A DNA stretch of 64,000 nucleotides from Emcibacteraceae bacterium (GTDB taxonomy: Bacteria > Pseudomonadota > Alphaproteobacteria > Sphingomonadales > Emcibacteraceae). Location: NCBI GenBank assembly GCA_021774795.1, contig JAJFIR010000029.1, positions 1 through 64,000 on the forward strand, in the 5' to 3' direction. Position numbers and translations under genes: made by a program. How positions within the stretch are numbered: position 1 is the first letter of the stretch; each line of letters starts with the position of its first letter. The notes under the pieces are model-generated. The model was not told the origin of the DNA. It did not search any database and was given only the letters and a program-made list of their open reading frames with translations. Shown here piece after piece: positions 1 to 64,000 of the stretch.

Positions 1-2
1 AA

Positions 3-77
3 GGCTCTAATATGGCTCTTGACGCCGCTCAAAATGGTGAAATCCCGCTTGAAAGCCTTGATGCGCCTAATCTATAA
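3..77 (+). CDS. 3' end of an unidentified gene (partial)
   Basis: The window opens inside a reading frame whose last 24 codons end in DAPNL and a TAA stop at 75-77. The frame has normal codon use and is followed by a good intrinsic terminator about 100 bases later, so it is probably the tail of a real gene whose start lies outside the window. The fragment is too short for me to recognise the family, and I assign no function. Confidence 0.5.
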   Translation, partial: GSNMALDAAQNGEIPLESLDAPNL

Positions 78-175
78 AGAAATATATCAATCAGGCTTAA
101 AAATAAAAAATACAGTCGGCATGTAAAAAATAACAAACCCCAATAAAAATACAGGACTTTGTCAACAGTCTGAAA

Positions 176-200
176 CCCCTAAAATTAGGGGGCTTTTTTT
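176..200 (+). terminator. Rho-independent terminator after the truncated first gene
   Basis: CCCCTAA pairs with TTAGGGG across a very short loop and is followed by C and seven T (194-200). This is a classical intrinsic terminator for the gene entering from the left. The rest of the gap up to 437 is very AT-rich and should hold the promoter of the next gene; I see no other clear element in it. Confidence 0.85.
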
Positions 201-437
201 ATATATGCAAATCGGTTGCAACGACATCAACTCACAAGCATAAAGTGAAGTATTGCTACATACATTATTCATAGTTGATTTTATGATACGTTTTATAATG
301 TAATCATTGACAACATTGTTATATTATTGCACTTTCTTTACGGTTACCAATAAAAATAATAATACAAAACCGGGTATTTCAGGAATTTAAGAAAATAGTT
401 TCTTAAGTAAAAATCATATAAGCGGGAGTGAATTTAT

Positions 438-1847
438 ATGACCAACAAAACTACTATAGACCGTCGTTTTTTCATGAAAGGTGCGGGTGCTGCTACCTTT
501 ATGGCCAGCGCTGCAAGCATACCAGCGATCTCAGCATCAGCGGGCGGTATAGGGCAATCGTCAAGCATGTCCATGTCTTATGACCTTGATGAAGAATATA
601 ACCGAATTGGTTTTGGAAATTTCAAATGGGATATGATTAACGCTCAATATGCCCCCCACAAAGTGGAAGTCCCTATGGGCGTTGCTGATATGGACTTCAG
701 AACTATGCCACAAATTACTACTGCCCTTAAGAAACGCTTGAAACATGAGAACTGGGGTTACGAGGCACCGCCACCCGACTATAAAGACAATATTATTGCC
801 TGGAACAAGGAACGCTACAATCATGATGTGCCCAGAGCAACAATTCAAAATTGTTTAGGCGTTCTCGACGGGGTTACAAGTATTTTAAGAACATTCGGTA
901 AACCGGGTGATAAAATTATCATTCAGACACCCGGATACAGTGCGTTCTTTCTCATCATAGACGGTGAACGAATGGAAACCGTTGAAAACCCAATGAAGTT
1001 AATCAATGGCCGCTATGAAATGGATTTGGATGACCTTAAAAAACATATTGACGCAGGCGCGCGGCAATTAATTCTTTGCAATCCACATAATCCTACCGGC
1101 AACTGTTGGACGGCTGATGAACTTAGGAAACTAGGGGATATTTGCATTGAAAATGATGTGCTGGTTATTGCCGACGAAATCCACTGTGACTTTGTGAATA
1201 AACACGCCAAATATACGCCTTACGCAACCATTGGTGAAAAATATGCAATGAACAGTTTCACACTTAAATCAACCAGTAAATCTTTCAACCTGGCTTCCCA
1301 CAGAACAGCATATATGTTTAGTGACAACACGGATTATATGAAAAGAGTTGTTGAAGAAGGCCATCAAAGATTTTTGCTAAATTATGTAGGTCTGCTTGCT
1401 GCCAATACCGCTTATAGACACGGCGCAAAATATATGGACGATATGCAGACATATTTAGACAGTAATGCTAAATTCCTGGAAAAAACTCTTGCAGAACGCA
1501 TTCCTGATATCAAATATAAAGTCCATGAGGGTACTTACCTCGCCTGGCTTGATTGTAAAGCTCTTTTGAGTAAGCTGGACGCCCAAAAGATGGCTGAAGA
1601 ACAGAACGCCTACAACATTGAAAATAAAGTAATGGTCACCGACTTTTTTGGTGTTGAGAGCATCAAGCATTTGGATGCCGGTGATTATGTTCAGGAATGG
1701 CTCGTTGAGCATGCAGGTGTAAATATTAATGCCGGTGAGCATTATGGCAAGGGCGGTACTGGTTATATGCGTATGAACCTCGGTACCACGCGCCATAAAC
1801 TAGCGAAAGCATTGTCAAATATCGAAAGTGCTATTGCAAATATTTAA
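438..1847 (+). CDS. Tat-exported MalY/PatB-like PLP-dependent aminotransferase or C-S lyase
   Basis: A fold-type I PLP enzyme of the MalY/PatB group (cystathionine beta-lyase or class I/II aminotransferase). Seen: the PVADMDF-type motif near residue 84, NPHNPTGN at 215-222, the cofactor Asp in DEIHCDF at about 246 and the Schiff-base Lys281 in STSKSFNLA. The N-terminus is the odd part. Residues 7-14 (IDRRFFMKG region) fit a twin-arginine motif and are followed by a hydrophobic Ala-rich segment and a likely cleavage site near ISASA, so the folded, cofactor-loaded enzyme should go to the periplasm. Most members of the family are cytosolic. The start is preceded by GGGAG at suitable spacing. It stands alone between a terminator and a broken GNAT gene. 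Substrate unknown: it may be a cystathionine beta-lyase, a cysteine-S-conjugate lyase or an aminotransferase. Confidence 0.85.
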   Translation: MTNKTTIDRRFFMKGAGAATFMASAASIPAISASAGGIGQSSSMSMSYDLDEEYNRIGFGNFKWDMINAQYAPHKVEVPMGVADMDFRTMPQITTALKKRLKHENWGYEAPPPDYKDNIIAWNKERYNHDVPRATIQNCLGVLDGVTSILRTFGKPGDKIIIQTPGYSAFFLIIDGERMETVENPMKLINGRYEMDLDDLKKHIDAGARQLILCNPHNPTGNCWTADELRKLGDICIENDVLVIADEIHCDFVNKHAKYTPYATIGEKYAMNSFTLKSTSKSFNLASHRTAYMFSDNTDYMKRVVEEGHQRFLLNYVGLLAANTAYRHGAKYMDDMQTYLDSNAKFLEKTLAERIPDIKYKVHEGTYLAWLDCKALLSKLDAQKMAEEQNAYNIENKVMVTDFFGVESIKHLDAGDYVQEWLVEHAGVNINAGEHYGKGGTGYMRMNLGTTRHKLAKALSNIESAIANI

Positions 1848-1873
1848 GAAAATTATAATACGAACATAATGAT

Positions 1874-2150
1874 GTGTATAAAATTCGTCAGGTCGGCATT
1901 GATTATGCTGACATGTTGATTGATCTTTGGATAGACACCTTCATGCAAGCGTATGAAGGTGTTATTTGACGATGCTATTTATTTGGTACGTGCCGCAAAA
2001 CAAAATTGGCTCTGGTTATGTGTTTCAGACATTAACTACAGGATGAAATCATTTTATCAAAAAATGAATTTTATAACCGTCGGCCCCGGTACAGTATTTA
2101 ATATTGGAACGGACCCACGTCCCTCTTCAATCATGGCATTAAAGCTGTAA
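1874..2150 (+). pseudogene. Decayed GNAT acetyltransferase (N- and C-terminal remnants, middle lost)
   Basis: Two pieces of one acetyltransferase lie in different frames. The first (1874-1969, GTG start) reads like a GNAT N-terminus (KIRQVGIDYADML... TFMQAYEGV) and stops at a TGA. The second (about 1977-2150, next frame) reads like a GNAT C-terminus (RAAKQNWLWLCV, then SFYQKMNF). An intact protein would be about 160-170 residues; the central acetyl-CoA-binding part (Q/RxxGxG/A) is absent. I infer an internal deletion with a frame change. The 65-residue ORF starting at 1953 would be called as a gene by software, but it lacks the cofactor site. Confidence 0.75.
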
Positions 2151-2179
2151 AAAAACCCACCACACGAATGGCGGGCTTT
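2149..2179 (-). terminator. Rho-independent terminator of the CocE/NonD hydrolase gene
   Basis: Read on the minus strand, AGCCCGCC pairs with GGTGGGTT (two G-U pairs) around an 8-base loop and runs directly into a row of seven T. It lies about 20 bases past the stop of the minus-strand hydrolase, which fits its orientation. On the plus strand the stem would have mismatches and no T-run, so it probably does not serve the GNAT remnant. Confidence 0.7.
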
Positions 2180-2200
2180 AGATCATAATATGATTATTTT

Positions 2201-4078
2201 CTAGTTCGGTATCCTGCCGATCGTCACGCTGGATGGGTATTCATTTGAACGATGTATATTATGGGTTGCTTTTACAAAATCTTCGTCTCTTGCGCTGTAA
2301 ATATCCATAAATTTATGGGGATTTCTATCCGCCAGCGGAAACCAGGAGCTCTGAATTTGAATCATCACCCGATGGCCCTGTTTAAACGTATGGGATATCC
2401 CGGGCATTTTGAAGTTCACATTCGTGACATCACCAGGAACAAAGGGTTCAGGGTTTGCAAAACTGTTGCGGTATTTGCCACGGAAAATATCACCGCGCAC
2501 CATCATTTGATAACCTTTCATCGGCACATCCATATATTTATTTTCATGTTCTGGAAAATCGTCTGGAAAAACATCAATTACTTTTACAACAAAATCGGCA
2601 TCTGTTCCGGTAACGGAGACAAACAAATCCGCAGTCACAGGACCCGTTAGCACCAAATCTTCGGTCAGTATATCCGTCTGATAAACCATTACATCAGGGC
2701 GGCTCCCTGCGAAACGCTGATCTTCAACCATATATTCCCGTGACCGTGTATTAACAATTGCTCTCGTATAGGGTACGGGGTTTGCCGGATCACTAACATA
2801 TTCATCTGATCCGTCTGAACTTGGTTTCATATTTGTGAGGCCACCATCTTCTTGGAGATAAAATGTGTAGGGCACTGCATTTGCTGGCGGCCATTGATCA
2901 TGCTCGCGCCACTCATTCTCACCAGTATAAAATGCGAGGACTTCTGGCAGGTTGGCATCACCTTCATCTTTCAAATACTGATTAAAGAATTTAAGATCGA
3001 TATTTTCCTTGTAATAGGTAGAGGTTTTAACATCAAACGGCGCATTGCCAAGATGATCACCGTCTGAACGCACCCATCCACCATGAAACCAGGGACCGCG
3101 AACAAGAGTATTGGTGGCGCGCGGGTTCTTTTCTTCAATGGATTTATATATAGTTGTTCCACCGTAACTGTCTTCAGCGTCAAATGACCCGACAACCGTC
3201 ATAACATTGGCAGTGACGTTGTTTAAATGCGTTGCAATTGCACGGCTTCGCCAATATTCATCGTAATCACCATGGGCCATTAGGTCATTCCAGAACGGGC
3301 TTTTACCATGGAAGACTTTATCGTTTACATTATGAAGCGCACCAAGTTCCAGGAAAAAGCGGTAACTGTCATCATGGGGAAATTGAAACGAATCTCTTCT
3401 GCCTACTTTGGTTGGGTTCTTCGGTCCGGAATCAAAACCACGGAAAAACCGAAATGCATCAAGCATAAAAAAGGCACCGTTGTGGTGAAAATCGTCACCG
3501 ATATAAATATCACCCATGGGTGCTTGCGGCGATGCTGCCTTAATCGCAGGATGAGTATCAATTATACTTGCCGCACTATAAAAACCCGGGTAAGAAATTC
3601 CGAAAATTCCAACATTTCCGTTATGATTATCTACATTTTCCAATAACCATTCGACTGTATCGTAGGTATCTGAACTTTCATCATTTTCTGTACCGGTTTT
3701 ATTATCATTATGGGGTGTCATAACGCGGTGATCACCTTCTGACATATTTTTACCACGAACATCTTGATAGACGAAAATATAACCGTCTTTGGCAAAGCGA
3801 TTATCACCACCATTTGGGCCCAGGTAATTAGGATAGTTATTAACACCGTATGGACGCAGTGAATATGGCGTTCTTTTGAGGAGTATAGGATATTCTTTGC
3901 TATCGTCTTTTGGTGTATAAACGGAGGTAAATAAACGTACCCCGTCGCGCATGGTGACATAATATTCATGTTTGGTGTAGTTTGCTTTTAAATCATAATC
4001 GCCGTCCGAAGCGTTTACGGCATATGTGCTAACGATAAAGATCGATAAAGTTATAAAGAATTTTGACATATTTTTCAT
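2201..4078 (-). CDS. Exported CocE/NonD-family alpha/beta hydrolase (X-Pro dipeptidyl-peptidase S15 fold)
   Basis: 625 residues with a Sec signal peptide (positively charged start, hydrophobic stretch, cleavage near VNA at 21-23). The N-terminal part is an alpha/beta-hydrolase with the S15/CocE signature: the LKRTPY and YQDVRG strands, nucleophile Ser162 in GISYPG, an acidic residue after VVGSFD near 300, and the His in the GPWFHGG motif. The C-terminal third is the jelly-roll domain of the family (from about residue 430, including the DFVVKVIDV strand). Relatives include cocaine esterase, glutaryl-7-ACA acylase and alpha-amino-acid ester hydrolase; all cleave esters or amides of small acyl or amino-acid compounds. 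The substrate cannot be read from sequence. It is transcribed alone, with its own terminator downstream. Confidence 0.88.
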   Translation of the reverse strand: MKNMSKFFITLSIFIVSTYAVNASDGDYDLKANYTKHEYYVTMRDGVRLFTSVYTPKDDSKEYPILLKRTPYSLRPYGVNNYPNYLGPNGGDNRFAKDGYIFVYQDVRGKNMSEGDHRVMTPHNDNKTGTENDESSDTYDTVEWLLENVDNHNGNVGIFGISYPGFYSAASIIDTHPAIKAASPQAPMGDIYIGDDFHHNGAFFMLDAFRFFRGFDSGPKNPTKVGRRDSFQFPHDDSYRFFLELGALHNVNDKVFHGKSPFWNDLMAHGDYDEYWRSRAIATHLNNVTANVMTVVGSFDAEDSYGGTTIYKSIEEKNPRATNTLVRGPWFHGGWVRSDGDHLGNAPFDVKTSTYYKENIDLKFFNQYLKDEGDANLPEVLAFYTGENEWREHDQWPPANAVPYTFYLQEDGGLTNMKPSSDGSDEYVSDPANPVPYTRAIVNTRSREYMVEDQRFAGSRPDVMVYQTDILTEDLVLTGPVTADLFVSVTGTDADFVVKVIDVFPDDFPEHENKYMDVPMKGYQMMVRGDIFRGKYRNSFANPEPFVPGDVTNVNFKMPGISHTFKQGHRVMIQIQSSWFPLADRNPHKFMDIYSARDEDFVKATHNIHRSNEYPSSVTIGRIPN

Positions 4079-4146
4079 AGTTATCCCCTTATTTAAAAAA
4101 TAAATGAGCGGCTAGCACCCATATATTCAATCAAACTTTTAGAACC

Positions 4147-5391
4147 TTAAATATTCGGGTCGCGCCTAAACTCGTCAAGATCAATTTCACCTTCCCATTT
4201 GGCAACAGATGTACAAACAGCAAGGTCACCAGTGACATTAACCGTTGTCCTAACCATGTCCAATGGACGATCAAATGGAAGAAGAAAACCAACGACTAAA
4301 GCGGTTTGTTCCGCTGAAATACCCATAACACCAAGCACCCCGGCAAGCAGGAAAAGACTGGCCGACGGCACCGCAGCGGTACCAATCGAAGCGATTGTTG
4401 TCGTAAGGGCAATAAGCGCATAATCCGCTAAACTAAGATCAATTCCAAATGACTGCGCTGTGAAGACAGCGACGGTCCCGACGTAAATGGCCGTGCCGTC
4501 CATGTTTATCGTTGCTCCAAGCGGAATAACAGAAGATGCCACAGGTGGTTTAATTCCAAGGTTATCTTCAGCGACAGCAATGGTTACCGGCATGGTCGCG
4601 CTACTGGATGACGTTGAAAACGCGACGAGTTGTGCGTCAATGATATCTTTAAAGAAACGCACAGCGGGTAACCCCAGAACAAATTTGATCAGGCTCCCGT
4701 GTACGATAATAACATGGAGGAAGCAGGCACCGATAATAGTAGCGGCAAGTGGTAAGACATCTAAGAGTGCCGCAACCCCTTTAGTTCCGACAACAGCCGC
4801 GATTAATGCAAATACACCAAACGGCGCAACTTCCATAATGATGTGGGTAATTTTTAAAACCACCTCAGATGCACTGTCCATAACGCTGGCAATCGGCTTT
4901 GCCTTTTCTCCGGCAAGCATGATACCAACACCAAATATTAGGGCGAAGAAGATCACGGCCAGAATGTCACCTTCCGCGAGAGCGGCGACCGGATTTGCAG
5001 GAATAATGTTCATCATGCGCTCTCCAAGTGGCATAGCCGCGGCGAGCGTTTGCGGCTCACCACCGGTTATTGAGACTCCAATACCGGGTTGGACAACCGC
5101 AGAGAGAAATAAGCCGATAACAATAGCAACTGCGGTCGTAGCCAAATATAACCCCATAGTTTTAACACCAATAGAACCCAGCTTTTTTGGACTTCCCATA
5201 GCAACTACACCGGAGACGAGAGTAACAAAAATAAGTGGTACCACAATCATCCTGATGAGCTTGATGAACACATCACCAATCCATTTAATGTTTTCCGCAG
5301 ATTCCCCAAATACGGTGCCGACAATAACACCAAGGATGAGCGCCAATATAATTCGCTTCCAAAGCTTTGTTTCAAACCACATTTTTAGCAT
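4147..5391 (-). CDS. Dicarboxylate/amino acid:cation symporter (DAACS family, GltP/DctA-like)
   Basis: 414 residues, eight transmembrane helices plus two re-entrant loops typical of the family. The diagnostic pieces are present: serine-rich hairpin STSSSSATMP, helix 7 motif NMDGTA, the second hairpin around GTAAVPSAS and helix 8 with RTTVNVTGD, which binds substrate and sodium. It should import glutamate, aspartate or C4-dicarboxylates with Na+ or H+ across the inner membrane. The helix 8 region (RTTVNVTGD) leans towards an amino-acid or dicarboxylate substrate but does not decide between them. Divergent from trpG with about 175 bases between, which must contain both promoters. Confidence 0.93.
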   Translation of the reverse strand: MLKMWFETKLWKRIILALILGVIVGTVFGESAENIKWIGDVFIKLIRMIVVPLIFVTLVSGVVAMGSPKKLGSIGVKTMGLYLATTAVAIVIGLFLSAVVQPGIGVSITGGEPQTLAAAMPLGERMMNIIPANPVAALAEGDILAVIFFALIFGVGIMLAGEKAKPIASVMDSASEVVLKITHIIMEVAPFGVFALIAAVVGTKGVAALLDVLPLAATIIGACFLHVIIVHGSLIKFVLGLPAVRFFKDIIDAQLVAFSTSSSSATMPVTIAVAEDNLGIKPPVASSVIPLGATINMDGTAIYVGTVAVFTAQSFGIDLSLADYALIALTTTIASIGTAAVPSASLFLLAGVLGVMGISAEQTALVVGFLLPFDRPLDMVRTTVNVTGDLAVCTSVAKWEGEIDLDEFRRDPNI

Positions 5392-5566
5392 TTGTTACTA
5401 CACTCCCTTTTTATACTTCTGATTTTCTTTTTATAATTTTGTAGCATTTTCACCAAATTATGGAATAAAAATACTTTTCCCTGCCAATGACCTTAAATTA
5501 TTGTTGTACCTTTTGCAGCATCTTTTGTAAAAGAAGTGGTATTTTTTTAAAAAGGCTTTGATTTTC

Positions 5567-6154
5567 ATGTTTTTACTGATCGATAATTATGACAGTTTTA
5601 CCTATAATTTGTACCATTACCTCGGCGAAATTGGTGCTGATGTGGAAGTCTACCGAAATGATGAAATATCAGTGGATGGAGTTAATGCAAAAAACCCGAA
5701 TGGAATAATACTCTCTCCCGGGCCTTGCACCCCTAATGAAGCAGGTATCTGCCTCGAAATTGTTGAAGGACTTGGAAAAGAAATCCCAATCTTAGGGGTT
5801 TGTCTCGGGCATCAGTCAATCGGGCAGGTTTACGGCGGCAAAGTCATTCGTGCACCTTATCTAATGCACGGAAAAGTAAGCAAGATAAATCACCGAAACC
5901 AGACTATTTTTGCCGGGTTAAATAACCCGTTCTCAGCAACGCGCTATCATTCCCTGATTGTTGACCGTGATAGTCTGCCTGTAGAGTTAAGCATAACTTC
6001 TGAAACAGATGACGGTATAATTATGGGAATATCCCACAAAGAATATCCCGTTCATGGTGTCCAGTTTCACCCGGAAAGTATAGCATCTGAACATGGTCAT
6101 GATTTGCTGCGGAATTTTGTCACTATCGCTGAAGAGTTTAACAATGGATTATGA
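5567..6154 (+). CDS. trpG: Anthranilate synthase component II (glutamine amidotransferase)
   Basis: Class I glutamine amidotransferase that supplies ammonia to TrpE (or PabB) for anthranilate (or aminodeoxychorismate) synthesis. Seen: LLIDNYDSFTYNL at the start, LSPGPCTP, the nucleophile Cys in GVCLGHQSIG and the His-Glu pair in VQFHPES. Length (195 residues) is normal. I start at the ATG at 5567; the TTG nine bases upstream adds only three residues and the family begins MFLLIDNYD. The stop overlaps the trpD start by ATGA, so the two are translationally coupled. trpE, usually just upstream in alphaproteobacteria, is not in the window. Confidence 0.96.
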   Translation: MFLLIDNYDSFTYNLYHYLGEIGADVEVYRNDEISVDGVNAKNPNGIILSPGPCTPNEAGICLEIVEGLGKEIPILGVCLGHQSIGQVYGGKVIRAPYLMHGKVSKINHRNQTIFAGLNNPFSATRYHSLIVDRDSLPVELSITSETDDGIIMGISHKEYPVHGVQFHPESIASEHGHDLLRNFVTIAEEFNNGL

Positions 6155-7200
6155 AAATGTCATATGATTTTAAAAAAACCATTGATGAACTCGCGAACGG
6201 TAAAATTTTAACCCGCGACGAGGCACGGGGAGCATTTACCTATATGATGGAAGGTGATGCAACAGGCCCGCAAATAGGAGCTTTTTTAATGGCACTTCGC
6301 CTTCGCGGGGAACGGCTCGAAGAAATGGTCGGCGCTGTCCTGGCCATGCGTTCCAAAGCATTGAAAATAAAGGCACCTAGCGATGCCATAGATACATGTG
6401 GAACAGGTGGTGGCACGGCCGGAACTTATAATATTTCAACGGCAGCAGCGATTGTGCTGGCCGCCGCAGGTGTTAGCGTAGCCAAACACGGCAACCGCGC
6501 TGCATCATCCAAATCAGGAAGTGCTGATGTTTTGGAAACGCTTGGCGTTAATATTGATGCCGATATGCAGATCGTCCAACGGTGCCTTGATGAAATCGGC
6601 ATCACTTTTTTAATGGCGCGTCGCCATCATAGTGCCGTACGGCATGTTGGTCCTGCTCGCGCGTCGTTGGGGACAAGAACCATATTTAATTTAATCGGCC
6701 CCTTATCCAACCCTGCGGACACAAAATACCAGGTCATTGGTGTCTTTGATAAAAAATGGAACAGACCGATGGCTGAAGTTCTTGGAACACTTGGTAGTGA
6801 ACATGTATGGGTGGTTACCGGTTCAGATGGTCTTGATGAAATTACTATTTCCGGCGAGACCAATGTCGCGGAATATAAAGATGGGAAAGTGACTGAATTC
6901 ACGATCACACCGGAAGACGCTGGCCTTACGAGAGCCGATTTAAGTAATCTTGAAGGTGGTGATGCAAATTATAATGCCGATGCCATTCATGCTCTTTTTG
7001 ATGGACAAAAGAATGCTTACCGGGATGTTGTCCTGATTAATTCGGCGGCAGCCCTTCTTGTATCCGGGAAAGTATCTGACCTTAAAAGTGGTGCTCAATT
7101 GGCTGCGAAGATCATTGATAGCGGCGCGGCAAAAGAAAAACTTGAAAAATGGATAGAGCTTTCCGGCGAAGAGGTACCAGAAGAAGAAGTTAATGAGTGA
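6151..7200 (+). CDS. trpD: Anthranilate phosphoribosyltransferase
   Basis: Transfers the phosphoribosyl group of PRPP to anthranilate, second step of tryptophan synthesis, cytosolic. The PRPP/anthranilate site DTCGTGGGTAGTYNIST at about residues 78-94 is perfect, followed by KHGNRAASSKSGSADVLE and the Arg in HVGPAR. 349 residues is normal. The ATG overlaps trpG by four bases; a second ATG two codons on is possible. The 3' end overlaps trpC by eight bases. Confidence 0.97.
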   Translation: MKMSYDFKKTIDELANGKILTRDEARGAFTYMMEGDATGPQIGAFLMALRLRGERLEEMVGAVLAMRSKALKIKAPSDAIDTCGTGGGTAGTYNISTAAAIVLAAAGVSVAKHGNRAASSKSGSADVLETLGVNIDADMQIVQRCLDEIGITFLMARRHHSAVRHVGPARASLGTRTIFNLIGPLSNPADTKYQVIGVFDKKWNRPMAEVLGTLGSEHVWVVTGSDGLDEITISGETNVAEYKDGKVTEFTITPEDAGLTRADLSNLEGGDANYNADAIHALFDGQKNAYRDVVLINSAAALLVSGKVSDLKSGAQLAAKIIDSGAAKEKLEKWIELSGEEVPEEEVNE

Positions 7201-7990
7201 TATTTTATCGAAAATCGCTGCGACAACGCGTCTTCATGTTGAAAAATGCAAAAGAAATAAGCCGCTGAGTGCCGTTGAAGAAGCGGCAAAGAACGCTTCT
7301 CCGGTGCGAGGATTTCAAATTAATCTTCAAAAAGCTAAAGAAAGCGATAAGTTTGGTCTTATCACCGAAATTAAGAAAGCGAGCCCAAGTAGAGGCCTTA
7401 TTAGAGATGATTTCGATCCATCAGTCCTTGCAGAGGCTTATGAAGCCGGTGGTTCGTCCTGTTTAAGTGTTCTTACCGACGTTCCTTATTTTATGGGTGC
7501 TGATGAATATTTGATGGACGCGCGTGCGGCTACGACACTTCCTGCGCTGCGAAAAGATTTTATGATTGACCCGTATCAGATTGTTGAAGCGCGAAGTTTA
7601 AATGCAGATTGCATTCTTCTTATTATGGCGATGATTGATGATGATTTGGCAGCTGAATTGGAGCAAACCGCCACTGAACATGATCTTGATGTATTAGTTG
7701 AAGTTCATAACTATAACGAATTGGAAAGAGCACATAAATTAAAAACTTCATTGCTGGGAATAAACAATAGAAATCTTAAAACATTCGATGTAACCTTGGA
7801 TACGACGATTGAGCTGTCAAAATATGCCGATAAGAATAAAATGCTAGTCAGTGAAAGTGGTTTATTCACATATGATGATCTGCGGATGGTAAGTGAAACA
7901 TGTGGTATTAATAATTTTCTTATTGGTGAAGCACTAATGCGGCAAAATGACGTTACAAAAGCAACGCAAAAAATGCTATTTAGTGATTAA
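7193..7990 (+). CDS. trpC: Indole-3-glycerol phosphate synthase
   Basis: Closes the indole ring of CdRP, with loss of CO2 and water. TIM-barrel with the expected active-site residues: Glu and Lys in ITEIKKASPS, Lys in RKDFMIDPYQI, Glu in VLVEVHN, the INNRNLKTF segment and Glu-Ser in VSESGL. 265 residues, not fused to trpF. Starts inside the end of trpD and is followed by a 40-base gap to moaC, so it is probably in the same transcript. Confidence 0.97.
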   Translation: MSDILSKIAATTRLHVEKCKRNKPLSAVEEAAKNASPVRGFQINLQKAKESDKFGLITEIKKASPSRGLIRDDFDPSVLAEAYEAGGSSCLSVLTDVPYFMGADEYLMDARAATTLPALRKDFMIDPYQIVEARSLNADCILLIMAMIDDDLAAELEQTATEHDLDVLVEVHNYNELERAHKLKTSLLGINNRNLKTFDVTLDTTIELSKYADKNKMLVSESGLFTYDDLRMVSETCGINNFLIGEALMRQNDVTKATQKMLFSD

Positions 7991-8030
7991 GGTCAATTTT
8001 TCAGAATCAGTAAAAGCTTAGGAAAGAACT

Positions 8031-8507
8031 ATGTCAGGACTTACCCATTTAGATGATAACGGCCGCGCCAGTATGGTGGATGTGTCAGAGAAAGAAGAAA
8101 CCAGACGCATTGCTGTTGCGAAAGGTCGCATTTACATGAAATCCGAAACATTGACCCTTATCGAAAGTGGTGATGTCAAGAAAGGCGATGTTTATACGGT
8201 GGCGCGGCTTGCCGGAATAATGGCTGCAAAGAAAACAGCTGACCTTATTCCACTTTGCCACCCCCTGCCCATTCAGAATGTCCAGGTCGACCTTAAAAGT
8301 AATCGAGGCGAAAGCTGCATTGATATTTCGGCCACTGCCAGCCTTTTTGGTCGCACCGGGATAGAAATGGAGGCACTAGCGGCAGTTTCAGTCGCAGGAC
8401 TGGCTATCTATGACATGTGTAAGGCGGTCGATAAAGCCATGAAAATTACAGATGTCCGACTTGTACACAAGTCCGGCGGCAAATCGGGAACTTACAACGC
8501 GGATTAA
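8031..8507 (+). CDS. moaC: Cyclic pyranopterin monophosphate synthase accessory/catalytic protein MoaC
   Basis: Converts the MoaA product (3',8-cyclo-GTP) to cyclic pyranopterin monophosphate, first stage of molybdenum cofactor synthesis. Seen: MVDVSEKEETRR, the LIPLCHPLPI loop at about residue 75 and the C-terminal catalytic part FGRTGIEMEAL ... YDMCKAVDK with its conserved Asp and Lys. 158 residues, normal. Good ribosome site (AGGAAAG) before the ATG. Its place between trpC and moeA is the usual alphaproteobacterial arrangement. moaA, moaD and moaE are not in the window. Confidence 0.97.
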   Translation: MSGLTHLDDNGRASMVDVSEKEETRRIAVAKGRIYMKSETLTLIESGDVKKGDVYTVARLAGIMAAKKTADLIPLCHPLPIQNVQVDLKSNRGESCIDISATASLFGRTGIEMEALAAVSVAGLAIYDMCKAVDKAMKITDVRLVHKSGGKSGTYNAD

Positions 8508-8510
8508 AAT

Positions 8511-9722
8511 ATGGCATTGTTACCAGTATATGAAGCTTTAGATCGCATATTAAACTCAATTAATCCGCTAAATGCAGAGTTAATCAGCTTACACGACGCT
8601 CTAGGCCGTGTTACGGTCGAAGATGTCACGTCCAACCTAACCCAACCGCCATTTGATGCGTCAGCAATGGACGGCTACGCAATTAAGTATAAAGACGCGT
8701 CAAAAACACTAGATATCGTTGGCATTTCTCAGGCCGGAAAAGCATACCCAGATACTATCAAAAGTGGTCAAGCCGTTCGAATTTTCACCGGTGCGCCGAT
8801 GGTCAGTGGTGCTGATACAGTGGTTATTCAGGAAAATGTCCTGCGCGACGGCGACAAACTCACCATCAACAACTGTAAAACCAGAGGTAGCAATATTCGT
8901 GCGGCAGGCGGGGACTTTAAAGAAGGCCAATGCTTGGTCAAAAAGAACATCACTTTGGATGCAAGACATATTGCTTTACTCGCGGCGGGTAATGTCGCCG
9001 AAATAGACGTATATATAAGACCGAAGGTCGCATTACTTGCAACCGGAGACGAACTTCTTGAAGTAGGTTCAGAAATTGGTCCCGATAAGATTGTTAACTC
9101 TAATATTCCTTTGTTTAAGGCACTTATCGCGGAGCACGGCGGTGTTGCTATCAATCTTGGCACTGCAAAAGACACAGAGGAAGACGTAAAAGCAAAAATC
9201 GCACTCGTTAAAGACGTTGACATGTTCGTCAGTATTGGCGGCGTGTCTGTTGGCGATTATGATATTATTCAAGACGTCTTAAAACAATCCGGATTAAAAG
9301 TCGACTTTTGGAAGGTGGCGATGCAACCGGGTAAACCAATTGTTTATGGTGATTTCAATGGTATTCCCTATTTCGGCATGCCGGGAAATCCATCAAGTGC
9401 CTATGTTTGCTTTGCAAACTTTATGCTTCCCGCGCTCAATAAAATGCAAAATAAGGCAGAAAACGGTTTCCAACATAGTTACGCGCAACTGGAACATGAT
9501 ATTAAAGAAGGTGGCGACCGCATGAATTTCATGCGCGCAATTTACAATGAAAATGACAAAGGGGAAAAATTTGTCAGCTCTAACTTAAGTCAAAGCAGCT
9601 CCAAGTTAAAAACGTTAGCGGATTCAAATTGTCTGCTCGTTCGTGATGTTAATGCGCCGGCCACGAAAACCGGTGATCTGGCCAAAATTATCCTGATTAA
9701 GCCTGGAGTTTTTTGTTCTTGA
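8511..9722 (+). CDS. moeA: Molybdopterin molybdenumtransferase
   Basis: Inserts molybdate into adenylylated molybdopterin. Domains in order: N-terminal MoeA domain with PPFDASAMDGYAI (residues 44-56) and the TRGSNIRAAGGDF segment, then the MoCF-binding domain with LLATGDEL, SIGGVSVGDYD and GMPGNPSSA, then the small C-terminal domain IV. 403 residues is normal. It begins three bases after the moaC stop, so it is coupled to it. The 66-base gap to lexA contains a candidate LexA site, which suggests lexA also has its own promoter. Confidence 0.96.
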   Translation: MALLPVYEALDRILNSINPLNAELISLHDALGRVTVEDVTSNLTQPPFDASAMDGYAIKYKDASKTLDIVGISQAGKAYPDTIKSGQAVRIFTGAPMVSGADTVVIQENVLRDGDKLTINNCKTRGSNIRAAGGDFKEGQCLVKKNITLDARHIALLAAGNVAEIDVYIRPKVALLATGDELLEVGSEIGPDKIVNSNIPLFKALIAEHGGVAINLGTAKDTEEDVKAKIALVKDVDMFVSIGGVSVGDYDIIQDVLKQSGLKVDFWKVAMQPGKPIVYGDFNGIPYFGMPGNPSSAYVCFANFMLPALNKMQNKAENGFQHSYAQLEHDIKEGGDRMNFMRAIYNENDKGEKFVSSNLSQSSSKLKTLADSNCLLVRDVNAPATKTGDLAKIILIKPGVFCS

Positions 9723-9738
9723 CAAAAGAATATATATA

Positions 9739-9754
9739 GAACATAAAAGAACAT
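9739..9754 (+). promoter_or_regulatory. Candidate LexA site (GAACAT direct repeat) in front of lexA
   Basis: GAACAT occurs twice, starting at 9739 and 9749, in an AT-rich stretch 36-51 bases before the lexA start. Alphaproteobacterial LexA binds direct repeats GAAC-N7-GAAC (GTTC-N7-GTTC); here the gap is N6, one base short. The position fits autoregulation, the spacing does not fit exactly, so this is a candidate. Confidence 0.5.
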
Positions 9755-9789
9755 ATAAGGTTTAATCTGTGAATTTCAGGAGATATTCT

Positions 9790-10458
9790 ATGCTAACGAA
9801 GAAACAACACACATTGCTCATGTTAATTCATGATAAGTTAAAAGAAGATGGTGTTGCCCCTTCCTTTGAAGAAATGAAAGTTGCATTAGAACTCAAATCC
9901 AAATCCGGTATCCACAGGCTAATAAACGCCCTTGAAGAACGTGGTTTTTTACGTCGGCTACCCAACCGTGCACGAGCACTTGAAATTATTAAATTACCCG
10001 AGGATGAAGATACGTCACCTGCTTCTAATAATTTATTTAGGCCGGAATTTGGAAACCGTGCACCGGAAGTTGACCCTAACACCATTGAAATCCCTCTACA
10101 TGGGAAAATTGCTGCGGGTACACCGATCGAAGCACTCGAACAATATGAAAACATCGGGGTTCCTGCCGGAATGCTTGGAACAGGCAGCTATTACGCTCTT
10201 GATGTTGATGGCGATAGTATGTTGGAAGCGGGTATTTTGGACGGTGACCGCGTAGTAATTGAAAGATGTGATAGTGCAAATAGCGGATCCATTGTTGTGG
10301 CACTTGTCGATGAAGAGGAGGCAACCTTAAAAACTCTTCAAAAAAGAGGTCCGGATATCGCACTTGAACCTTCAAACCGTGACTTTGAAACACAAACATA
10401 TCCTGCGAACCGAGTGCGTATCCAGGGTCGCTTGGTTGGACTGCTCCGTCAGTATTAA
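9790..10458 (+). CDS. lexA: SOS repressor LexA
   Basis: Winged-helix repressor of DNA-damage genes that cleaves itself when RecA is active. N-terminal HTH about residues 1-65 ([16 protein letters not shown] ... [15 protein letters not shown]); cleavage site Ala109-Gly110 in HGKIAAGTP; catalytic Ser143 in DGDSMLEAG and Lys181 in EATLKTL. I choose the ATG at 9790, with AGGAG seven bases before it, over a GTG seven codons upstream, because known LexA proteins begin MLTxKQ. The stop codon overlaps that of the converging histidine kinase (shared TTAA). Confidence 0.96.
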
Positions 10459-11567
10459 TTTCTGAATGTGCGTTCTGATGGAAAGTGCACTATGGCAGCT
10501 GTTCCAACACCCTTTGCGCTATTGATTTCAAACTTTCCCTGAAATAGCTTCACAAACGCGTTGACCAGAGGAAGGCCAAGGCCGGTACCGGAAATTTCTT
10601 TGTTTTTAACCAAATCTACACGTCGGAAAGGGATCATCGCGACATTAATATCTTCTTCCGTCATACCAATTCCATGATCAATTATCGAAAGCTCAATACT
10701 ACCTTCTACACTGATCACCAACTTAATTCGAATGTCATTATTGGGAAGTGAATATTTTATAGCATTGGAAAGCAGATTAATTAAAATCTGGCGGAACGTT
10801 TTTTCGTCCCCGCGAAGAAAAATATCTTCTATCGGAATTTCTTCTGATATTTTGATATTATTGTCATTGGCCATAGTTGTTACCATCTGCATACAGGACT
10901 GGATTTCATATTTTATATCAATTTTCTCTTCGCCAAATTCTTGATGACCTGCTTCGATCTTCGAAAGATCAAGCAAATCATTTATAATCGCCAGCAGATG
11001 CACCCCACTCGAATTAATTAATTTTGCGTATTCAACAAAGTTATCTTCGAATTTTTCGGGCTTCACGCCTCCTTCACCTGATAGAATGCTTGAAAAACCT
11101 ATAATCGCATTCAAAGGCGTCCTTAGTTCATGGCTCATATTTTGCAAAAATATACTTTTATATTCGCTTGCTTTTTCCGCCTTTTTCCGCGCTTCGAACA
11201 GTTCTTTTTCAGTTTGTTTTAACTCAGTAATATCTGTAGAGATACCGGCCAGAGCTCTTTCACCGGTAGTCTCATCTTCTATGATAAATTTATTGCTGTA
11301 AAATACTTGATCCCCATCTGCTTTTTCTTCGCCGCCATGGATATGACCGTTAAAGACACGCCGATCCAGCTCCATAACCTTCTTAGCCAGCGTACTACTG
11401 AACACTTCACTATCATCTTTTCCAATGAAATCGACTACTTCTTTGCCCACGGAATTAGCCCCTTTTTCATTGATCATAAGGTATTTTCCGTTTTCGTCTT
11501 TTAGATAAATAGCATTGGGGATTGCTTCGACAAGAGCCGCTAGAATCTTTTTATTGATCTGTAACAA
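10455..11567 (-). CDS. PAS-domain sensor histidine kinase
   Basis: 370 residues, no transmembrane segment, so a cytosolic sensor. PAS domain about 8-118 ([18 protein letters not shown] ... [11 protein letters not shown]), short coiled coil, HisKA domain with phospho-accepting His146 in [15 protein letters not shown], and HATPase with N box around Asn268, DHGIGM at 297-302 and GTGLGLPLV at 327. All catalytic boxes look intact. No response regulator or receiver domain lies next to it, so it is an orphan kinase. The start is a TTG; an in-frame TAA lies six codons upstream and no ATG comes before the PAS domain, so TTG or a nearby rare start is needed. The ribosome site is weak. Confidence 0.88.
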
Positions 11568-11758
11568 AGTATAAGCCCGATTTTAGTTTACCAACTACAC
11601 GATATGGTAGTTCAAAGTCAGTTCTTAAAATACCAAGCATTATTTAATATTTTGCTAATCAATAGAACAATGAAAAGTTTTAGTTTCATCAAATGTCGCT
11701 TACAATTTAGCACCGCGTGGCTTAATGTAAGTATCTGAATTGATTATGAGGTTCAAAA

Positions 11759-12487
11759 ATGCAGTGGCGTGATGAAGGTATAATCCTTGCAATACGTAAA
11801 TATGGTGAGTATGACGCCATTCTTGATGTGTTGACCCGTAAACATGGCCGCCATTCAGGTATCGTTAAAGGTGGTCTTGGCCGAAGGCAACGTGGTAATA
11901 TACAGCCTGGAAATGAGATTTCCGTTACTTGGCGAGGCCGTTTGGAGACCCACCTTGGAACATATAGTGTTGAACTCAAAAAAGCGCGCGCTGTGGCCTT
12001 TCTTTATAGTCCCTCTAAACTTGCGGCATTAAATAGTTGCTGTAGCCTGCTTTGTGTCGGGCTCGCAGAAAACGAAGCACATGAGCTTTTACTCGATGGC
12101 CTGCTGGCCTTTCTGGACACACTTGAAGTCGCAGAGGACAATATATTAAATTGGGGCCCTCTACTCGTTAGATGGGAACTCGGGCTTCTTACGGAACTTG
12201 GGTTTGCCTTAAATTTGGATAACTGTGCGGCTACCGGTGTAACAGATGAACTAATTTATGTCTCTCCTAAATCCGGGCGAGCCGTTAGCCAGGAAGCGGG
12301 CGCGCCATATCATGATAAAATGTTAAAATTACCGGCATATCTTACGGAGGATGGCCAAGAAGTCGTGATGAAGGATGTCAAAGACGGACTTAAGTTGACC
12401 GAGTTTTTCATGGACCGACATATGCTTAATCCGTACGATAAAAAGATCACACAAGCGAGGCGAATGATCATGGATTACCTTGTTTAG
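11759..12487 (+). CDS. recO: DNA repair protein RecO
   Basis: Recombination mediator that helps RecR load RecA on SSB-covered gaps. N-terminal OB fold (MQWRDEGIILAIRKYGEYDAI, then VKGGLGRR and an IQPGN turn) and a helical C-terminal domain. 242 residues, normal for alphaproteobacteria. The zinc-binding cysteines seen in some RecO proteins are not all present: I see the CSLLC and NCAATG cysteines only. GAGG lies eight bases before the ATG. Confidence 0.93.
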   Translation: MQWRDEGIILAIRKYGEYDAILDVLTRKHGRHSGIVKGGLGRRQRGNIQPGNEISVTWRGRLETHLGTYSVELKKARAVAFLYSPSKLAALNSCCSLLCVGLAENEAHELLLDGLLAFLDTLEVAEDNILNWGPLLVRWELGLLTELGFALNLDNCAATGVTDELIYVSPKSGRAVSQEAGAPYHDKMLKLPAYLTEDGQEVVMKDVKDGLKLTEFFMDRHMLNPYDKKITQARRMIMDYLV

Positions 12488-12649
12488 ACATCCAGAGACA
12501 TAAAAGGTGCCTGATGAAATGCTTTTGCAAAGTTCGATCAAAGTATAATGATTGACGTTACAGAAGCAGCACCAAAAGTATGTGAATTTTTTTAACTTTT
12601 AACCGCTTAAACTATAGCGTCAACGATTTTTTTTGTTATAGTATCATCC

Positions 12650-14887
12650 ATGAATACAGCAACATCAGAAGATACAATTTTTAACGCTCCGCTCGGTGAT
12701 ACTCTGGGCGAGCGTTACCTTTCATACGCCATGTCAACCATCATGTCTCGCTCGCTTCCAGACGTCAGGGATGGACTTAAACCCGTTCATCGACGCCTTC
12801 TTTATGCGATGAGGCAATTAAAATTAAATCCGGACACCGGTTTTAAGAAATGCGCACGCGTTGTCGGTGATGTTATTGGTAAATATCACCCTCACGGCGA
12901 CCAATCCGTTTACGACGCTATGGTCAGATTAAGCCAGGAGTTCGCAGTGCGTTATCCTCTGGTTGATGGCCAGGGTAATTTTGGAAACATCGACGGCGAT
13001 AACGCCGCTGCCATGCGTTATACGGAAGCACGGATGACCGAAGTTGCATTGGCGTTGATGGAAGATATTGATAAGCAGACGGTTGATTTTCGTGAAACAT
13101 ATGATGGTGAGGAAGAAGAGCCAACCGTGATGCCCGCCAATTTCCCGAATTTGCTCGCTAATGGCGCAATGGGCATTGCCGTCGGCATGGCAACAAGTAT
13201 ACCGCCCCATAATGTCGATGAAATATGCGGTGCGCTATTGCACCTTATTAAAACGCCAAATGCAGGAATAGCCAAGCTGGTTGATTTCATCCAAGGTCCA
13301 GATTTTCCCACTGGCGGTACTATTGTTGAACCGAGAGACAGCATAATCGAATCCTACAGTATCGGACGTGGTAGTTTTCGGATGCGTGCTAACTGGCATG
13401 TTGAGCCTGGGTCCCACGGCATGTATCAAATTGTTGTGACGGAAATTCCCTATCAGGTGCAAAAATCACGTTTGATAGAAAAAATTGCTGATCTTATTTA
13501 TAGTAAGAAATTACCAATACTTGGTGACGTCCTTGACGAAAGTTCCGAGGACATCCGTATTGTTTTAGAGCCGAAAAACAGAAATATTGAGCCCGAAATG
13601 CTCATGGAAAGCCTTTATAAGCTAACAGATTTTGAAACACGTTTCTCCCTTAACATGAATGTTCTCGAAGGCGGTAAAATGCCGCGCGTTATGAACTTAC
13701 GGGAAGTATTACAGGCCTTTTTAGATCACCGCCAGAATGTTCTTATTCGGCGTTCCAAATTCCGTTTGGAAAAAATTGATCACCGACTGGAAGTATTGAG
13801 CGGCTATTTAATCGCTTTTTTGAACCTTGATGAAGTTATCCGCATTATCCGCGAAGAAGAAGAAGTAAGGAAGTGTTTAATGGATACGTTTAATCTTACC
13901 GAAGTTCAAGCGGACGCCATTCTTAACATGCGGTTAAGGTCCCTCCGTAAATTGGAAGAAATGGAACTTAAAATCGAACATTCGGAGCTAGAAGAAGAAA
14001 AATCTATGCTGCTCGCATTGCTTGATAGCGAAGATTTAAGGTGGCAAACTATTGCATCAGATATAAAGGGACTTAAGAAAAAATTTGGCAAAAATACTGA
14101 ACTTGGCGCCAGGCGAAGTGAATTTAACGATGCCCCAGAAGCGACGATAATCCCGCTGGAAGCGATGATTGAAAAAGAACCAGTGACCGTCATTTGTTCG
14201 AAAAAAGGTTGGATCCGAGCCATGAAAGGTCACGTGGTAATCGATGATAAAATTAAATATAAAGAAGGTGATGAAGAAAAATTCGCTTTCCACTGCCAAA
14301 CAACAGATAAAGTTCTACTGTTTGCCTCAAACGGTCGATTTTACACCCTAGGAGCCGACAAATTACCCGGCGGAAGAGGTCATGGTGAACCAGTCCGTTT
14401 GATGATTGATCTATACAATGAAGAAGAAATTGTATCGTTATCATTATATAAAACAGGCAGTATGTTAATCGTTGCTGCTGAAACCGGACGCGGTTTTATT
14501 GCTGAAGCGGATAAAGTCATCGCAAGTACAAGAAACGGCAAACAGGTTATGAACGTGGAAGACGGGAAAAATAAAGCAGTCATTGCATGCGTGATTGAGG
14601 AAGGTGATGATCATATCGCAATTGTCGGGCAGAACCGAAAACTTCTTCTATTCCCTGTTGATCAGATGCCGCAGATGACACGAGGCAGAGGTGCCATTTT
14701 GCAAAAATATAAAGGTGCGAAAATGGGCGACATTATTTCTTTTAATAGTAATGATGGATTGACCTGGGAAATGCGTGGTGGGAAAACCCGGACGGAAATT
14801 GATTTAACAGGGTGGATCGGCAAACGCGGACAGGTCGGCAGGATGCCACCACATGGATTTCCGTCGAATAATAAATTTTCCAGATAG
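12650..14887 (+). CDS. parC: DNA topoisomerase IV subunit A
   Basis: Cuts and passes duplex DNA to decatenate chromosomes, together with ParE (not in the window). Seen: ALGERYLSYAMS-type N-terminus, VRDGLKPVHRR, the catalytic Tyr in AAMRYTEAR and six blades of the C-terminal beta-pinwheel. 745 residues, like other alphaproteobacterial ParC proteins and shorter than GyrA. The quinolone-determining loop reads HPHGDQSVYD, so Gln replaces the Ser of E. coli ParC Ser80, which I believe is usual in alphaproteobacterial ParC. There is no Shine-Dalgarno before the ATG, and TATAGT ends eight bases upstream of it, so the message may be leaderless. Confidence 0.96.
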   Translation: MNTATSEDTIFNAPLGDTLGERYLSYAMSTIMSRSLPDVRDGLKPVHRRLLYAMRQLKLNPDTGFKKCARVVGDVIGKYHPHGDQSVYDAMVRLSQEFAVRYPLVDGQGNFGNIDGDNAAAMRYTEARMTEVALALMEDIDKQTVDFRETYDGEEEEPTVMPANFPNLLANGAMGIAVGMATSIPPHNVDEICGALLHLIKTPNAGIAKLVDFIQGPDFPTGGTIVEPRDSIIESYSIGRGSFRMRANWHVEPGSHGMYQIVVTEIPYQVQKSRLIEKIADLIYSKKLPILGDVLDESSEDIRIVLEPKNRNIEPEMLMESLYKLTDFETRFSLNMNVLEGGKMPRVMNLREVLQAFLDHRQNVLIRRSKFRLEKIDHRLEVLSGYLIAFLNLDEVIRIIREEEEVRKCLMDTFNLTEVQADAILNMRLRSLRKLEEMELKIEHSELEEEKSMLLALLDSEDLRWQTIASDIKGLKKKFGKNTELGARRSEFNDAPEATIIPLEAMIEKEPVTVICSKKGWIRAMKGHVVIDDKIKYKEGDEEKFAFHCQTTDKVLLFASNGRFYTLGADKLPGGRGHGEPVRLMIDLYNEEEIVSLSLYKTGSMLIVAAETGRGFIAEADKVIASTRNGKQVMNVEDGKNKAVIACVIEEGDDHIAIVGQNRKLLLFPVDQMPQMTRGRGAILQKYKGAKMGDIISFNSNDGLTWEMRGGKTRTEIDLTGWIGKRGQVGRMPPHGFPSNNKFSR

Positions 14888-14910
14888 ATAGAAAGGAGTG
14901 AATATACAGA

Positions 14911-15477
14911 ATGTTAAAATTTACTCCCATGCTGTCGGCTGCAACCCACACTATTGCGACCGGAAACAAGGTGCAGCTACAACTGCCCTGCGCCAGCCAT
15001 AAAAAGACTTTTGTTGAATTCATTGCCCGCAACAAATCCTATCACGAGCCATGGGTTTATGTGCCAAGCAATGCTAAATATTTTGATCACTATATTAAGC
15101 GAACGAAACTTGGCAAAAGTCTGGGGTTTTTTGTATTCAGAAATGAAGACGAGAAATTCGTAGGCGTGATAAATTTAAATAACATCCGCTTAAATCCTTT
15201 CGGGTCGGCAAGCCTCGGATATTACGGCGAGCAACAGTTATCTAACAGAGGATATATGAAGGAAGGGATAAAACTGGTTCTTCAACATGCTTTTTCTAAA
15301 ATCGGATTAAACCGCGTTGAAGCTAATATTCAACCTGAGAATACAGCCTCTATTGCTCTTGTTAATTCTATCGGCTTTAAAAAAGAAGGTTTTTCTCCAA
15401 AATTTTTGCAAATTGGTGATAAATATCGCGATCATGAAAGATGGGCTTATCTGGCGGAAAATTTCGAAAATCAATAA
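14911..15477 (+). CDS. GNAT acetyltransferase, RimJ/RimL type
   Basis: 188 residues. The RimJ/RimL pattern is clear: FVEFIARNKSYHEPWVY early, LGFFVFRNEDEKFVGVINL in the centre, LGYYGEQQLSNRGYMKEGI as the acetyl-CoA loop, and RVEANIQPENTASIALVNSIGFKKEG at the end. It probably acetylates a protein N-terminus or a small amine. It begins 23 bases after parC and may share its transcript. The GGAG is 12 bases before the ATG, slightly far, but the conserved sequence starts soon after so the start is reasonable. Ends exactly against the converging DUF3108 gene. Confidence 0.88.
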   Translation: MLKFTPMLSAATHTIATGNKVQLQLPCASHKKTFVEFIARNKSYHEPWVYVPSNAKYFDHYIKRTKLGKSLGFFVFRNEDEKFVGVINLNNIRLNPFGSASLGYYGEQQLSNRGYMKEGIKLVLQHAFSKIGLNRVEANIQPENTASIALVNSIGFKKEGFSPKFLQIGDKYRDHERWAYLAENFENQ

Positions 15478-16356
15478 TTATTCTGTTGTTTTCATTTTGC
15501 TGATAGTTGTAGGTTGGCTAGCGGCTTCAATATCAAAATTTGAAAGATAAATTCGCACTTTGCCCCAACCGATGGGAAATTCCGTGTATACAGGAACCGT
15601 TGCGTCAAAGCCATCTAATTTTCCAAACCATAAGCGGGTTTTTTGATCATCATCAACACGGCTCTTTTTACGTTTTTTCCTCTTCTTAGTTCTTTTAATA
15701 TTTCCGGCTATCAGTTTTCCATCAATGGCACAAATAGATGCGTTTCCCGCGAAAACCGACCTACCTTCGGGTTTCATCATTTCGTTTTCTTCGCAAATAA
15801 AGGATTGTTCTGATACAAATATGCCGCCGAACTGTCTTTTGGTTTCAAGCTCTTTATAATCTTCTTTAAAGTCTTTATTCATTATCATATTTAGAAAAAT
15901 GCTCATGGGGTCTGCGCCAAATTTTTCTTCTTCCGGGATGGGAATATATTCAGTGTCCTCTCTCAAGTTTAATTCTTGCTCATGCTCCATTACTTTAAGA
16001 GTATGCGGGTCAAACTTAACCTTGTTTAGATAGGTCAATTTACCAAAATTCCCACTGCTTTCATAATATTTTGGACGAAATTCACCGCCTGACAATCTTA
16101 TCCCCCGACTTAACGTATCATTAGCGGATTCGTTAAACATTCTTGCGATGCCGCCGACTTCGTAGTGCGCTGCAATTTGGTATTGATCATTAGAAATAAA
16201 AGTTTCACTCGTAATATAAGCGACAACAAAACCCGCCCAGTACGCTTTATAATCCAAAGTAACTTTATAAGATGGCACGTCTTGGGCTTTGGCAAAAGTA
16301 GACATACTTAATAATATGATTACAGTCTTATAAAATATTTTCATAATATTCTTCAA
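15478..16356 (-). CDS. Exported DUF3108 domain protein
   Basis: 292 residues with a signal peptide (cleavage after FAKA, about residue 24). The body is a DUF3108-type beta-rich domain: YKVTLDYKAYWAGFVVA near the start, AHYEVGGIARMF, RPKYYES, and PVYTEFPIGWGKVRIYLSN near the end. A basic stretch (KRTKKRKKRKKS, about residues 219-230) sits before the last strands. Function of the family is unknown; it is periplasmic or outer-membrane associated. The start overlaps the valS stop by four bases (ATGA), so it is coupled to valS, but I know of no functional link. Confidence 0.8.
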   Translation of the reverse strand: MKNIMKIFYKTVIILLSMSTFAKAQDVPSYKVTLDYKAYWAGFVVAYITSETFISNDQYQIAAHYEVGGIARMFNESANDTLSRGIRLSGGEFRPKYYESSGNFGKLTYLNKVKFDPHTLKVMEHEQELNLREDTEYIPIPEEEKFGADPMSIFLNMIMNKDFKEDYKELETKRQFGGIFVSEQSFICEENEMMKPEGRSVFAGNASICAIDGKLIAGNIKRTKKRKKRKKSRVDDDQKTRLWFGKLDGFDATVPVYTEFPIGWGKVRIYLSNFDIEAASQPTTISKMKTTE

Positions 16357-19028
16357 TTCATGGATTCTAAACGTTCTAATGCCAGATTAATTTTTTCAGC
16401 TTTTTGTGCCGCTTCATCCAGTCCCTTTTTATTTTCTTCAATGACCGTCGCCGGTGCTTTTGCAACGAAATTATCATTATTCAATCTACCTGCCACCGAT
16501 GCAATTTCTTTTTTCAACTTATCTAAGTTTTTGTTGAGTCTATCTTTCTCTGCATCAACATCGATAACACCGGCAAGCGGCAGGTAATAAGTTGCTTCAC
16601 CAACCACTACGGAAATACTTCCCTTCGGAATTTCCCCGATCTGATATTCTACGTTTTCAAGTCGTGCTAACCGTTTAAGGATTGAAATCTGACGATCAAG
16701 AGCTTCAACCGTGTCCTTAGATGCCCCGGAAACCAGCATGTCAATCTTCGCACCGGCTGGCACATTCATTTCCGCTCGCGCGGTCCTTATTTCAGATATG
16801 ACCGTGATGAGCCAATTCATTTCGTCACTTGCGGCTTGATCTATGTTATTTTCGTCATAAATCGGCCAGTCCGCTAAAATTAGGTCTGTATCACGGCTAT
16901 TTGATAATTTTTTCCAAAGTTCTTCCGTTATAAAGGGCATAAATGGATGCAATATTTTTAATATCTGGTCCATCACCCAAGCAGATGTTTGCTTCGTTTC
17001 CTGCTTTTCGGCACTTTCTTCGTCATAGAATTGTGTTTTTATTAGTTCTATATACCAGTCACAAAAAGTACCCCAGGTAAAATGATATGCCGCCGCAGTT
17101 GCTTCGTTATAGCGGAAAACTTCCAAGGACCGAGTTACCTTCTGCGTAGCTTTTTCTGCCTCGCCTATAATCCATTTATTTACGGGAAGTTGCACATTCG
17201 ATGGATTAAAATCATCTTCAGAATTAAAACAGTCATTCATTTCGCAAAATTTCGCTGCGTTCCACAATTTGGTACCAAAGTTACGGTAACCTTCAACCCG
17301 CTTATCGGACATTTTTATATCACGCCCTTGTGCCTCCATTGCGGCGAGCGTGAAGCGAAGTGCATCAGCACCATATTTATCCGCTAGTTCAAGCGGATCG
17401 ACAATATTTCCCTTACTTTTTGACATTTTTGCGCCGTGCTCGTCACGCACCAATGCGTGGACATATACGGTCTCGAACGGCGTTTCCGGTTTACCTTCTG
17501 AATCTTTCATAAAATAAAGACCATCCATCATCATTCTAGCAACCCAGAAGAAAATAATGTCAAATCCCGTGACCAATACATCTGATTTATAGTATCTGGC
17601 TAATTCAGGCGTCTCATCAGGCCACCCCAATGTAGCATTTGGCCACAAAGCAGAAGAAAACCAGGTATCAAGGACATCCTCATCACGGGTGATCTTTCTA
17701 ACTTCGCCATAATAGTTATCCGCCAATTGTTGCGCTTTATTTTCATCTATCGCTACAAAAACCTTGCCGTCATCGCCGTACCACGCGGGTATCTGATGGC
17801 CCCACCATAATTGCCTGGAGACGCACCAGGGTTCTATGTTACGCATCCATTCATAATACGTCTTTTCCCAAGTCTTAGGTACAAATTTTGTATCGCCGTT
17901 TTCGACTGCGGCTATCGCCGGCTTAGCCAGCGTTTCGGCATCCACATACCATTGATCGGTCAACCATGGCTCAATAACTACGCCAGAACGATCGCCATAA
18001 GGTACCATATGAACGGTAGGTTCGGTTTTTTCCAAAAGATCCAGTTCATCCATATCCTCAACAATCAATTTACGTGCTTCAAATCGCTCCATACCTTGAT
18101 ATTTTTTTGGAACATTTTCATTTAAATTCGCCTGCGCATCAAAGATATTTATATTTTCAAGATCATGGCGTTTACCAACCATATTATCATCGAAATCATG
18201 TGCTGGCGTTATTTTCACAGCCCCTGAGCCTTTTTCCGGATCAGCATGTTCATCCGCAATAATAATTAGTTTACGGCCAACTAATGGTAAGGTCAGTGTT
18301 TTGCCAATAAGGTCCTTATACCGTTCATCGTCCTCGTTGACTGCAACCGCAACATCGCCAAGCATTGTTTCAGGACGGGTGGTTGCCACAGTTAAATAGC
18401 GGCCTTCTTGCCCATCCACGGGGTACTTGAAATGCCAGTAAAATCCGTTAACTTCTCTTTGTTCGACTTCCAAATCTGAAATGGCAGTGCATAATTTTGG
18501 ATCCCAATTAACCAACCTTTTTGCTTTAAAAATTAGATCATCATTATAAAGATCGACGAATTTCTTAAGTACCGCGTGCGCAAAACCATCATCCATCGTA
18601 AATTTTTGGCGGCTCCAATCACATGACTGGCCTAACCTTCTCATTTGGTTAAAAATTATCCCGCCGGATTGCTCTTTCCATTCCCAAACACGTTCGATAA
18701 AACCTTCCCTGCCCAAGTCATGGCGTCGAATATTTCCTTCATCCAACTGACGTTCGACAACCATTTGTGTCGCGATACCTGCGTGATCCATCCCTGGCTG
18801 CCATAACGCGTCTCTGCCGCGCATTCTCTCAAACCTTATCAGAATATCCTGAAGCGTATGATTTAAAGCATGCCCAATATGGAGGCTTCCTGTGACATTT
18901 GGAGGCGGTAAAATAATCGTAAAAGGCTCTGCATCTGGTCTTTGCCCACATTTAAAAGCACCACTGCTATCCCAGTAATCATATATTTTCTTCTCTAATG
19001 ATGAAAAATCGAACGTCTTATCAAGCAT
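16353..19028 (-). CDS. valS: Valyl-tRNA synthetase
   Basis: Class I synthetase, 891 residues. HIGH motif at 50-53 (PPPNVTGSLHIGH), editing CP1 domain about 190-330 (TTRPETMLGD), KMSKS at 534-538 and a C-terminal coiled-coil tRNA-binding arm about 825-890 (DAEKDRLNKNLDKLKKEIA). Charges tRNA-Val. Located just downstream of popZ on the same strand with a 94-base gap, an order common in alphaproteobacteria. Confidence 0.98.
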   Translation of the reverse strand: MLDKTFDFSSLEKKIYDYWDSSGAFKCGQRPDAEPFTIILPPPNVTGSLHIGHALNHTLQDILIRFERMRGRDALWQPGMDHAGIATQMVVERQLDEGNIRRHDLGREGFIERVWEWKEQSGGIIFNQMRRLGQSCDWSRQKFTMDDGFAHAVLKKFVDLYNDDLIFKAKRLVNWDPKLCTAISDLEVEQREVNGFYWHFKYPVDGQEGRYLTVATTRPETMLGDVAVAVNEDDERYKDLIGKTLTLPLVGRKLIIIADEHADPEKGSGAVKITPAHDFDDNMVGKRHDLENINIFDAQANLNENVPKKYQGMERFEARKLIVEDMDELDLLEKTEPTVHMVPYGDRSGVVIEPWLTDQWYVDAETLAKPAIAAVENGDTKFVPKTWEKTYYEWMRNIEPWCVSRQLWWGHQIPAWYGDDGKVFVAIDENKAQQLADNYYGEVRKITRDEDVLDTWFSSALWPNATLGWPDETPELARYYKSDVLVTGFDIIFFWVARMMMDGLYFMKDSEGKPETPFETVYVHALVRDEHGAKMSKSKGNIVDPLELADKYGADALRFTLAAMEAQGRDIKMSDKRVEGYRNFGTKLWNAAKFCEMNDCFNSEDDFNPSNVQLPVNKWIIGEAEKATQKVTRSLEVFRYNEATAAAYHFTWGTFCDWYIELIKTQFYDEESAEKQETKQTSAWVMDQILKILHPFMPFITEELWKKLSNSRDTDLILADWPIYDENNIDQAASDEMNWLITVISEIRTARAEMNVPAGAKIDMLVSGASKDTVEALDRQISILKRLARLENVEYQIGEIPKGSISVVVGEATYYLPLAGVIDVDAEKDRLNKNLDKLKKEIASVAGRLNNDNFVAKAPATVIEENKKGLDEAAQKAEKINLALERLESMN

Positions 19029-19122
19029 TTTTTAATCTTATTCCCAAATAAAAACAGAAGAACCACGAAAATGGCCCTTCTGTATAAAACTATAACTTCT
19101 AATCTGTTTTGTCTTTAATAAT

Positions 19123-19740
19123 TTATGGTTTTTTTGTTCTTGCTAACCTGGCAATTTCCTTCGCAATCATACGTTCCGCCAACGACGGAAGGTTTTCTTC
19201 CAACCACTGTTTTAACATTGGCCGCAAAAGTTCACGGACTAAGTCTTCTAATGTATTTCCGGAACCTTGATATCCCGATGTCAGTAACGCAGATAGTGCA
19301 TCAAATTGTCCCTGAATTTCATCAGATACCGTTTCTGATATCAGTACATCATCGCCTTCAGCCGGATCAACATCGTCAATATCCAAACCTGCTGCCACCT
19401 CATTTGGTTCCTCTTCTGGCTCGGGTTCCTCATCTTTTGGTTCTTCGGCGGCTTCTTCTGGCTCATCTTCCATAACAAGCTCGTCTTCGCTTTCCTCCAC
19501 ATTATCAAACATGCCGTCAATGTCATCTTGCGAGGCTTCCTCAAGATCGTCTTCAGTCAATTCCAAAACCTCCTCTTCTTCTTTTTCTGCTTCAGGTTCC
19601 TGTTCGGGTTCTGGCTCTTTTTCGGGGGCGGCTTCCTCAGCTGGCTTCTCTTCTTCCTCATCATCCTCTGAAATAATACGGCGGATAGACGCTAGAATTT
19701 CTTCCATGCTTGGTTCGTCTTCTTTTTCCGGTTCGCTCAT
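19123..19740 (-). CDS. popZ: Polar organizing protein Z (DUF2497)
   Basis: Polymer-forming pole organiser that, in Caulobacter, anchors ParB and recruits cell-cycle regulators. Layout is the family one: N-terminal helix EPSMEEILASIRRIISED (about 9-26), a long disordered acidic Glu/Pro/Asp linker (27-145) and the C-terminal oligomerisation helices (LEDLVRELLRPMLKQWLEENL ... ERMIAKEIARLA). 205 residues. I use the ATG at 19740, which has AGGAT at good spacing and begins MSEPE as homologues do; an in-frame start six codons upstream is less likely. Direct repeats in the upstream region may be regulatory. Confidence 0.92.
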   Translation of the reverse strand: MSEPEKEDEPSMEEILASIRRIISEDDEEEEKPAEEAAPEKEPEPEQEPEAEKEEEEVLELTEDDLEEASQDDIDGMFDNVEESEDELVMEDEPEEAAEEPKDEEPEPEEEPNEVAAGLDIDDVDPAEGDDVLISETVSDEIQGQFDALSALLTSGYQGSGNTLEDLVRELLRPMLKQWLEENLPSLAERMIAKEIARLARTKKP

Positions 19741-19806
19741 TCTTAAACTATCCTGCACTAAGTTTTATAAAGCATTGTAAATTACATATTATTCTTTATA
19801 TCCGCT

Positions 19807-19828
19807 TTAACCATATTTGTTAACCATA
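19807..19828 (-). promoter_or_regulatory. TTAACCATA direct repeat upstream of popZ
   Basis: The nonamer TTAACCATA occurs at 19807-19815 and again at 19820-19828, 13 bases apart, about 70-90 bases before the popZ start. TTAAC is the half-site of the alphaproteobacterial cell-cycle regulator CtrA, whose consensus is TTAA-N7-TTAA; here the gap is N9, so the match is imperfect. Promoter role is inferred. Confidence 0.35.
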
Positions 19829-19884
19829 ATATTTTTATTTAATTTCATAAGATTATCAATGTTTTTTAACATTTTCTCGAAAAT

Positions 19885-19914
19885 AAAAAACGGCACCATA
19901 AGAATATAGTGCCG
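19885..19914 (-). terminator. Rho-independent terminator of the tolC-like gene
   Basis: On the minus strand CGGCAC (19914-19909) pairs with GTGCCG (19896-19891) around a 12-base loop and is followed by six T. It lies about 50 bases after the tolC-like stop and separates it from popZ. Confidence 0.88.
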
Positions 19915-19963
19915 TAATATTTAATAAAAATTAAAGATTTGAGTTTTTTAACTAACTTTTAGC

Positions 19964-21325
19964 TTATTCAACACCAAAACCGTACAGCTTGTTTTCAACG
20001 TCCTCACTTCTTTGCGCTGCATCATATACTGGAACATTCAATTTCAAATCACTCGCATTCAATTTACCCATAGAGGCTAACAAATTATACGCGGACACCG
20101 TTCTATCATTTACGGCACGTGCATTATTAACACGAGCATCAAGTAGCTCTTGTTCTGCATCAAGTACATCCAATATTGTTCTTGATCCAACATCTGCTTC
20201 CTGACGTACTCCTTCAAGTGCGATTTCGTTGGCTTCCAGTTGCGATTCAGTTGAAGTTATTCGCGCTGTGGCTTCCCGGAAGCTTTCCCAGGCATTACGA
20301 ACAAGTTCATGAACTTCTCGCTCCGCAGCAACAGCCTCCATGCGAAATTGGCTACGTTCCTGTTTTGCTCGACGGACGACAGATGCCTGAACCCCTGCCT
20401 GATAAATAGGAACACGCAAATTTGCCTGGATTGATTTGGCGGTCGATGCTTCACCAGTAAAAGTAGAATCCCAACGTCTATCGTAGCTAGCTCCAACTGT
20501 TACCTCAGGCCCAAGACCACCATATTGTTTTTTAACGGCGTAACCAGCGGCCGCTTCAGATGCTCTTGCCGCTACAATTACCGGATGATTTGTTGATGCA
20601 ATATCCAGCGCCGCTTCCTCAGACGCCGGTAGACCAGGAAGTTCAATATCCCTTTCAAGGGTACCAGGCGCATCACCAATAATGCGTCGATATGCGGCGC
20701 GACTTGCCGTTAATGTTGCTTCAGCACCAATTTGTTCTGACTGTGCACGGGATAGGCGTGCTTTTGATTGTGCCACATCGGTACGGGTAATTTCACCTAC
20801 TTCAAACCGATCTTCACTCGCCTGCAATTGACGTGAGAGTGCGATAACATTGTTAGTGGTGAATTCAAGAAATGCTTCATCACGAATAACATTTGAATAG
20901 GCCTGCACCGCTGAAATAAATATCTGTTGCTCAATGTTACTGAGTTGGGCGCGACCCGCTTCAACTTGTTTACGAGCTTCCCGAGTGCCATTCACGGTTT
21001 GGAAACTTCTGAAGATAGGTTGTTGTATTGAAATCCCTAAAGCTTTTGGTCTAGGGTTTGTTGTACCGTTCGCAAACGGGCTACCTGATCGAATATTTTG
21101 TTGCCTCGCATAAGAAGCAGTGGCTTCAATCGTTGGGCGCCAGCCGGATTTGGCCTGATTAACCAATTCATCATTTGCACGTTGGCTTGCACGCGCTGCT
21201 TCAAGCGTGGGATTATTTAGATAAGTCGTAATTAGTGCGGATCTCAAATCGTCCGCATTTACAGAAATTGTACTGCCTAATAATCCTGTTAGAATTAGTG
21301 CCGTACTAAGAATAGGTCTCTTCAT
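19964..21325 (-). CDS. TolC-family outer membrane efflux channel
   Basis: 454 residues from the preferred ATG at 21325, which has AAGGGA six bases before it and gives a clean signal peptide (MKRPILSTALILTGLLG, cleavage near VNA). The mature protein has two repeats of the outer-membrane efflux (OEP) fold: PTIEATASYARQQ, PIFRSFQTVNGTREA and QVEAGRAQL in the first half, PIYQAGVQASVVRRAKQERSQ and GVRQEADVGSRTILDVLDAEQELLDARVN in the second. It forms the trimeric exit duct for type I secretion or RND/MacB efflux. Partner pumps are not adjacent, but a MacAB-like system lies at 58762-63048. The 320-base upstream region is rich in palindromes. Confidence 0.92.
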   Translation of the reverse strand: MKRPILSTALILTGLLGSTISVNADDLRSALITTYLNNPTLEAARASQRANDELVNQAKSGWRPTIEATASYARQQNIRSGSPFANGTTNPRPKALGISIQQPIFRSFQTVNGTREARKQVEAGRAQLSNIEQQIFISAVQAYSNVIRDEAFLEFTTNNVIALSRQLQASEDRFEVGEITRTDVAQSKARLSRAQSEQIGAEATLTASRAAYRRIIGDAPGTLERDIELPGLPASEEAALDIASTNHPVIVAARASEAAAGYAVKKQYGGLGPEVTVGASYDRRWDSTFTGEASTAKSIQANLRVPIYQAGVQASVVRRAKQERSQFRMEAVAAEREVHELVRNAWESFREATARITSTESQLEANEIALEGVRQEADVGSRTILDVLDAEQELLDARVNNARAVNDRTVSAYNLLASMGKLNASDLKLNVPVYDAAQRSEDVENKLYGFGVE

Positions 21326-21349
21326 AATTAATCCCTTAGTTTTCGTCAA

Positions 21350-21672
21350 TTGTCATTTGAATAATGGTAAAAGACTTATATTTCCTTAATTTTTGCGAAT
21401 TTGCCTTAAAATGTTACCACTGTCAACATCAAGTTGCCATAATGCGTTTAAACGTTAAATATATGCGATGAACACTTACTAGATGATAAAAACTTTTTTA
21501 GTCAATTTTGTTGCATTTTCGTATTCTTGAACGGAGCAATAATTATGCCAAAAAATAAATCATTTAATTTCAATAGCTTAACATATAAATGTTCATTTTC
21601 GAACGATTATTACTGTTCGTTATCGGACAAAATGTACGATTATGAACGATCGTTAGCTCCGTTCTTTTGATT
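21350..21672. promoter_or_regulatory. Long palindrome-rich gap between the pcm-like and tolC-like genes
   Basis: No gene is visible here. Two perfect 10-base palindromes are present, CGTTTAAACG (21445-21454) and AACGATCGTT (21645-21654), and an inverted pair CGAAC/GTTCG at 21600-21619. The octamer ACGATTAT is repeated at 21603 and 21637. Five GAAC or GTTC tetramers fall within 75 bases (21591-21664). This is the 5' region of the tolC-like gene and could bind one or more dimeric repressors (for example TetR- or MarR-type); no such regulator gene is adjacent. Confidence 0.45.
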
Positions 21673-22344
21673 CTAAAATTCGAACCCTTTCGCCTTTTCA
21701 AATCCTTCAAGTTTTGGCGCAGCGGCATCAAACAAGATTCGCACACCGATAATTTTGTCAATATAAGTGATTAACGCAGCACGACCGAAGCCATCTTGAT
21801 TAAGGAAGCATAGGATACGTCCTTCATCGTTCAACTGATCCAAAAGTGAATGTGGAACTTCATCAACCATACCGTTGATGAAAATCAGATCATATGGTCC
21901 TTGTTTTGCTAGACCCCGGTTATGAGACGCGTTTATCACGGCTACATTATCGCAGTTTTCTTGGGCAAGATTATCAGTAGCGATTTTTGCAAGCTCTGCG
22001 TTTTCTTCAATGCTCACTACTGCTTCTACCAAATTACTGAATACCGCTGATGAATAGCCGGTTGCGGTTGCAATATCGAGCACCAGCTCATCTTCGCGGA
22101 TTTCCGCGGAACTCAAAAGCTTAGCAAATGCAAGTGGCTCCACCAGATAGCGCCCGTCTGACACTTTTATACTCTTATCCAAATAGGCTACGCCCTTTCT
22201 ACCTTCAGGAACGAATACTTCGCGATTTACGTTCTTTATGGCTTCTATCACATTTTCATCTGTTACGTCATTAGGAAGCAATTGGCCATCGATCATATGC
22301 TGCCTTTCAGCAGAATGGTCGCTATCCTTAGTCATCATATTCAT
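21673..22344 (-). CDS. Protein-L-isoaspartate methyltransferase-like protein
   Basis: 223 residues with the PIMT fold: ERQHMIDGQLLPNDVTDENVIEAIKNVNREVFVP at the N-terminus, SAM motif I about residues 88-102, and LIFINGMVDEVPHSLLDQLNDEGRI as motifs II/III. Gene order with tolC, popZ and valS is shared by many alphaproteobacteria. The SAM loop reads LDIATATGYSSAV, where canonical PIMT has LEIGTGSGYQ, and the usual TAA-AP substrate loop reads FINGMVDEVP, so the enzyme may not repair isoaspartate. Start: an ATG at 22344 with GGAA upstream; a TTG one codon earlier is also open. Confidence 0.8.
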   Translation of the reverse strand: MNMMTKDSDHSAERQHMIDGQLLPNDVTDENVIEAIKNVNREVFVPEGRKGVAYLDKSIKVSDGRYLVEPLAFAKLLSSAEIREDELVLDIATATGYSSAVFSNLVEAVVSIEENAELAKIATDNLAQENCDNVAVINASHNRGLAKQGPYDLIFINGMVDEVPHSLLDQLNDEGRILCFLNQDGFGRAALITYIDKIIGVRILFDAAAPKLEGFEKAKGFEF

Positions 22345-22433
22345 CAAGCTGTTCCAATAATTTCAAATGCTGCATTTTTATAGTACGATTACGAATTCAT
22401 TTCAATAAAGACCATGACAATAAGCAATATTTA

Positions 22434-23426
22434 TTACGCGTCTTCTTCCGACCGGTCCGTGGCCTTTTCAGGCGCGTTGGTCATATTCGACAGCTCTTCG
22501 CGCATTTCTGCGGTTAGAACAACATCAACAGCGTCAAATGAAGGGGTTAATTGCTCAGCACTTCTGCCACCTATAATAGGTGCGGTGATTGAAGGATGTG
22601 ATTCTGCCCACGCGACGGCGAGACTAATAGGGTTTATGCCTTTATCTCGCGCATAGGCCGTGAAATCAGCGGCAATTTCAGCATTTCTTTTATCTTCGTA
22701 CCGCTTATTATACATGGGCATCGTATTTATGCGGCCCTCTTCACTTTCTTTGCTTTTGGAAAGGTATTTTCCTGTAAGTATGCCGCCCCCGAGCGGACTG
22801 TATGAAAAAACACCAAGTTTCTCACTTCCCGCCATCGGGAGGATTTCACTCTCACATTGCCGTTTTAATAAACTATACATTGGTTGAATACAGGCAATCG
22901 GCGCATAATTATATTGTTTTGTAATGCTGACGGCTTTCATATATTGCCACGCTGCAAAATTACTAAGCCCAACATAATTGATTTTCCCCTGATGAACAAA
23001 GTCGTTAAAGGCAGAAAGGCTTTCTTCCAAATTACATTCATCATCAAATCGATGCATGTAATATATATCTATGTAATCCGTTCCCAACCTTTTTAAACTG
23101 TCATCCAACGCACGCGTAAGATGAGTACGGTTGAGACCGCGCCCCCACGTTTCGTGGCCACCACCGGCATAAGTGTCTACTGCGAAATAGGCTTTGGATG
23201 ATATAATAACTTCTTCGCGGTGATTTTTGATTAAATGGCCCAAGATTTCTTCCGATTTGCCACCTGAATACAAATTTGCGCAATCGAAAAAGTTGATGCC
23301 CTTGTCGCGAGCAGTTGAATAAATTTTGGCTGATTCCGCTTCGTCAGCACCTGACCCAAAAGTCATCGTTCCCAAACATAATGAAGAGACTTTTATTCCT
23401 GTTTGGCCCATTCTTTTATATTTCAT
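22434..23426 (-). CDS. Aldo/keto reductase
   Basis: 330 residues, NADPH-dependent (beta/alpha)8 barrel. The catalytic tetrad is complete: Asp48 and Tyr53 in FFDCANLYSGGKSEE, Lys78 in ISSKAY and His125 in IYYMHRFD. The C-terminal NADPH site is around NPISLAVAWAESHPSITAPIIGGRS. It belongs to the YghZ/Tas-like class with activity on aldehydes or ketones; substrate unknown. The ATG at 23426 has GAGGA upstream and is preferred over a GTG four codons earlier. Divergent from the PQQ dehydrogenase. Confidence 0.9.
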   Translation of the reverse strand: MKYKRMGQTGIKVSSLCLGTMTFGSGADEAESAKIYSTARDKGINFFDCANLYSGGKSEEILGHLIKNHREEVIISSKAYFAVDTYAGGGHETWGRGLNRTHLTRALDDSLKRLGTDYIDIYYMHRFDDECNLEESLSAFNDFVHQGKINYVGLSNFAAWQYMKAVSITKQYNYAPIACIQPMYSLLKRQCESEILPMAGSEKLGVFSYSPLGGGILTGKYLSKSKESEEGRINTMPMYNKRYEDKRNAEIAADFTAYARDKGINPISLAVAWAESHPSITAPIIGGRSAEQLTPSFDAVDVVLTAEMREELSNMTNAPEKATDRSEEDA

Positions 23427-23589
23427 AGTAGTCCTCACTTAAAATATTATTTTCTGCTCGCATTTATTCTTTCATAACATCATAATAAATATAGGAACAC
23501 CAATTAAATCGCGAAATTGTGATTTATCAACTGATTATTCTTTTTCGCGTTTGTTGATAAGCTTGAAGAAAATTAATTAGGAGGATTTA

Positions 23590-24885
23590 ATGTTAAGGAT
23601 TTTTGAAAAAATTAATTTCACAATCTGGGCGGCGGTCGTGTTTACTGCCTTAACGTTATCGCCGAGCTTGGCACAAAAAGTTTTTCCGGGACATCAACCA
23701 CCTGTTCCGGCATTTTCCGGCCAAACAAGAGCACCAATTGCAGATCAAAGTGCCGCAGTTGATATTACTGTGATAAAAGACGATTTATTTCTACCGTGGG
23801 GTATCGCAGCACTACCTAACGGTAATTTCCTTATGAGTGAAATGACGGGGAGACTTAGTTTGGTTAATGCTGACGGCATCGTAACTGCGCCCCTGCCAGG
23901 CCTTCCACCTGTCCGGGGTTACTGGTTTATGGGACTTATGGATATTGTCCTTGATCCTGACTTTGAAAATAATCGCCTTGTCTATTTTAGTTATTTTGCC
24001 CCACCAGACGGAGAAGAAGGCAACGGTACCCACAAAACGACCAAAGAATGGGGAGATGCATATGTTAGAACGACAGCACTTCACGATGAATGGAAAGAAA
24101 AAGACAAAGACTATAAAATCGACAACCCCTTTGACAGACGCTTTATTGGTCGCGGAAAATTATCGCAAGACGAAACCAGAATTGACGACTTCGAAAATAT
24201 ATTTGAAGTAGGCGCACGCCGAATGACATTTGGTTCCGATGGAAAACTGTGGGTAACCACGTGGGGGCGCGGCGATCCACAGGACACATTATCATTGGGC
24301 AGTAAAATGCTACGGTTAAATTCTGACGGTTCTATTCCAAAAGATAACCCGTTTATTGGAAATGATGATGTCCATGACGCGATTTACGCATATGGGTTTC
24401 GCGATCCATCGGGAACGGTACGCAATCCGACAACTGGTGATGTATGGACCATAGAACACGGCCCACAAGGTGGTGATGAAATTAACGTTATGAAACCGGG
24501 CGCAAATTATGGCTGGCCGATTATAACGTATGGCCGCAATTACGGTGATGATGCGTTGCCGGTAGGCGACGGGATTAGTGCCAAAGAAGGTATGGAACAA
24601 CCATTATATTTTTGGAATCCAAACATAGCACCCTCCTCCATGATGTTTTATACCGGTGATCTTTTCCCAAAATGGAAAAATGATATCTTGGTAACATCGC
24701 TCAAAGGGAAACAACTGACACGCCTAAAGGTTTCCGGGAATAATATTGTTGCGGAAGAGAGATTGATAGAGCATTTTGGCGAACGACTTCGAACTGTGAC
24801 ACAAGGGGCGGACGGCGCAATTTATGTTGTTACAGATTCAAGGGAAAACGGTCAACTGATAAAAGTTACGCCAAAAACTAACTAG
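23590..24885 (+). CDS. PQQ-dependent sugar dehydrogenase (YliI/soluble GDH-type beta-propeller)
   Basis: 431 residues with a signal peptide (cleavage near LAQ at 29). Six-bladed propeller of the GSDH family: DLFLPWGIAALPNGNFLMSEMTGRL in blade one, RRMTFGSDGKLWVTTWGRGD, AYGFRDPSGTVRNP and the PQQ/calcium region EHGPQGGDEINVMKPGANYGWP. It oxidises aldose sugars in the periplasm with PQQ as cofactor. No pqq synthesis genes are in the window, so the cofactor may be made elsewhere or scavenged. Perfect AGGAGG site before the ATG. The stop overlaps that of phhB (shared CTAG). Confidence 0.92.
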   Translation: MLRIFEKINFTIWAAVVFTALTLSPSLAQKVFPGHQPPVPAFSGQTRAPIADQSAAVDITVIKDDLFLPWGIAALPNGNFLMSEMTGRLSLVNADGIVTAPLPGLPPVRGYWFMGLMDIVLDPDFENNRLVYFSYFAPPDGEEGNGTHKTTKEWGDAYVRTTALHDEWKEKDKDYKIDNPFDRRFIGRGKLSQDETRIDDFENIFEVGARRMTFGSDGKLWVTTWGRGDPQDTLSLGSKMLRLNSDGSIPKDNPFIGNDDVHDAIYAYGFRDPSGTVRNPTTGDVWTIEHGPQGGDEINVMKPGANYGWPIITYGRNYGDDALPVGDGISAKEGMEQPLYFWNPNIAPSSMMFYTGDLFPKWKNDILVTSLKGKQLTRLKVSGNNIVAEERLIEHFGERLRTVTQGADGAIYVVTDSRENGQLIKVTPKTN

Positions 24886-25163
24886 CTGCAAACGTTATCA
24901 ATAAAGTTAGCCAGTTCCAGATCATAGCTCGTGACGCCGCCGGCGTCATGAGTAGTGAGCGTTACTTCAAGCTTATTATAGACATTAAACCATTCTGGAT
25001 GATGGTTCATTTGTTCAGCTTTTATTGCGATTTCAGACATGCAAGAGAATGCGTGCTCGAAATCTTTTAATTGAAATGTTTTGTAAATTGCCTCTCGTCC
25101 TTCGGCTGCGGTCCATCCGTTTAAACTGCTCAGTAAATCATCTAGTTCTATTTTTTTATACAT
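24882..25163 (-). CDS. phhB: Pterin-4a-carbinolamine dehydratase
   Basis: Dehydrates 4a-hydroxytetrahydropterin made by phenylalanine hydroxylase so that the pterin can be re-reduced. The family signature is present: FEHAFSCMSEIAIKAEQMNHHPEW (tetramer interface and catalytic histidines), VYNKLEVTLTTHDAGGVT and DLELANFID. 93 residues, normal. Last gene of the phhA-SDR-phhB operon, 13 bases after the SDR, with AGGAT before its ATG. Confidence 0.95.
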   Translation of the reverse strand: MYKKIELDDLLSSLNGWTAAEGREAIYKTFQLKDFEHAFSCMSEIAIKAEQMNHHPEWFNVYNKLEVTLTTHDAGGVTSYDLELANFIDNVCS

Positions 25164-25176
25164 AATTTATCCTATT

Positions 25177-25860
25177 TTATACCCTGCCCCTGACAGGTAT
25201 GAGAGCACCATTAATGCCCGTTGATCTGTCTGACGCCAAAAATGCCATTACATTTACCAGCTCAGAAGGCGTAACCCATGAAGAAAAATCTCCTTGCGGC
25301 ATATCTGATCGGTTCTGTCGCGTATCAATTATAGAAGGTAAAATAGCGTTTACGGTCACGCTATCTGATTTCGTCTCTTCCGCTAGAGCCTCAGTGTATC
25401 TCATGACAGCGGATTTAGATATGCTGTATGCAGCCATTCCGCCTCCCGCCGTAATTGCTCCTATCGCCCCAATATTTATAACGCGCCCACAAATTGATTT
25501 TTTTAAATATTCCAGTGATGCACTCGTTATATTAAATACAGTTTTAAAGTTTATACTGATCATATTTTCTACATCAGCATACTGAGTTTCTTTTATTTCT
25601 TTAAATGTGAAACCGCCGGCAATATTGACTAAGACATCAATAGATTTATATCGATTGATCACTTGAGAAATTAACTTACTTACACATTCAGCATTTCCAA
25701 GATCGCATTTTTCTATCGGGAAATAATTTTTGCTTTCCACCGTCGTCTTTGTCCCGTGGTAAATACCCACAACATTTGCACCCAACTTTAAAAATTCTTC
25801 GACGGCTATTCGACCAACTGTGCCACCCGCACCGGTTATCAATACTGTTTTATTTTTCAT
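25177..25860 (-). CDS. Short-chain dehydrogenase, probable dihydropteridine reductase (QDPR-like)
   Basis: 227-residue SDR with the NAD(P) loop TGAGGTVG (9-16), NIAGG at 79-83 and the catalytic Tyr145-x3-Lys149. The usual catalytic Ser, 13 residues before the Tyr, is Ala132. As I recall, mammalian dihydropteridine reductase has the same Ser-to-Ala change (Ala133), and the same local pattern of GA followed by a Tyr-x3-Lys. After the active site it carries DTRQNRSDMPQGDFSSW, close to DTPMNRKSMPEADFSSW of the human enzyme. The gene sits with 15- and 13-base gaps between phhA and phhB. The three facts together suggest that it reduces quinonoid dihydropterin to tetrahydropterin with NAD(P)H. A generic SDR of another pathway remains possible, since MPxxDFSxW also occurs in other SDRs. 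Confidence 0.85.
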   Translation of the reverse strand: MKNKTVLITGAGGTVGRIAVEEFLKLGANVVGIYHGTKTTVESKNYFPIEKCDLGNAECVSKLISQVINRYKSIDVLVNIAGGFTFKEIKETQYADVENMISINFKTVFNITSASLEYLKKSICGRVINIGAIGAITAGGGMAAYSISKSAVMRYTEALAEETKSDSVTVNAILPSIIDTRQNRSDMPQGDFSSWVTPSELVNVMAFLASDRSTGINGALIPVRGRV

Positions 25861-25875
25861 GATTTTTACTCGAAT

Positions 25876-26793
25876 TTAAACGGGTGTCGCGCCGGAAGGT
25901 TTTCCCCCACGTTGCTGATATTCTTGCGTACCATGGTGATATACATGATCAACTTCCAGAACAGCGGGCGGCGCATATTGAAATGCCGGGCCAATCTTTT
26001 GATAAATTTGTTCGAACGGACGACCTTGTGTCAATTTAAATAATTCATCAAAGTCGTCAATTACGAAATAGCTCTGTTGCAGATCATCATGCTTGTAATC
26101 TGTTCTCATAACGCGGTCGACATTCAAATGAATTCTATTTGGTGATTTTGCCTCAAGCGAGTAACTGCTTTCCACCGCCGATGAAAGGATGCCGGCACCG
26201 TAAATTCGCATTCCTTTATCAGTATTAATGAGGCCAAATTCCACCGTGTACCAATAAAGGGCACTTAAGGCCTTCAAACGGTTATATTCAAGAGCTTTCC
26301 ATCCGGCTTTACCGTATTCTTCCATATAACGGGCAAAATTGGGGTCAGTTAACATTGGCACGTGGCCAAACACATCATGAAAAACATCCGGCAGTTCTAT
26401 ATATTTTTCCTCTTCTTCACTTCTGATAAAATTACCGGCCGGGAACCTTTTATTAGCAAGATGATAAAAGAATACGTGATCAGGCACCAGCTCAGGAACG
26501 GCAACGACGCTCCAGCCTGTTAGCGGGTCTAATATTTCATTTGTTTTATTGAAGTCGGGAACGCCTCCCTGATCGAAATCCAGAAGTTTTAACCCCTCGA
26601 AAAATTGATCGCAAGCCAGTCCAGGCAGAATATCCATTTGCCTTTTATATAACTTATCCCAATAGTTGTGCTCTTCTAATGAATATTGTTTCTGCTCTTT
26701 TTCAAGCCAATCATCACTTAAGTGATTGGGTTTCTTTAAACAAGCCATGAATACCGACGTTGAAGGTTCCGGCAATATAGAATAGTCATACAT
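25876..26793 (-). CDS. phhA: Phenylalanine 4-monooxygenase
   Basis: Iron- and tetrahydropterin-dependent hydroxylase turning phenylalanine into tyrosine. 305 residues, bacterial single-domain form. Iron ligands are visible: His139 and His144 in VFHDVFGHVP and Glu185 in WYTVEFGL. Other landmarks are LTGWSVVAVPELVP and RFPAGNFIRS. First gene of a three-gene operon with an SDR and phhB, divergent from an Lrp/AsnC regulator, with an inverted repeat in the shared promoter region. Confidence 0.97.
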   Translation of the reverse strand: MYDYSILPEPSTSVFMACLKKPNHLSDDWLEKEQKQYSLEEHNYWDKLYKRQMDILPGLACDQFFEGLKLLDFDQGGVPDFNKTNEILDPLTGWSVVAVPELVPDHVFFYHLANKRFPAGNFIRSEEEEKYIELPDVFHDVFGHVPMLTDPNFARYMEEYGKAGWKALEYNRLKALSALYWYTVEFGLINTDKGMRIYGAGILSSAVESSYSLEAKSPNRIHLNVDRVMRTDYKHDDLQQSYFVIDDFDELFKLTQGRPFEQIYQKIGPAFQYAPPAVLEVDHVYHHGTQEYQQRGGKPSGATPV

Positions 26794-26819
26794 ATCGTTT
26801 ACTCATATTAAGTTATATA

Positions 26820-26852
26820 ATTTTCAACATTATACCCCTTAATATTGAAAAT
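26820..26852. promoter_or_regulatory. Inverted repeat between phhA and the Lrp/AsnC gene
   Basis: ATTTTCAA at the left end mirrors TTGAAAAT at the right end, and inside them ATTA mirrors TAAT, so 12 of 13 positions per arm match, with a 7-base centre. It lies 27 bases before the phhA start and about 75 before the regulator. Size and position fit an operator for the divergent Lrp/AsnC-type regulator, probably responding to phenylalanine or tyrosine; the binding itself is inferred. Confidence 0.55.
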
Positions 26853-26927
26853 AATGCCCTTTATTTGACATTCGTGATATTTTAATTAAACATATGTTTC
26901 AAAATTTTACCTAATATGGAAGTTATG

Positions 26928-27389
26928 ATGAAAATATCGAAAACAGATCAAAAAATACTTATTGCAATGCAAAAGTCCCCTACTTTATCGCAGTCAGAAC
27001 TAGCCGATGAATTGGGCATGTCGCGAACCTCATGCTGGCGACATGTAAAAGATTTAGAAGACGAAGAAATTTTACAAGAACGAAAAGCGGAAATAAATGC
27101 TGAAAAAATAGGCCTGTCAATTCGCGCAAACTGCGTGATCAGCATCAATAACCATAGCAATGAAACAAGAGCCAAATTCGAAAAACATATTATAAGCATG
27201 GATAACGTTTTAGAGTGTTATGCCACGTCCGGCGGGAAGGACTACATGCTTACCGTAGTTGCACGTGATATAAAAGATTATTATGAAATGATGAGTTCGA
27301 CTATTTTGGACAATCCTACAATCGAGAGTTCACAAACAAGCTTCTTAATGAAAAAAATAAAAAGTACCCATATATTACCAATATCGTAA
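26928..27389 (+). CDS. Lrp/AsnC family transcriptional regulator
   Basis: 153 residues. N-terminal winged HTH (KISKTDQKILIAMQ, SQSELADELGMSRTSCWRHVKDLEDEEIL) and a C-terminal RAM/AsnC ligand-binding domain (VLECYATSGGKDYMLTVVARDIKDYYEMM). Divergent from the phhA operon across about 130 bases holding an inverted repeat, so the likely role is control of phenylalanine hydroxylation by an aromatic amino acid. Three in-frame ATGs (26916, 26925, 26928) are possible; GGAAG spacing favours the last. Confidence 0.9.
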   Translation: MKISKTDQKILIAMQKSPTLSQSELADELGMSRTSCWRHVKDLEDEEILQERKAEINAEKIGLSIRANCVISINNHSNETRAKFEKHIISMDNVLECYATSGGKDYMLTVVARDIKDYYEMMSSTILDNPTIESSQTSFLMKKIKSTHILPIS

Positions 27390-27643
27390 TTCACACATCG
27401 CCTTAAAGGAACGGATTCATTAATTCAAATAAGTGATTGATTTTTCTTCGTAATAAATATAGTCTATCTTTCGATTTTAGTAAATGTACCTTTTGAAGGG
27501 GTATGCTTAGAATTTTTAGAAGCCTTTTAAAGGAACGACTGTCTATTCTTAAGTTTCGTTTTCTTCTCAATGCGCATTACCAAGTCTAGGTTCGTCGAAC
27601 AGTTGGCGAATTTAAATAACACAATATTAAGGAAATAAAAAGA

Positions 27644-27850
27644 ATGGCTACTGGCACCGTTAAATGGTTTAACCCAAACAAAGGTTTTGGATTTATTGAA
27701 CCTGACCAAGGAGATAAAGATGTTTTCGTTCATATCTCTGCAGTCGAAAGAGCTGGCATTGACAGACTAAATGATGGACAAAAAGTTAGCTACGAAATCG
27801 TAGAAAGTCGTGGTAAAGAAGCTGCTGACGAACTAAAACTCGTTGACTAA
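27644..27850 (+). CDS. Cold-shock domain protein (CspA family)
   Basis: 68-residue single cold-shock domain that binds single-stranded nucleic acid. RNP1 (KGFGFIEP) and RNP2 (DVFVHISA) are intact, preceded by the family opening [14 protein letters not shown]. The preceding gap is about 250 bases; it has two copies of TTAAAGGAACG (27403 and 27527) and may include a long 5' leader, as is known for cold-induced csp genes. A strong hairpin follows the stop. Confidence 0.96.
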
Positions 27851-27879
27851 TTAACTATCAGGTTACAAATTAAGAATAG

Positions 27880-27907
27880 GCAAAAGCCGTTTAATAGCGG
27901 CTTTTGC
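27880..27907 (+). terminator. Hairpin terminator after the cold-shock gene
   Basis: GCAAAAGCCG pairs perfectly with CGGCTTTTGC around an 8-base loop, 30 bases after the stop. There is no clean T-run after the stem, but the 3' arm itself carries four T and the next bases are T-rich, so it probably terminates or stabilises the csp message. Confidence 0.65.
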
Positions 27908-28002
27908 TACTCGATCTTTTGCATTTTTTCTATTTCATTCGCTTGAAAAAATCTGGTTTGCTACTACCATAATCTTACAACAAAGATAAAAAGGGTATCC
28001 TT

Positions 28003-28578
28003 ATGACGAAAATATTATTTTTCGCCGGTAGCGCACGAACAAACTCATTCAGTAAGAAATTGGCAAAAACTGCTTACAAGCTGGCTTGCGAAAAAGGCGT
28101 GAATGCGACTTTTATCAACTTAAAAGACTATCCCATGCCACTCTATAATGGTGACCTCGAAGATGAATTGGGCTTACCCGATAACGCAATTGCCCTTAAG
28201 AAACTATTTGCGGAACAGGCGGGATTTTTCATCACAAGCCCCGAATATAACAGTTCATTTACCCCGCTATTTAAAAATACCATTGACTGGATATCTCGCA
28301 CCAATCCGAATGATCCCGACATGGCTGATCCTTATAAAGGTAAAACAGCCGCAATTGCCGGTTCTTCGCCAGGAGGACTTGGTGGTATGCGCGTATTGGT
28401 ACCCCTTAGAATGCTGCTTGCTAATATCGGAATTCACGTGATGCCAACACAAATGGCTTTAAATTTTGCCGGTAAAGCTTTCGATGACAGTGGAAGCCTT
28501 ACTGATGAAAACCAACTGGGTATGTTGAACAAAACACTTGATGAATTAATAAACGTGACCCGTGCGTTAAAAAATTAA
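28003..28578 (+). CDS. NADPH-dependent FMN reductase family protein
   Basis: 191-residue flavodoxin-like fold. The FMN phosphate loop is FAGSARTNSFSKKLA (7-21), the second FMN contact is SPEYNSSFTPLFKNTIDWIS, and GSSPGGLGGMR is the third. It reduces FMN, quinones or chromate-like acceptors with NADPH. Its stop overlaps that of the converging fusion gene by four bases. Confidence 0.9.
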   Translation: MTKILFFAGSARTNSFSKKLAKTAYKLACEKGVNATFINLKDYPMPLYNGDLEDELGLPDNAIALKKLFAEQAGFFITSPEYNSSFTPLFKNTIDWISRTNPNDPDMADPYKGKTAAIAGSSPGGLGGMRVLVPLRMLLANIGIHVMPTQMALNFAGKAFDDSGSLTDENQLGMLNKTLDELINVTRALKN

Positions 28579-31500
28579 AGCCCTTCATTTCCTAATCTTT
28601 TAAAGGCTTTTTCCAGTTTTCTAAGAAAGATATCCGCTTCGTGAATGCCAAAAACCATTGGTGGCTTAGCCTTTAGCACATTTGCATAGGGACCGTCCGT
28701 AGAAAGAAGGACCGCATCATCCCGTAAATACTGAATTATGGCATCTGCTTCTTGTGGTGCACGTTCCCTTGTATCGCGGTCCTTAACCAGTTCAGCACCG
28801 ACAAACAACCCCGAGCCTCTCACGTCTCCTATTAACGATTGCCTATCCATCATATCTCTAAGTCCATCCAGTATATAATTTCCTGTTTCAAGTGCCCTTT
28901 GTTGTAGCCCCTCACCTTCAATAACATCCATTACTGCCAAGCCAACAGCGCAAGACACGGGATTGCCACCAAAGCTATTGAAATATTCCATACCGTTGGC
29001 AAACGCGTCGGCAATTTCACGTGTCGTAATGACCGCAGCCATGGGATGACCGTTACCAATGGGTTTTCCAAGGCATACTATATCGGGCACCACTCCTTGT
29101 CGTTGAAAACCCCACATATGATCCCCGACGCGGCCAAAACCGACTTGAACTTCGTCCGCTATACAAAGTCCACCTGCACTTCGGGTTTTGTCATAAGCCG
29201 CCTTCAAATATCCATCCGGATAAACCACTTGGCCGCCAACACCCGCAATTGATTCAGCAATGAATACCGCCGGTCCTTCACCGGTTTTTTCCACCAAATC
29301 AGCAATTTGTGCATCAACATCCGCTGCGTATTTTTCACCGTTATTATCGCCTAGACCCTTAAATTGACCTTGATAAGGGTCAGGAAATTCCGCGATTCTC
29401 ACATGCTCCGGGCATCCAATGCCGCCTTTCCGGTTAAATTTATAGGGGCTAATTTCAACGGTAGTGCTGGTATTGCCATGATATCCCCAGTCAACCACGA
29501 CCGTTGTTTGTCGACCTGTTTTATGACGAGCCAGACGTAATGCAAGCTCATTGGCTTCTGAACCAGAATTAACAAAAAACATTACAGAAAGTGGATTAGG
29601 CATTGTCGATAAAATGCGAGAAGCCAATTTATTAATACCGCTATATAAATAACGCGAGTTTGTGTTCAACAACCTGGCCTGGGCAGTAAGCGCATCCACG
29701 ACATGAGGATTACAATGCCCAACATGAGCGATGTTATTAACACAATCAAGAAACCCCCTACCCGTATGATCATATAAGTATGCTCCTCGGCCACGAACCA
29801 TATGAATGTGCTTGTTATAAGCAACACTTAAAGACGGCGCCAATAGTTCGGCGCGATTATTCATTATATCTTTTACAGAAACCGCGGATTTAACGAAGCT
29901 TTCCGGTGCTAGCTTCGTGATTAAATTGGCGTCCGGGCTGATATCATTCCACACATGCGCTACGGATGGTTCGCATGCGCCCGGAAAATTTCCGTCACTA
30001 GTGTCCAGTAAATCAGTAATAATTTGCAGGTGTAAATGGGTCGACCAGCCACCATTTTCTTTAATATTTCCAACAGTACTAATTTTTTGGCCAGCTTCTA
30101 CTGTATCACCGATTTTAAGCGCAATATCCGATAGGTGCCCGTAAAGAGTATAAAATACCGGACCATTATCGGTTAACTTATGTCTTAAGATCAAAGTATT
30201 ACCGAAATCATAGGCATCATTATTATTTGCTATGTTATGCACGGTTCCCGGTAATGGGCTATAAATGTTGCACCCTTCTTCTATCCAGAAATCTAGCGCA
30301 GTGTGGACTGTGCGCCTTTCTGGTCCAGCTAAACTTTGGCAACCGTCAAATTTAAATGCCGTACGGTTTTCCCCGTAACCACCAATTCCAAACAAGGCGT
30401 CGTTATCATTTAAAGTATCGATGACCCACTGATTATGTTTTTGCGGATCATTTATATATTCACTACCGGGTGCCCCTTCTGCTAGATCCATCATCATACG
30501 TGGCTCAGTATTCAAATCAAAATCAAAGAGTGAAGCTGCTTGACAGTTTATAAGCGTCTCTGCCACGGCGGCGTAATTTCTAGTCGCTCTGAAGCCGCCT
30601 GCTTTTCTTGCAAAGCATGCCAGAAAAGATAAATTAACGTCTTTCAAACGCTTTAAAGCCTTGATTGCCGGTGCTTGAGTGATTATTAAATATTCTTTGT
30701 GGGTATCGCTGCTGGCTTTCGTCACACGGTTTGACGAAATACAAACGCTCATCACCAAACGCATCGCCGCAAGATCGAACAAAATCTCAAGCTCATCTTC
30801 GGTTAACGCAAACTGTTTCGTATAACCGTCAATTACGGCATTTGAAACCGCGAACAGATCATCAACATCCAAAATTGCGTATGCCAGCACTATCGCAAGT
30901 TCATTAATTTGCTTAGCAAAAAGCATGTCCCCAAAATCTATTAGACCACTTATTTTATCGCCCTGAACAACGAGATTATAATCATTCGCATCGCTATGAA
31001 TAACCGCGGAGCGCATTTTTCTTAGTCGTGGCGCAACTTTTTGTTCGTATCTATCATAATAATATTCAATTAGTGATTTGACCTTCTTATCTTCAATGTC
31101 GTTTATATACTGTTTTGAAAAGAGTGCGTTGTCCAAATTCCACAAAAAATCCGGTTGATGGGCTTTAATGTGGCCAAAACTCTGCATCGCACTTGAAAAA
31201 CGACCCATAAAACGGCCCAAATCATAATAAAGGGCGACGCTTTTTGTTGCGCCGTTAAATATGTCTCCTTCTAAAAAACTTATCAGGCGAATACCGTAAC
31301 CGTCATGATCAAAAATTTCTTGGCCTTCTTTACCCTTCTTGACCGTGGGAATAGCCAAAGATGGGTCAAGCAGCGCCACATGGTTTAGAACCGCATTCTG
31401 AAATTCGATTAATTCGCGATCTTCTGCTTTATTAGCAACTTTTAGAACATATTCCCCATCGTTATTAATTAAGCGTGCGTTTTGATCCCTTTCGCTGACG

Positions 31501-31598
31501 AGCGGCTTTATGGTGCCGCCCTCATTAAAATAATCTTGTGCAATCTTGCTTAATTCCTCCGTTGAAAAAGCAGGGGGCTTGCTTTCAAAAACTTCCAT
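28575..31598 (-). CDS. Three-domain fusion: APH-type small-molecule kinase, M23 peptidase domain, class III phospho-lyase/aminotransferase
   Basis: 1007 residues. Residues about 20-330 are an APH/choline-kinase-like kinase with catalytic HSDANDYN (His201, Asp203, Asn208) and DFG (221-223). About 405-545 is an M23 (LytM) domain with zinc ligands His432 and Asp436 (HTALD) and the HLH pair 521-523; YGH at 486-488 is also present. About 575-1007 is a class III PLP enzyme with SGSEAN (678-683), Asp815 in [11 protein letters not shown] and Lys845 in [10 protein letters not shown]. This last sequence is that of ethanolamine-phosphate / 5-phosphohydroxylysine phospho-lyases (ETNPPL/PHYKPL), whose partner in animals is the APH-type hydroxylysine kinase. 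I infer that the protein phosphorylates an amino alcohol or hydroxylysine-like substrate and then eliminates phosphate and ammonia. The M23 part has intact ligands yet there is no signal peptide, so its job inside the cell is unclear. Confidence 0.9.
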
Positions 31599-31749
31599 AA
31601 TTTAACCTTAAATGATGCAGATTATTCCTCAGCGCACAATAACAGGCATTTCCTTCCCTGTAAATTTGAAATGCCGCGAATTTAAAATATTTATTCACGG
31701 TAACTTACTGATTTGTATGGATAATATTTATCCGAAATTTAAAATAAAA

Positions 31750-31765
31750 TGGCATGATAATTGCA
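31750..31765 (+). promoter_or_regulatory. Sigma-54 (-24/-12) promoter of the FlaEY-like gene
   Basis: TGGCATGATAATTGCA fits the sigma-54 consensus TGGCACG-N4-TTGCA with one substitution (C to T) and correct spacing between GG and GC. It ends 34 bases before the ATG at 31800, so the leader would be short and include the AAGGTG ribosome site. In Caulobacter, class III flagellar genes use this kind of promoter. Confidence 0.65.
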
Positions 31766-31799
31766 ACATTAATACATTCATTACAAAGGTGATTATGAT

Positions 31800-34700
31800 A
31801 TGTCTGATGAGAGTACATTTCAAATTTTTAATTTCGATGCAAATTTGCTTGGTGCATATTACGGTGCAAGGCAGCAAACAACATCGTTATTAACACTCCC
31901 TTCGGTTCCATCAAACGTGTCATTGAATAAAACCAATAATGCAATCACACCCTGGGATCAGGATTTAGCCATTGAGCAGGAAAGATTCGCCGATAATAAT
32001 TCGGCGACCAATCTTTATAAGCTGCTCACGAAAGATTATACTGCGATCCAGAACAAGACCAATTTTATTGATCGCCTGGATCCCTCTGTACGAAAATCTG
32101 ATCTTGACGTCGATAGCAAGGGTTTGTTTACGATTTATAATGCCATAAAAGATTTAAAAACTATCGCCGATTACGCCGGTGACCCCAGGACATCGGAAAC
32201 AAGACTGCAAGAACTAGATGAATTATTCCAATCGGGGCTCGCGCAGATTAAGGATTTTATTAATACCGAAGATTTCGAGGACCTGACACTTCTATTCGGT
32301 GAAAAATCAAACACACTAACCAGTAAAGTGGGTTTAGGCAAAAAACAGTTTGACTATATCGGCCCACAAATACATGTAGGTAAAATAAACGACCCGATCA
32401 GCACATTAGCAGGTGGGGAAACTTTTACCATCACCATCACGAAAGACACCACGATATCAGGTATTACATCTAAAGTGACTGAAAATTTTAATATTACCGT
32501 TCCGGTACTTGAGGAAGATAGAACGCTTGAAGTATTGCTCGCTCGTATAAATTCAAAGATTCAAGAAACCAAAACCACTAATAATGATGGCGACGAAATA
32601 CCATTATTTAATACAAGGTTTTTTGCAGAAGAAATTGAACCAAACACCTTTGCACTGAGAATTAAAACCGATTTCGCTGAAGACATGAGCTTTTCTGCCA
32701 CTGATACGCAGCCTGCTATTTACGTTACCGGAAATACCAATACAATTAATAACTTAACAAAACTGGTTGACGCTGATATTCCGAAAACCTCATTCCTCAC
32801 CAAACTGACAAACATAGACGCCGTTGACGTGACCAGAGAGTTCCATCAATCCATATTTTCGGACGCGAGGGAAGCATTACTTGTTCCAGAAGAAACCGCA
32901 TCAACGCTTGTTGAAAACCCCCTTCTTAGAGCGGCCGAAACAATTTCAAACGCCATTGCTAGCGACAGTAAAGGAAATGTTTATGTCGTGGGAAGTACCG
33001 ACGGACGATTTGCCAACCATCTGAATACTTCCGAAGACGGAGATGCCTATCTCAATAAATATGACGCCAGCGGAAAACTCCTCTGGAGCCGTCTTGTTGG
33101 AAGTCAAGGCGAAGGAACGAGTTACGCAATAGCAATAGACGCGGGTGATAATGTAATCATAGCCGGGCAAGCTGATAAATTATCAAAAGGTGATAGTAAT
33201 GACCCGCTCGCCACAAGCGACAATATATTTGAAGGGCAAGATAGTTTTGTTGTTAAATATAACAACGTGGGTACGCAGCAATGGACATATCTCAACGATA
33301 AGTACGGAACAGACGCGGCACTGTCTCTTACCACCGATAGTAACGGTGATGTCTATGTGACCGGTAAGAAAAATTCTGTCGAACTGTCTGAAACAATATT
33401 GTCAGGAAATGATAATGCCTATGTTTTAAAGTTAAGCGGATCAAACGGCGCGCAAGCCGATTATGTAGAAATTGGATCGTCAACAGAAGATTTTGGTCAG
33501 GCTGTATCGGTCGCATCAGACGGTAATATCGTCGTCGCCACTCATGAAAACGGTCATTTTATACTGCAAAAACTGGATAAAGATGACCTAAGCAGTGAAT
33601 TATGGTCATACGATTTTGGTGATCTGGGTAACGGCAGCAATATCAATAATATCGCCGTTGAAGGAAACAGGATTTATGTTTCCGGTAGTAGCGCAAATAG
33701 CCTGATCGGTGGTGGCACAGAAATTGATGCGCCTCTTGGAGATCTTGATAATTTTGTTTTGGCACTTGACGATTTGGGTGGAAGTGCGTCTGCTGACTGG
33801 ACAAAATTCATAGGCAGCGATCAAACTGACAACCACGGCGAGATAACGGTTTCCGGTGGAAAAATATACATGTCGGGCACAACATCAGGCGTGGTCGATG
33901 GATCAAGCAAACAGGGAACAACAGATAGCTTTGCAACAAAAATAGACGCGACTACTGGTGCAACTGATTGGATAAAACAATTGGGCCTCTCGACAGAAAA
34001 TCGAAGCGCTAGCGGCGTAACATTTGCAACTCTTGGAACTTCGGTCCTTACAAAGTTAGGTCTGCCCATCGGTGAATTTGCGGATGACGAAAAAAGAAAT
34101 GTTCTAACGCAAACCACTGCCCGCGCTGGTGATTATTTTTATGTAAAGGTTAATAATTTTTCAACAAAGAAAATTGAAATCAAGGAAGGGGACACATACA
34201 GAACCCTTGCGAACCGGATCAACCAGGCTTCTTTCAGATATATAAAAGCCAGTGTCTCATTTAATTCCGGTACCAGCTCAAGTGCGGATGCAACAGAAGA
34301 AAAAAAATTTGATGCCAAGGCTATTATAGCGGAAAAGCTAAAGCAAATTCAAGATGAACGAAATGGTGTCGTCACTGAAGAGACATTTAAGGTTGCGAAA
34401 CCGAACCTGGCCGGAAACACATTAAAAATTGCCAGTCAGGACGGCGGAAGGATTGAGATAATAGCCGGGCGCGGTGAAAAAGATGCTCTTAAAAAATTGG
34501 GTCTTGAGCCTACATTAATATTATCCTCTGAAGAACTTTTTGACCTTGAAAAGGAGGAAAGCTCGAGTAATGACAAGAAAATAGGCGGTGTGTTTGCCTT
34601 TAAATTGGATGACCGCTTTTCTCTTCTGGATAAACGCGACGCCCGATATGTGGCACAGGAACTCTTATTTTCAATAAGGGTCGTTCAAGCGGCATACCGA

Positions 34701-34865
34701 TCATTAACATTTGATCCGTTGGCAGAGCAAATCAAACAGGATGCATTAAAAAACGGCAATAACGGCCCCGTGCCACCCTATTTACAAAAACAACTTGCCA
34801 ATTATCAGGATGGGTTGAATAGAATTAGCGCCATAGTGCCGCAAGGTGGCGGCATAATTACTTAA
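31800..34865 (+). CDS. FlaEY-like protein with SBBP-type beta-propeller repeats
   Basis: 1021 residues, no Sec or Tat signal. About 1-380 is a helical/beta region with an odd opening (FQIFNFDANLLGAYYGARQQ). About 380-740 is made of SBBP-like repeats, each with a core like AIASDSKGNVYVVGSTDG, TTDSNGDVYVTGKK and VASDGNIVVA, which should fold as a beta-propeller. About 740-1021 has LysM-like or flagellin-hypervariable stretches such as IEIKEGDTYRTLANRINQ and ends in a helical segment (RDARYVAQELLFSIRVVQAAYRSL) that resembles flagellin/hook-protein tails. From memory, this plan matches the Caulobacter flagellin accessory protein FlaEY, but that is recollection and not a search. The -24/-12 promoter supports a flagellar role. 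No flagellar gene is nearby. Confidence 0.75.
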   Translation: MSDESTFQIFNFDANLLGAYYGARQQTTSLLTLPSVPSNVSLNKTNNAITPWDQDLAIEQERFADNNSATNLYKLLTKDYTAIQNKTNFIDRLDPSVRKSDLDVDSKGLFTIYNAIKDLKTIADYAGDPRTSETRLQELDELFQSGLAQIKDFINTEDFEDLTLLFGEKSNTLTSKVGLGKKQFDYIGPQIHVGKINDPISTLAGGETFTITITKDTTISGITSKVTENFNITVPVLEEDRTLEVLLARINSKIQETKTTNNDGDEIPLFNTRFFAEEIEPNTFALRIKTDFAEDMSFSATDTQPAIYVTGNTNTINNLTKLVDADIPKTSFLTKLTNIDAVDVTREFHQSIFSDAREALLVPEETASTLVENPLLRAAETISNAIASDSKGNVYVVGSTDGRFANHLNTSEDGDAYLNKYDASGKLLWSRLVGSQGEGTSYAIAIDAGDNVIIAGQADKLSKGDSNDPLATSDNIFEGQDSFVVKYNNVGTQQWTYLNDKYGTDAALSLTTDSNGDVYVTGKKNSVELSETILSGNDNAYVLKLSGSNGAQADYVEIGSSTEDFGQAVSVASDGNIVVATHENGHFILQKLDKDDLSSELWSYDFGDLGNGSNINNIAVEGNRIYVSGSSANSLIGGGTEIDAPLGDLDNFVLALDDLGGSASADWTKFIGSDQTDNHGEITVSGGKIYMSGTTSGVVDGSSKQGTTDSFATKIDATTGATDWIKQLGLSTENRSASGVTFATLGTSVLTKLGLPIGEFADDEKRNVLTQTTARAGDYFYVKVNNFSTKKIEIKEGDTYRTLANRINQASFRYIKASVSFNSGTSSSADATEEKKFDAKAIIAEKLKQIQDERNGVVTEETFKVAKPNLAGNTLKIASQDGGRIEIIAGRGEKDALKKLGLEPTLILSSEELFDLEKEESSSNDKKIGGVFAFKLDDRFSLLDKRDARYVAQELLFSIRVVQAAYRSLTFDPLAEQIKQDALKNGNNGPVPPYLQKQLANYQDGLNRISAIVPQGGGIIT

Positions 34866-34989
34866 TCCGTTTGGCAAAATTTAAATATTTTATTCTTCTT
34901 CCATATCGCAACATATTCTATTTATTGTTAAGCGAACTCATTTGAACTAACATAAGTTTAGTTTTAATTACCCCAGAGAGTCCTCCATC

Positions 34990-36192
34990 ATGGAAGCCAC
35001 ACAAGAAAATTCAAAAGAGTTTAACCCGAAGTCTCCATTTCCACACAAAGAAGCTTTTTTTCCTATTATAGGGACCTACTTTGAGGCCGGTGCTCAACAC
35101 CCAATGAGCAGAGGATGTCATAAAGCGATAGAAGCGTATGTCGCCTATAAAGGTTTTCATACGGAAAGCGGTTATGATCCTATTTCAATGAGAAAGAATG
35201 TGATTGAAAAGTTTGCGACTTTAATCAATGCACGTCCTTCCGAAATATCTTATGTGGGAAGCACCACCATTGGTGAGAATCTGATTATCAAAGCTCTTGA
35301 ACTGGATAAAAAAGGAGGCAGAATAGTCACTGATGACTTGCATTATTTTGGATCGTACCAAATATACGGTGAACTGGTAAAGTTAGGTGTAGAAGTAATA
35401 ACACTACGTCACAAAAACGGTGTCATAAATACAAAAGATTATGAAAAAGCGATAACCGATGAAACAAACTTGATAGCACTCTCAAGCATATCAACATTTA
35501 ACGGTTTTCAGCATGATTTAAAGCGTATTTGCGATTTGGCTCATCGAAAAGGTGCCCTAGTTTACGCCGATATAATTCATCATGTCGGTGCAGTTCCGTT
35601 TGACGTAAAACAATCTGACGTAGATTTTTGTTCTTGCGGTTCGTTTAAATGGCTAATGGCTGATCAGGGACTAGGTTTCATTTATGTCAAAGATGATGTG
35701 CTACACAAACTTAAACGACCCTGGTACGGAAAACGTCAAGTAAAAAATTTAATTACTCATGTCTTTCCCGGCGACGATATGAACGATAACGGTAACGATA
35801 ACCATGTCTACGAATATGAGCTTTCAGAAACGACAGACGGATATTTTTCGATCTGGTCAGAGCCCCGAGCGGTAATTGCTCAGCTTAATTATTCTCTCAG
35901 CTATCTTTTAGACTGTACCGTGGAGCGCATCGTTGCCTACCGCCGGCCTATGATTGATCGATTGAAGGTGGCTATACCTAAACTCGGCTATCCTCTTTTG
36001 ACCCCTGCTGAAAGCAATGCCCCGCTCGTTACATTCGAATGTGCCAATGCCAAACAAAAACTTGGCCCCGCGTTTGAAACTGCTGGGATTAAAGCAAGCC
36101 TTTATAAGGGACATTTTCGAATAGCCCTCTCCGTTTATAATGATATGGATGACGTGGAACTTTTAGTGCAAACGTTGAAGGAAATAAGTTAG
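34990..36192 (+). CDS. Class V aminotransferase family PLP enzyme
   Basis: 400 residues, fold-type I PLP enzyme of the cysteine desulfurase / isopenicillin-N-epimerase group. Seen: the Asp of YADIIHHVGAVPFD (Asp194) and Lys220 in GSFKWLMADQGLGFIYV. There is no catalytic cysteine loop of the IscS/SufS type, so a desulfurase role is unlikely; selenocysteine-lyase-like, epimerase or kynureninase-like chemistry is possible. It has its own ribosome site (AGAGAG) and stands alone between the FlaEY-like and GGDEF-EAL genes; its stop overlaps that of the converging gene. Confidence 0.82.
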   Translation: MEATQENSKEFNPKSPFPHKEAFFPIIGTYFEAGAQHPMSRGCHKAIEAYVAYKGFHTESGYDPISMRKNVIEKFATLINARPSEISYVGSTTIGENLIIKALELDKKGGRIVTDDLHYFGSYQIYGELVKLGVEVITLRHKNGVINTKDYEKAITDETNLIALSSISTFNGFQHDLKRICDLAHRKGALVYADIIHHVGAVPFDVKQSDVDFCSCGSFKWLMADQGLGFIYVKDDVLHKLKRPWYGKRQVKNLITHVFPGDDMNDNGNDNHVYEYELSETTDGYFSIWSEPRAVIAQLNYSLSYLLDCTVERIVAYRRPMIDRLKVAIPKLGYPLLTPAESNAPLVTFECANAKQKLGPAFETAGIKASLYKGHFRIALSVYNDMDDVELLVQTLKEIS

Positions 36193-37493
36193 TGAGAATT
36201 CTGATAAGTTTTAAACCACTCGAGAAACTTATTCCGCTCAAGCGGCTCACTTATTAAAAACCCCTGGAATTCGTCACAACCATATTCCTTTAGCAGGTCT
36301 GACTGTGCTTGATGTTCTACACCCATTACAACAACTCTGAAGTCCATACTTTGCCCTAACATTATGATGGATTTGAAAATAGCGGTGCTTTTATCATCTT
36401 CCGGTACATCCGACAAGAAATTGCGGTCAATTTTTATTTCATCAACCTTCAAATTTTTGAGAACCGATAGGCTTGAAAAACCAGAACCAAAACCATCTAT
36501 GGAAACCTGGTACCCATAGTTTTTTATTTCAGTAAGTAATGCCGAAACTAATGTCTCACCGCCACTAATGATATTCTCGCTAATTTCCAAAATAATATTA
36601 TGTGGTTTAGCATCTTTTCTTGCTGACAATTTATGAAGTAATGCGAGTAAAGAAGCACTATTTTTAAGTTGAACATCAGATATGTTAATGGAAATTGGCA
36701 AATTTATACCAAGATTTTGCCATTCAATACTTAGAGCACAACATTCTTCCAGAACCCATTCTCCAATTTTTAAGATCAGATTGCTGCTTTCTGCGATCGG
36801 AATAAAATCATTAGGCGGCAAGATATTGCCATCAACATCCTTCATCCTTACCAAGGCTTCAATGCCACGAACTTCACCCGTTTTGACTGCAATTTTAGGC
36901 TGCAATTGAAGGATGAAACTCTCATTAGCCAGTGTAGACAGAATGGAATTTTTAACGTCTTCCCGCTCTTCAATTCTCTGACCAAGTTCTTGATTATAAT
37001 AATAATAACTAACTTCACTATTTGCTAATGCCATTTGAAGTGCCACATTGGCATTCGCTATAATTTCCTCTACCTCGCAGCTGTCATAAGGCAATAATGT
37101 GATACCAACAGTGATAGAAGGATTGATCTGCTGTCCGTCAATTTCACATTCTATTGTCAGATATTCCTGAACTTTCTTCATCACGACATGAATGTTTTCC
37201 GGTCTTTTGATACTATTTGCAATGATGACGAATTGATGTTCATCAAATCTAACGGCAGTATCCATATCCCATAAACATTTATTTAATCGTGCCGCGATCA
37301 GTGTCAAAAAATCATTAATGTTACCTTCACCAACTAATATGGAAATTTCACCCATATTATCGATGTTTACGAGCAGCACCCCACAATATGTTTCCTGCCG
37401 CTTAATTTGGATTAGAATGTCGTCTAAAACGGACCAAAGATGCCCGCGTTTTGGCAGTCCCGTTACGGTATCAAGTAGATTAGGATCCATCAT
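36189..37493 (-). CDS. Degenerate GGDEF-EAL protein
   Basis: Tandem GGDEF (about 10-170) and EAL (about 185-430) domains, no membrane segment. The GGDEF signature reads RFDEHQF, so it cannot make c-di-GMP. In EAL the first motif is intact (IEALVRM), Asn of NISDVQL, Glu of LEISENI and Lys of IKIDRNF are kept, but the metal-binding DDFG reads DGFG and AEGVE reads VMGVE. Two acidic positions are therefore lost, and phosphodiesterase activity is doubtful. It may act as a c-di-GMP-binding effector or in protein contacts. I start at the ATG at 37493, with GCGGA before it; a GTG four codons upstream is open. Confidence 0.85.
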   Translation of the reverse strand: MMDPNLLDTVTGLPKRGHLWSVLDDILIQIKRQETYCGVLLVNIDNMGEISILVGEGNINDFLTLIAARLNKCLWDMDTAVRFDEHQFVIIANSIKRPENIHVVMKKVQEYLTIECEIDGQQINPSITVGITLLPYDSCEVEEIIANANVALQMALANSEVSYYYYNQELGQRIEEREDVKNSILSTLANESFILQLQPKIAVKTGEVRGIEALVRMKDVDGNILPPNDFIPIAESSNLILKIGEWVLEECCALSIEWQNLGINLPISINISDVQLKNSASLLALLHKLSARKDAKPHNIILEISENIISGGETLVSALLTEIKNYGYQVSIDGFGSGFSSLSVLKNLKVDEIKIDRNFLSDVPEDDKSTAIFKSIIMLGQSMDFRVVVMGVEHQAQSDLLKEYGCDEFQGFLISEPLERNKFLEWFKTYQNSH

Positions 37494-37590
37494 AATTTCC
37501 GCCACATAAGTTTCATTAAATACTTACGACATAATGCGTTAAAGATATATTAAATGAGCCTATTTTCATATAACAAATAGAGAGTTAACC

Positions 37591-38601
37591 CTATCTATCA
37601 AGTTCACCAAACCTTTTGTTTAAGATAGGATATTTTTGCCAGTCCTTGTGATCAAAATGCCACCATTCGTTTGAAACGACTTTAAAGCCTTCCGCCTCCA
37701 TTATGGTACGAAGCAAATCACGGTGCCACCGTTCCAGCGAAGTACCACCCATATAGTCGGGATAAGACCGATCCGACATCTCGTCATATGTTCCCACCAT
37801 TTTGACGACTTCTCCCGAATTCAATTCATATAAGGTTAGGTCAATCGCACTTCCCATATTGTGTTTTGATCCGGATTGCGGATTGGCAACAAAATCCCTT
37901 TCCGGTCCTTCGGTTGCGTCCCAGAAAATTTTAGTGACGTACCATGGGCGATACGCATCATGCACCAATATACCGTATCCCAGTTTATTTAGTTTTTTAT
38001 TTGCTTCATTTAATGCCAGCACTGCGGGACGCTGCAAAAAGCTTTTTGCCTGCGAATAAGTAGCGACGCTTAAGAAGTTATTTGTCGTCGCATAACGAAT
38101 ATCCAATTTAACATTATCAAGAACAGTCGTAATATCAACAAGGTCCGGCTCGCGAAAATCGCCTTTCTGAACGGGTGGCGTTGCATTTAAAGCGGCCTCT
38201 AATAAGGGAGCCAATCCATTCTTCATTTCAACTTTAAAAGATTGCCCGTCGCGCGGTTCTATGTGAATTCGATGAAACGTATCATCACCCATTTTAAGCA
38301 TTGACCCCTGCCCCATTTGATCACGCGAAAACACAACATCGATATCATAATATGAAAAATGGTCAGGACTAGTTTCTGCTAATGTAATATCGGATTTTTG
38401 ACCATTCGGATTTACAATAGCATGAAGCGAACCACCATCTTCTCTAATGATGATCTTTATATCTTCCTTGACATATTCACCTAGAATTCCTGTCCATTTT
38501 TCAGGTGACGGGACGGGCTTTGCATCAAAGTCAAATGCATATGCATTAAAACTTTGAAAACAAAAAAGTAGAATTAAGATATTGCAGATAAATAAACGCA
38601 T
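37591..38601 (-). CDS. Exported VanX-like D-Ala-D-Ala dipeptidase (M15D) with an extra N-terminal domain
   Basis: 336 residues with a signal peptide (cleavage near AYA at 20-22). The C-terminal 190 residues are M15D: VKLDIRYATTNNF, HDAYRPW, zinc ligands His247 and Asp254 in SKHNMGSAIDL, Glu312 and His315 in NEWWHFDH. These are the complete VanX/DdpX residues for cutting D-Ala-D-Ala. Residues about 30-145 form an unrecognised beta-rich domain. Periplasmic location suggests recycling or scavenging of peptidoglycan dipeptide and not vancomycin resistance; no vanH or vanA partner is present. It follows two Sel1 genes on the same strand, 39 bases apart. Confidence 0.88.
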   Translation of the reverse strand: MRLFICNILILLFCFQSFNAYAFDFDAKPVPSPEKWTGILGEYVKEDIKIIIREDGGSLHAIVNPNGQKSDITLAETSPDHFSYYDIDVVFSRDQMGQGSMLKMGDDTFHRIHIEPRDGQSFKVEMKNGLAPLLEAALNATPPVQKGDFREPDLVDITTVLDNVKLDIRYATTNNFLSVATYSQAKSFLQRPAVLALNEANKKLNKLGYGILVHDAYRPWYVTKIFWDATEGPERDFVANPQSGSKHNMGSAIDLTLYELNSGEVVKMVGTYDEMSDRSYPDYMGGTSLERWHRDLLRTIMEAEGFKVVSNEWWHFDHKDWQKYPILNKRFGELDR

Positions 38602-38640
38602 CTAATAGTCACTCCCCGTTGCTGCATACCGAAATACAGT

Positions 38641-39159
38641 TTATTCAATCTTCCCGCGATTTTCTTTAATCCATTCGTCGGCTTTCGCTTGGATGCTGTT
38701 AATATCATCACGCTCCATATAATTGGTGACACGCCACATAAACTTACGTGCTTTTTCAAAACCACCATCTTCGGCTAGAATAAACCAGAAATAAGATCCC
38801 GTAAGATCAAATTCGGTGCCACGACCGTTTAATTTCATGGTTCCAATGTTACCTTGCGATATGGGATGCCCTTGCAAGGCTGCTTTCATAAACCATTTGT
38901 AGGCCGTAACATCATCACGGGGCAAAGTACGTCCAGTTGCATACATAACACCAAGATAATATTGTGCCATCATATGTCCGTCTTCCGCCGCCTTGGTAAA
39001 CCCATCAAATGCTGCTTCAAATTGGCGTTCATCAAAGGCTTTCTTCGCTTCTTCATATCCAGCAGATGCACCTGCGACAGGTATTATTGCAAAAGTTAAA
39101 AGCAAGGCAAGTATGCCAATTATCTTATTATTTATTAATATGCCTGGAAAAACGTTCAT
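38641..39159 (-). CDS. Exported Sel1-repeat protein
   Basis: 172 residues. A hydrophobic segment at 12-32 ends in AGASA and looks like a signal peptide. Then come Sel1-type TPR repeats: AAEDGHMMAQYYLGVMYATGR and KAALQGHPISQGNIGTMKLNGRG, plus a weaker last unit. Sel1 proteins act as scaffolds for protein contacts, often in the envelope. AGGTGA precedes the ATG. Same strand and about 20 bases from the next Sel1 gene. Confidence 0.85.
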   Translation of the reverse strand: MNVFPGILINNKIIGILALLLTFAIIPVAGASAGYEEAKKAFDERQFEAAFDGFTKAAEDGHMMAQYYLGVMYATGRTLPRDDVTAYKWFMKAALQGHPISQGNIGTMKLNGRGTEFDLTGSYFWFILAEDGGFEKARKFMWRVTNYMERDDINSIQAKADEWIKENRGKIE

Positions 39160-39179
39160 TAGTTATTTCACCTGCTAAA

Positions 39180-39485
39180 TTAGAAATATTCATAAAGCAA
39201 TTGGAGGGCAGTTGGTGCATCGGGATGACCATTATCCGCTGCCAACTGGTACCACTCACCTGCTTTGAGGTCGCTTTGCTTAACGCCATGCCCATGTTCA
39301 TACATGACACCTAAATTATATTGAGCATTCATATCATTATTCTCCGCAGCTTCAGTAAATTCGACAAGGGCGACCGCGTACTCACCCTTAGCGTACGCCT
39401 CTTCACCTTTGGCATTATCTGCATGTGCCAGCATCGACTGAGAAGTAAATAACGCTATCGCAAATACGAATTTCCTTAAGATCAT
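39180..39485 (-). CDS. Small exported Sel1-repeat protein
   Basis: 101 residues from the ATG at 39485, which has AGGAT upstream and starts a neat signal peptide (MILRKFVFAIALF ... AHA). Contains about two Sel1 units (AAENNDMNAQYNLGVMYEHGHGV and AADNGHPDAPTALQLLYEYF). An in-frame ATG eight codons earlier is possible. First of two adjacent Sel1 genes after the TonB-dependent receptor. Confidence 0.82.
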   Translation of the reverse strand: MILRKFVFAIALFTSQSMLAHADNAKGEEAYAKGEYAVALVEFTEAAENNDMNAQYNLGVMYEHGHGVKQSDLKAGEWYQLAADNGHPDAPTALQLLYEYF

Positions 39486-39580
39486 AAATGTTATCCTGTA
39501 AAGCCTCAAAATACCAATTTAAGATTATATCCAAAAATGGAATTTGACAATATTATAATGTGATGGGCTTCATACTATTG

Positions 39581-41854
39581 TTAAAAAGTGCCCTGCAAAG
39601 AAAACTCTACTTCCCTCGGGCTGGTTGAAACCCTATTAACTCTTCTATTGAAATCATTCAATCTGATATGGTCATTATACCAGAAAATATTTGACGTGGC
39701 ACGCTTACCGGAAAGCTGTTTCGCTTCAATACGCATTTTTACACCTTCAAATATGTTATATTCCACAAATGCACTCAAAAATGCAGCGGGACTATTGGGC
39801 CAATGAAAATTAATATCGTTCGTTTCTTCATCACTTCTAAAGGTGCCCCGAAACCCGTATGAGAAGTCCCATTCGGTAATATCATGGCGGAAATTGACAT
39901 CAACCCGATGATCGGATACACGGTCGAAGTTTCTTTTTAAATTAGTAAATTGGTCTGTCGCACGACGTTTTTCGAAGGTATAACTAGTACTTAAAGTGGC
40001 TTGCGGTATACCAATAAAGCCCAAGCGTATATTAGTTAATACCTTTATTCCGTATGCGGTCGCTTTATCTATATTACCCGATTTAGATGTAAACCCGGAT
40101 CCATTATCATCTACGAGGTCCCTCAATATCTGATCTGGTGGAAGTGCGAAGAAAGCCTCGGTACCAACAGGATTAAAACCAAAATCAAAATACTCCGTAA
40201 AATCAACCCTTGTTATATGATCTTTATAACTACGGTAAAATGGTTCAATTTCAATTGATCCGGTATCGTTGGGCAGGCGATGTTCATAGGCTACTGAAAA
40301 CTCCCATACTTGTTCCGGGCGAATATTGGTATTCCCAAGTCTTATTTCTTCAGTTCTTTGATCAAACCGAGTGACAAAATTATTGAAATTCAACTGGCTT
40401 ACTTTCTTTTCCGCTGTTAGCCTAATCTGATCTCTATCCGTGACATCATAGCGCACATTTATTCTTGGTTTAAGGTATGTGAAGCTTGTGTCGCGGCGAC
40501 TGATCGTACCGTCAGTGAATATATTATCTGCAACGATTTTAGAAAATTCTGCAGTTAAAGAACTTTGCAATATTAAGTTCGACATAATATTATAAGTATG
40601 ATTGGCAAATAATTCGTAACGATTTTCCTGAATTTCTACATTGTCACTATTTGCAATAACAAAAGGGTCAGTAGCAGTCTCTGTAATTGAGCTATCCAAG
40701 GCATTCTCACGTTCATCTTTAACAAATGTTTTATCAAAGGTATTAATCGCGGCTTCTCCACCAAGTTCCAATATCTGATTACCGGTGATACTTTTTGTCA
40801 CTGATGCTCTTAGTATTTTCTCTTGTTTATTTTCATATTCCGTATCTTTTATATTCTGAAACTGATTTGCACCAACACCCGTAAAGCGATCAATGATTTT
40901 ATCTTCGGTTTGCTGGTTCACAACAAAAAGAGCTTTAAAATTACCAAAATTACCTAATGAGCGTGTATAGTCACCACCAACTTCCCACTTATCCTGATCT
41001 TCCTCTGTTTCCCAAAAAATATCGCCGTCGCTGTCACCTCTTTCAATTCTCGCTTCATCACCGTTCATTTCCTGTGGTTCATATAAACCGTTGAGGCGAA
41101 GCACAGAACCGTCTTCGAAATTGTATGAAAGATTTGTATTTAATTTAAAACCGCGAAAATGGAATCCCGCATCAATATTTTTAACACCGGTTTGACGTTC
41201 TAATGGATCAAAAGTTGTTTCCGTGCGGTCCACAATAAAATTATTACTGGTACGTTCGCCGCTAAACATATATTCAAGATTACCTGTTGAGCCGCTATGG
41301 GAAAGTAAAAATTCTGCCCCAAGCGCGTGGCCAAATTTATACTCGTTTGTTGTTTTCCAAAATGTCGTTGAATTTGATGCCCCTTCAAGCAATGTAATAT
41401 TAACCACAAGTCCTTGACTTTGCACATCAAGTCCACTTGCCGCGCCGCGGATGAGTTCAATTTTGCTGACTTGCGTCGCCGATATTCGACCAAGGCTATC
41501 ATCAATATTATTTGATTTCCCGGCAAGCCTCTTACCATTGATTAGAATCTGATCACCACCTGATCCAAAACCTCTTTCAGCACGGTTATTTGCCCCTCCG
41601 CCGCCGCGACGTTGTTGTCGGTTTTTATTTAAAATATCCGGAACACCAGGAACTCTCTGCAACATATCCAGTAATGTCACTGTTTCATATTTCTCAAAAT
41701 ATTCTTTGTCATAAGTGACAATCGCGGCGTCACCTTCTGTTCTGGTTATTTGAGCAGCCATAGAAGTCAGGGAAAACGCCATGGTAAAGACCGGTGTCAC
41801 CAACAAAATATTGAGCAAATTTTGTCGAATTTTATTATTATTCTTAATCGTCAT
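39581..41854 (-). CDS. TonB-dependent outer membrane receptor
   Basis: 757 residues. Signal peptide to about residue 35 (SLTSMAA), then a plug domain (VTLLDMLQRVPGV, a Gly/Arg-rich stretch RRGGGGANNRAERGFGSGGDQILINGKRLAGK, ISATQVSKIELIRGAASGLDV) and a 22-strand barrel that ends in the expected aromatic residue, ...LQGTF. It imports a TonB-dependent ligand such as an iron complex, oligosaccharide or peptide; the plug gives no ligand hint. The following genes (Sel1, Sel1, VanX-like dipeptidase) have the same direction and small gaps. Confidence 0.92.
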   Translation of the reverse strand: MTIKNNNKIRQNLLNILLVTPVFTMAFSLTSMAAQITRTEGDAAIVTYDKEYFEKYETVTLLDMLQRVPGVPDILNKNRQQRRGGGGANNRAERGFGSGGDQILINGKRLAGKSNNIDDSLGRISATQVSKIELIRGAASGLDVQSQGLVVNITLLEGASNSTTFWKTTNEYKFGHALGAEFLLSHSGSTGNLEYMFSGERTSNNFIVDRTETTFDPLERQTGVKNIDAGFHFRGFKLNTNLSYNFEDGSVLRLNGLYEPQEMNGDEARIERGDSDGDIFWETEEDQDKWEVGGDYTRSLGNFGNFKALFVVNQQTEDKIIDRFTGVGANQFQNIKDTEYENKQEKILRASVTKSITGNQILELGGEAAINTFDKTFVKDERENALDSSITETATDPFVIANSDNVEIQENRYELFANHTYNIMSNLILQSSLTAEFSKIVADNIFTDGTISRRDTSFTYLKPRINVRYDVTDRDQIRLTAEKKVSQLNFNNFVTRFDQRTEEIRLGNTNIRPEQVWEFSVAYEHRLPNDTGSIEIEPFYRSYKDHITRVDFTEYFDFGFNPVGTEAFFALPPDQILRDLVDDNGSGFTSKSGNIDKATAYGIKVLTNIRLGFIGIPQATLSTSYTFEKRRATDQFTNLKRNFDRVSDHRVDVNFRHDITEWDFSYGFRGTFRSDEETNDINFHWPNSPAAFLSAFVEYNIFEGVKMRIEAKQLSGKRATSNIFWYNDHIRLNDFNRRVNRVSTSPREVEFSLQGTF

Positions 41855-41969
41855 GGTGTGTTAGTTCCCGGATATTGCAGAATTTTTTATTATGATAGTA
41901 TGTATATGTTATAATATAATGGTTATAAAGATAAATCGTTTACGAAACAATAATTATCGCATAACTTTT

Positions 41970-41990
41970 TTGTGATTGTCCGGATCACAA
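41970..41990. promoter_or_regulatory. Perfect 7-base inverted repeat upstream of the TonB receptor
   Basis: TTGTGAT and ATCACAA are separated by TGTCCGG. It lies about 115 bases before the TonB receptor start. It resembles a CRP site but has a 9-base gap between TGTGA and TCACA, where CRP needs 6. It is not followed by T on either strand, so it is a candidate operator and not a terminator. Whether it is used is unknown. Confidence 0.4.
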
Positions 41991-41992
41991 CC

Positions 41993-42046
41993 TTAAAAAG
42001 TCCCTTGAAGTCCAACTGTCATTTCTGTCCGGTTATTTGACGAAAA
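41993..42046 (-). pseudogene. C-terminal remnant of a second TonB-dependent receptor
   Basis: Read on the minus strand, 17 codons end in TVGLQGTF and a TAA stop; the intact receptor next to it ends in EFSLQGTF and TAA. The barrel-ending pattern (aromatic last residue) is conserved. A TAG precedes the fragment, and the rest of the gene is not recognisable upstream, so this looks like the tail left after deletion of an earlier tandem copy. Confidence 0.6.
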
Positions 42047-42323
42047 CTAAAACCGGTAGCCATTAATAATGTGGTTAACTTTGGGGCATTCTTCATAATG
42101 CGCTTTCAAGCAAACTTATATGATAATAATAATTAGTTGTAAGAATATTACGTGTTAATAATGTAAATCCGGCGAATATTGCAATAATAAATTAACAGGT
42201 AATGATATGAATAAACCTACCCCGTTGTTATTAAACATTTTATTTAAAAAGAAATATTCGCTTTAAATCTGCTAATTCTCATATTACTCTACACTCTTCC
42301 GAGGAAAAACACACGAGGTCCGC
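42047..42323. other. Gene-free AT-rich gap before the beta-lactamase-fold gene
   Basis: About 280 bases with stop codons in all frames and no repeat or hairpin I can defend. It should hold the promoter of the serine hydrolase gene. Together with the receptor tail and the inverted repeat it fills the 469 bases between the TonB receptor and that gene. Confidence 0.5.
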
Positions 42324-43883
42324 ATGTTAAGATCGAAAATAAAATCATTCATTTTACGAACAGTATTCTATATCGGATCATTAAATCTGGCTTGTGGAGA
42401 AAATATTAGTGAACCACAGTTGGACGTGATGGTCGAAAATGCAATGACGACCTTCAACGTACCCGGAGTTGCTGTTGGTATTATAAAAAATGGTGCTATC
42501 CAACATTTAAAAGGCTATGGCGTACGCGAGATCGGCAAAAACACACCAATAGAAACAGATACTTTGTATGCTATAGCATCAAACAGCAAAGCATTTACGG
42601 CTGCGGGGCTGGCTATTTTGGTAGATGACGGCGTGGTTGACTGGGATGATAAAGTAATCGATTATATTGCCAATTTCCGTCTTATGGATCCGTGGGTTAC
42701 GCGAGAATTCACCATTCGTGATTTACTTACTCACCGAAGTGGTATGGGACTTGGAGCCGGAGATTTAATGTTCTGGCCAACTACCGAGGTTTCGAGAGAA
42801 GAAATAATTCATAATGTTCGCCACCTTAAAATGGTTAGTGGCTTTCGCACCAAATATGCTTATGACAATCTTCTATATGTGGTTGCGGGTGAAGTTATTG
42901 CCGCCGCTTCCGGCATATCTTACGAAGATTTCATACAAACGCGCATTCTTGAGCCACTGGGAATGGAAAGCGGTTGTTATGCTGACCTTACCCAGTTAGA
43001 TGATCAGGATAACATTGCCGAACCCCATGTAGAAGTCTACGGCAAGCTTCAAAAAGCCAGTCGACTTCAAGAGCTGGGTGAACCAATGGTTATCGCAGCA
43101 GCCGGAGGAATTCAATGCAGTGCCAGTGCTCTTATGACTTGGCTTAATATGCACCTTAATGATGGCGGTAGAATAATGTCCAAGCAACAGCATGATGAAA
43201 TGTGGACACCACAAACCATTCTACCCGTAAGTGATCAAGATCACAAATGGCATAATACGAATTTCGCAGCATATGGCCTTGGTTTTCGCCTGCAAGATTT
43301 CCACGGGTACAAAATGACGTCACACACCGGCGGATTGCTTGGAATGGTGACTTATATTGTGATGATACCGAAGGAAGACCTTGGCATCGTAGTCCTTACC
43401 AATCAGGAAAATGGTTCAGCCATGCAGGCGATAATGAAAAATGTACTACAAAAATATCTTGAAACCGGTGATGTTGATTGGATTTCCAGACTTTCTGAAA
43501 TCCGGAACAATCAACTGGCAAGCGCACAAAATCAAATTACCGCCGAAAGTGCAAATGCAGATACAAAGTCACTATTACCGGTCGAAGACTATATGGGTAT
43601 CTTTCGTGATCCGTGGTTTGGCAATGTTACCATCGAAAAAAAAGACGGCACGCTATACTTCACTGCAGCAAAGTCAAGAAAATTAAGGGGTAAAATGTTC
43701 CCGTTTAAGTTTAATACATTTAAAGTAATTTGGGATGATCGCAGTTTCAATGCTGATGCCTACGCGATGTTCAGCACGGATTTTGAAGGTAAGGTTAGTG
43801 GCCTTAAGATGAATGCAATTTCACCCCTAACCGATTTTAGCTATGATTTCCATGATCTAGATTTTGCCAAGGTAAACAATTAA
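42324..43883 (+). CDS. Beta-lactamase-fold serine hydrolase with DUF3471-like C-terminal domain
   Basis: 519 residues, class C beta-lactamase/PBP-like fold: SxxK at Ser86-Lys89 (ASNSKAF), YxN-type motif at Tyr180-Asn182 (YAYDN), and the third box HTGG in TSHTGGLLG. The last 110 residues match the small beta-barrel tail domain often called DUF3471. The N-terminus is hydrophobic with a Cys at 24 (NLACG), not a standard lipobox, so export is likely and lipidation uncertain. Relatives act as esterases, D-amino-acid peptidases or peptidoglycan hydrolases, and antibiotic resistance should not be assumed. Confidence 0.88.
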   Translation: MLRSKIKSFILRTVFYIGSLNLACGENISEPQLDVMVENAMTTFNVPGVAVGIIKNGAIQHLKGYGVREIGKNTPIETDTLYAIASNSKAFTAAGLAILVDDGVVDWDDKVIDYIANFRLMDPWVTREFTIRDLLTHRSGMGLGAGDLMFWPTTEVSREEIIHNVRHLKMVSGFRTKYAYDNLLYVVAGEVIAAASGISYEDFIQTRILEPLGMESGCYADLTQLDDQDNIAEPHVEVYGKLQKASRLQELGEPMVIAAAGGIQCSASALMTWLNMHLNDGGRIMSKQQHDEMWTPQTILPVSDQDHKWHNTNFAAYGLGFRLQDFHGYKMTSHTGGLLGMVTYIVMIPKEDLGIVVLTNQENGSAMQAIMKNVLQKYLETGDVDWISRLSEIRNNQLASAQNQITAESANADTKSLLPVEDYMGIFRDPWFGNVTIEKKDGTLYFTAAKSRKLRGKMFPFKFNTFKVIWDDRSFNADAYAMFSTDFEGKVSGLKMNAISPLTDFSYDFHDLDFAKVNN

Positions 43884-43907
43884 CTATCTAGCATAATTTC
43901 CAATAAA

Positions 43908-44534
43908 TTAAATGGTTCGTGCAACGATCGCCAGCCATTTTTGTTCTTCAAAAGGAAGGTCCGGAGGGCGAAAATAATGATTAAGCACTTCAAATCCGGC
44001 CGCCTCCAGATAATCGTTTGATTTATCGAACTGCATAAAATTGCCGTAACGTGTTGGTGTCGACCATCCTTCTTCATCGCCGCGTGGATTTGACATGAAC
44101 AATATCCCGCCGGGGCGAATGGCTTTATGCAAATCGATTAGAACTTTATGAAGGTTCTCACTAGGTACATGAAACATAGAAGCATTTGCAAATACGCCAT
44201 CAAAAGAATTGTCGGTAAGCTGAAGGTCATTAAACGACTGGTGATAAACTTCACAACCGGTCATATCCCGGGCATTTTGGCAAAACTCCAATGTTCCGTC
44301 CAGGCCTACCGGATTATGCTTCAATGATTTGAAATATTCAATATCACGTCCAGGTCCGCAACCGAAATCAAGAATATCCAGACCAATTCGCCCTCCAAAC
44401 GGTGCCAGAAACGCCGCATAATTCTGACTGACATCATGGTCTTTGGTGCGCTCCCAAAATGTTTCAGCCTTCCCGCCATAATCATTAAACGTGATTTCTT
44501 CGATTTTCTCTATTGGCTGCTTATTTTTGGTCAT
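43908..44534 (-). CDS. Class I SAM-dependent methyltransferase
   Basis: 208 residues with the methyltransferase core: motif I LDILDFGCGPGRDIEYF (about 53-69), acidic loop GLDGTLEFC, motif II SFDGVFANASMFHVP, motif III AIRPGGILFMSNPRG. Substrate unknown. Starts 66 bases before the acylase gene, which runs into it on the same strand, so possibly co-transcribed. No substrate-specific domain visible. Confidence 0.85.
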   Translation of the reverse strand: MTKNKQPIEKIEEITFNDYGGKAETFWERTKDHDVSQNYAAFLAPFGGRIGLDILDFGCGPGRDIEYFKSLKHNPVGLDGTLEFCQNARDMTGCEVYHQSFNDLQLTDNSFDGVFANASMFHVPSENLHKVLIDLHKAIRPGGILFMSNPRGDEEGWSTPTRYGNFMQFDKSNDYLEAAGFEVLNHYFRPPDLPFEEQKWLAIVARTI

Positions 44535-44599
44535 TTAATCAGAACTCTTTTATGTGCACTATATATCTACATGTTAAAATGTAGTGAAAAATAGAATAG

Positions 44600-47002
44600 T
44601 CAAGGGTGTAGGTAAAAAATTTGCCTCGCGTTATCTATTATTTTATCCTTGGAATAATACATTGGGAAATACTCACCTTTGTTCCAATTTTCAAAAAGGT
44701 CAGTGTAATAATTACTCTCAGGATCACTGGATTGACCGGGAGCGTTGGTTCCAACCGTGCTATCCCAATCGGCAGTATCAACAATCATACGAAAACTGGC
44801 ACCGGAAGTTTGACGGCCGTTGCCGTGATTTGCATTCAAAGTATTACTTGCGCCGCCGCGTGGCAACGAGGCGATATCCACTTTAGATTGCATTTCGCCG
44901 TCCAATAAATGACTCAGTGGATGAATAATTTCTGCAAAATGGACCTTACCATATTCCCAGTCTTCCATGTTGGGGCCAATATCTTCGCTGAGAAACGCGA
45001 CAGCCGCTTCCAGACTTTGGATAATAGCCTGATCACGAGCTTCCTCAGGATTAGTGCCGAACACAAATTCAGGTGGATTTATAACCCATTCAGTGAGTTT
45101 AACCCGTGAAATAGCGGCAAGTTTGTCCACATATTGCTCGGGAATAACGCAGGTGCTCAAATCATAAATCATAATAAGTTCCCACTTATCATACAGAGCG
45201 GCGGCGGCACTAGACCTATCCATCATATGATCCCAAGTGGCTAAAAGTTTTTGTGCGTCTCTTAATTTCCTTGGTACTTTGACGTTTTTAATAAATGGCG
45301 TAATTTTTTCCGCATTCATCGATTTATTATCATATTGTAGCACCATACTATCCTGAATGGTTTGATCAACCGCACCATCCATCACTTCCCGTAAACGGTA
45401 AACACGTGCGGGGTCAGCATAAAAATCTGAAAATATGTTTGGGTATCCTTTGGGAACATTGTGGTTATTGGCTGTACCATACCAACCTTCCTTTGGATTG
45501 CTGATATGAGGCATCGATTTTATTGGCACATAACCATTCCATTCATATGTACCATCGCCCGGAACCGGAAGACTACCGTCCCATCCAAACCGGACCGGCG
45601 TCAATCCGACAGATTGCCATCCAATAGTGCCATTTTTATCGGCCCAAATCATGTTTTCACCGGGAAGCCCGGAAAAACTACACGCTTCACGAAACTCATC
45701 CCATGTGGTTGCCTGATCCATACGCAGGCTCGCAAGATAAGGCGTCGCTCCGATTTCGAGCCAAGCCGCCTTTAGCCCGAAAGCGAGATTATTTTCTATA
45801 TCTTCATATATTATAGGCCCGTGAATAGAATATTTAAGCTGTGCCTGTTCTTTTTCCTGTCCGCGGACATTTATGTCTGTGGCCTCAACTATCATTTCTT
45901 TCCACTGACCATTATATTTATATTGGTTCACGTTATCAGGATTGGTTTCGTACACATATAAATCTTCCTGATCAATGCGAAAGATAGTAAGGCCCCATGC
46001 GCCATGCTCATTATGGCCAATTGAAATGCCAGGTAAAACCGGTTCCCCCGCCCCGATAACATTCCAACCCATTTTGCCGTTAGTGGCTGGCGCATTTAAA
46101 TGCACCATATATCGCAGCGAAGGACTTTGAATAGCACGGTGTGGATCATTGGCCATAATCGGTTTGCCACTTCTTGTCTTACGACCCGATATAACCCAGT
46201 TATTGCTGCCTAGATTATTGATACCTTCAATAGGGTCATTCCAGAAATTAGGATCGAAATCATCAACATCACCATTAATCACTTTTACCATTTGGGGGTT
46301 TTTTAAATCCGATCCATCAAATGCTGGTTGACTGCGCGAGGCGCGATAGCTTGCCATGATTTCATCGGTAATTTTTGATAAATCAATGCCCTCAAACGGC
46401 TCCAGATGTGTATCACGGTAGAAAGGAAGTATTTTTCGGGTCATTTCACTGCCCAATGCAGTTATCGTCTTTGCGAGCATAATTTCACCTGCAACACCAC
46501 CCGTTAACGCATTATGGCGCGATATGACAATCTCAGGCGTCCAATAGCCCGGTTTAACTCCCAAAAGATCAAATTCGAAGGTAAGTAACTCCGGATTTTT
46601 TTCAGTTTTCTTAATATATGCATTTACACCGGCGACAAAGGCCGTAATTATTTCTACGCCATCTTCATGATAATGGGCCATCTCCGCATTTATGTCACCC
46701 TTGAAGCGAAGGAGGCGTGCTCCTTTATCATGCTCTAAAGCCTTAGCGCCCATAATTTCCGACAATGTTCCCGTCGCTTTTCGGCGCCAAATTTCAAATT
46801 GAAACAACCGATCACGCGCCGCGTTATATCCTTGTGCAAAAAATAAATCCGTTTGGTTCTGCGCGTAGATATGCGATACGCCCCAATTGTCTTTGATAAT
46901 TTCTACGGGTTCATTAAGTCCCATTGTTTGAAGCTTTTGCACGTCTTGTGCAGACGCAGAAAAACCCACTAATATTATCAAAATTAACCCGGCTATACGC
47001 AT
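44600..47002 (-). CDS. Penicillin-acylase family Ntn hydrolase (exported)
   Basis: 800 residues. Signal peptide (cleavage after SASA, about 18), alpha-chain region to about 250, then Ser266 in NLGSNNWVISG, which becomes the N-terminal nucleophile of the beta chain after self-cleavage at Gly-Ser. Other conserved parts are NDPHRAIQSPSLRYMVHLNAP, GISIGHNEHGAWGLT and the late GNGRQTSGASFRMIVD. Such enzymes cut amides, including acyl-homoserine lactones and penicillin side chains; sequence alone does not tell which. Same strand as the MazG-like gene (20-base gap). Confidence 0.9.
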   Translation of the reverse strand: MRIAGLILIILVGFSASAQDVQKLQTMGLNEPVEIIKDNWGVSHIYAQNQTDLFFAQGYNAARDRLFQFEIWRRKATGTLSEIMGAKALEHDKGARLLRFKGDINAEMAHYHEDGVEIITAFVAGVNAYIKKTEKNPELLTFEFDLLGVKPGYWTPEIVISRHNALTGGVAGEIMLAKTITALGSEMTRKILPFYRDTHLEPFEGIDLSKITDEIMASYRASRSQPAFDGSDLKNPQMVKVINGDVDDFDPNFWNDPIEGINNLGSNNWVISGRKTRSGKPIMANDPHRAIQSPSLRYMVHLNAPATNGKMGWNVIGAGEPVLPGISIGHNEHGAWGLTIFRIDQEDLYVYETNPDNVNQYKYNGQWKEMIVEATDINVRGQEKEQAQLKYSIHGPIIYEDIENNLAFGLKAAWLEIGATPYLASLRMDQATTWDEFREACSFSGLPGENMIWADKNGTIGWQSVGLTPVRFGWDGSLPVPGDGTYEWNGYVPIKSMPHISNPKEGWYGTANNHNVPKGYPNIFSDFYADPARVYRLREVMDGAVDQTIQDSMVLQYDNKSMNAEKITPFIKNVKVPRKLRDAQKLLATWDHMMDRSSAAAALYDKWELIMIYDLSTCVIPEQYVDKLAAISRVKLTEWVINPPEFVFGTNPEEARDQAIIQSLEAAVAFLSEDIGPNMEDWEYGKVHFAEIIHPLSHLLDGEMQSKVDIASLPRGGASNTLNANHGNGRQTSGASFRMIVDTADWDSTVGTNAPGQSSDPESNYYTDLFENWNKGEYFPMYYSKDKIIDNARQIFYLHP

Positions 47003-47022
47003 ATTACTTTTTCCTCAATTGA

Positions 47023-47517
47023 CTAACTTTCAAGTATTTCTCGCTCAGTAGCAAGATCACGATTATAGGCATCTTTTTGCGTGAATTTATCTGGAAAGCG
47101 CGCCTTAAGTTTATTAATATTAGTTGCGGACACTTCGGAAAAGTCAGTATCAAGCTCACGAAATAACATCGCAAGATACCACAAAAGATCGCCAGCCTCT
47201 TCTTTTAGATTCACTTCATCAAATTTACCTGTTTTTGCTGCTTTTAAGAAAGCTTCACTGATTTCCCCTGCTTCCGTACAAAGACCGTAAATTGCATGGA
47301 CAATATTTCCGTTCAAATTCTCAATAGAGAAATTCTCAACAGTATCATCCGGTAAATTTTCACCTTTACCGTAAAACAAACGGCGTTTTTGATTATCAAG
47401 CGTTTCACCCGTTGCAGCGAATGTTTCAAACGTATCCTTAACCTCTGACGAGGTTACTTTTTCAGTGAAATATGTGTTTGAAGCGGTACGGGCACTATCT
47501 TCTATGTAATTTTTCAT
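47023..47517 (-). CDS. MazG-like nucleotide pyrophosphohydrolase
   Basis: 164 residues. All-alpha NTP pyrophosphatase signature: CTEAGEISEAFLKA (residues about 88-101) followed by LKEEAGDLLWYLAMLFRE, which provides the magnesium-binding Glu/Asp set. Members hydrolyse dCTP, dUTP or other NTPs. An N-terminal extension of about 60 residues is not recognised. First in a likely operon with the acylase. Confidence 0.85.
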   Translation of the reverse strand: MKNYIEDSARTASNTYFTEKVTSSEVKDTFETFAATGETLDNQKRRLFYGKGENLPDDTVENFSIENLNGNIVHAIYGLCTEAGEISEAFLKAAKTGKFDEVNLKEEAGDLLWYLAMLFRELDTDFSEVSATNINKLKARFPDKFTQKDAYNRDLATEREILES

Positions 47518-47723
47518 TTTAATCCTAATTAATTAGATTGTTCGATACAGATGGCTTGATTTTTTGTATGTTTCCCTGAGTATCAATTATGTTCGATTTG
47601 TAAACTTAAGAACGGAGAATGAAGCTGTCAAGCGCGTATGGACTGCGGTGACAAGAAACGGATATAATCATATGCATAATTTGATAGATATGCGTGCAAA
47701 CCCATTGATTACCAGGAGCAAAG

Positions 47724-48188
47724 ATGATGTCAGTATATAACGCCAAAGTAGTTTGGAATAGGAGTTCAGGGGAATCTTTTATTGATCGAAAATATAACCG
47801 TGCTCATGAATGGTTATTTGAGGGTGGTGTTACAATACCCGCGACCGCATCACATCATATCGTGCCGCTGCCCTTTTCAAAACCTGAAAATGTTGATCCG
47901 GAACAAGCCTTCATCGCTTCCTTATCAAGTTGTCATATGCTTTTTTTTCTTGATCTTGCTTCGCGTAATAAAATAAATATTGATCAATATGTTGATGAAG
48001 CAACAGGTATTCTTGAAGAAGACGAAGATGGTAAAATGGCCATGACCGTTGTCACACTAAATCCAATTATAATATTTTCAGAAGACACCACTCCTGATAG
48101 GGGTAAAATAGAACAACTCCATCATCAAGCTCACAATTTATGTTTTATTGCCAATTCGGTTAAAACAAAAATTGAAATAAACTTTTAA
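47724..48188 (+). CDS. OsmC family thiol peroxidase
   Basis: 154 residues. Two-cysteine pattern of OsmC/Ohr proteins: Cys70 in SLSSCHMLFFL and Cys140 in HNLCFIANSVKTKIEI. It reduces organic hydroperoxides through these cysteines. AGGAG stands five bases before the first ATG and eight before the second, so the true start may be at 47727. The stop overlaps that of the converging decarboxylase (shared TTAA). Confidence 0.88.
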   Translation: MMSVYNAKVVWNRSSGESFIDRKYNRAHEWLFEGGVTIPATASHHIVPLPFSKPENVDPEQAFIASLSSCHMLFFLDLASRNKINIDQYVDEATGILEEDEDGKMAMTVVTLNPIIIFSEDTTPDRGKIEQLHHQAHNLCFIANSVKTKIEINF

Positions 48189-49537
48189 TCTATGAGCGCA
48201 TCATTGATGGTTTTGAGCGCAATATCAATATCCTCTTCTGTCGTTTCATGAGACGAGATACTAATGCGGAACGCTTTTCTGCCTTTCCAGGTCGTCGGAC
48301 CAAACCATGCTTTACCACTTTGCTGTACATTTTCTATAAAACCTTCTAACTGATCTTCGTTTTCTAATGTGGCGACGATCTGGTTAATCACCACATCATT
48401 TAAAATTTCAAAGTTCATTTTTTTAAGCTCTGAAGTAAAATGTGAAGCATAATTACAGGTTCTATCAATAATATCTCCGACACCTGACTGACCCAAATGC
48501 TTAAGTGCCGCCCATATTTCGATCCCCCGCGCCCGCCTGGATAATTCGGGAGTAAAGTGATTTCCTTCTCTAAGCGCGCTCTGAACAAGGTAACTCGCCC
48601 GTACACCAAACGTTTCCTGCATGGCTTCTTTATCACGGCATATGGCGATCGCGCTATCATGAGGTACATTGAGCCATTTATGACAGTCAAGGCTCCAGCT
48701 ATCGGCATTTTCCATGCCTGCTGCTAAATGTCGTTTGTTTTCTGATGCCCGAACCCAACCACCAAACGCAGCGTCCACATGGACCCATGCACCCGTACCC
48801 TTTGCCATATCACAAACTTCTGAAACCGGATCAAAGGCACCACTGTTAACGTTTCCGGCTTGTAAAAGAACGATCGTATGATCATCAATCGGTGGCATTT
48901 TTGACGGTATAATTCTACCCTCTTCATCACATTCAACAAATTCAAGCTCATTTTTGCCGTACCCCATATATTGCAGTGCAATAATATTTGTCGGGTGAAT
49001 TTCATCAGACATAACGAAACGAACCTTTGGTGCGTGTCTAATACCATCTGCTTTTAAGTCGTAACCTAAATTCCTATAAAGCTTAAGGCGAGCGGCGGAA
49101 AGTGCAGTAAACCCCGCCATTGTCGCACCGGTCACAAAGCCAAACCCACATTCCGCCGGCAAGCTTAATAAGTCCAGAACCCATGCTCCTGCTACTTCTT
49201 CAAGCTTAGCCGCCGTTGGGCTCATAACACTGGGCCCGCCATTTTGATCCCAGGATGTGGCCATCCAACTGGCGGCCACCGTCACGGGAAGTGCACCACC
49301 CGTTACAAAGCCATAATATCGCCCACCGCGTGAAGACACCACACCGGGCTCGCCGACTTCGTGAAGCATCTTGATCACTTCAATCGAATCAGCTCCTTCT
49401 AGGTTCAGCGGTTCATTAAAATATTCCAATGATTTTATTATTTCAGCATTTGGGGTTACAGGCCGGCTATCCAAACTTTCTTCAAATGCTTTCGACGCCG
49501 TTAAAACATAGTCATATAATTCCTGGTCAAATATCAT
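48185..49537 (-). CDS. Group II PLP-dependent decarboxylase (copy 1)
   Basis: 450 residues, fold-type I. Asp255 in VHVDAAFGGWV and Lys287 in SLDCHKWLNVPHDS form the PLP site; AGNVNSGAFDP and GATMAGFTALSAAR are also family marks. Group II members decarboxylate glutamate, tyrosine, DOPA or diaminobutyrate, but the substrate residues are not evident. It aligns with the second copy at 51199-52554 without gaps over at least the first 290 residues, so the two are close paralogues. Confidence 0.88.
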   Translation of the reverse strand: MIFDQELYDYVLTASKAFEESLDSRPVTPNAEIIKSLEYFNEPLNLEGADSIEVIKMLHEVGEPGVVSSRGGRYYGFVTGGALPVTVAASWMATSWDQNGGPSVMSPTAAKLEEVAGAWVLDLLSLPAECGFGFVTGATMAGFTALSAARLKLYRNLGYDLKADGIRHAPKVRFVMSDEIHPTNIIALQYMGYGKNELEFVECDEEGRIIPSKMPPIDDHTIVLLQAGNVNSGAFDPVSEVCDMAKGTGAWVHVDAAFGGWVRASENKRHLAAGMENADSWSLDCHKWLNVPHDSAIAICRDKEAMQETFGVRASYLVQSALREGNHFTPELSRRARGIEIWAALKHLGQSGVGDIIDRTCNYASHFTSELKKMNFEILNDVVINQIVATLENEDQLEGFIENVQQSGKAWFGPTTWKGRKAFRISISSHETTEEDIDIALKTINDALID

Positions 49538-49652
49538 ATTAACGATTCCTATTATTTACTTCTTGATGACTTTAATCAATAATGCCCGAATGCCAACATC
49601 AAAGATTAGAATTGATAATACTGATTATTTGAGCAATTGAGGAATACAGACA

Positions 49653-50270
49653 ATGAATAATCAGTTAGAAGAATATGGTTTAAATTTGTTGCAAGTCATG
49701 TCTTTGCTTATATTTTTGGTCGTTCCGTCCGTTATCGGGCCGGCAATTATTACTAATTATGAACTTATTGAACTAAATCCAAACATCATATTCGCGGCTG
49801 TAACCGGCATCATCCTGTGCTGTTATTTTGTTGCAATGATGTATTATAATGAGAAACTTATAGGCCGACTTCACGACATGGTTACTCTTAAGTACCTTAT
49901 TGTTATCATTGTTCTTTTCTGGATCTGTTATGATGGGTATATGACTTATATATTTCAAGTTGTTTACCAGGATAACCACGATAAAATTATCAGGCGCAAC
50001 ATTGTTTGGAGGGGGGTTGTTGATTTGCCGTCATACGTCATTTATCCCGATCTAATGCCAGCCTATAAATTAGCGGTTTCTGCATTAAGATTTACCACGT
50101 TAATTTTCATTGCCGTAAAATTGATGAGAGAAAAAAATGTCGTTGTACCAAATTCCCAGAGCTTAAGACGCCGATTAAGAAAAAAATCCGCCGCCGATTT
50201 CAAAACCACGCTCCACCCTTCGATCATGAAAAGTTATAATAAAAATCGGGACACTGACGAGGTGAAATGA
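49653..50270 (+). CDS. Unrecognised four-helix membrane protein
   Basis: 205 residues, no family recognised. Four hydrophobic segments at about 12-36, 43-66, 79-105 and 140-160, then a strongly basic tail (LRRRLRKKSAADF) that should stay in the cytoplasm. GAGGA stands seven bases before the ATG. It ends in ATGA shared with the following hydrolase gene, so the two are translationally coupled and presumably work together. It sits between the two decarboxylase copies, in the opposite direction. Confidence 0.75.
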   Translation: MNNQLEEYGLNLLQVMSLLIFLVVPSVIGPAIITNYELIELNPNIIFAAVTGIILCCYFVAMMYYNEKLIGRLHDMVTLKYLIVIIVLFWICYDGYMTYIFQVVYQDNHDKIIRRNIVWRGVVDLPSYVIYPDLMPAYKLAVSALRFTTLIFIAVKLMREKNVVVPNSQSLRRRLRKKSAADFKTTLHPSIMKSYNKNRDTDEVK

Positions 50271-51202
50271 TGAGAATTAAATTTATTCTTCTAATGGCAA
50301 TTTTTCTTTCGGGTTTATCGCAAGCAAGCTCACAAACCATAACCGAGCAAATTCGTGCAGATGGTAAGATTATTGATGTGGGCAAATCCCTTTCCCGTTG
50401 GCAGCCACTTTGGGACGCCGCTGATAATAACAAAGTAAAAGTAACACGAGATATGAAGTATGGCTCACATGTAAAGCAGGGTTTTGACCTATATGAACCG
50501 ATGACACTCCCATCCACTCCATTACCGATATTAATATTTCTGCATGGTGGTTCTTTTGTCGCTGGTGATAAAGCCATGTATGCCAATGTGGGCTATCATT
50601 TTGCCAAACTTGGCATTACCACCGTTGTGATGACATACCGCCTAGCCCCTGAATTTAAATGGCCGAGCGGCACCCTTGACCTCGGCGCGCAAATAAAATG
50701 GCTGCGTGATAATCCGGATAAAATCAAAAGTGGGGACACGTCTAAAATATTCCTGTTTGGACATTCGGCGGGTGCTCAACATGTTGCCAGCTATATATTT
50801 GAAGAGGAGTACCAGATCGAAAATGACGGGGTGGCTGGTGCTATATTAGCATCAGGTTCCGTCTATGATATATCCATATTAAATGGTGACGGCGACCCGC
50901 AATATTATGATTATTTCGGACGTGACGCTGCAAAATACCCTTCTATGTCGGTACTAAACAAGCTGGAAGGCCGCGAAGTTCCAGTTTTTGTCAGTTATGC
51001 TGAATATGATAAGCCAAATTTCCAATATCAGGCATCAAAAATGATTGACGCACTTTATCGCCGCGACACTCAAATGCCAATGGTTAAACAGGTCATGGAT
51101 CATAATCACCTCTCGGAAGTTTTCCATTTAAATACTGGCGATGAAATTTTTGGAAAAGAAATACTTAAATTCATTCATTCGAAAGTTGCAATAATCAACT
51201 AA
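50267..51202 (+). CDS. Exported alpha/beta hydrolase (carboxylesterase / kynurenine-formamidase-like)
   Basis: 311 residues. Signal peptide (cleavage near ASS, about 22), oxyanion motif HGGSF (93-97), nucleophile Ser167 in FGHSAGA, Asp in SYAEYDKP and His in DHNHLSEV. The plan is that of the HSL/BD-FAE esterase family. It begins inside the stop of the membrane protein (ATGA) and its stop overlaps that of decarboxylase copy 2. Substrate unknown; an ester or formamide of an aromatic amine would fit the neighbouring decarboxylases, but that is speculation. Confidence 0.88.
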   Translation: MMRIKFILLMAIFLSGLSQASSQTITEQIRADGKIIDVGKSLSRWQPLWDAADNNKVKVTRDMKYGSHVKQGFDLYEPMTLPSTPLPILIFLHGGSFVAGDKAMYANVGYHFAKLGITTVVMTYRLAPEFKWPSGTLDLGAQIKWLRDNPDKIKSGDTSKIFLFGHSAGAQHVASYIFEEEYQIENDGVAGAILASGSVYDISILNGDGDPQYYDYFGRDAAKYPSMSVLNKLEGREVPVFVSYAEYDKPNFQYQASKMIDALYRRDTQMPMVKQVMDHNHLSEVFHLNTGDEIFGKEILKFIHSKVAIIN

Positions 51203-52554
51203 TTCATCGCCCTTTTAATAGCGTTGAGTGCGGTATCAATGTCACTCTTTTTTGTTTCATGAGAAGACACACTAAGGCGAAACACGTCGCGCCCCCGCCA
51301 ACTGGTCGGACCAAACCACGCGTCACCACTTTCCTGGACACGTAACATAATTCTCTGCAAGCGTTCATCATCATTATCATTCAAACAGAATACCACCTGA
51401 TTTATGACAACATCATTCATAATGGTAAAGCCAAGTTTTTCGATCTCCTTCGAGAAATATAATGCGTGGTCGCAGCAATTATCGATAAGTTCTCCAAAAC
51501 CATTTTTACCAAGATGTTTAAGTGCTGCCCACACATCAACCCCGCGACCACGGCGGGAGAGTTCCGGTGTAAAGTTATTGGGTATCCGCTCACCGTCAGT
51601 CAGCAGGTAACTTGCTGATATCTTAAAAGTTTCCTGCATTACATTAGCGTCCCGGCAAATGGCGATTGCGCTGTCGTAGGGTACATTGAGCCATTTATGG
51701 CAATCGATACTCCAACTGTCCGCCCCTTCCATACCGTCTGCTAATTGCTTCCTGCTGGAGGAAAGCTTTATCCAACCACCAAAGGCACCATCTACATGAA
51801 CCCATGCATTCACGGTTCTGGCAAGCGCACAGGTTTTCGTAAAATCGTCAAAGGCCCCGGAATTGATATTTCCTGCTTGTACAATAACGATGCATGTTTC
51901 ATCCAGTTTCGGGATTTTCTCAATGATAATTCGGCCCTGCTCATCAACGGGTACGAACTCTATTTGATCAGTACCGTAACCCATATAGTTTATAGCTTTA
52001 AGATTGGTTGTATGAATATCTTCGCTAACAATGAACCGTATTTCAGGCGCGTTTCGAAGACCGCTTTTATTCAAATCATAACCAAGTTTGTTATAAACAC
52101 TGTTTCGCGCAACAGATAGGGCCGTAAAACCAGCCATTGTTGCTCCGGTAACGAACCCCATGCCGGAATCTTCGGGCAGTCCTAACATTTCAAGTATCCA
52201 CCGCCGCGAAACTTGTTCAAGCTTCGCTACCGTATAACCCAACATCGTAAGTCCTGAATTTTGGTCCCACGTGGACGTAAGCCAACTTGACGCCACCGCC
52301 ACTGGAAGAGTGCCCCCGACCACAAACCCAAAAAAGCGCCCGCTCCTGCTTAATGTGGTCGCCGGGGTCCCTATTTCGTGAAGCATCTTAACCACATCAA
52401 CCGGGTCCGTTTTCCCGATCGGCATCGGTTGATCAAATAGATCCAAATTCTTGATCGCATCATTTGTCGGCACGACGGGCTTGGTACCAAACCCATTTTC
52501 AAACTCTTGCGCGGCGTTTAACACATATTCAAATAATTTTTTATTAAAACTCAT
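51199..52554 (-). CDS. Group II PLP-dependent decarboxylase (copy 2)
   Basis: 451 residues, paralogue of the enzyme at 48185-49537, with the same positions for Asp255 (HVDGAFGGW) and Lys287 (SIDCHKWLNVPYDS). The two align without gaps, yet differ in many other positions, so the duplication is not recent or the copies have diverged in substrate. The two flank a membrane protein/hydrolase pair transcribed towards this copy. Confidence 0.88.
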   Translation of the reverse strand: MSFNKKLFEYVLNAAQEFENGFGTKPVVPTNDAIKNLDLFDQPMPIGKTDPVDVVKMLHEIGTPATTLSRSGRFFGFVVGGTLPVAVASSWLTSTWDQNSGLTMLGYTVAKLEQVSRRWILEMLGLPEDSGMGFVTGATMAGFTALSVARNSVYNKLGYDLNKSGLRNAPEIRFIVSEDIHTTNLKAINYMGYGTDQIEFVPVDEQGRIIIEKIPKLDETCIVIVQAGNINSGAFDDFTKTCALARTVNAWVHVDGAFGGWIKLSSSRKQLADGMEGADSWSIDCHKWLNVPYDSAIAICRDANVMQETFKISASYLLTDGERIPNNFTPELSRRGRGVDVWAALKHLGKNGFGELIDNCCDHALYFSKEIEKLGFTIMNDVVINQVVFCLNDNDDERLQRIMLRVQESGDAWFGPTSWRGRDVFRLSVSSHETKKSDIDTALNAIKRAMN

Positions 52555-52671
52555 TCGTCGTCTTTCCCATTATTAAAGGCACCCTTCGCACAATCTAATT
52601 CCTTAGAGGAATTGCACATGAAAATACAAAAGAATAAAAGTGAAAATTGAGAGGATTTTACTACCATGAGA

Positions 52672-53580
52672 TTAATGGTTGGCCATCCACTCAGTAGCCA
52701 AGCTTTCAGCACTGGATATTTCTTCGGGTGTCATACCCGCTTCCATTTTTTGCTTACTTATTGCGGCATCGGTCGAGCCGTTATTCGCAGCTATTGAAAA
52801 CCACATATCGGCTTCTATCTTATCAAAACTGTCGGGGTTTTTAACAACCAGGCTCTGAGCCAAATAGTTCTGCGCTTCTACATTTCCGGCGAGCGCCGCC
52901 ATATGAAAATATTTATGTGCTTTCACGTGGTCAATTGCTGTTCCTTCGCCAAAATAATACCGAAGTGCCACATTAAACTGTGCAAATTGATTACCGTCAT
53001 CAGCTGCTTTTTTTGTTAAAATTACGCCGGCGGGGGTAAGTAATCTAAACCATTGGCCCCGCCCTTTACTATAATGTCCGTTGCGAAGAAAAGCGGCAGC
53101 ATTTCTTTCCGCCGCCAAAAGGTACCATTTAAGAGCTTCCTTATCATTATTGCCAAAAGCAAATATATCATTATGTATATCCCCCAATATATAATAAGCA
53201 TGATAATAGCCAAGTTCAGCGGCCGTTAGAAAATGCGCCTTTGCGATCTCAGGATTTTTAGTGAGACCTTTTCCATATGCGTATAATTTTCCGAGCGCGA
53301 TATGGGCTTCAGGATCATTTAAATCTGCCGCCTTGTCGTACCACTCTTTGGCTTTAGAATAATTTTTATCTGTGCCCCAGCCATTTTCAAGCATAAAACC
53401 GAGCTTTATTTGCGCATAAGAATTAGCCTTATTAGCATCAATCAAAAACTCGTTGTAGGCGATTTCATAATCACCCATAAAATAAGCTTCTTTGCCTTTA
53501 TCAACATCTGCGTGGGACTGTGAAATACTCAAAAATGTCAAACAGAATAATAATCCCGGGATACCTGACCGATACTTCAC
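52672..53580 (-). CDS. Exported Sel1-repeat protein
   Basis: 302 residues with a signal peptide (cleavage near SHA, about 24). About six Sel1 units, for example KANSYAQIKLGFMLENGWGTDKN-type and AALAGNVEAQNYLAQSLV-type, with a looser central part (AAFLRNGHYSKGRGQWFRLL). Ends EMWFSIAAN-type and a helical tail shared with the next gene (EEISSAESLATEWMANH). Follows it by 18 bases, so a two-gene operon. Confidence 0.87.
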   Translation of the reverse strand: MKYRSGIPGLLFCLTFLSISQSHADVDKGKEAYFMGDYEIAYNEFLIDANKANSYAQIKLGFMLENGWGTDKNYSKAKEWYDKAADLNDPEAHIALGKLYAYGKGLTKNPEIAKAHFLTAAELGYYHAYYILGDIHNDIFAFGNNDKEALKWYLLAAERNAAAFLRNGHYSKGRGQWFRLLTPAGVILTKKAADDGNQFAQFNVALRYYFGEGTAIDHVKAHKYFHMAALAGNVEAQNYLAQSLVVKNPDSFDKIEADMWFSIAANNGSTDAAISKQKMEAGMTPEEISSAESLATEWMANH

Positions 53581-53598
53581 ATTATATTCCTCGTTAGA

Positions 53599-54945
53599 TT
53601 ATTGCTGATGCGTTGCAAGCCAGTCCCTCGCCAATTGCCTGGCATCCTCAATTTCTGTTGGGGTCATTTCTGTCTCGATGAATAACTTCGCATTTTGCGC
53701 GGCGAGATTATCATTAAGAACGGAAATGCTGAACCACATATGAGCAAGCGTATAATTTCTTTCTGTTCCCTGACCGTTGGAATGCATATAACCAAGATTG
53801 TTTTGCGCTTCCGGTAAATTTTGTTCAGCCGCCATCGTATACCATTCTATTGCCTGCCGTTCATCAACGATGACACCCTGACCCTGCCTATGAATATTGC
53901 CAAGGAAATATTGTGATATTGCATGACCTTTGTCAGCCGCTTGCAAATATCGTTTGGCCGCTTCTTTATAATTAACATCTGTGCCAAGACCAACATAATA
54001 CATGGATGCTAATTCGTACTGCGCACTGGTATGTCCGCGATCTGCGGCCAGAATATACCATTTAATAGCCTCCTCGTAGTTTTTCGGCACACCGTTATCT
54101 TGACGATATAAGTTTCCAATATTATATTCCGCCTCAATATTACCTTGTTCTGCCAAAGGTTTATACCATTCAAAAGATTTTTGATCATCTTGCTGCACAC
54201 CGTAGCCATCGCGATATGCTTCAGCAATTTTTAACTGTGCTTCTTTGACGCCTTGTTCTGCTGCGCGCTCAAACAGAATGGCAGCTTGTACAATGTCCTG
54301 ACCAAGCTGATCGCCGGTTTGATACGCTGTACCTATAATATATTGAGCTTCACCAAATCCATTCTCGGCGGCACCCAATAATAAATTATGCGCCTCAACA
54401 GAATTTTGTGGCACTCCCGTACCCTTCTCGTACAATTGACTAAGATAAAATTGACCGGCGCCGCTTTGTCCTTCTACAGCCCGCTTAAAATACTCTAAAG
54501 CCCTTGCCATATCTTTACTGACACCGATCGAATTTTGATACATATATCCCAAACTTGCCTGCGCATCGGGATTGTTTTGATTTGCTGCCCGCTCAAAATA
54601 TGTTTTTGCCTGGGCATAGTCTTGTGACAAACCTTTTCCGTTCAGATAAGCGTCTCCGAGTTGAAATTCTGCCGCCGAATAATTTTTATTCGCCGATATT
54701 AAAAACCATTTTGCAGCTTCATCACTATTTTGCGTAATACCACTGCCTTCCTTATACATATTACCAAGTAGATATGCTGCTTGAGCATTTCCTTTTTCGG
54801 CTTGTTCCTGGTAATAAGCAAGTGCCGTATTATAATCGCCGCTATCTATGGCCTGTTGAGCCATCTGCATGTTCATAGAAGGTGCGCAGCTCTGAATAAG
54901 TGCACATAACAGTAGTACCGATAATGTTTTTAATGGCCTGATCAT
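53599..54945 (-). CDS. Sel1-repeat lipoprotein
   Basis: 448 residues from the ATG at 54945 (an ATG five codons upstream is also open). LIQSC at about residues 16-20 is a lipobox, so an outer-membrane lipoprotein is likely. About eleven Sel1 units of 36 residues follow (pattern AAxxGxxxAQxxLGxxYxxGxGVxxD), then a closing helix (EIEDARQLARDWLATHQQ) that is similar to that of the neighbouring Sel1 gene. Role presumably as a scaffold in the envelope. Confidence 0.88.
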   Translation of the reverse strand: MIRPLKTLSVLLLCALIQSCAPSMNMQMAQQAIDSGDYNTALAYYQEQAEKGNAQAAYLLGNMYKEGSGITQNSDEAAKWFLISANKNYSAAEFQLGDAYLNGKGLSQDYAQAKTYFERAANQNNPDAQASLGYMYQNSIGVSKDMARALEYFKRAVEGQSGAGQFYLSQLYEKGTGVPQNSVEAHNLLLGAAENGFGEAQYIIGTAYQTGDQLGQDIVQAAILFERAAEQGVKEAQLKIAEAYRDGYGVQQDDQKSFEWYKPLAEQGNIEAEYNIGNLYRQDNGVPKNYEEAIKWYILAADRGHTSAQYELASMYYVGLGTDVNYKEAAKRYLQAADKGHAISQYFLGNIHRQGQGVIVDERQAIEWYTMAAEQNLPEAQNNLGYMHSNGQGTERNYTLAHMWFSISVLNDNLAAQNAKLFIETEMTPTEIEDARQLARDWLATHQQ

Positions 54946-55070
54946 GGTTTCCCGCTTCATAATTTGGTTAAGTTTATATTTTCACCCGCTGCTATTCAAG
55001 TGGAAATGGATACAAAGAAGGCTCCACCACATAATATGGATAGAGCCCCGATGCTTTTACGCCAATAATG

Positions 55071-56876
55071 TTAGGCAGCGCGTGTTGGTTTTAACGTTTT
55101 TCTTTTCGGCGAGAAAGCTTTGTGGCCTCCGGTCTGTTTCGTTTTTCCGTTGGACTTACCGCTCTTTTTCTTAACATCAAACCTATCACGGTTTTTGGAC
55201 TGTTTCCCTTTAACCATTTCTTTTTTCTTCGGCTTGACGGTTACAGCGTCGCCTGAAGATTTTTTTTTCTTTGCCGTTGGTTTATTGCGGAGTTTTTGTA
55301 AAACCGGATCATCATCAAAGCCTTGAGTATCCAACCAGGGCTCATAGCGTTTGCCTTCCGGTTTTTTCAAAAGTGATTTTTGAAAATTTGGTCTTTTATG
55401 CTCCGGCCTCTTGTTCTCAGATCTCTTGTGCTCGGGTCTTTTATACTCGGACCTGTTAGAATTTGATTTCTTAAATTCTGATCTCTTTGACTCTGTTCGC
55501 TCCGGACGTCGGCTATTACGGTCAGTTTTCTTAAAATCGCTTCTTTTTTCACCACGTTTATCGGAAAACCTGCCCTGCGAACGGTTTCTGGTAAACTTAC
55601 CCTTGCCACCTTTTTTAAATTCACGCATTTCAGAAATATCGAAATGATATTTATGATCAGCGTCCACCTCGATCGACAACTTTATTAGCCTTTCTATTTC
55701 CTTTAAAAGCCTTACGTCACTTGGATCACAAAACGAAATAGCAAGGCCGGACTGTCCGGCGCGACCCGTGCGCCCTACTCTATGCACATAATTTTCAGCT
55801 TCAATCGGAAGTTCATAATTAATCACGTGGCTTATCCCGTCCACATCAATACCACGCGCAGCAACATCCGTCGCCACCAACACTTTGGTACGACCTTTTC
55901 TGAAATTTAGTAAGATTTTCTCGCGGGTACGCTGTTTTTTATCGCCGTGAATAGCATCAACACGAATTGGAGTTTCTCTAAATGCTTCTTTTAAAAGACC
56001 ACAAAGATGGTCGGCACCAAGCTTGGTACGTGCAAAAACCAATGCCTTATCAACGGTTTGATCATTAAGTAATTTGATCAGAAGATCCGCTTTGTTTTTA
56101 CGGCGCACATTCATTAATTTATGGGTAACGGTATCTGCGACCATAGTTTTACGCTGCTGTTCCACATATTCCGGGTCTTTAAGAAGTTCACCTGATAATT
56201 TGCGAACCTTCGCATTCATGGTTGCGGAAAACATCACGGTCTGATGGTCTTCGTTTAACGCTGCTTGCATTTCTTTCACTTCGTCGATGAAACCCATATC
56301 AAGCATTCTATCGGCTTCATCCAAAATAAATGTTTGGCAATCATCGAGTTTCACTGTTCCGCTACCCATGTGGTCTATAAGTCGGCCCGGGGTCGCGATT
56401 AAGATATCGACACCATATTTAAGCTTTCGTATTTGTGGCTGATACGGTTGTCCACCGGCTACAACTAAGCTTTTGATCGGCGTACCGCGGCTAAAAGTAT
56501 CAATGAACTTACCAATTTGCATCACCAGCTCACGGGTCGGTGCGATGATCAATACTTTCGGTTTATTATGTTCCGGCTGCTTATAATCATGAAGAAGTTT
56601 GTTCATGGTGGGAAGCGAAAATGCCGCCGTCTTGCCGCTGCCTGTTTGCGCGATACCCATAAGGTCCACGCCTGCCATAACGGAAAGAATAGACATATCT
56701 TGAATAGGTGTCGGGGTGGTAAAGCCTTCTTTCCTAATGGATTTAACAATGGATTTTTCAAAACCAAACTTGTCAAAATCGAAAGTAGGTTTATCTTCGG
56801 TAACATCTTCGGCTGCCAAAATGGTTTCGGCGGTAGATACAGATGTATCAAGCTCCGGCGCAATATTCTGCGACAT
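55071..56876 (-). CDS. DEAD-box RNA helicase (RhlE-like)
   Basis: 601 residues. All core motifs are present: Q motif FTTPTPIQ, motif I AQTGSGKT, PTRELVMQ, DEADRMLDMGF, SATM and HRVGRTGRAGQSG. After residue about 415 comes a long, strongly basic, low-complexity tail with repeated KRPEHKR and KRSE units, which should bind RNA and resembles RhlE/SrmB tails. It unwinds RNA in ribosome assembly or mRNA turnover. Its 5' region (56877-57160) holds a short unrelated ORF on the other strand. AAGGA precedes the ATG. Confidence 0.93.
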   Translation of the reverse strand: MSQNIAPELDTSVSTAETILAAEDVTEDKPTFDFDKFGFEKSIVKSIRKEGFTTPTPIQDMSILSVMAGVDLMGIAQTGSGKTAAFSLPTMNKLLHDYKQPEHNKPKVLIIAPTRELVMQIGKFIDTFSRGTPIKSLVVAGGQPYQPQIRKLKYGVDILIATPGRLIDHMGSGTVKLDDCQTFILDEADRMLDMGFIDEVKEMQAALNEDHQTVMFSATMNAKVRKLSGELLKDPEYVEQQRKTMVADTVTHKLMNVRRKNKADLLIKLLNDQTVDKALVFARTKLGADHLCGLLKEAFRETPIRVDAIHGDKKQRTREKILLNFRKGRTKVLVATDVAARGIDVDGISHVINYELPIEAENYVHRVGRTGRAGQSGLAISFCDPSDVRLLKEIERLIKLSIEVDADHKYHFDISEMREFKKGGKGKFTRNRSQGRFSDKRGEKRSDFKKTDRNSRRPERTESKRSEFKKSNSNRSEYKRPEHKRSENKRPEHKRPNFQKSLLKKPEGKRYEPWLDTQGFDDDPVLQKLRNKPTAKKKKSSGDAVTVKPKKKEMVKGKQSKNRDRFDVKKKSGKSNGKTKQTGGHKAFSPKRKTLKPTRAA

Positions 56877-56977
56877 CTATAGTGTCCTTCGCGGTCATTC
56901 GTGCAATAATCATAGCCCTGCACTATTTTTATCCGCAAATGCACTTGGCCCTTTTACTTCTGGAAGGAGGGATACAC

Positions 56978-57043
56978 ATGACTGTTACTCGTCACGGCTG
57001 CTTAGCGGAAATTCAATCATTATACGTATTAATAATCTTGTAA
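56978..57043 (+). CDS. Possible 21-codon leader ORF
   Basis: ATG at 56978 follows a near-perfect Shine-Dalgarno (GGAAGGAGGG) with seven-base spacing, and the frame ends at TAA after 21 codons. No similarity recognised. It lies 120 bases before the class I aminotransferase and in antisense to the DEAD helicase leader. It may be a regulatory leader peptide, or chance. Confidence 0.3.
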   Translation: MTVTRHGCLAEIQSLYVLIIL

Positions 57044-57162
57044 CGAGCCGTAAATGCGCTTTTTCACCACCCTTGTCAAGCAATAACGTCTATCTAGGGT
57101 TGGACAATCATTAGAGCCATGGTACATAATTTAGAAGATTATAGAAATTGGAGAAGGTTTCC

Positions 57163-58287
57163 ATGCGTAATTTCGAACTTGAAATATTTTTCTCTGAATG
57201 GGAATTTAAGGCTAAATACCATCTTACCGCATCTGATATGGAAAGCATGTCCATGAAAGACTTGCTTGCCATGGCAAGCGAAGAGGACCGCGAAGCATTT
57301 GAAAATTTATGGCTCGGCTATACACAAACATATGGCCTGCCCGCTTTGCGTACCGAAATTGCGGGGACCTATGATAATTTGGCGGATAAAGACATTCTTT
57401 GTTTTGCGGGCGCAGAGGAAGGCCTCTACACCGCTATGCAAAGCATTTTAACACCCGATGACCACGCCATTATTATCGTACCAAACTATCAGGCGGCAGA
57501 AACCGTTCCTTTAAGCATTTGTGATGCAACAGGCATCCCGCTACAAGCTGATAACAATTGGGCACTGGATATAGAAGCCATCGCCGGAGCACTTAGACCC
57601 AACACCAAACTGATCTCAATTAATTTTCCCAATAACCCGACTGGCAAAATCATCTCCCACGGTGAGCTTGATGCATTGATAAATTTAGCCCGTGAGTTTG
57701 ATATTTATATTTTTAGCGACGAAGTTTACCGGGGCATTGAACTTGATGAAAATAAACAAATCCCACAAATAGCGGATGTTTATAAAAAGGGACTATCGCT
57801 TAATGTAATGTCAAAAGCATATGGCTTGCCGGGACTTCGTATTGGCTGGATCGCCTGTCAGGACCGCGAATTGCTGCAATCTATGGAACGCTTCAAACAT
57901 TTTTTGACCATATGTAATAGCGGACCCAGCGAAATACTTTCACTTATCGCTTTAAGGTCGCGTGACAAGATATTAAAAAGAAATAGAAATATACTATTGA
58001 ATAACGTTAAAAAATTGGAAAAACTCTTCGCTGAATTTCCAGATACGTTTGAATGGACCCGCCCGGACGGTGGTGCTGTTGCGTATCCAAAATACCTGGC
58101 CAGCGATAATTGTAATCAATTTTGTCAGGACTTACTGGAAAACACAGGAGTTATGATATTACCGCCCAGAATTTATAATTCCGACCTGCTCGCCACACCA
58201 CAAAATCATTTTAGGGTTGGCTTTGGCCGCGGCGGTTTGGATGAAATGCTGGATAAATTTTATCATTATTTAAAAAAGAATACATGA
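57163..58287 (+). CDS. Class I/II aminotransferase
   Basis: 374 residues, fold-type I. Seen: the NFPNNPTGK motif (154-162), Asp of SDEVYRG (about 186) and Lys218 in MSKAYGLPGLRIGW. The C-terminal part FRVGFGRGG completes the substrate Arg. I use ATG 57163 with GGAGAAGG upstream, over a TTG five codons earlier. The first 55 residues (EIFFSEWEFKAKYHLTASD) match the subgroup that includes capreomycidine-synthase-like enzymes, but the substrate is open. Confidence 0.87.
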   Translation: MRNFELEIFFSEWEFKAKYHLTASDMESMSMKDLLAMASEEDREAFENLWLGYTQTYGLPALRTEIAGTYDNLADKDILCFAGAEEGLYTAMQSILTPDDHAIIIVPNYQAAETVPLSICDATGIPLQADNNWALDIEAIAGALRPNTKLISINFPNNPTGKIISHGELDALINLAREFDIYIFSDEVYRGIELDENKQIPQIADVYKKGLSLNVMSKAYGLPGLRIGWIACQDRELLQSMERFKHFLTICNSGPSEILSLIALRSRDKILKRNRNILLNNVKKLEKLFAEFPDTFEWTRPDGGAVAYPKYLASDNCNQFCQDLLENTGVMILPPRIYNSDLLATPQNHFRVGFGRGGLDEMLDKFYHYLKKNT

Positions 58288-58304
58288 ATAGAAATTTAAC
58301 TGCT

Positions 58305-58484
58305 TTACGCAGCTATATTTTCCTTCACCAAAAATTTATCTTTAATAACATCGTTTGCCGGCATATAAGCCCGCGCGCCGGGAAACAACCGCAATTCAGG
58401 ATACAACATCCGGTCCCGTAAAACCCGCAGACGCCATGCTTGAAAACTTGGTGCGCGGTCATGTTTAATATTATCTTTAATCAT
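58305..58484 (-). CDS. Unrecognised 59-residue basic protein
   Basis: An ORF of 59 codons beginning MIKDNIKHDRAPSFQAWRL and ending VKENIAA. Arg-rich middle (RVLRDRMLYPELRLFPGAR). No family recognised. It begins four bases after the stop of another 59-residue ORF on the same strand, with a hairpin directly before it; the ribosome site is weak, so translation may depend on the upstream ORF. It was below the size limit of many ORF callers. Confidence 0.5.
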   Translation of the reverse strand: MIKDNIKHDRAPSFQAWRLRVLRDRMLYPELRLFPGARAYMPANDVIKDKFLVKENIAA

Positions 58485-58488
58485 ATTG

Positions 58489-58668
58489 TTAAGCCGCCGA
58501 TTTTTGTGGCGGCTTGCCGTTATTATTATAGGGTGTATTATCGTTCGTCGGTGTCAAAATTTTAACGGTTGTCAAATTTTGAGCACCATTTAAACGTCGC
58601 CTTCTAATAATATTTCGAACTTGATACCGTCTTTGGGATCTGCCCGAATTCATACGTATTATTAACAT
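58489..58668 (-). CDS. Unrecognised 59-residue Arg-rich protein
   Basis: ATG at 58668 follows a strong AAAGGAG six bases upstream, so I prefer it to an ATG 13 codons earlier that lacks one. Residues 9-26 are strongly basic (GRSQRRYQVRNIIRRRRL), which suggests nucleic-acid or membrane-surface contact; the tail is Asn/Pro-rich. No family recognised. Its last codons form one arm of a hairpin. Likely co-transcribed with the ORF that follows. Confidence 0.6.
   Translation of the reverse strand: MLIIRMNSGRSQRRYQVRNIIRRRRLNGAQNLTTVKILTPTNDNTPYNNNGKPPQKSAA
58491..58515 (-). other. Strong hairpin at the junction of the two small ORFs
   Basis: AAGCCGCC (58491-58498) and GGCGGCTT (58508-58515) pair perfectly over a 9-base loop. 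On the minus strand the stem covers the last codons and stop of the first small ORF and ends about seven bases before the ATG of the second. No T-run follows, so it is not a standard terminator. It could hide the second start until the first ORF is translated, or protect the mRNA. Confidence 0.6.
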
Positions 58669-58761
58669 TTTTTCTCCTTTCATTATGTTGATTTCGTATG
58701 AGCGCATAATAGGAGAAGATCGTTACAATTAAGTGATGGTTTTATGACAGGTTTATGAATA

Positions 58762-59955
58762 TTACCGCTGCTCTACCCGCGCCTCGTCACTCACCTCGCT
58801 GCCGGGATGGATGATTACCTGATTGCCTTCGCTAAGCCCCTTTGTAATTTCAGCAATATTGTCATTTAAGCGGCCAACGGTAACTTGTTTGCGGGTTGCT
58901 GTGCCGTCTTCAGCTGTAAAAACGGTCCAGTTGCCTTCAAACCGGAATAACGCGCTGATCGGCACAAAAAGCGCATCGGTAGCTTGATCAACGATGATGC
59001 TGGCTTCGACGCGAAACGCATCACCAAGACCGCGCCATTTTTCCTTACCGTCAATGAAATCGAGGTATATATTAACCCGCTGCTCTTCAACACCAAGAGC
59101 AGAAATTTTTGTAAAGCCGGACGGGGAAACCACACGGACCTGCGCCTGAATGTCTTCGTCGCCGCCCCATCTTTTAATGAGTGCTCTATCCCCCACCTCC
59201 ACTTTTACAGCGTCGCGTGATAGCATTTCAATGACAATTTCAAGATCATCAGGATTACCGACCTCAACCAAAGGCGTGCTCGAGGGGATAACGCCTTCGG
59301 ATTTATGTAAAATTCTAAGCACTTTTCCGCTCACCGGGGCGTGGACCAACAAACTACTGCTGTCCCCTGCCGCCGTATTCCCCGGTTGAATACGTTTCGC
59401 TTTTGCGGCAGCGAGTACTGATTCAGCGACCACCATGCCGGATTTTGCCGTGTTTAGTTCCGTTTCACGCAAGCGCACCAGCAGTTCTGCGCGCTCCAGC
59501 CGCGCAATAGAGACATTGCCGTTATCATACAGTCGCTGGGTACGTTGATGTTCGGCTTTTGCAAATTCAAGTTCCGCTTCCGCACGTTCCAGCTTGGCAA
59601 TTTCAAATCCGCGGGCAGCTTCGGCGCCTTGAATATCCGCTTGCGCCTGAACTTCTGTGCGGCTATCAATAAACCTTGGGTCAGCGGGGCTCATATTTGC
59701 TATAACCGTGTCACCGGCGATAACATTATCACCCGGTTCACTTTCGATGCGTGTAACGCGCCCTTCAATAGGGGAATAGACCACGTAGATATCGTGAATC
59801 TTGGTCTTCCCTTCACCGTCTAAGGTGACCAGAACATCACCACGTTTCACAGTATCCATATCCACCAAAACCGGGTTTGGTATCAGTGCAAAGACAAGCA
59901 AACCGATGGCGACAACGCCAAGGGCAATTTTGATATATAGTTTTATTTTTTTCAT
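58762..59955 (-). CDS. Periplasmic adaptor subunit of an ABC efflux system (HlyD/MacA family)
   Basis: 397 residues from ATG 59955 (GGAG seven bases before). One N-terminal membrane anchor (KIALGVVAIGLLVFAL), then a lipoyl half domain (YSPIEGRVTRIESEPGDNVIAGD), a coiled-coil hairpin of about 85 residues (QAQADIQGAEAARGFEIAKLERAEAELEFAKAEHQ), the second lipoyl half (VHAPVSGKVLRI) and beta-barrel parts. It begins four bases after the permease stop and completes the MacA-like/permease/ATPase operon. An outer-membrane partner could be the TolC-like protein at 19964-21325. Confidence 0.9.
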   Translation of the reverse strand: MKKIKLYIKIALGVVAIGLLVFALIPNPVLVDMDTVKRGDVLVTLDGEGKTKIHDIYVVYSPIEGRVTRIESEPGDNVIAGDTVIANMSPADPRFIDSRTEVQAQADIQGAEAARGFEIAKLERAEAELEFAKAEHQRTQRLYDNGNVSIARLERAELLVRLRETELNTAKSGMVVAESVLAAAKAKRIQPGNTAAGDSSSLLVHAPVSGKVLRILHKSEGVIPSSTPLVEVGNPDDLEIVIEMLSRDAVKVEVGDRALIKRWGGDEDIQAQVRVVSPSGFTKISALGVEEQRVNIYLDFIDGKEKWRGLGDAFRVEASIIVDQATDALFVPISALFRFEGNWTVFTAEDGTATRKQVTVGRLNDNIAEITKGLSEGNQVIIHPGSEVSDEARVEQR

Positions 59956-59959
59956 GTGT

Positions 59960-62335
59960 TTACTCCACACCTTTTTGTGCCTCAACAAGGTCAATATTAT
60001 CAACCTGACGCCAGACAAGATAAAAAGAAAATAATGTGCTTAAAAGCACGACAATCACCGCATAGGCATATGTATCATTATTAATGTAAAGCGGTATTCT
60101 GAATAATTCGGTCTCGAAGCTTGCAAGCAGGCCCGCGATCAAACCATAGCCGATAATAATCCCCAGCGGGATAGAAAGAAAAACCACCAGTGCCAGCTCA
60201 CCAAATAGAATATAGGCGACCTCGCCCTTGGTAAGGCCGAGCACACGAAGCGCAGCAAGCTCACGCGCGCGTTCCGAAAATGCGATCCGCGCCGTATTAT
60301 AAATAACACCGCATGCGATGAAGGCTGCAAAGACACCGTAAACCGCCATCATCTGCATCATATTTTCATCCACTAAATCTTCGAATAATTCGCGTATTTT
60401 TGACATCATCGCCATACCGATAATCGACGGCACCTTTTTTATGTTTTGGTATAATGGCCCGTTCCAGTTGGGGTCAATCATAAGCGCCGCCCCTGTCACC
60501 ACCGGCCCTTCATTGAGCAGGCTATTGATCCGTTCAATATCCATAAACGCGCCCATACCAATAAACTCGTCGTAAATGGCACTGACGGCCAGATCAAGTT
60601 CCGGCCGTCGTTCTTCAAGCACTTCCGCCCTGATCACGTCGCCTACTTTAACGTCTAAAATCTCCGAGAGCTTTTTTGAGACAACAAACCCGCCACCGGT
60701 AATATCAATCGGCTTAAGATCAGCGCCCAACACACGATGAAGGTCCGGGTTTGGGATAATGCCGGAAATGCCGGTGCGTTTGCTTAAATGACCGTGGCGT
60801 AAATTAACCGGCACATCACGCAGCGGCTCCACTTTCATCACTCCAGGCATCAGGCGGAGTTCCTCCAATGCCGAAACATGGCGCGGCTCAACAAATGAAA
60901 CCATCATGTCTTCGCGATTGCCGATGTCATATTGCACATTCATCATATAATCCACGCTGTCGTACAAGCCGTTGACAAATACAAGAATCGAAAGCGCAAA
61001 CCCAACCCCAAGCGCCGATAGAAATGCGCGGATGGGCCGTCTTTCCACTTGCCGCAATACAATTCGCGATAAAAATGAGAAAAATTTATCAATGCCAAGC
61101 CGCTCTAAGATTGTTTTCTTAAATTCGGTTGGTGCTTCTGCCCGCATCGCTTCCGCGGGCGGCAGCGACGCCGCCTGTTTCATGGCGATCCATGTCCCCG
61201 CCGTGGCCGCCGCAGCGCAAAACGCCACCGAAAGGATCATCACATCGATCGAATAAGTGTATCTAAGGTACGGAAAGCGGAAATAATCCGCATATATATT
61301 GAGTAACCCCTTGCCGAGCCATGCCCCACCTATCAGACCGATAATGCTACCCAAAACAACAATCACCATCACCATACGCAAATAGTGAAACGCGATTTCG
61401 CTTTCATTATAACCAACGGCCTTAAGCATGCCGATCTGAACCCGCTGCGTCGCCACCTGCCGCGTCATAACCATGTTAACGAGGAATGCCGCAACGCCGA
61501 GAAAAATCATCGGCGTTACCGTTCCGGTAGTTCTGTTCTGGGCAAGCTCATTTTCCACCCACCAGTTAGACAACTGCTCATCACGGCCATAGCTGATCAA
61601 TCCGCCATATGGCTTAAGGATACGGTCAAGCTGTGCTTTTACATCATCAACGTCTGCGCCGCGGCTGAGGCGAAGTGCCACATCATTAAACGCACCGTCC
61701 ATATCGACCGCCGCTTCAAGCGCATGGTGGCTCATCCAAAACACACCAAAGCGCTTATTATCGGGGACTAGCGCACCGGGGCCGAGCAAATAAACATATT
61801 CGGGGCTGAGCACCACACCAACAATTTTAAGGGTGCGTTTATGGCCGTTGATGATCATATCGACAGTGTCACCAAGGATAAAATCATGGGCAAGGACAAA
61901 GGCCTCACTGGCAAGGACAGCATCTTCTTCGTCCGGCCGGAGCATCCGGCCCCGCTCGAGATATATTTTATTAAGCAGCGGCTCCCGGTTATCAGGTAAC
62001 GACATGATCCGTCCCGCGGCGGGCTCTTCCATCCCTTCAACCTGGATGATGCCGCCAAAAGTGACACGGGTTTCTAGTTGAGAGACGCCATCGATTTGCT
62101 TGATTTGCTCGTCCACGTCTTGCGGTACCCGCTTCGCGGACGCCCAGACATCAGCAAATTCGGATCGGTCATAATAAATTTCCTGTCCAAGCTCAAGACT
62201 ATCAATCACCCCAAATGAAAGTACAAAAGTCATGATACCCGACGCCATAACGAAAATGATCGCCACCAGCTGGCCTTTAATGTGCCAAAGATCACGAAGC
62301 AGTTTTTTATTAAGTGCTGAAATTACAGATCGCAT
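59960..62335 (-). CDS. ABC transporter permease with two FtsX domains
   Basis: 791 residues. Long N-terminal helix region (GQLVAIIFVMASGIMTFVLSFG), a large periplasmic domain, FtsX domain one (about 265-370, FLGVAAFLVNMVMTRQVATQRVQIGMLKAVG), a second membrane and periplasmic part from about 440 on, and FtsX domain two at the end (GVIYNTARIAFSERARELAALRVLGLTKGEV). This duplicated build is that of DUF214-type lipid or peptide exporters. ATG 62335 is chosen, two bases after the ATPase stop; a GTG three codons upstream would overlap it. Confidence 0.9.
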   Translation of the reverse strand: MRSVISALNKKLLRDLWHIKGQLVAIIFVMASGIMTFVLSFGVIDSLELGQEIYYDRSEFADVWASAKRVPQDVDEQIKQIDGVSQLETRVTFGGIIQVEGMEEPAAGRIMSLPDNREPLLNKIYLERGRMLRPDEEDAVLASEAFVLAHDFILGDTVDMIINGHKRTLKIVGVVLSPEYVYLLGPGALVPDNKRFGVFWMSHHALEAAVDMDGAFNDVALRLSRGADVDDVKAQLDRILKPYGGLISYGRDEQLSNWWVENELAQNRTTGTVTPMIFLGVAAFLVNMVMTRQVATQRVQIGMLKAVGYNESEIAFHYLRMVMVIVVLGSIIGLIGGAWLGKGLLNIYADYFRFPYLRYTYSIDVMILSVAFCAAAATAGTWIAMKQAASLPPAEAMRAEAPTEFKKTILERLGIDKFFSFLSRIVLRQVERRPIRAFLSALGVGFALSILVFVNGLYDSVDYMMNVQYDIGNREDMMVSFVEPRHVSALEELRLMPGVMKVEPLRDVPVNLRHGHLSKRTGISGIIPNPDLHRVLGADLKPIDITGGGFVVSKKLSEILDVKVGDVIRAEVLEERRPELDLAVSAIYDEFIGMGAFMDIERINSLLNEGPVVTGAALMIDPNWNGPLYQNIKKVPSIIGMAMMSKIRELFEDLVDENMMQMMAVYGVFAAFIACGVIYNTARIAFSERARELAALRVLGLTKGEVAYILFGELALVVFLSIPLGIIIGYGLIAGLLASFETELFRIPLYINNDTYAYAVIVVLLSTLFSFYLVWRQVDNIDLVEAQKGVE

Positions 62336-62337
62336 AG

Positions 62338-63048
62338 CTACCACCCGATCTCGTTAATTGGTTTCGGGTTTTCATTGACCACGACGTTTGAAACTTTGCC
62401 GTCGGCAAAATAAATCACCCGGTCAGCGACATCGGCAATTGCCACATTATGGGTGATGATGATGGTTGTGGTACCGTATGTTTTATTGACATTCTGCAAT
62501 GCCTGCAGCACCAAAATTCCGGTTTCGCTGTCCAGCGCGCCTGTCGGTTCATCACATAACATGACCTCCGGCCGTTTGGCGATGGCGCGGGCAATCGCCA
62601 CCCTTTGCTGCTCGCCACCCGAAAGCTGCGACGGAAAATGATTTAGCCGTTCTGTCAAATTCACCGCATCAAGGGCTTCTTTCGCGGACATCGGATCAAG
62701 CGCGATATCGGTGATCAGCTCGACATTCTCAAGGGCAGTTAGAGAAGGCACCAAATTATAACTTTGAAAAACAAAACCGACATTTTCACGGCGGAAATAC
62801 GTAAGTTCCTTGTCTGTCATATCAGCAAGGGCGTCACCCTTGAAATGAACATCACCTGATGTCGGCTGGTCGAGGCCGCCAATAATGTTAAGGAATGTCG
62901 ATTTACCAGATCCGGAAGGTCCCAGAAGAACAATAAGCTCGCCTTTTGGCACTTCCATTGTAACACCCCGAAGTGCATGGACCAGCGTATCACCCACGCC
63001 ATATTGCTTGGTTATTTCATCTGTTTTAAAAACGGTATTATTATTCAT
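62338..63048 (-). CDS. ABC transporter ATP-binding protein (MacB/LolD type)
   Basis: 236 residues from ATG 63048 (GGA before it; a start 20 codons upstream is open). Walker [11 protein letters not shown] loop VFQSYNLVP, signature [14 protein letters not shown], Walker [13 protein letters not shown] and the H loop IITHN. The Q-loop and surrounding residues ([12 protein letters not shown]) are typical of MacB/LolD-type pumps with FtsX permeases. First gene of the three-gene export operon. Confidence 0.93.
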
Positions 63049-63195
63049 GTTTTCCGCCAATTGCCAAAATGCATCCGAACATAAACCTAATTTATATTTT
63101 AACATCACATAAGGAATTGATACATATCAATATATTGCAGTTTCATTTATTTCATAATATAAGTCGTTTAAAGAAACGAATTGGTTCAATTATAC

Positions 63196-63768
63196 TTAAA
63201 GATCAACTGACCGGACGATGGAGTTAAAAACCACACCGTCTTGTTTGTGGGTTTCATAAATATGAACTCCGGTTACGGGTGAATTAATGACCTCGTCATA
63301 TTTTAGCAGCTCCTCCTGCTCAACTTTGCTCTTTCGAAGCCTCGCCAATGTGATGTGCGGTCGGTAAGGTCGATTAATTAAGTCATACCCCGCGGCACGA
63401 AAGATGGCCTCAAGGCGCGATTGTAATGCGGTCAACGCTTTATTGGCCTTAACAGACGCTATCAATACGCCTTTCTTTTCCTGATCCGGCGGAAAAAGTG
63501 TTACGTCACCAACGTCAATATCAAATGGCTTCACGCCCACCACTGCTTCTTTAATCAGCACTTCCATTTTATCCACTTCGTCAAGCGGCACATTACCGAT
63601 AAAAATAAGCGTTAAATGATAATTTTTAAAAGGCACCCATTTAATATTAAATGCTGCAAATTGATTTTGCAGCGCGATCGATTTCTGTCGCAGCTGATCC
63701 ATTACGGCATCATCAAGCGAAAGAGCAACGAAAGCGCGAAGTGTCGGTTCAGTATCTTCTTTTATCAT
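63196..63768 (-). CDS. thpR: RNA 2',3'-cyclic phosphodiesterase
   Basis: 190 residues, 2H phosphoesterase (LigT). The two HxTx motifs are His51-Leu-Thr53 (YHLTLIFIG) and His138-Ile-Thr140 (PHITLARL), with RAFVALSLDD at the N-terminus. Opens 2',3'-cyclic phosphates on RNA ends. It is transcribed after the symporter on the same strand with a 14-base gap, and before the ABC operon. Confidence 0.92.
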   Translation of the reverse strand: MIKEDTEPTLRAFVALSLDDAVMDQLRQKSIALQNQFAAFNIKWVPFKNYHLTLIFIGNVPLDEVDKMEVLIKEAVVGVKPFDIDVGDVTLFPPDQEKKGVLIASVKANKALTALQSRLEAIFRAAGYDLINRPYRPHITLARLRKSKVEQEELLKYDEVINSPVTGVHIYETHKQDGVVFNSIVRSVDL

Positions 63769-63782
63769 AGGGTTACTGCCCC

Positions 63783-64000
63783 CTAACTTCTTGGCACCCT
63801 TATCCGTTCAACCATATTGAGCACCTCTTCAGGTGGGGCGGGTGTAAAGCGGCTGACGCCGTAAGCGACGATGAAATTCAAAGTCATCCCCAATGCACCG
63901 GCACCTTCCGGTGATACCCCGAACCACCAGTGGCTAGCGTTATTGGCCGAAGGATCAATAAATTTAAAATACACAATATAAATCAATGTGAATAATAAGC
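63783..64000 (-). CDS. Sodium:solute symporter, C-terminal end (partial)
   Basis: The frame runs off the right edge; its last residues include one transmembrane helix (LGMTLNFIVAYGVSRF), the conserved NNASHWWFGVSPEGAG loop and the PPPE-type tail (APPEEVLNMVERIRVP). These mark the C-terminus of a sodium:solute symporter of the acetate/cation (ActP/VC_2705) kind. The 5' part is outside the window, and the ATG-like start inside is not the true one. Confidence 0.78.
   Translation of the reverse strand, partial: LLFTLIYIVYFKFIDPSANNASHWWFGVSPEGAGALGMTLNFIVAYGVSRFTPAPPEEVLNMVERIRVPRS

Follow-up and report, generated by a model that had tools for sequence, protein, structure and literature searches.

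Bacterial phenylalanine hydroxylases (PhhA) need their pterin cofactor to be recycled. The closest described enzymes for the recycling step considered here are the eukaryotic dihydropteridine reductases of the QDPR type (human, 1hdr; rat, 1dhr; C. elegans, 1ooe; Dictyostelium, 3orf; and the entry 8b5t), which transfer a hydride to the quinonoid ring and lack the serine that orients the ketone in other SDRs. Two quinonoid dihydropterin reductases are known from E. coli; one of these is reportedly a nitroreductase-like flavoprotein and, to our knowledge, neither is an SDR. In the accessible part of PMC1971073, both E. coli enzymes are cited (references 58 and 59), the other one being tied by title to the haemoglobin-like protein Hmp, and they are reported to carry out in a bacterium the same reaction that is proposed below for an SDR. 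The pteridine reductases FolM, PTR1 and PruA share the SDR fold and act on dihydropterins. According to the same portion of PMC1971073, FolM-type enzymes make or reduce 7,8-dihydropterins and are distinct from the quinonoid reductases, and FolM and PTR1 possess a TGX3RXG motif that sets them apart from the protein described here.

With respect to gene order, the passages of PMC3458870 that are available describe phhA and phhB together in the phhABC genes of Pseudomonas, as in the present locus, with an aminotransferase gene as the third member rather than an SDR gene; phhB and phhC likewise accompany phhA in other pyomelanin producers, and phhA of Legionella has other neighbours. In engineering work, as far as the accessible excerpts describe it, PhhA has been combined with human dihydropteridine reductase in E. 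coli (PMC10354952), with an E. coli dihydropteridine reductase (PMC4029321) and with a dihydromonapterin reductase (PMC11885754). The chemistry and the fold are known, and what appears to be new is a divergent bacterial branch together with its gene order: a search of the literature (titles, abstract openings and passages, with few subscription papers) met neither a bacterial SDR-type QDPR nor the order phhA-SDR-phhB. Judging from its sequence, the SDR encoded in this locus is probably a QDPR-type enzyme of bacteria that recycles quinonoid dihydropterin.

The phhA-SDR-phhB locus

The window, i.e., the whole 64,000-nucleotide stretch that was analysed, contains phhA, an SDR gene and phhB in one direction, with a divergent gene for a regulator of the Lrp/AsnC type adjoining phhA (Table 1). 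The sequence-only reading had placed the SDR gene between phhA and phhB, separated from them by 15 and 13 bases, and the coordinates of the gaps (25861-25875 and 25164-25176, respectively) agree with this. The phhA gene is the sole PF00351 match in its genome. The Lrp/AsnC-type gene is the probable regulator of the operon; a gene of this type is also divergent to phhA in two other loci (L162 and L167). We infer that the three genes are cotranscribed. A promoter scan of the operon region gave 5 predictions, no more than expected (shuffled mean 7.8), and a terminator scan gave 3, with little excess over the shuffled mean of 2.0.

Table 1. Positions of the genes and residues discussed in the text
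Feature	Position	Strand	Description
phhA, phenylalanine 4-monooxygenase, operon gene 1	26793-25876	minus	305 aa; TIGR01267 298.6 bits (cut-off 264.75); PF00351
SDR, putative quinonoid dihydropteridine reductase, operon gene 2	25860-25177	minus	227 aa; PF00106 124.9 bits (cut-off 26.6)
phhB, pterin-4a-carbinolamine dehydratase, operon gene 3	25163-24882	minus	93 aa; PF01329 105 bits (cut-off 26); NF002018 123.8 bits (cut-off 108)
Lrp/AsnC-type regulator, divergent, adjoins phhA	26922-27389 (mechanical ORF start 26916)	plus	PF01037 and HTH_24
Residues of the window SDR	G10/G13/G16; NIAGGF 79-84; Ala132; Tyr145/Lys149 (YxxxK)		TGAGGTVG, not TGX3RXG
Signature segment of the window SDR	P175, D179-T180, N183-R184, M187-P188, D191, W195		PxxxDTxxNRxxMPxxDxxxW, all positions present
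L067, fatty-acid-hydroxylase-like gene, divergent to SDR	4559-5785	minus	PF04116; Pseudomonas plasmid
L070, fatty-acid-hydroxylase-like gene, upstream of SDR	~5194-5889	plus	37.5% identity over 232 residues to that of L067; Burkholderia replicon

Two further features of the surroundings can be mentioned. The phhB gene lies tail-to-tail with a gene of the GSDH family (23590-24885, plus strand), the two overlapping by 4 bases (24882-24885). Beyond the regulator, positions 28575-31598 on the minus strand encode a protein of 1007 residues in which, by eye, kinase-like, M23-peptidase-like and class III aminotransferase-like parts are joined; similar proteins are encoded near the operon in the loci L162, L163, L193 and L194.

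A signature common to the SDR family and QDPR

A contig scan with the window protein alone identified 53 loci, mostly of general SDRs with 24-36% identity (a few short matches are higher). These general-SDR loci were used both as controls and to build the alignment behind a structure model. The alignment used for the signature comprises 87 sequences: 41 members of the bacterial family, three QDPRs (human, C. elegans and Dictyostelium, the same three that were compared residue by residue) and 43 other SDRs, namely 27 of these 53 loci and 16 other SDRs of the window genome. The window SDR is only 26% identical to human QDPR, and the sequence-only reading had linked the two through an alanine at the position of the catalytic serine, 13 residues before Tyr145, and a DFSSW motif at positions 191-195. 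Both features are present (Ala132 and D191-F192-S193-S194-W195), and both belong to a larger signature common to the QDPRs. Alanine occupies this position in all 41 family members and all three QDPRs but in none of the 43 other SDRs, 40 of which have serine, a distribution beyond chance. The residues D179-T/S180-N183-R184 are found in every family member and every QDPR and in no other SDR of the alignment; M187 and W195 are equally invariant in the former two groups and occur in three and one of the 43 others, respectively. Taken jointly, Ala132, D179-T/S180-N183-R184, M187 and W195 are present in 41/41 family members, 3/3 QDPRs and 0/43 other SDRs, which supports, at the level of sequence, the earlier assignment of the protein as a dihydropteridine reductase.

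Other positions show the same tendency less strictly. Phe or Trp at position 84 is found in the entire family, in the three QDPRs and in two of the other SDRs. The AGG motif (35/41 family members, 3/3 QDPRs and 2/43 others) and the glycines 10/13/16 of GxxGxxG (41/41, 3/3 and 8/43) are not exclusive. The NNAG motif, present in 26 of the 43 other SDRs, is absent from all 41 family rows and is replaced by AGG with an aromatic residue, in the form of NIAGGF in the window SDR and CxAGGW in the QDPRs. At two positions of the PxxxDTxxNRxxMPxxDxxxW segment, the Dictyostelium QDPR differs, with S and N. Hence it is the signature as a whole that separates the aligned family and QDPR sequences from other SDRs; not every single feature does so. 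In a wider set of 78 family rows, corresponding to 68 distinct members once duplicates are removed and leaving out eight family places of the phylum set as well as the plasmid loci L179 and L181-L188, alanine is at position 132 in 67 of the 68 distinct members and serine in one. This exception, the sole aligned family member with Ser at 132 (L151/L177, G577), retains the remaining signature.

The window SDR thus resembles the QDPRs in its similar length, the proposed reaction, the glycines G10/G13/G16, AGG followed by an aromatic residue, alanine in place of serine, YxxxK, and PxxxDTxxNRxxM with the tryptophan. The retention of Tyr145 and Lys149 together with Ala132 fits the QDPR mechanism, given that QDPR works without the ketone-orienting serine. 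The differences are N79 and Phe84, where the QDPRs have Cys and Trp, Tyr34 in the place of Asp, and the location of the gene next to phhA and phhB in one operon. The Asp in question, which follows the second strand, is present in the three QDPRs and in 52 of the 68 distinct family members, and the position equivalent to Tyr34 is not Asp in the five SDR-carrying congeners either. In the QDPRs, this Asp presumably accounts for the preference for NADH; because the window SDR has Tyr34 there, the use of NADPH or of both coenzymes appears more likely for this protein than strict use of NADH.

Profile searches connect the window SDR and QDPR independently. Among 18,950 NCBIfam models, the best match for human QDPR is NF004204 (71.7 bits, the next model scoring 42.5), and the same model is the best match for the window SDR (226.3 bits, below the cut-off of 352) and for the three of its relatives that were tried. 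NF004204 corresponds to PRK05653.2-5 and is named '3-oxoacyl-ACP reductase FabG'. The sequence-only reading had held that a closest match to a non-pterin SDR family with a genuine catalytic serine would speak against it, and this is not clearly the case here. The best model does carry the FabG name, but the only member checked that scores above the cut-off (L073, 423.9 bits) has Ala at the catalytic position, which makes the name doubtful; by contrast, full-length PDB searches and fold searches do rank Ser-bearing FabG-like SDRs first. Specifically, there is no QDPR among the best 60 of 471 PDB matches of the full-length window SDR nor among the best 60 of 625 obtained with the family profile, and FabG-like and other SDRs lead in both cases. 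A PDB search with the last 85 residues recovers QDPR entries at ranks 16, 17, 18, 20, 30 and 49. The predicted structure of the SDR (mean pLDDT 92.5, pTM 0.91), built on the general-SDR alignment, yields a best 50 of fold matches that are all SDR-type (TM-scores 0.84 to 0.93 by query), with FabG and other SDRs and no QDPR among them. The fold search was rejected as a discriminator, since QDPR is not separated from other SDRs by this approach.

These results bear directly on the alternative that the protein is an ordinary ketoreductase, either FabG itself or an enzyme acting on keto acids of phenylalanine/tyrosine catabolism, with a QDPR likeness that is convergent or ancestral and devoid of function. 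The name of the best curated model and the ranking in the full-length and fold searches are compatible with such a role, as are the varied, often catabolic neighbourhoods of the annotated plasmid members. Nevertheless, the NF004204 score of the window SDR is below the cut-off (226.3 vs 352), the family lacks both the catalytic serine and NNAG in 41 of 41 rows when 40 and 26 of the 43 other SDRs, respectively, possess them, and a FabG role leaves the recurring linkage to phhA unexplained. We therefore regard a ketoreductase as unlikely. With a family that is devoid of the catalytic serine, the FabG name fits poorly and, on sequence grounds, is probably wrong for NF004204.

Phylogenetic trees were built from 72, 67 and 58 of the 87 rows, after removal of control SDRs on long branches and of nearly identical family members. 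In the latter two, a branch with a support of 100/100 divides the family and QDPR from all other sampled SDRs; these trees have no root, and QDPR stands on a long branch. The same split is recovered without the signature columns (SH-aLRT 98, in a quick tree for which the program warns of meeting long branches). A topology in which the family excludes QDPR has a p-AU of 0.76, the constrained tree being 13.8 log units better than that of the free search. Given the lack of a root and the long QDPR branch, the trees were not accepted as proof of either sisterhood of QDPR and the family or descent.

Linkage to phhA, distribution and loss of the SDR gene

With family members called at E-values up to 1e-30, the SDR is present in 9 of 60 relatives (the window genome counted among the 9), in 25 of the 337 genomes of the class and in 39 of the 397 genomes of the phylum; named plasmid relatives come from alpha-, beta- and gammaproteobacteria. 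A pterin hydroxylase of PF00351 is encoded in 38 of the 67 different carrier genomes and is absent from the remaining 29. Within the class set, PF00351 is found in 12 of 25 carriers and in 58 of the 312 genomes without the SDR (p 0.0014 by Fisher's test, uncorrected for kinship). With PF00351 missing from so many carriers, co-presence of the SDR and phhA was not accepted as evidence on its own.

The sequence-only reading had suggested a search for the three-gene order in related genomes; phhA-SDR-phhB is present in all six SDR-carrying genomes of the genus (the window genome and five others, one locus being truncated inside phhA where its contig ends). In total, phhA adjoins the SDR gene in 10 of the 67 carriers, i.e., in 10 of the 38 that encode PF00351, and these cases represent four families and two gene orders. 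Outside the genus, phhA is followed by the SDR gene in G350 (family f48) and in G555 and G741 (family f176), and the order phhA-phhB-SDR with a divergent Lrp/AsnC gene is found in G649 (family f213, outside the class). In the remaining 28 genomes that possess both, phhA and the SDR gene are far apart or on separate contigs. If genes were placed at random, a simple estimate for at least 4 adjacent cases among the 33 genomes outside the genus (32 in a recount) is about 3e-9, and that for at least 3 of 30, with f176 counted once, is about 6e-7. On the Sphingobium plasmid pMSHV, some 22 kb containing unrelated genes separate phhA from the SDR gene.

In two congeners, a second phhA-like gene lies directly upstream of phhA-SDR-phhB (L162, 4434-5357, 55% identity to the window PhhA; L165, 8107-9018, 52%), possibly for another substrate. 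Further PF00351 pieces are found on another contig of G008.

Among the 13 genomes of the genus, six encode phhA and the SDR, three phhA only and four neither (one of these genomes is 53% complete). In two of the three genomes with phhA only (L192 and L194), phhB directly follows phhA. In the third (L193, G003:C221), a remnant of the SDR gene is located between phhA (1843-2772) and phhB (1395-1676) on the minus strand; its pieces match the first ~45 and the last 25 residues of the SDR, and the middle is missing. The position of the remnant implies that, in this lineage, the three-gene order is older than the loss. This congener offers a natural contrast to the carriers. The existence of three congeners without a complete SDR gene beside phhA indicates that the SDR is dispensable in those relatives. 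It could be argued from the same three congeners, which keep phhA beside phhB, that the SDR gene merely hitchhikes and that its product does not contribute to the hydroxylation of phenylalanine, but the recurrence of the phhA linkage in four families and two gene orders, as well as the intact reading frame and signature of the SDR in all six carriers of the genus, make this explanation highly improbable. In one of the congeners without the SDR (G001, locus L192), the phhA match contains an in-frame stop.

Pterin recycling, cofactor supply and carriers without PhhA

Under the QDPR-type assignment, PhhA would hydroxylate phenylalanine using O2 and tetrahydropterin and leave 4a-hydroxytetrahydropterin, which PhhB would dehydrate to quinonoid dihydropterin; the SDR would then reduce the quinonoid ring with a hydride taken from NAD(P)H, via Tyr145 and Lys149 and without a serine, and so restore tetrahydropterin. 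The substrate, the direction of the reaction and the coenzyme of the SDR are those that we infer for the protein, and a single operon may encode the whole cycle of hydroxylation and pterin recycling. A natural operon in which a putative reductase gene accompanies phhA and phhB is a directly testable candidate for the recycling that bacterial phenylalanine hydroxylases need, and it would offer a bacterial comparison for QDPR, a human disease enzyme.

Synthesis of the cofactor would fall to proteins encoded elsewhere in the genome, namely GTP cyclohydrolase I (FolE), which the window genome possesses, a PTPS-like protein and a separate SDR of the PTR1/FolM type. The genes for the latter two are consecutive (L160, 5154-6479, G000:C47), the PTPS-like gene (PF01242) preceding the SDR gene, and they are likely to form a tetrahydropterin synthesis pair. 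The two best NCBIfam models for the L160 SDR are PRK09134 and then 'pteridine reductase', both below the cut-off, and the protein has the arginine of a TGX3RXG-type motif and Asp at the position of the catalytic serine. As FolM-type enzymes act on 7,8-dihydropterins, a division of labour would follow in which the L160 pair makes the cofactor and the SDR of the operon recycles it.

The L160 gene is also relevant to the possibility that the window SDR itself belongs to the FolM/PTR1 type and reduces 7,8-dihydropterins, so that it would make tetrahydropterin rather than recycle the quinonoid form. The operon is pterin-dependent and the FolM/PTR1 enzymes are SDRs, in agreement with this possibility, but their TGX3RXG motif, as described in the accessible passages of PMC1971073 and PMC13259868, is absent from the window SDR, which has TGAGGTVG. 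Furthermore, the L160 SDR fits that type better, and we consider a FolM/PTR1 function of the operon protein unlikely.

Because 29 of the 67 carriers lack PF00351, the family as a whole cannot have the function of serving PhhA. A wider reading, which we consider tentative and rather doubtful, is that the family named FabG is the bacterial counterpart, and possibly the source, of the eukaryotic QDPR and acts as a general recycler of quinonoid dihydropterin for PhhA and other pterin-dependent oxygenases. In genomes without PhhA, the family would then serve, e.g., fatty-acid-hydroxylase-like oxygenases of the AGMO kind. If this were true, it would supply the final step that many bacteria lack in tetrahydropterin recycling. 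A fatty-acid-hydroxylase-like gene adjoins the SDR gene in 2 of 46 SDR loci (49 loci were examined), namely L067 and L070 (Table 1); none of 8 additional plasmid loci has such a neighbour. We take the L067 and L070 proteins to be AGMO-like, a group that presumably includes the pterin-dependent AGMO of animals. The link between the SDR family and AGMO-like hydroxylases is a lead only. A Burkholderia replicon (L181) contains a second, partial SDR-like stretch at 8284-8505, with 58% identity over 74 residues, about 3.6 kb from the first.
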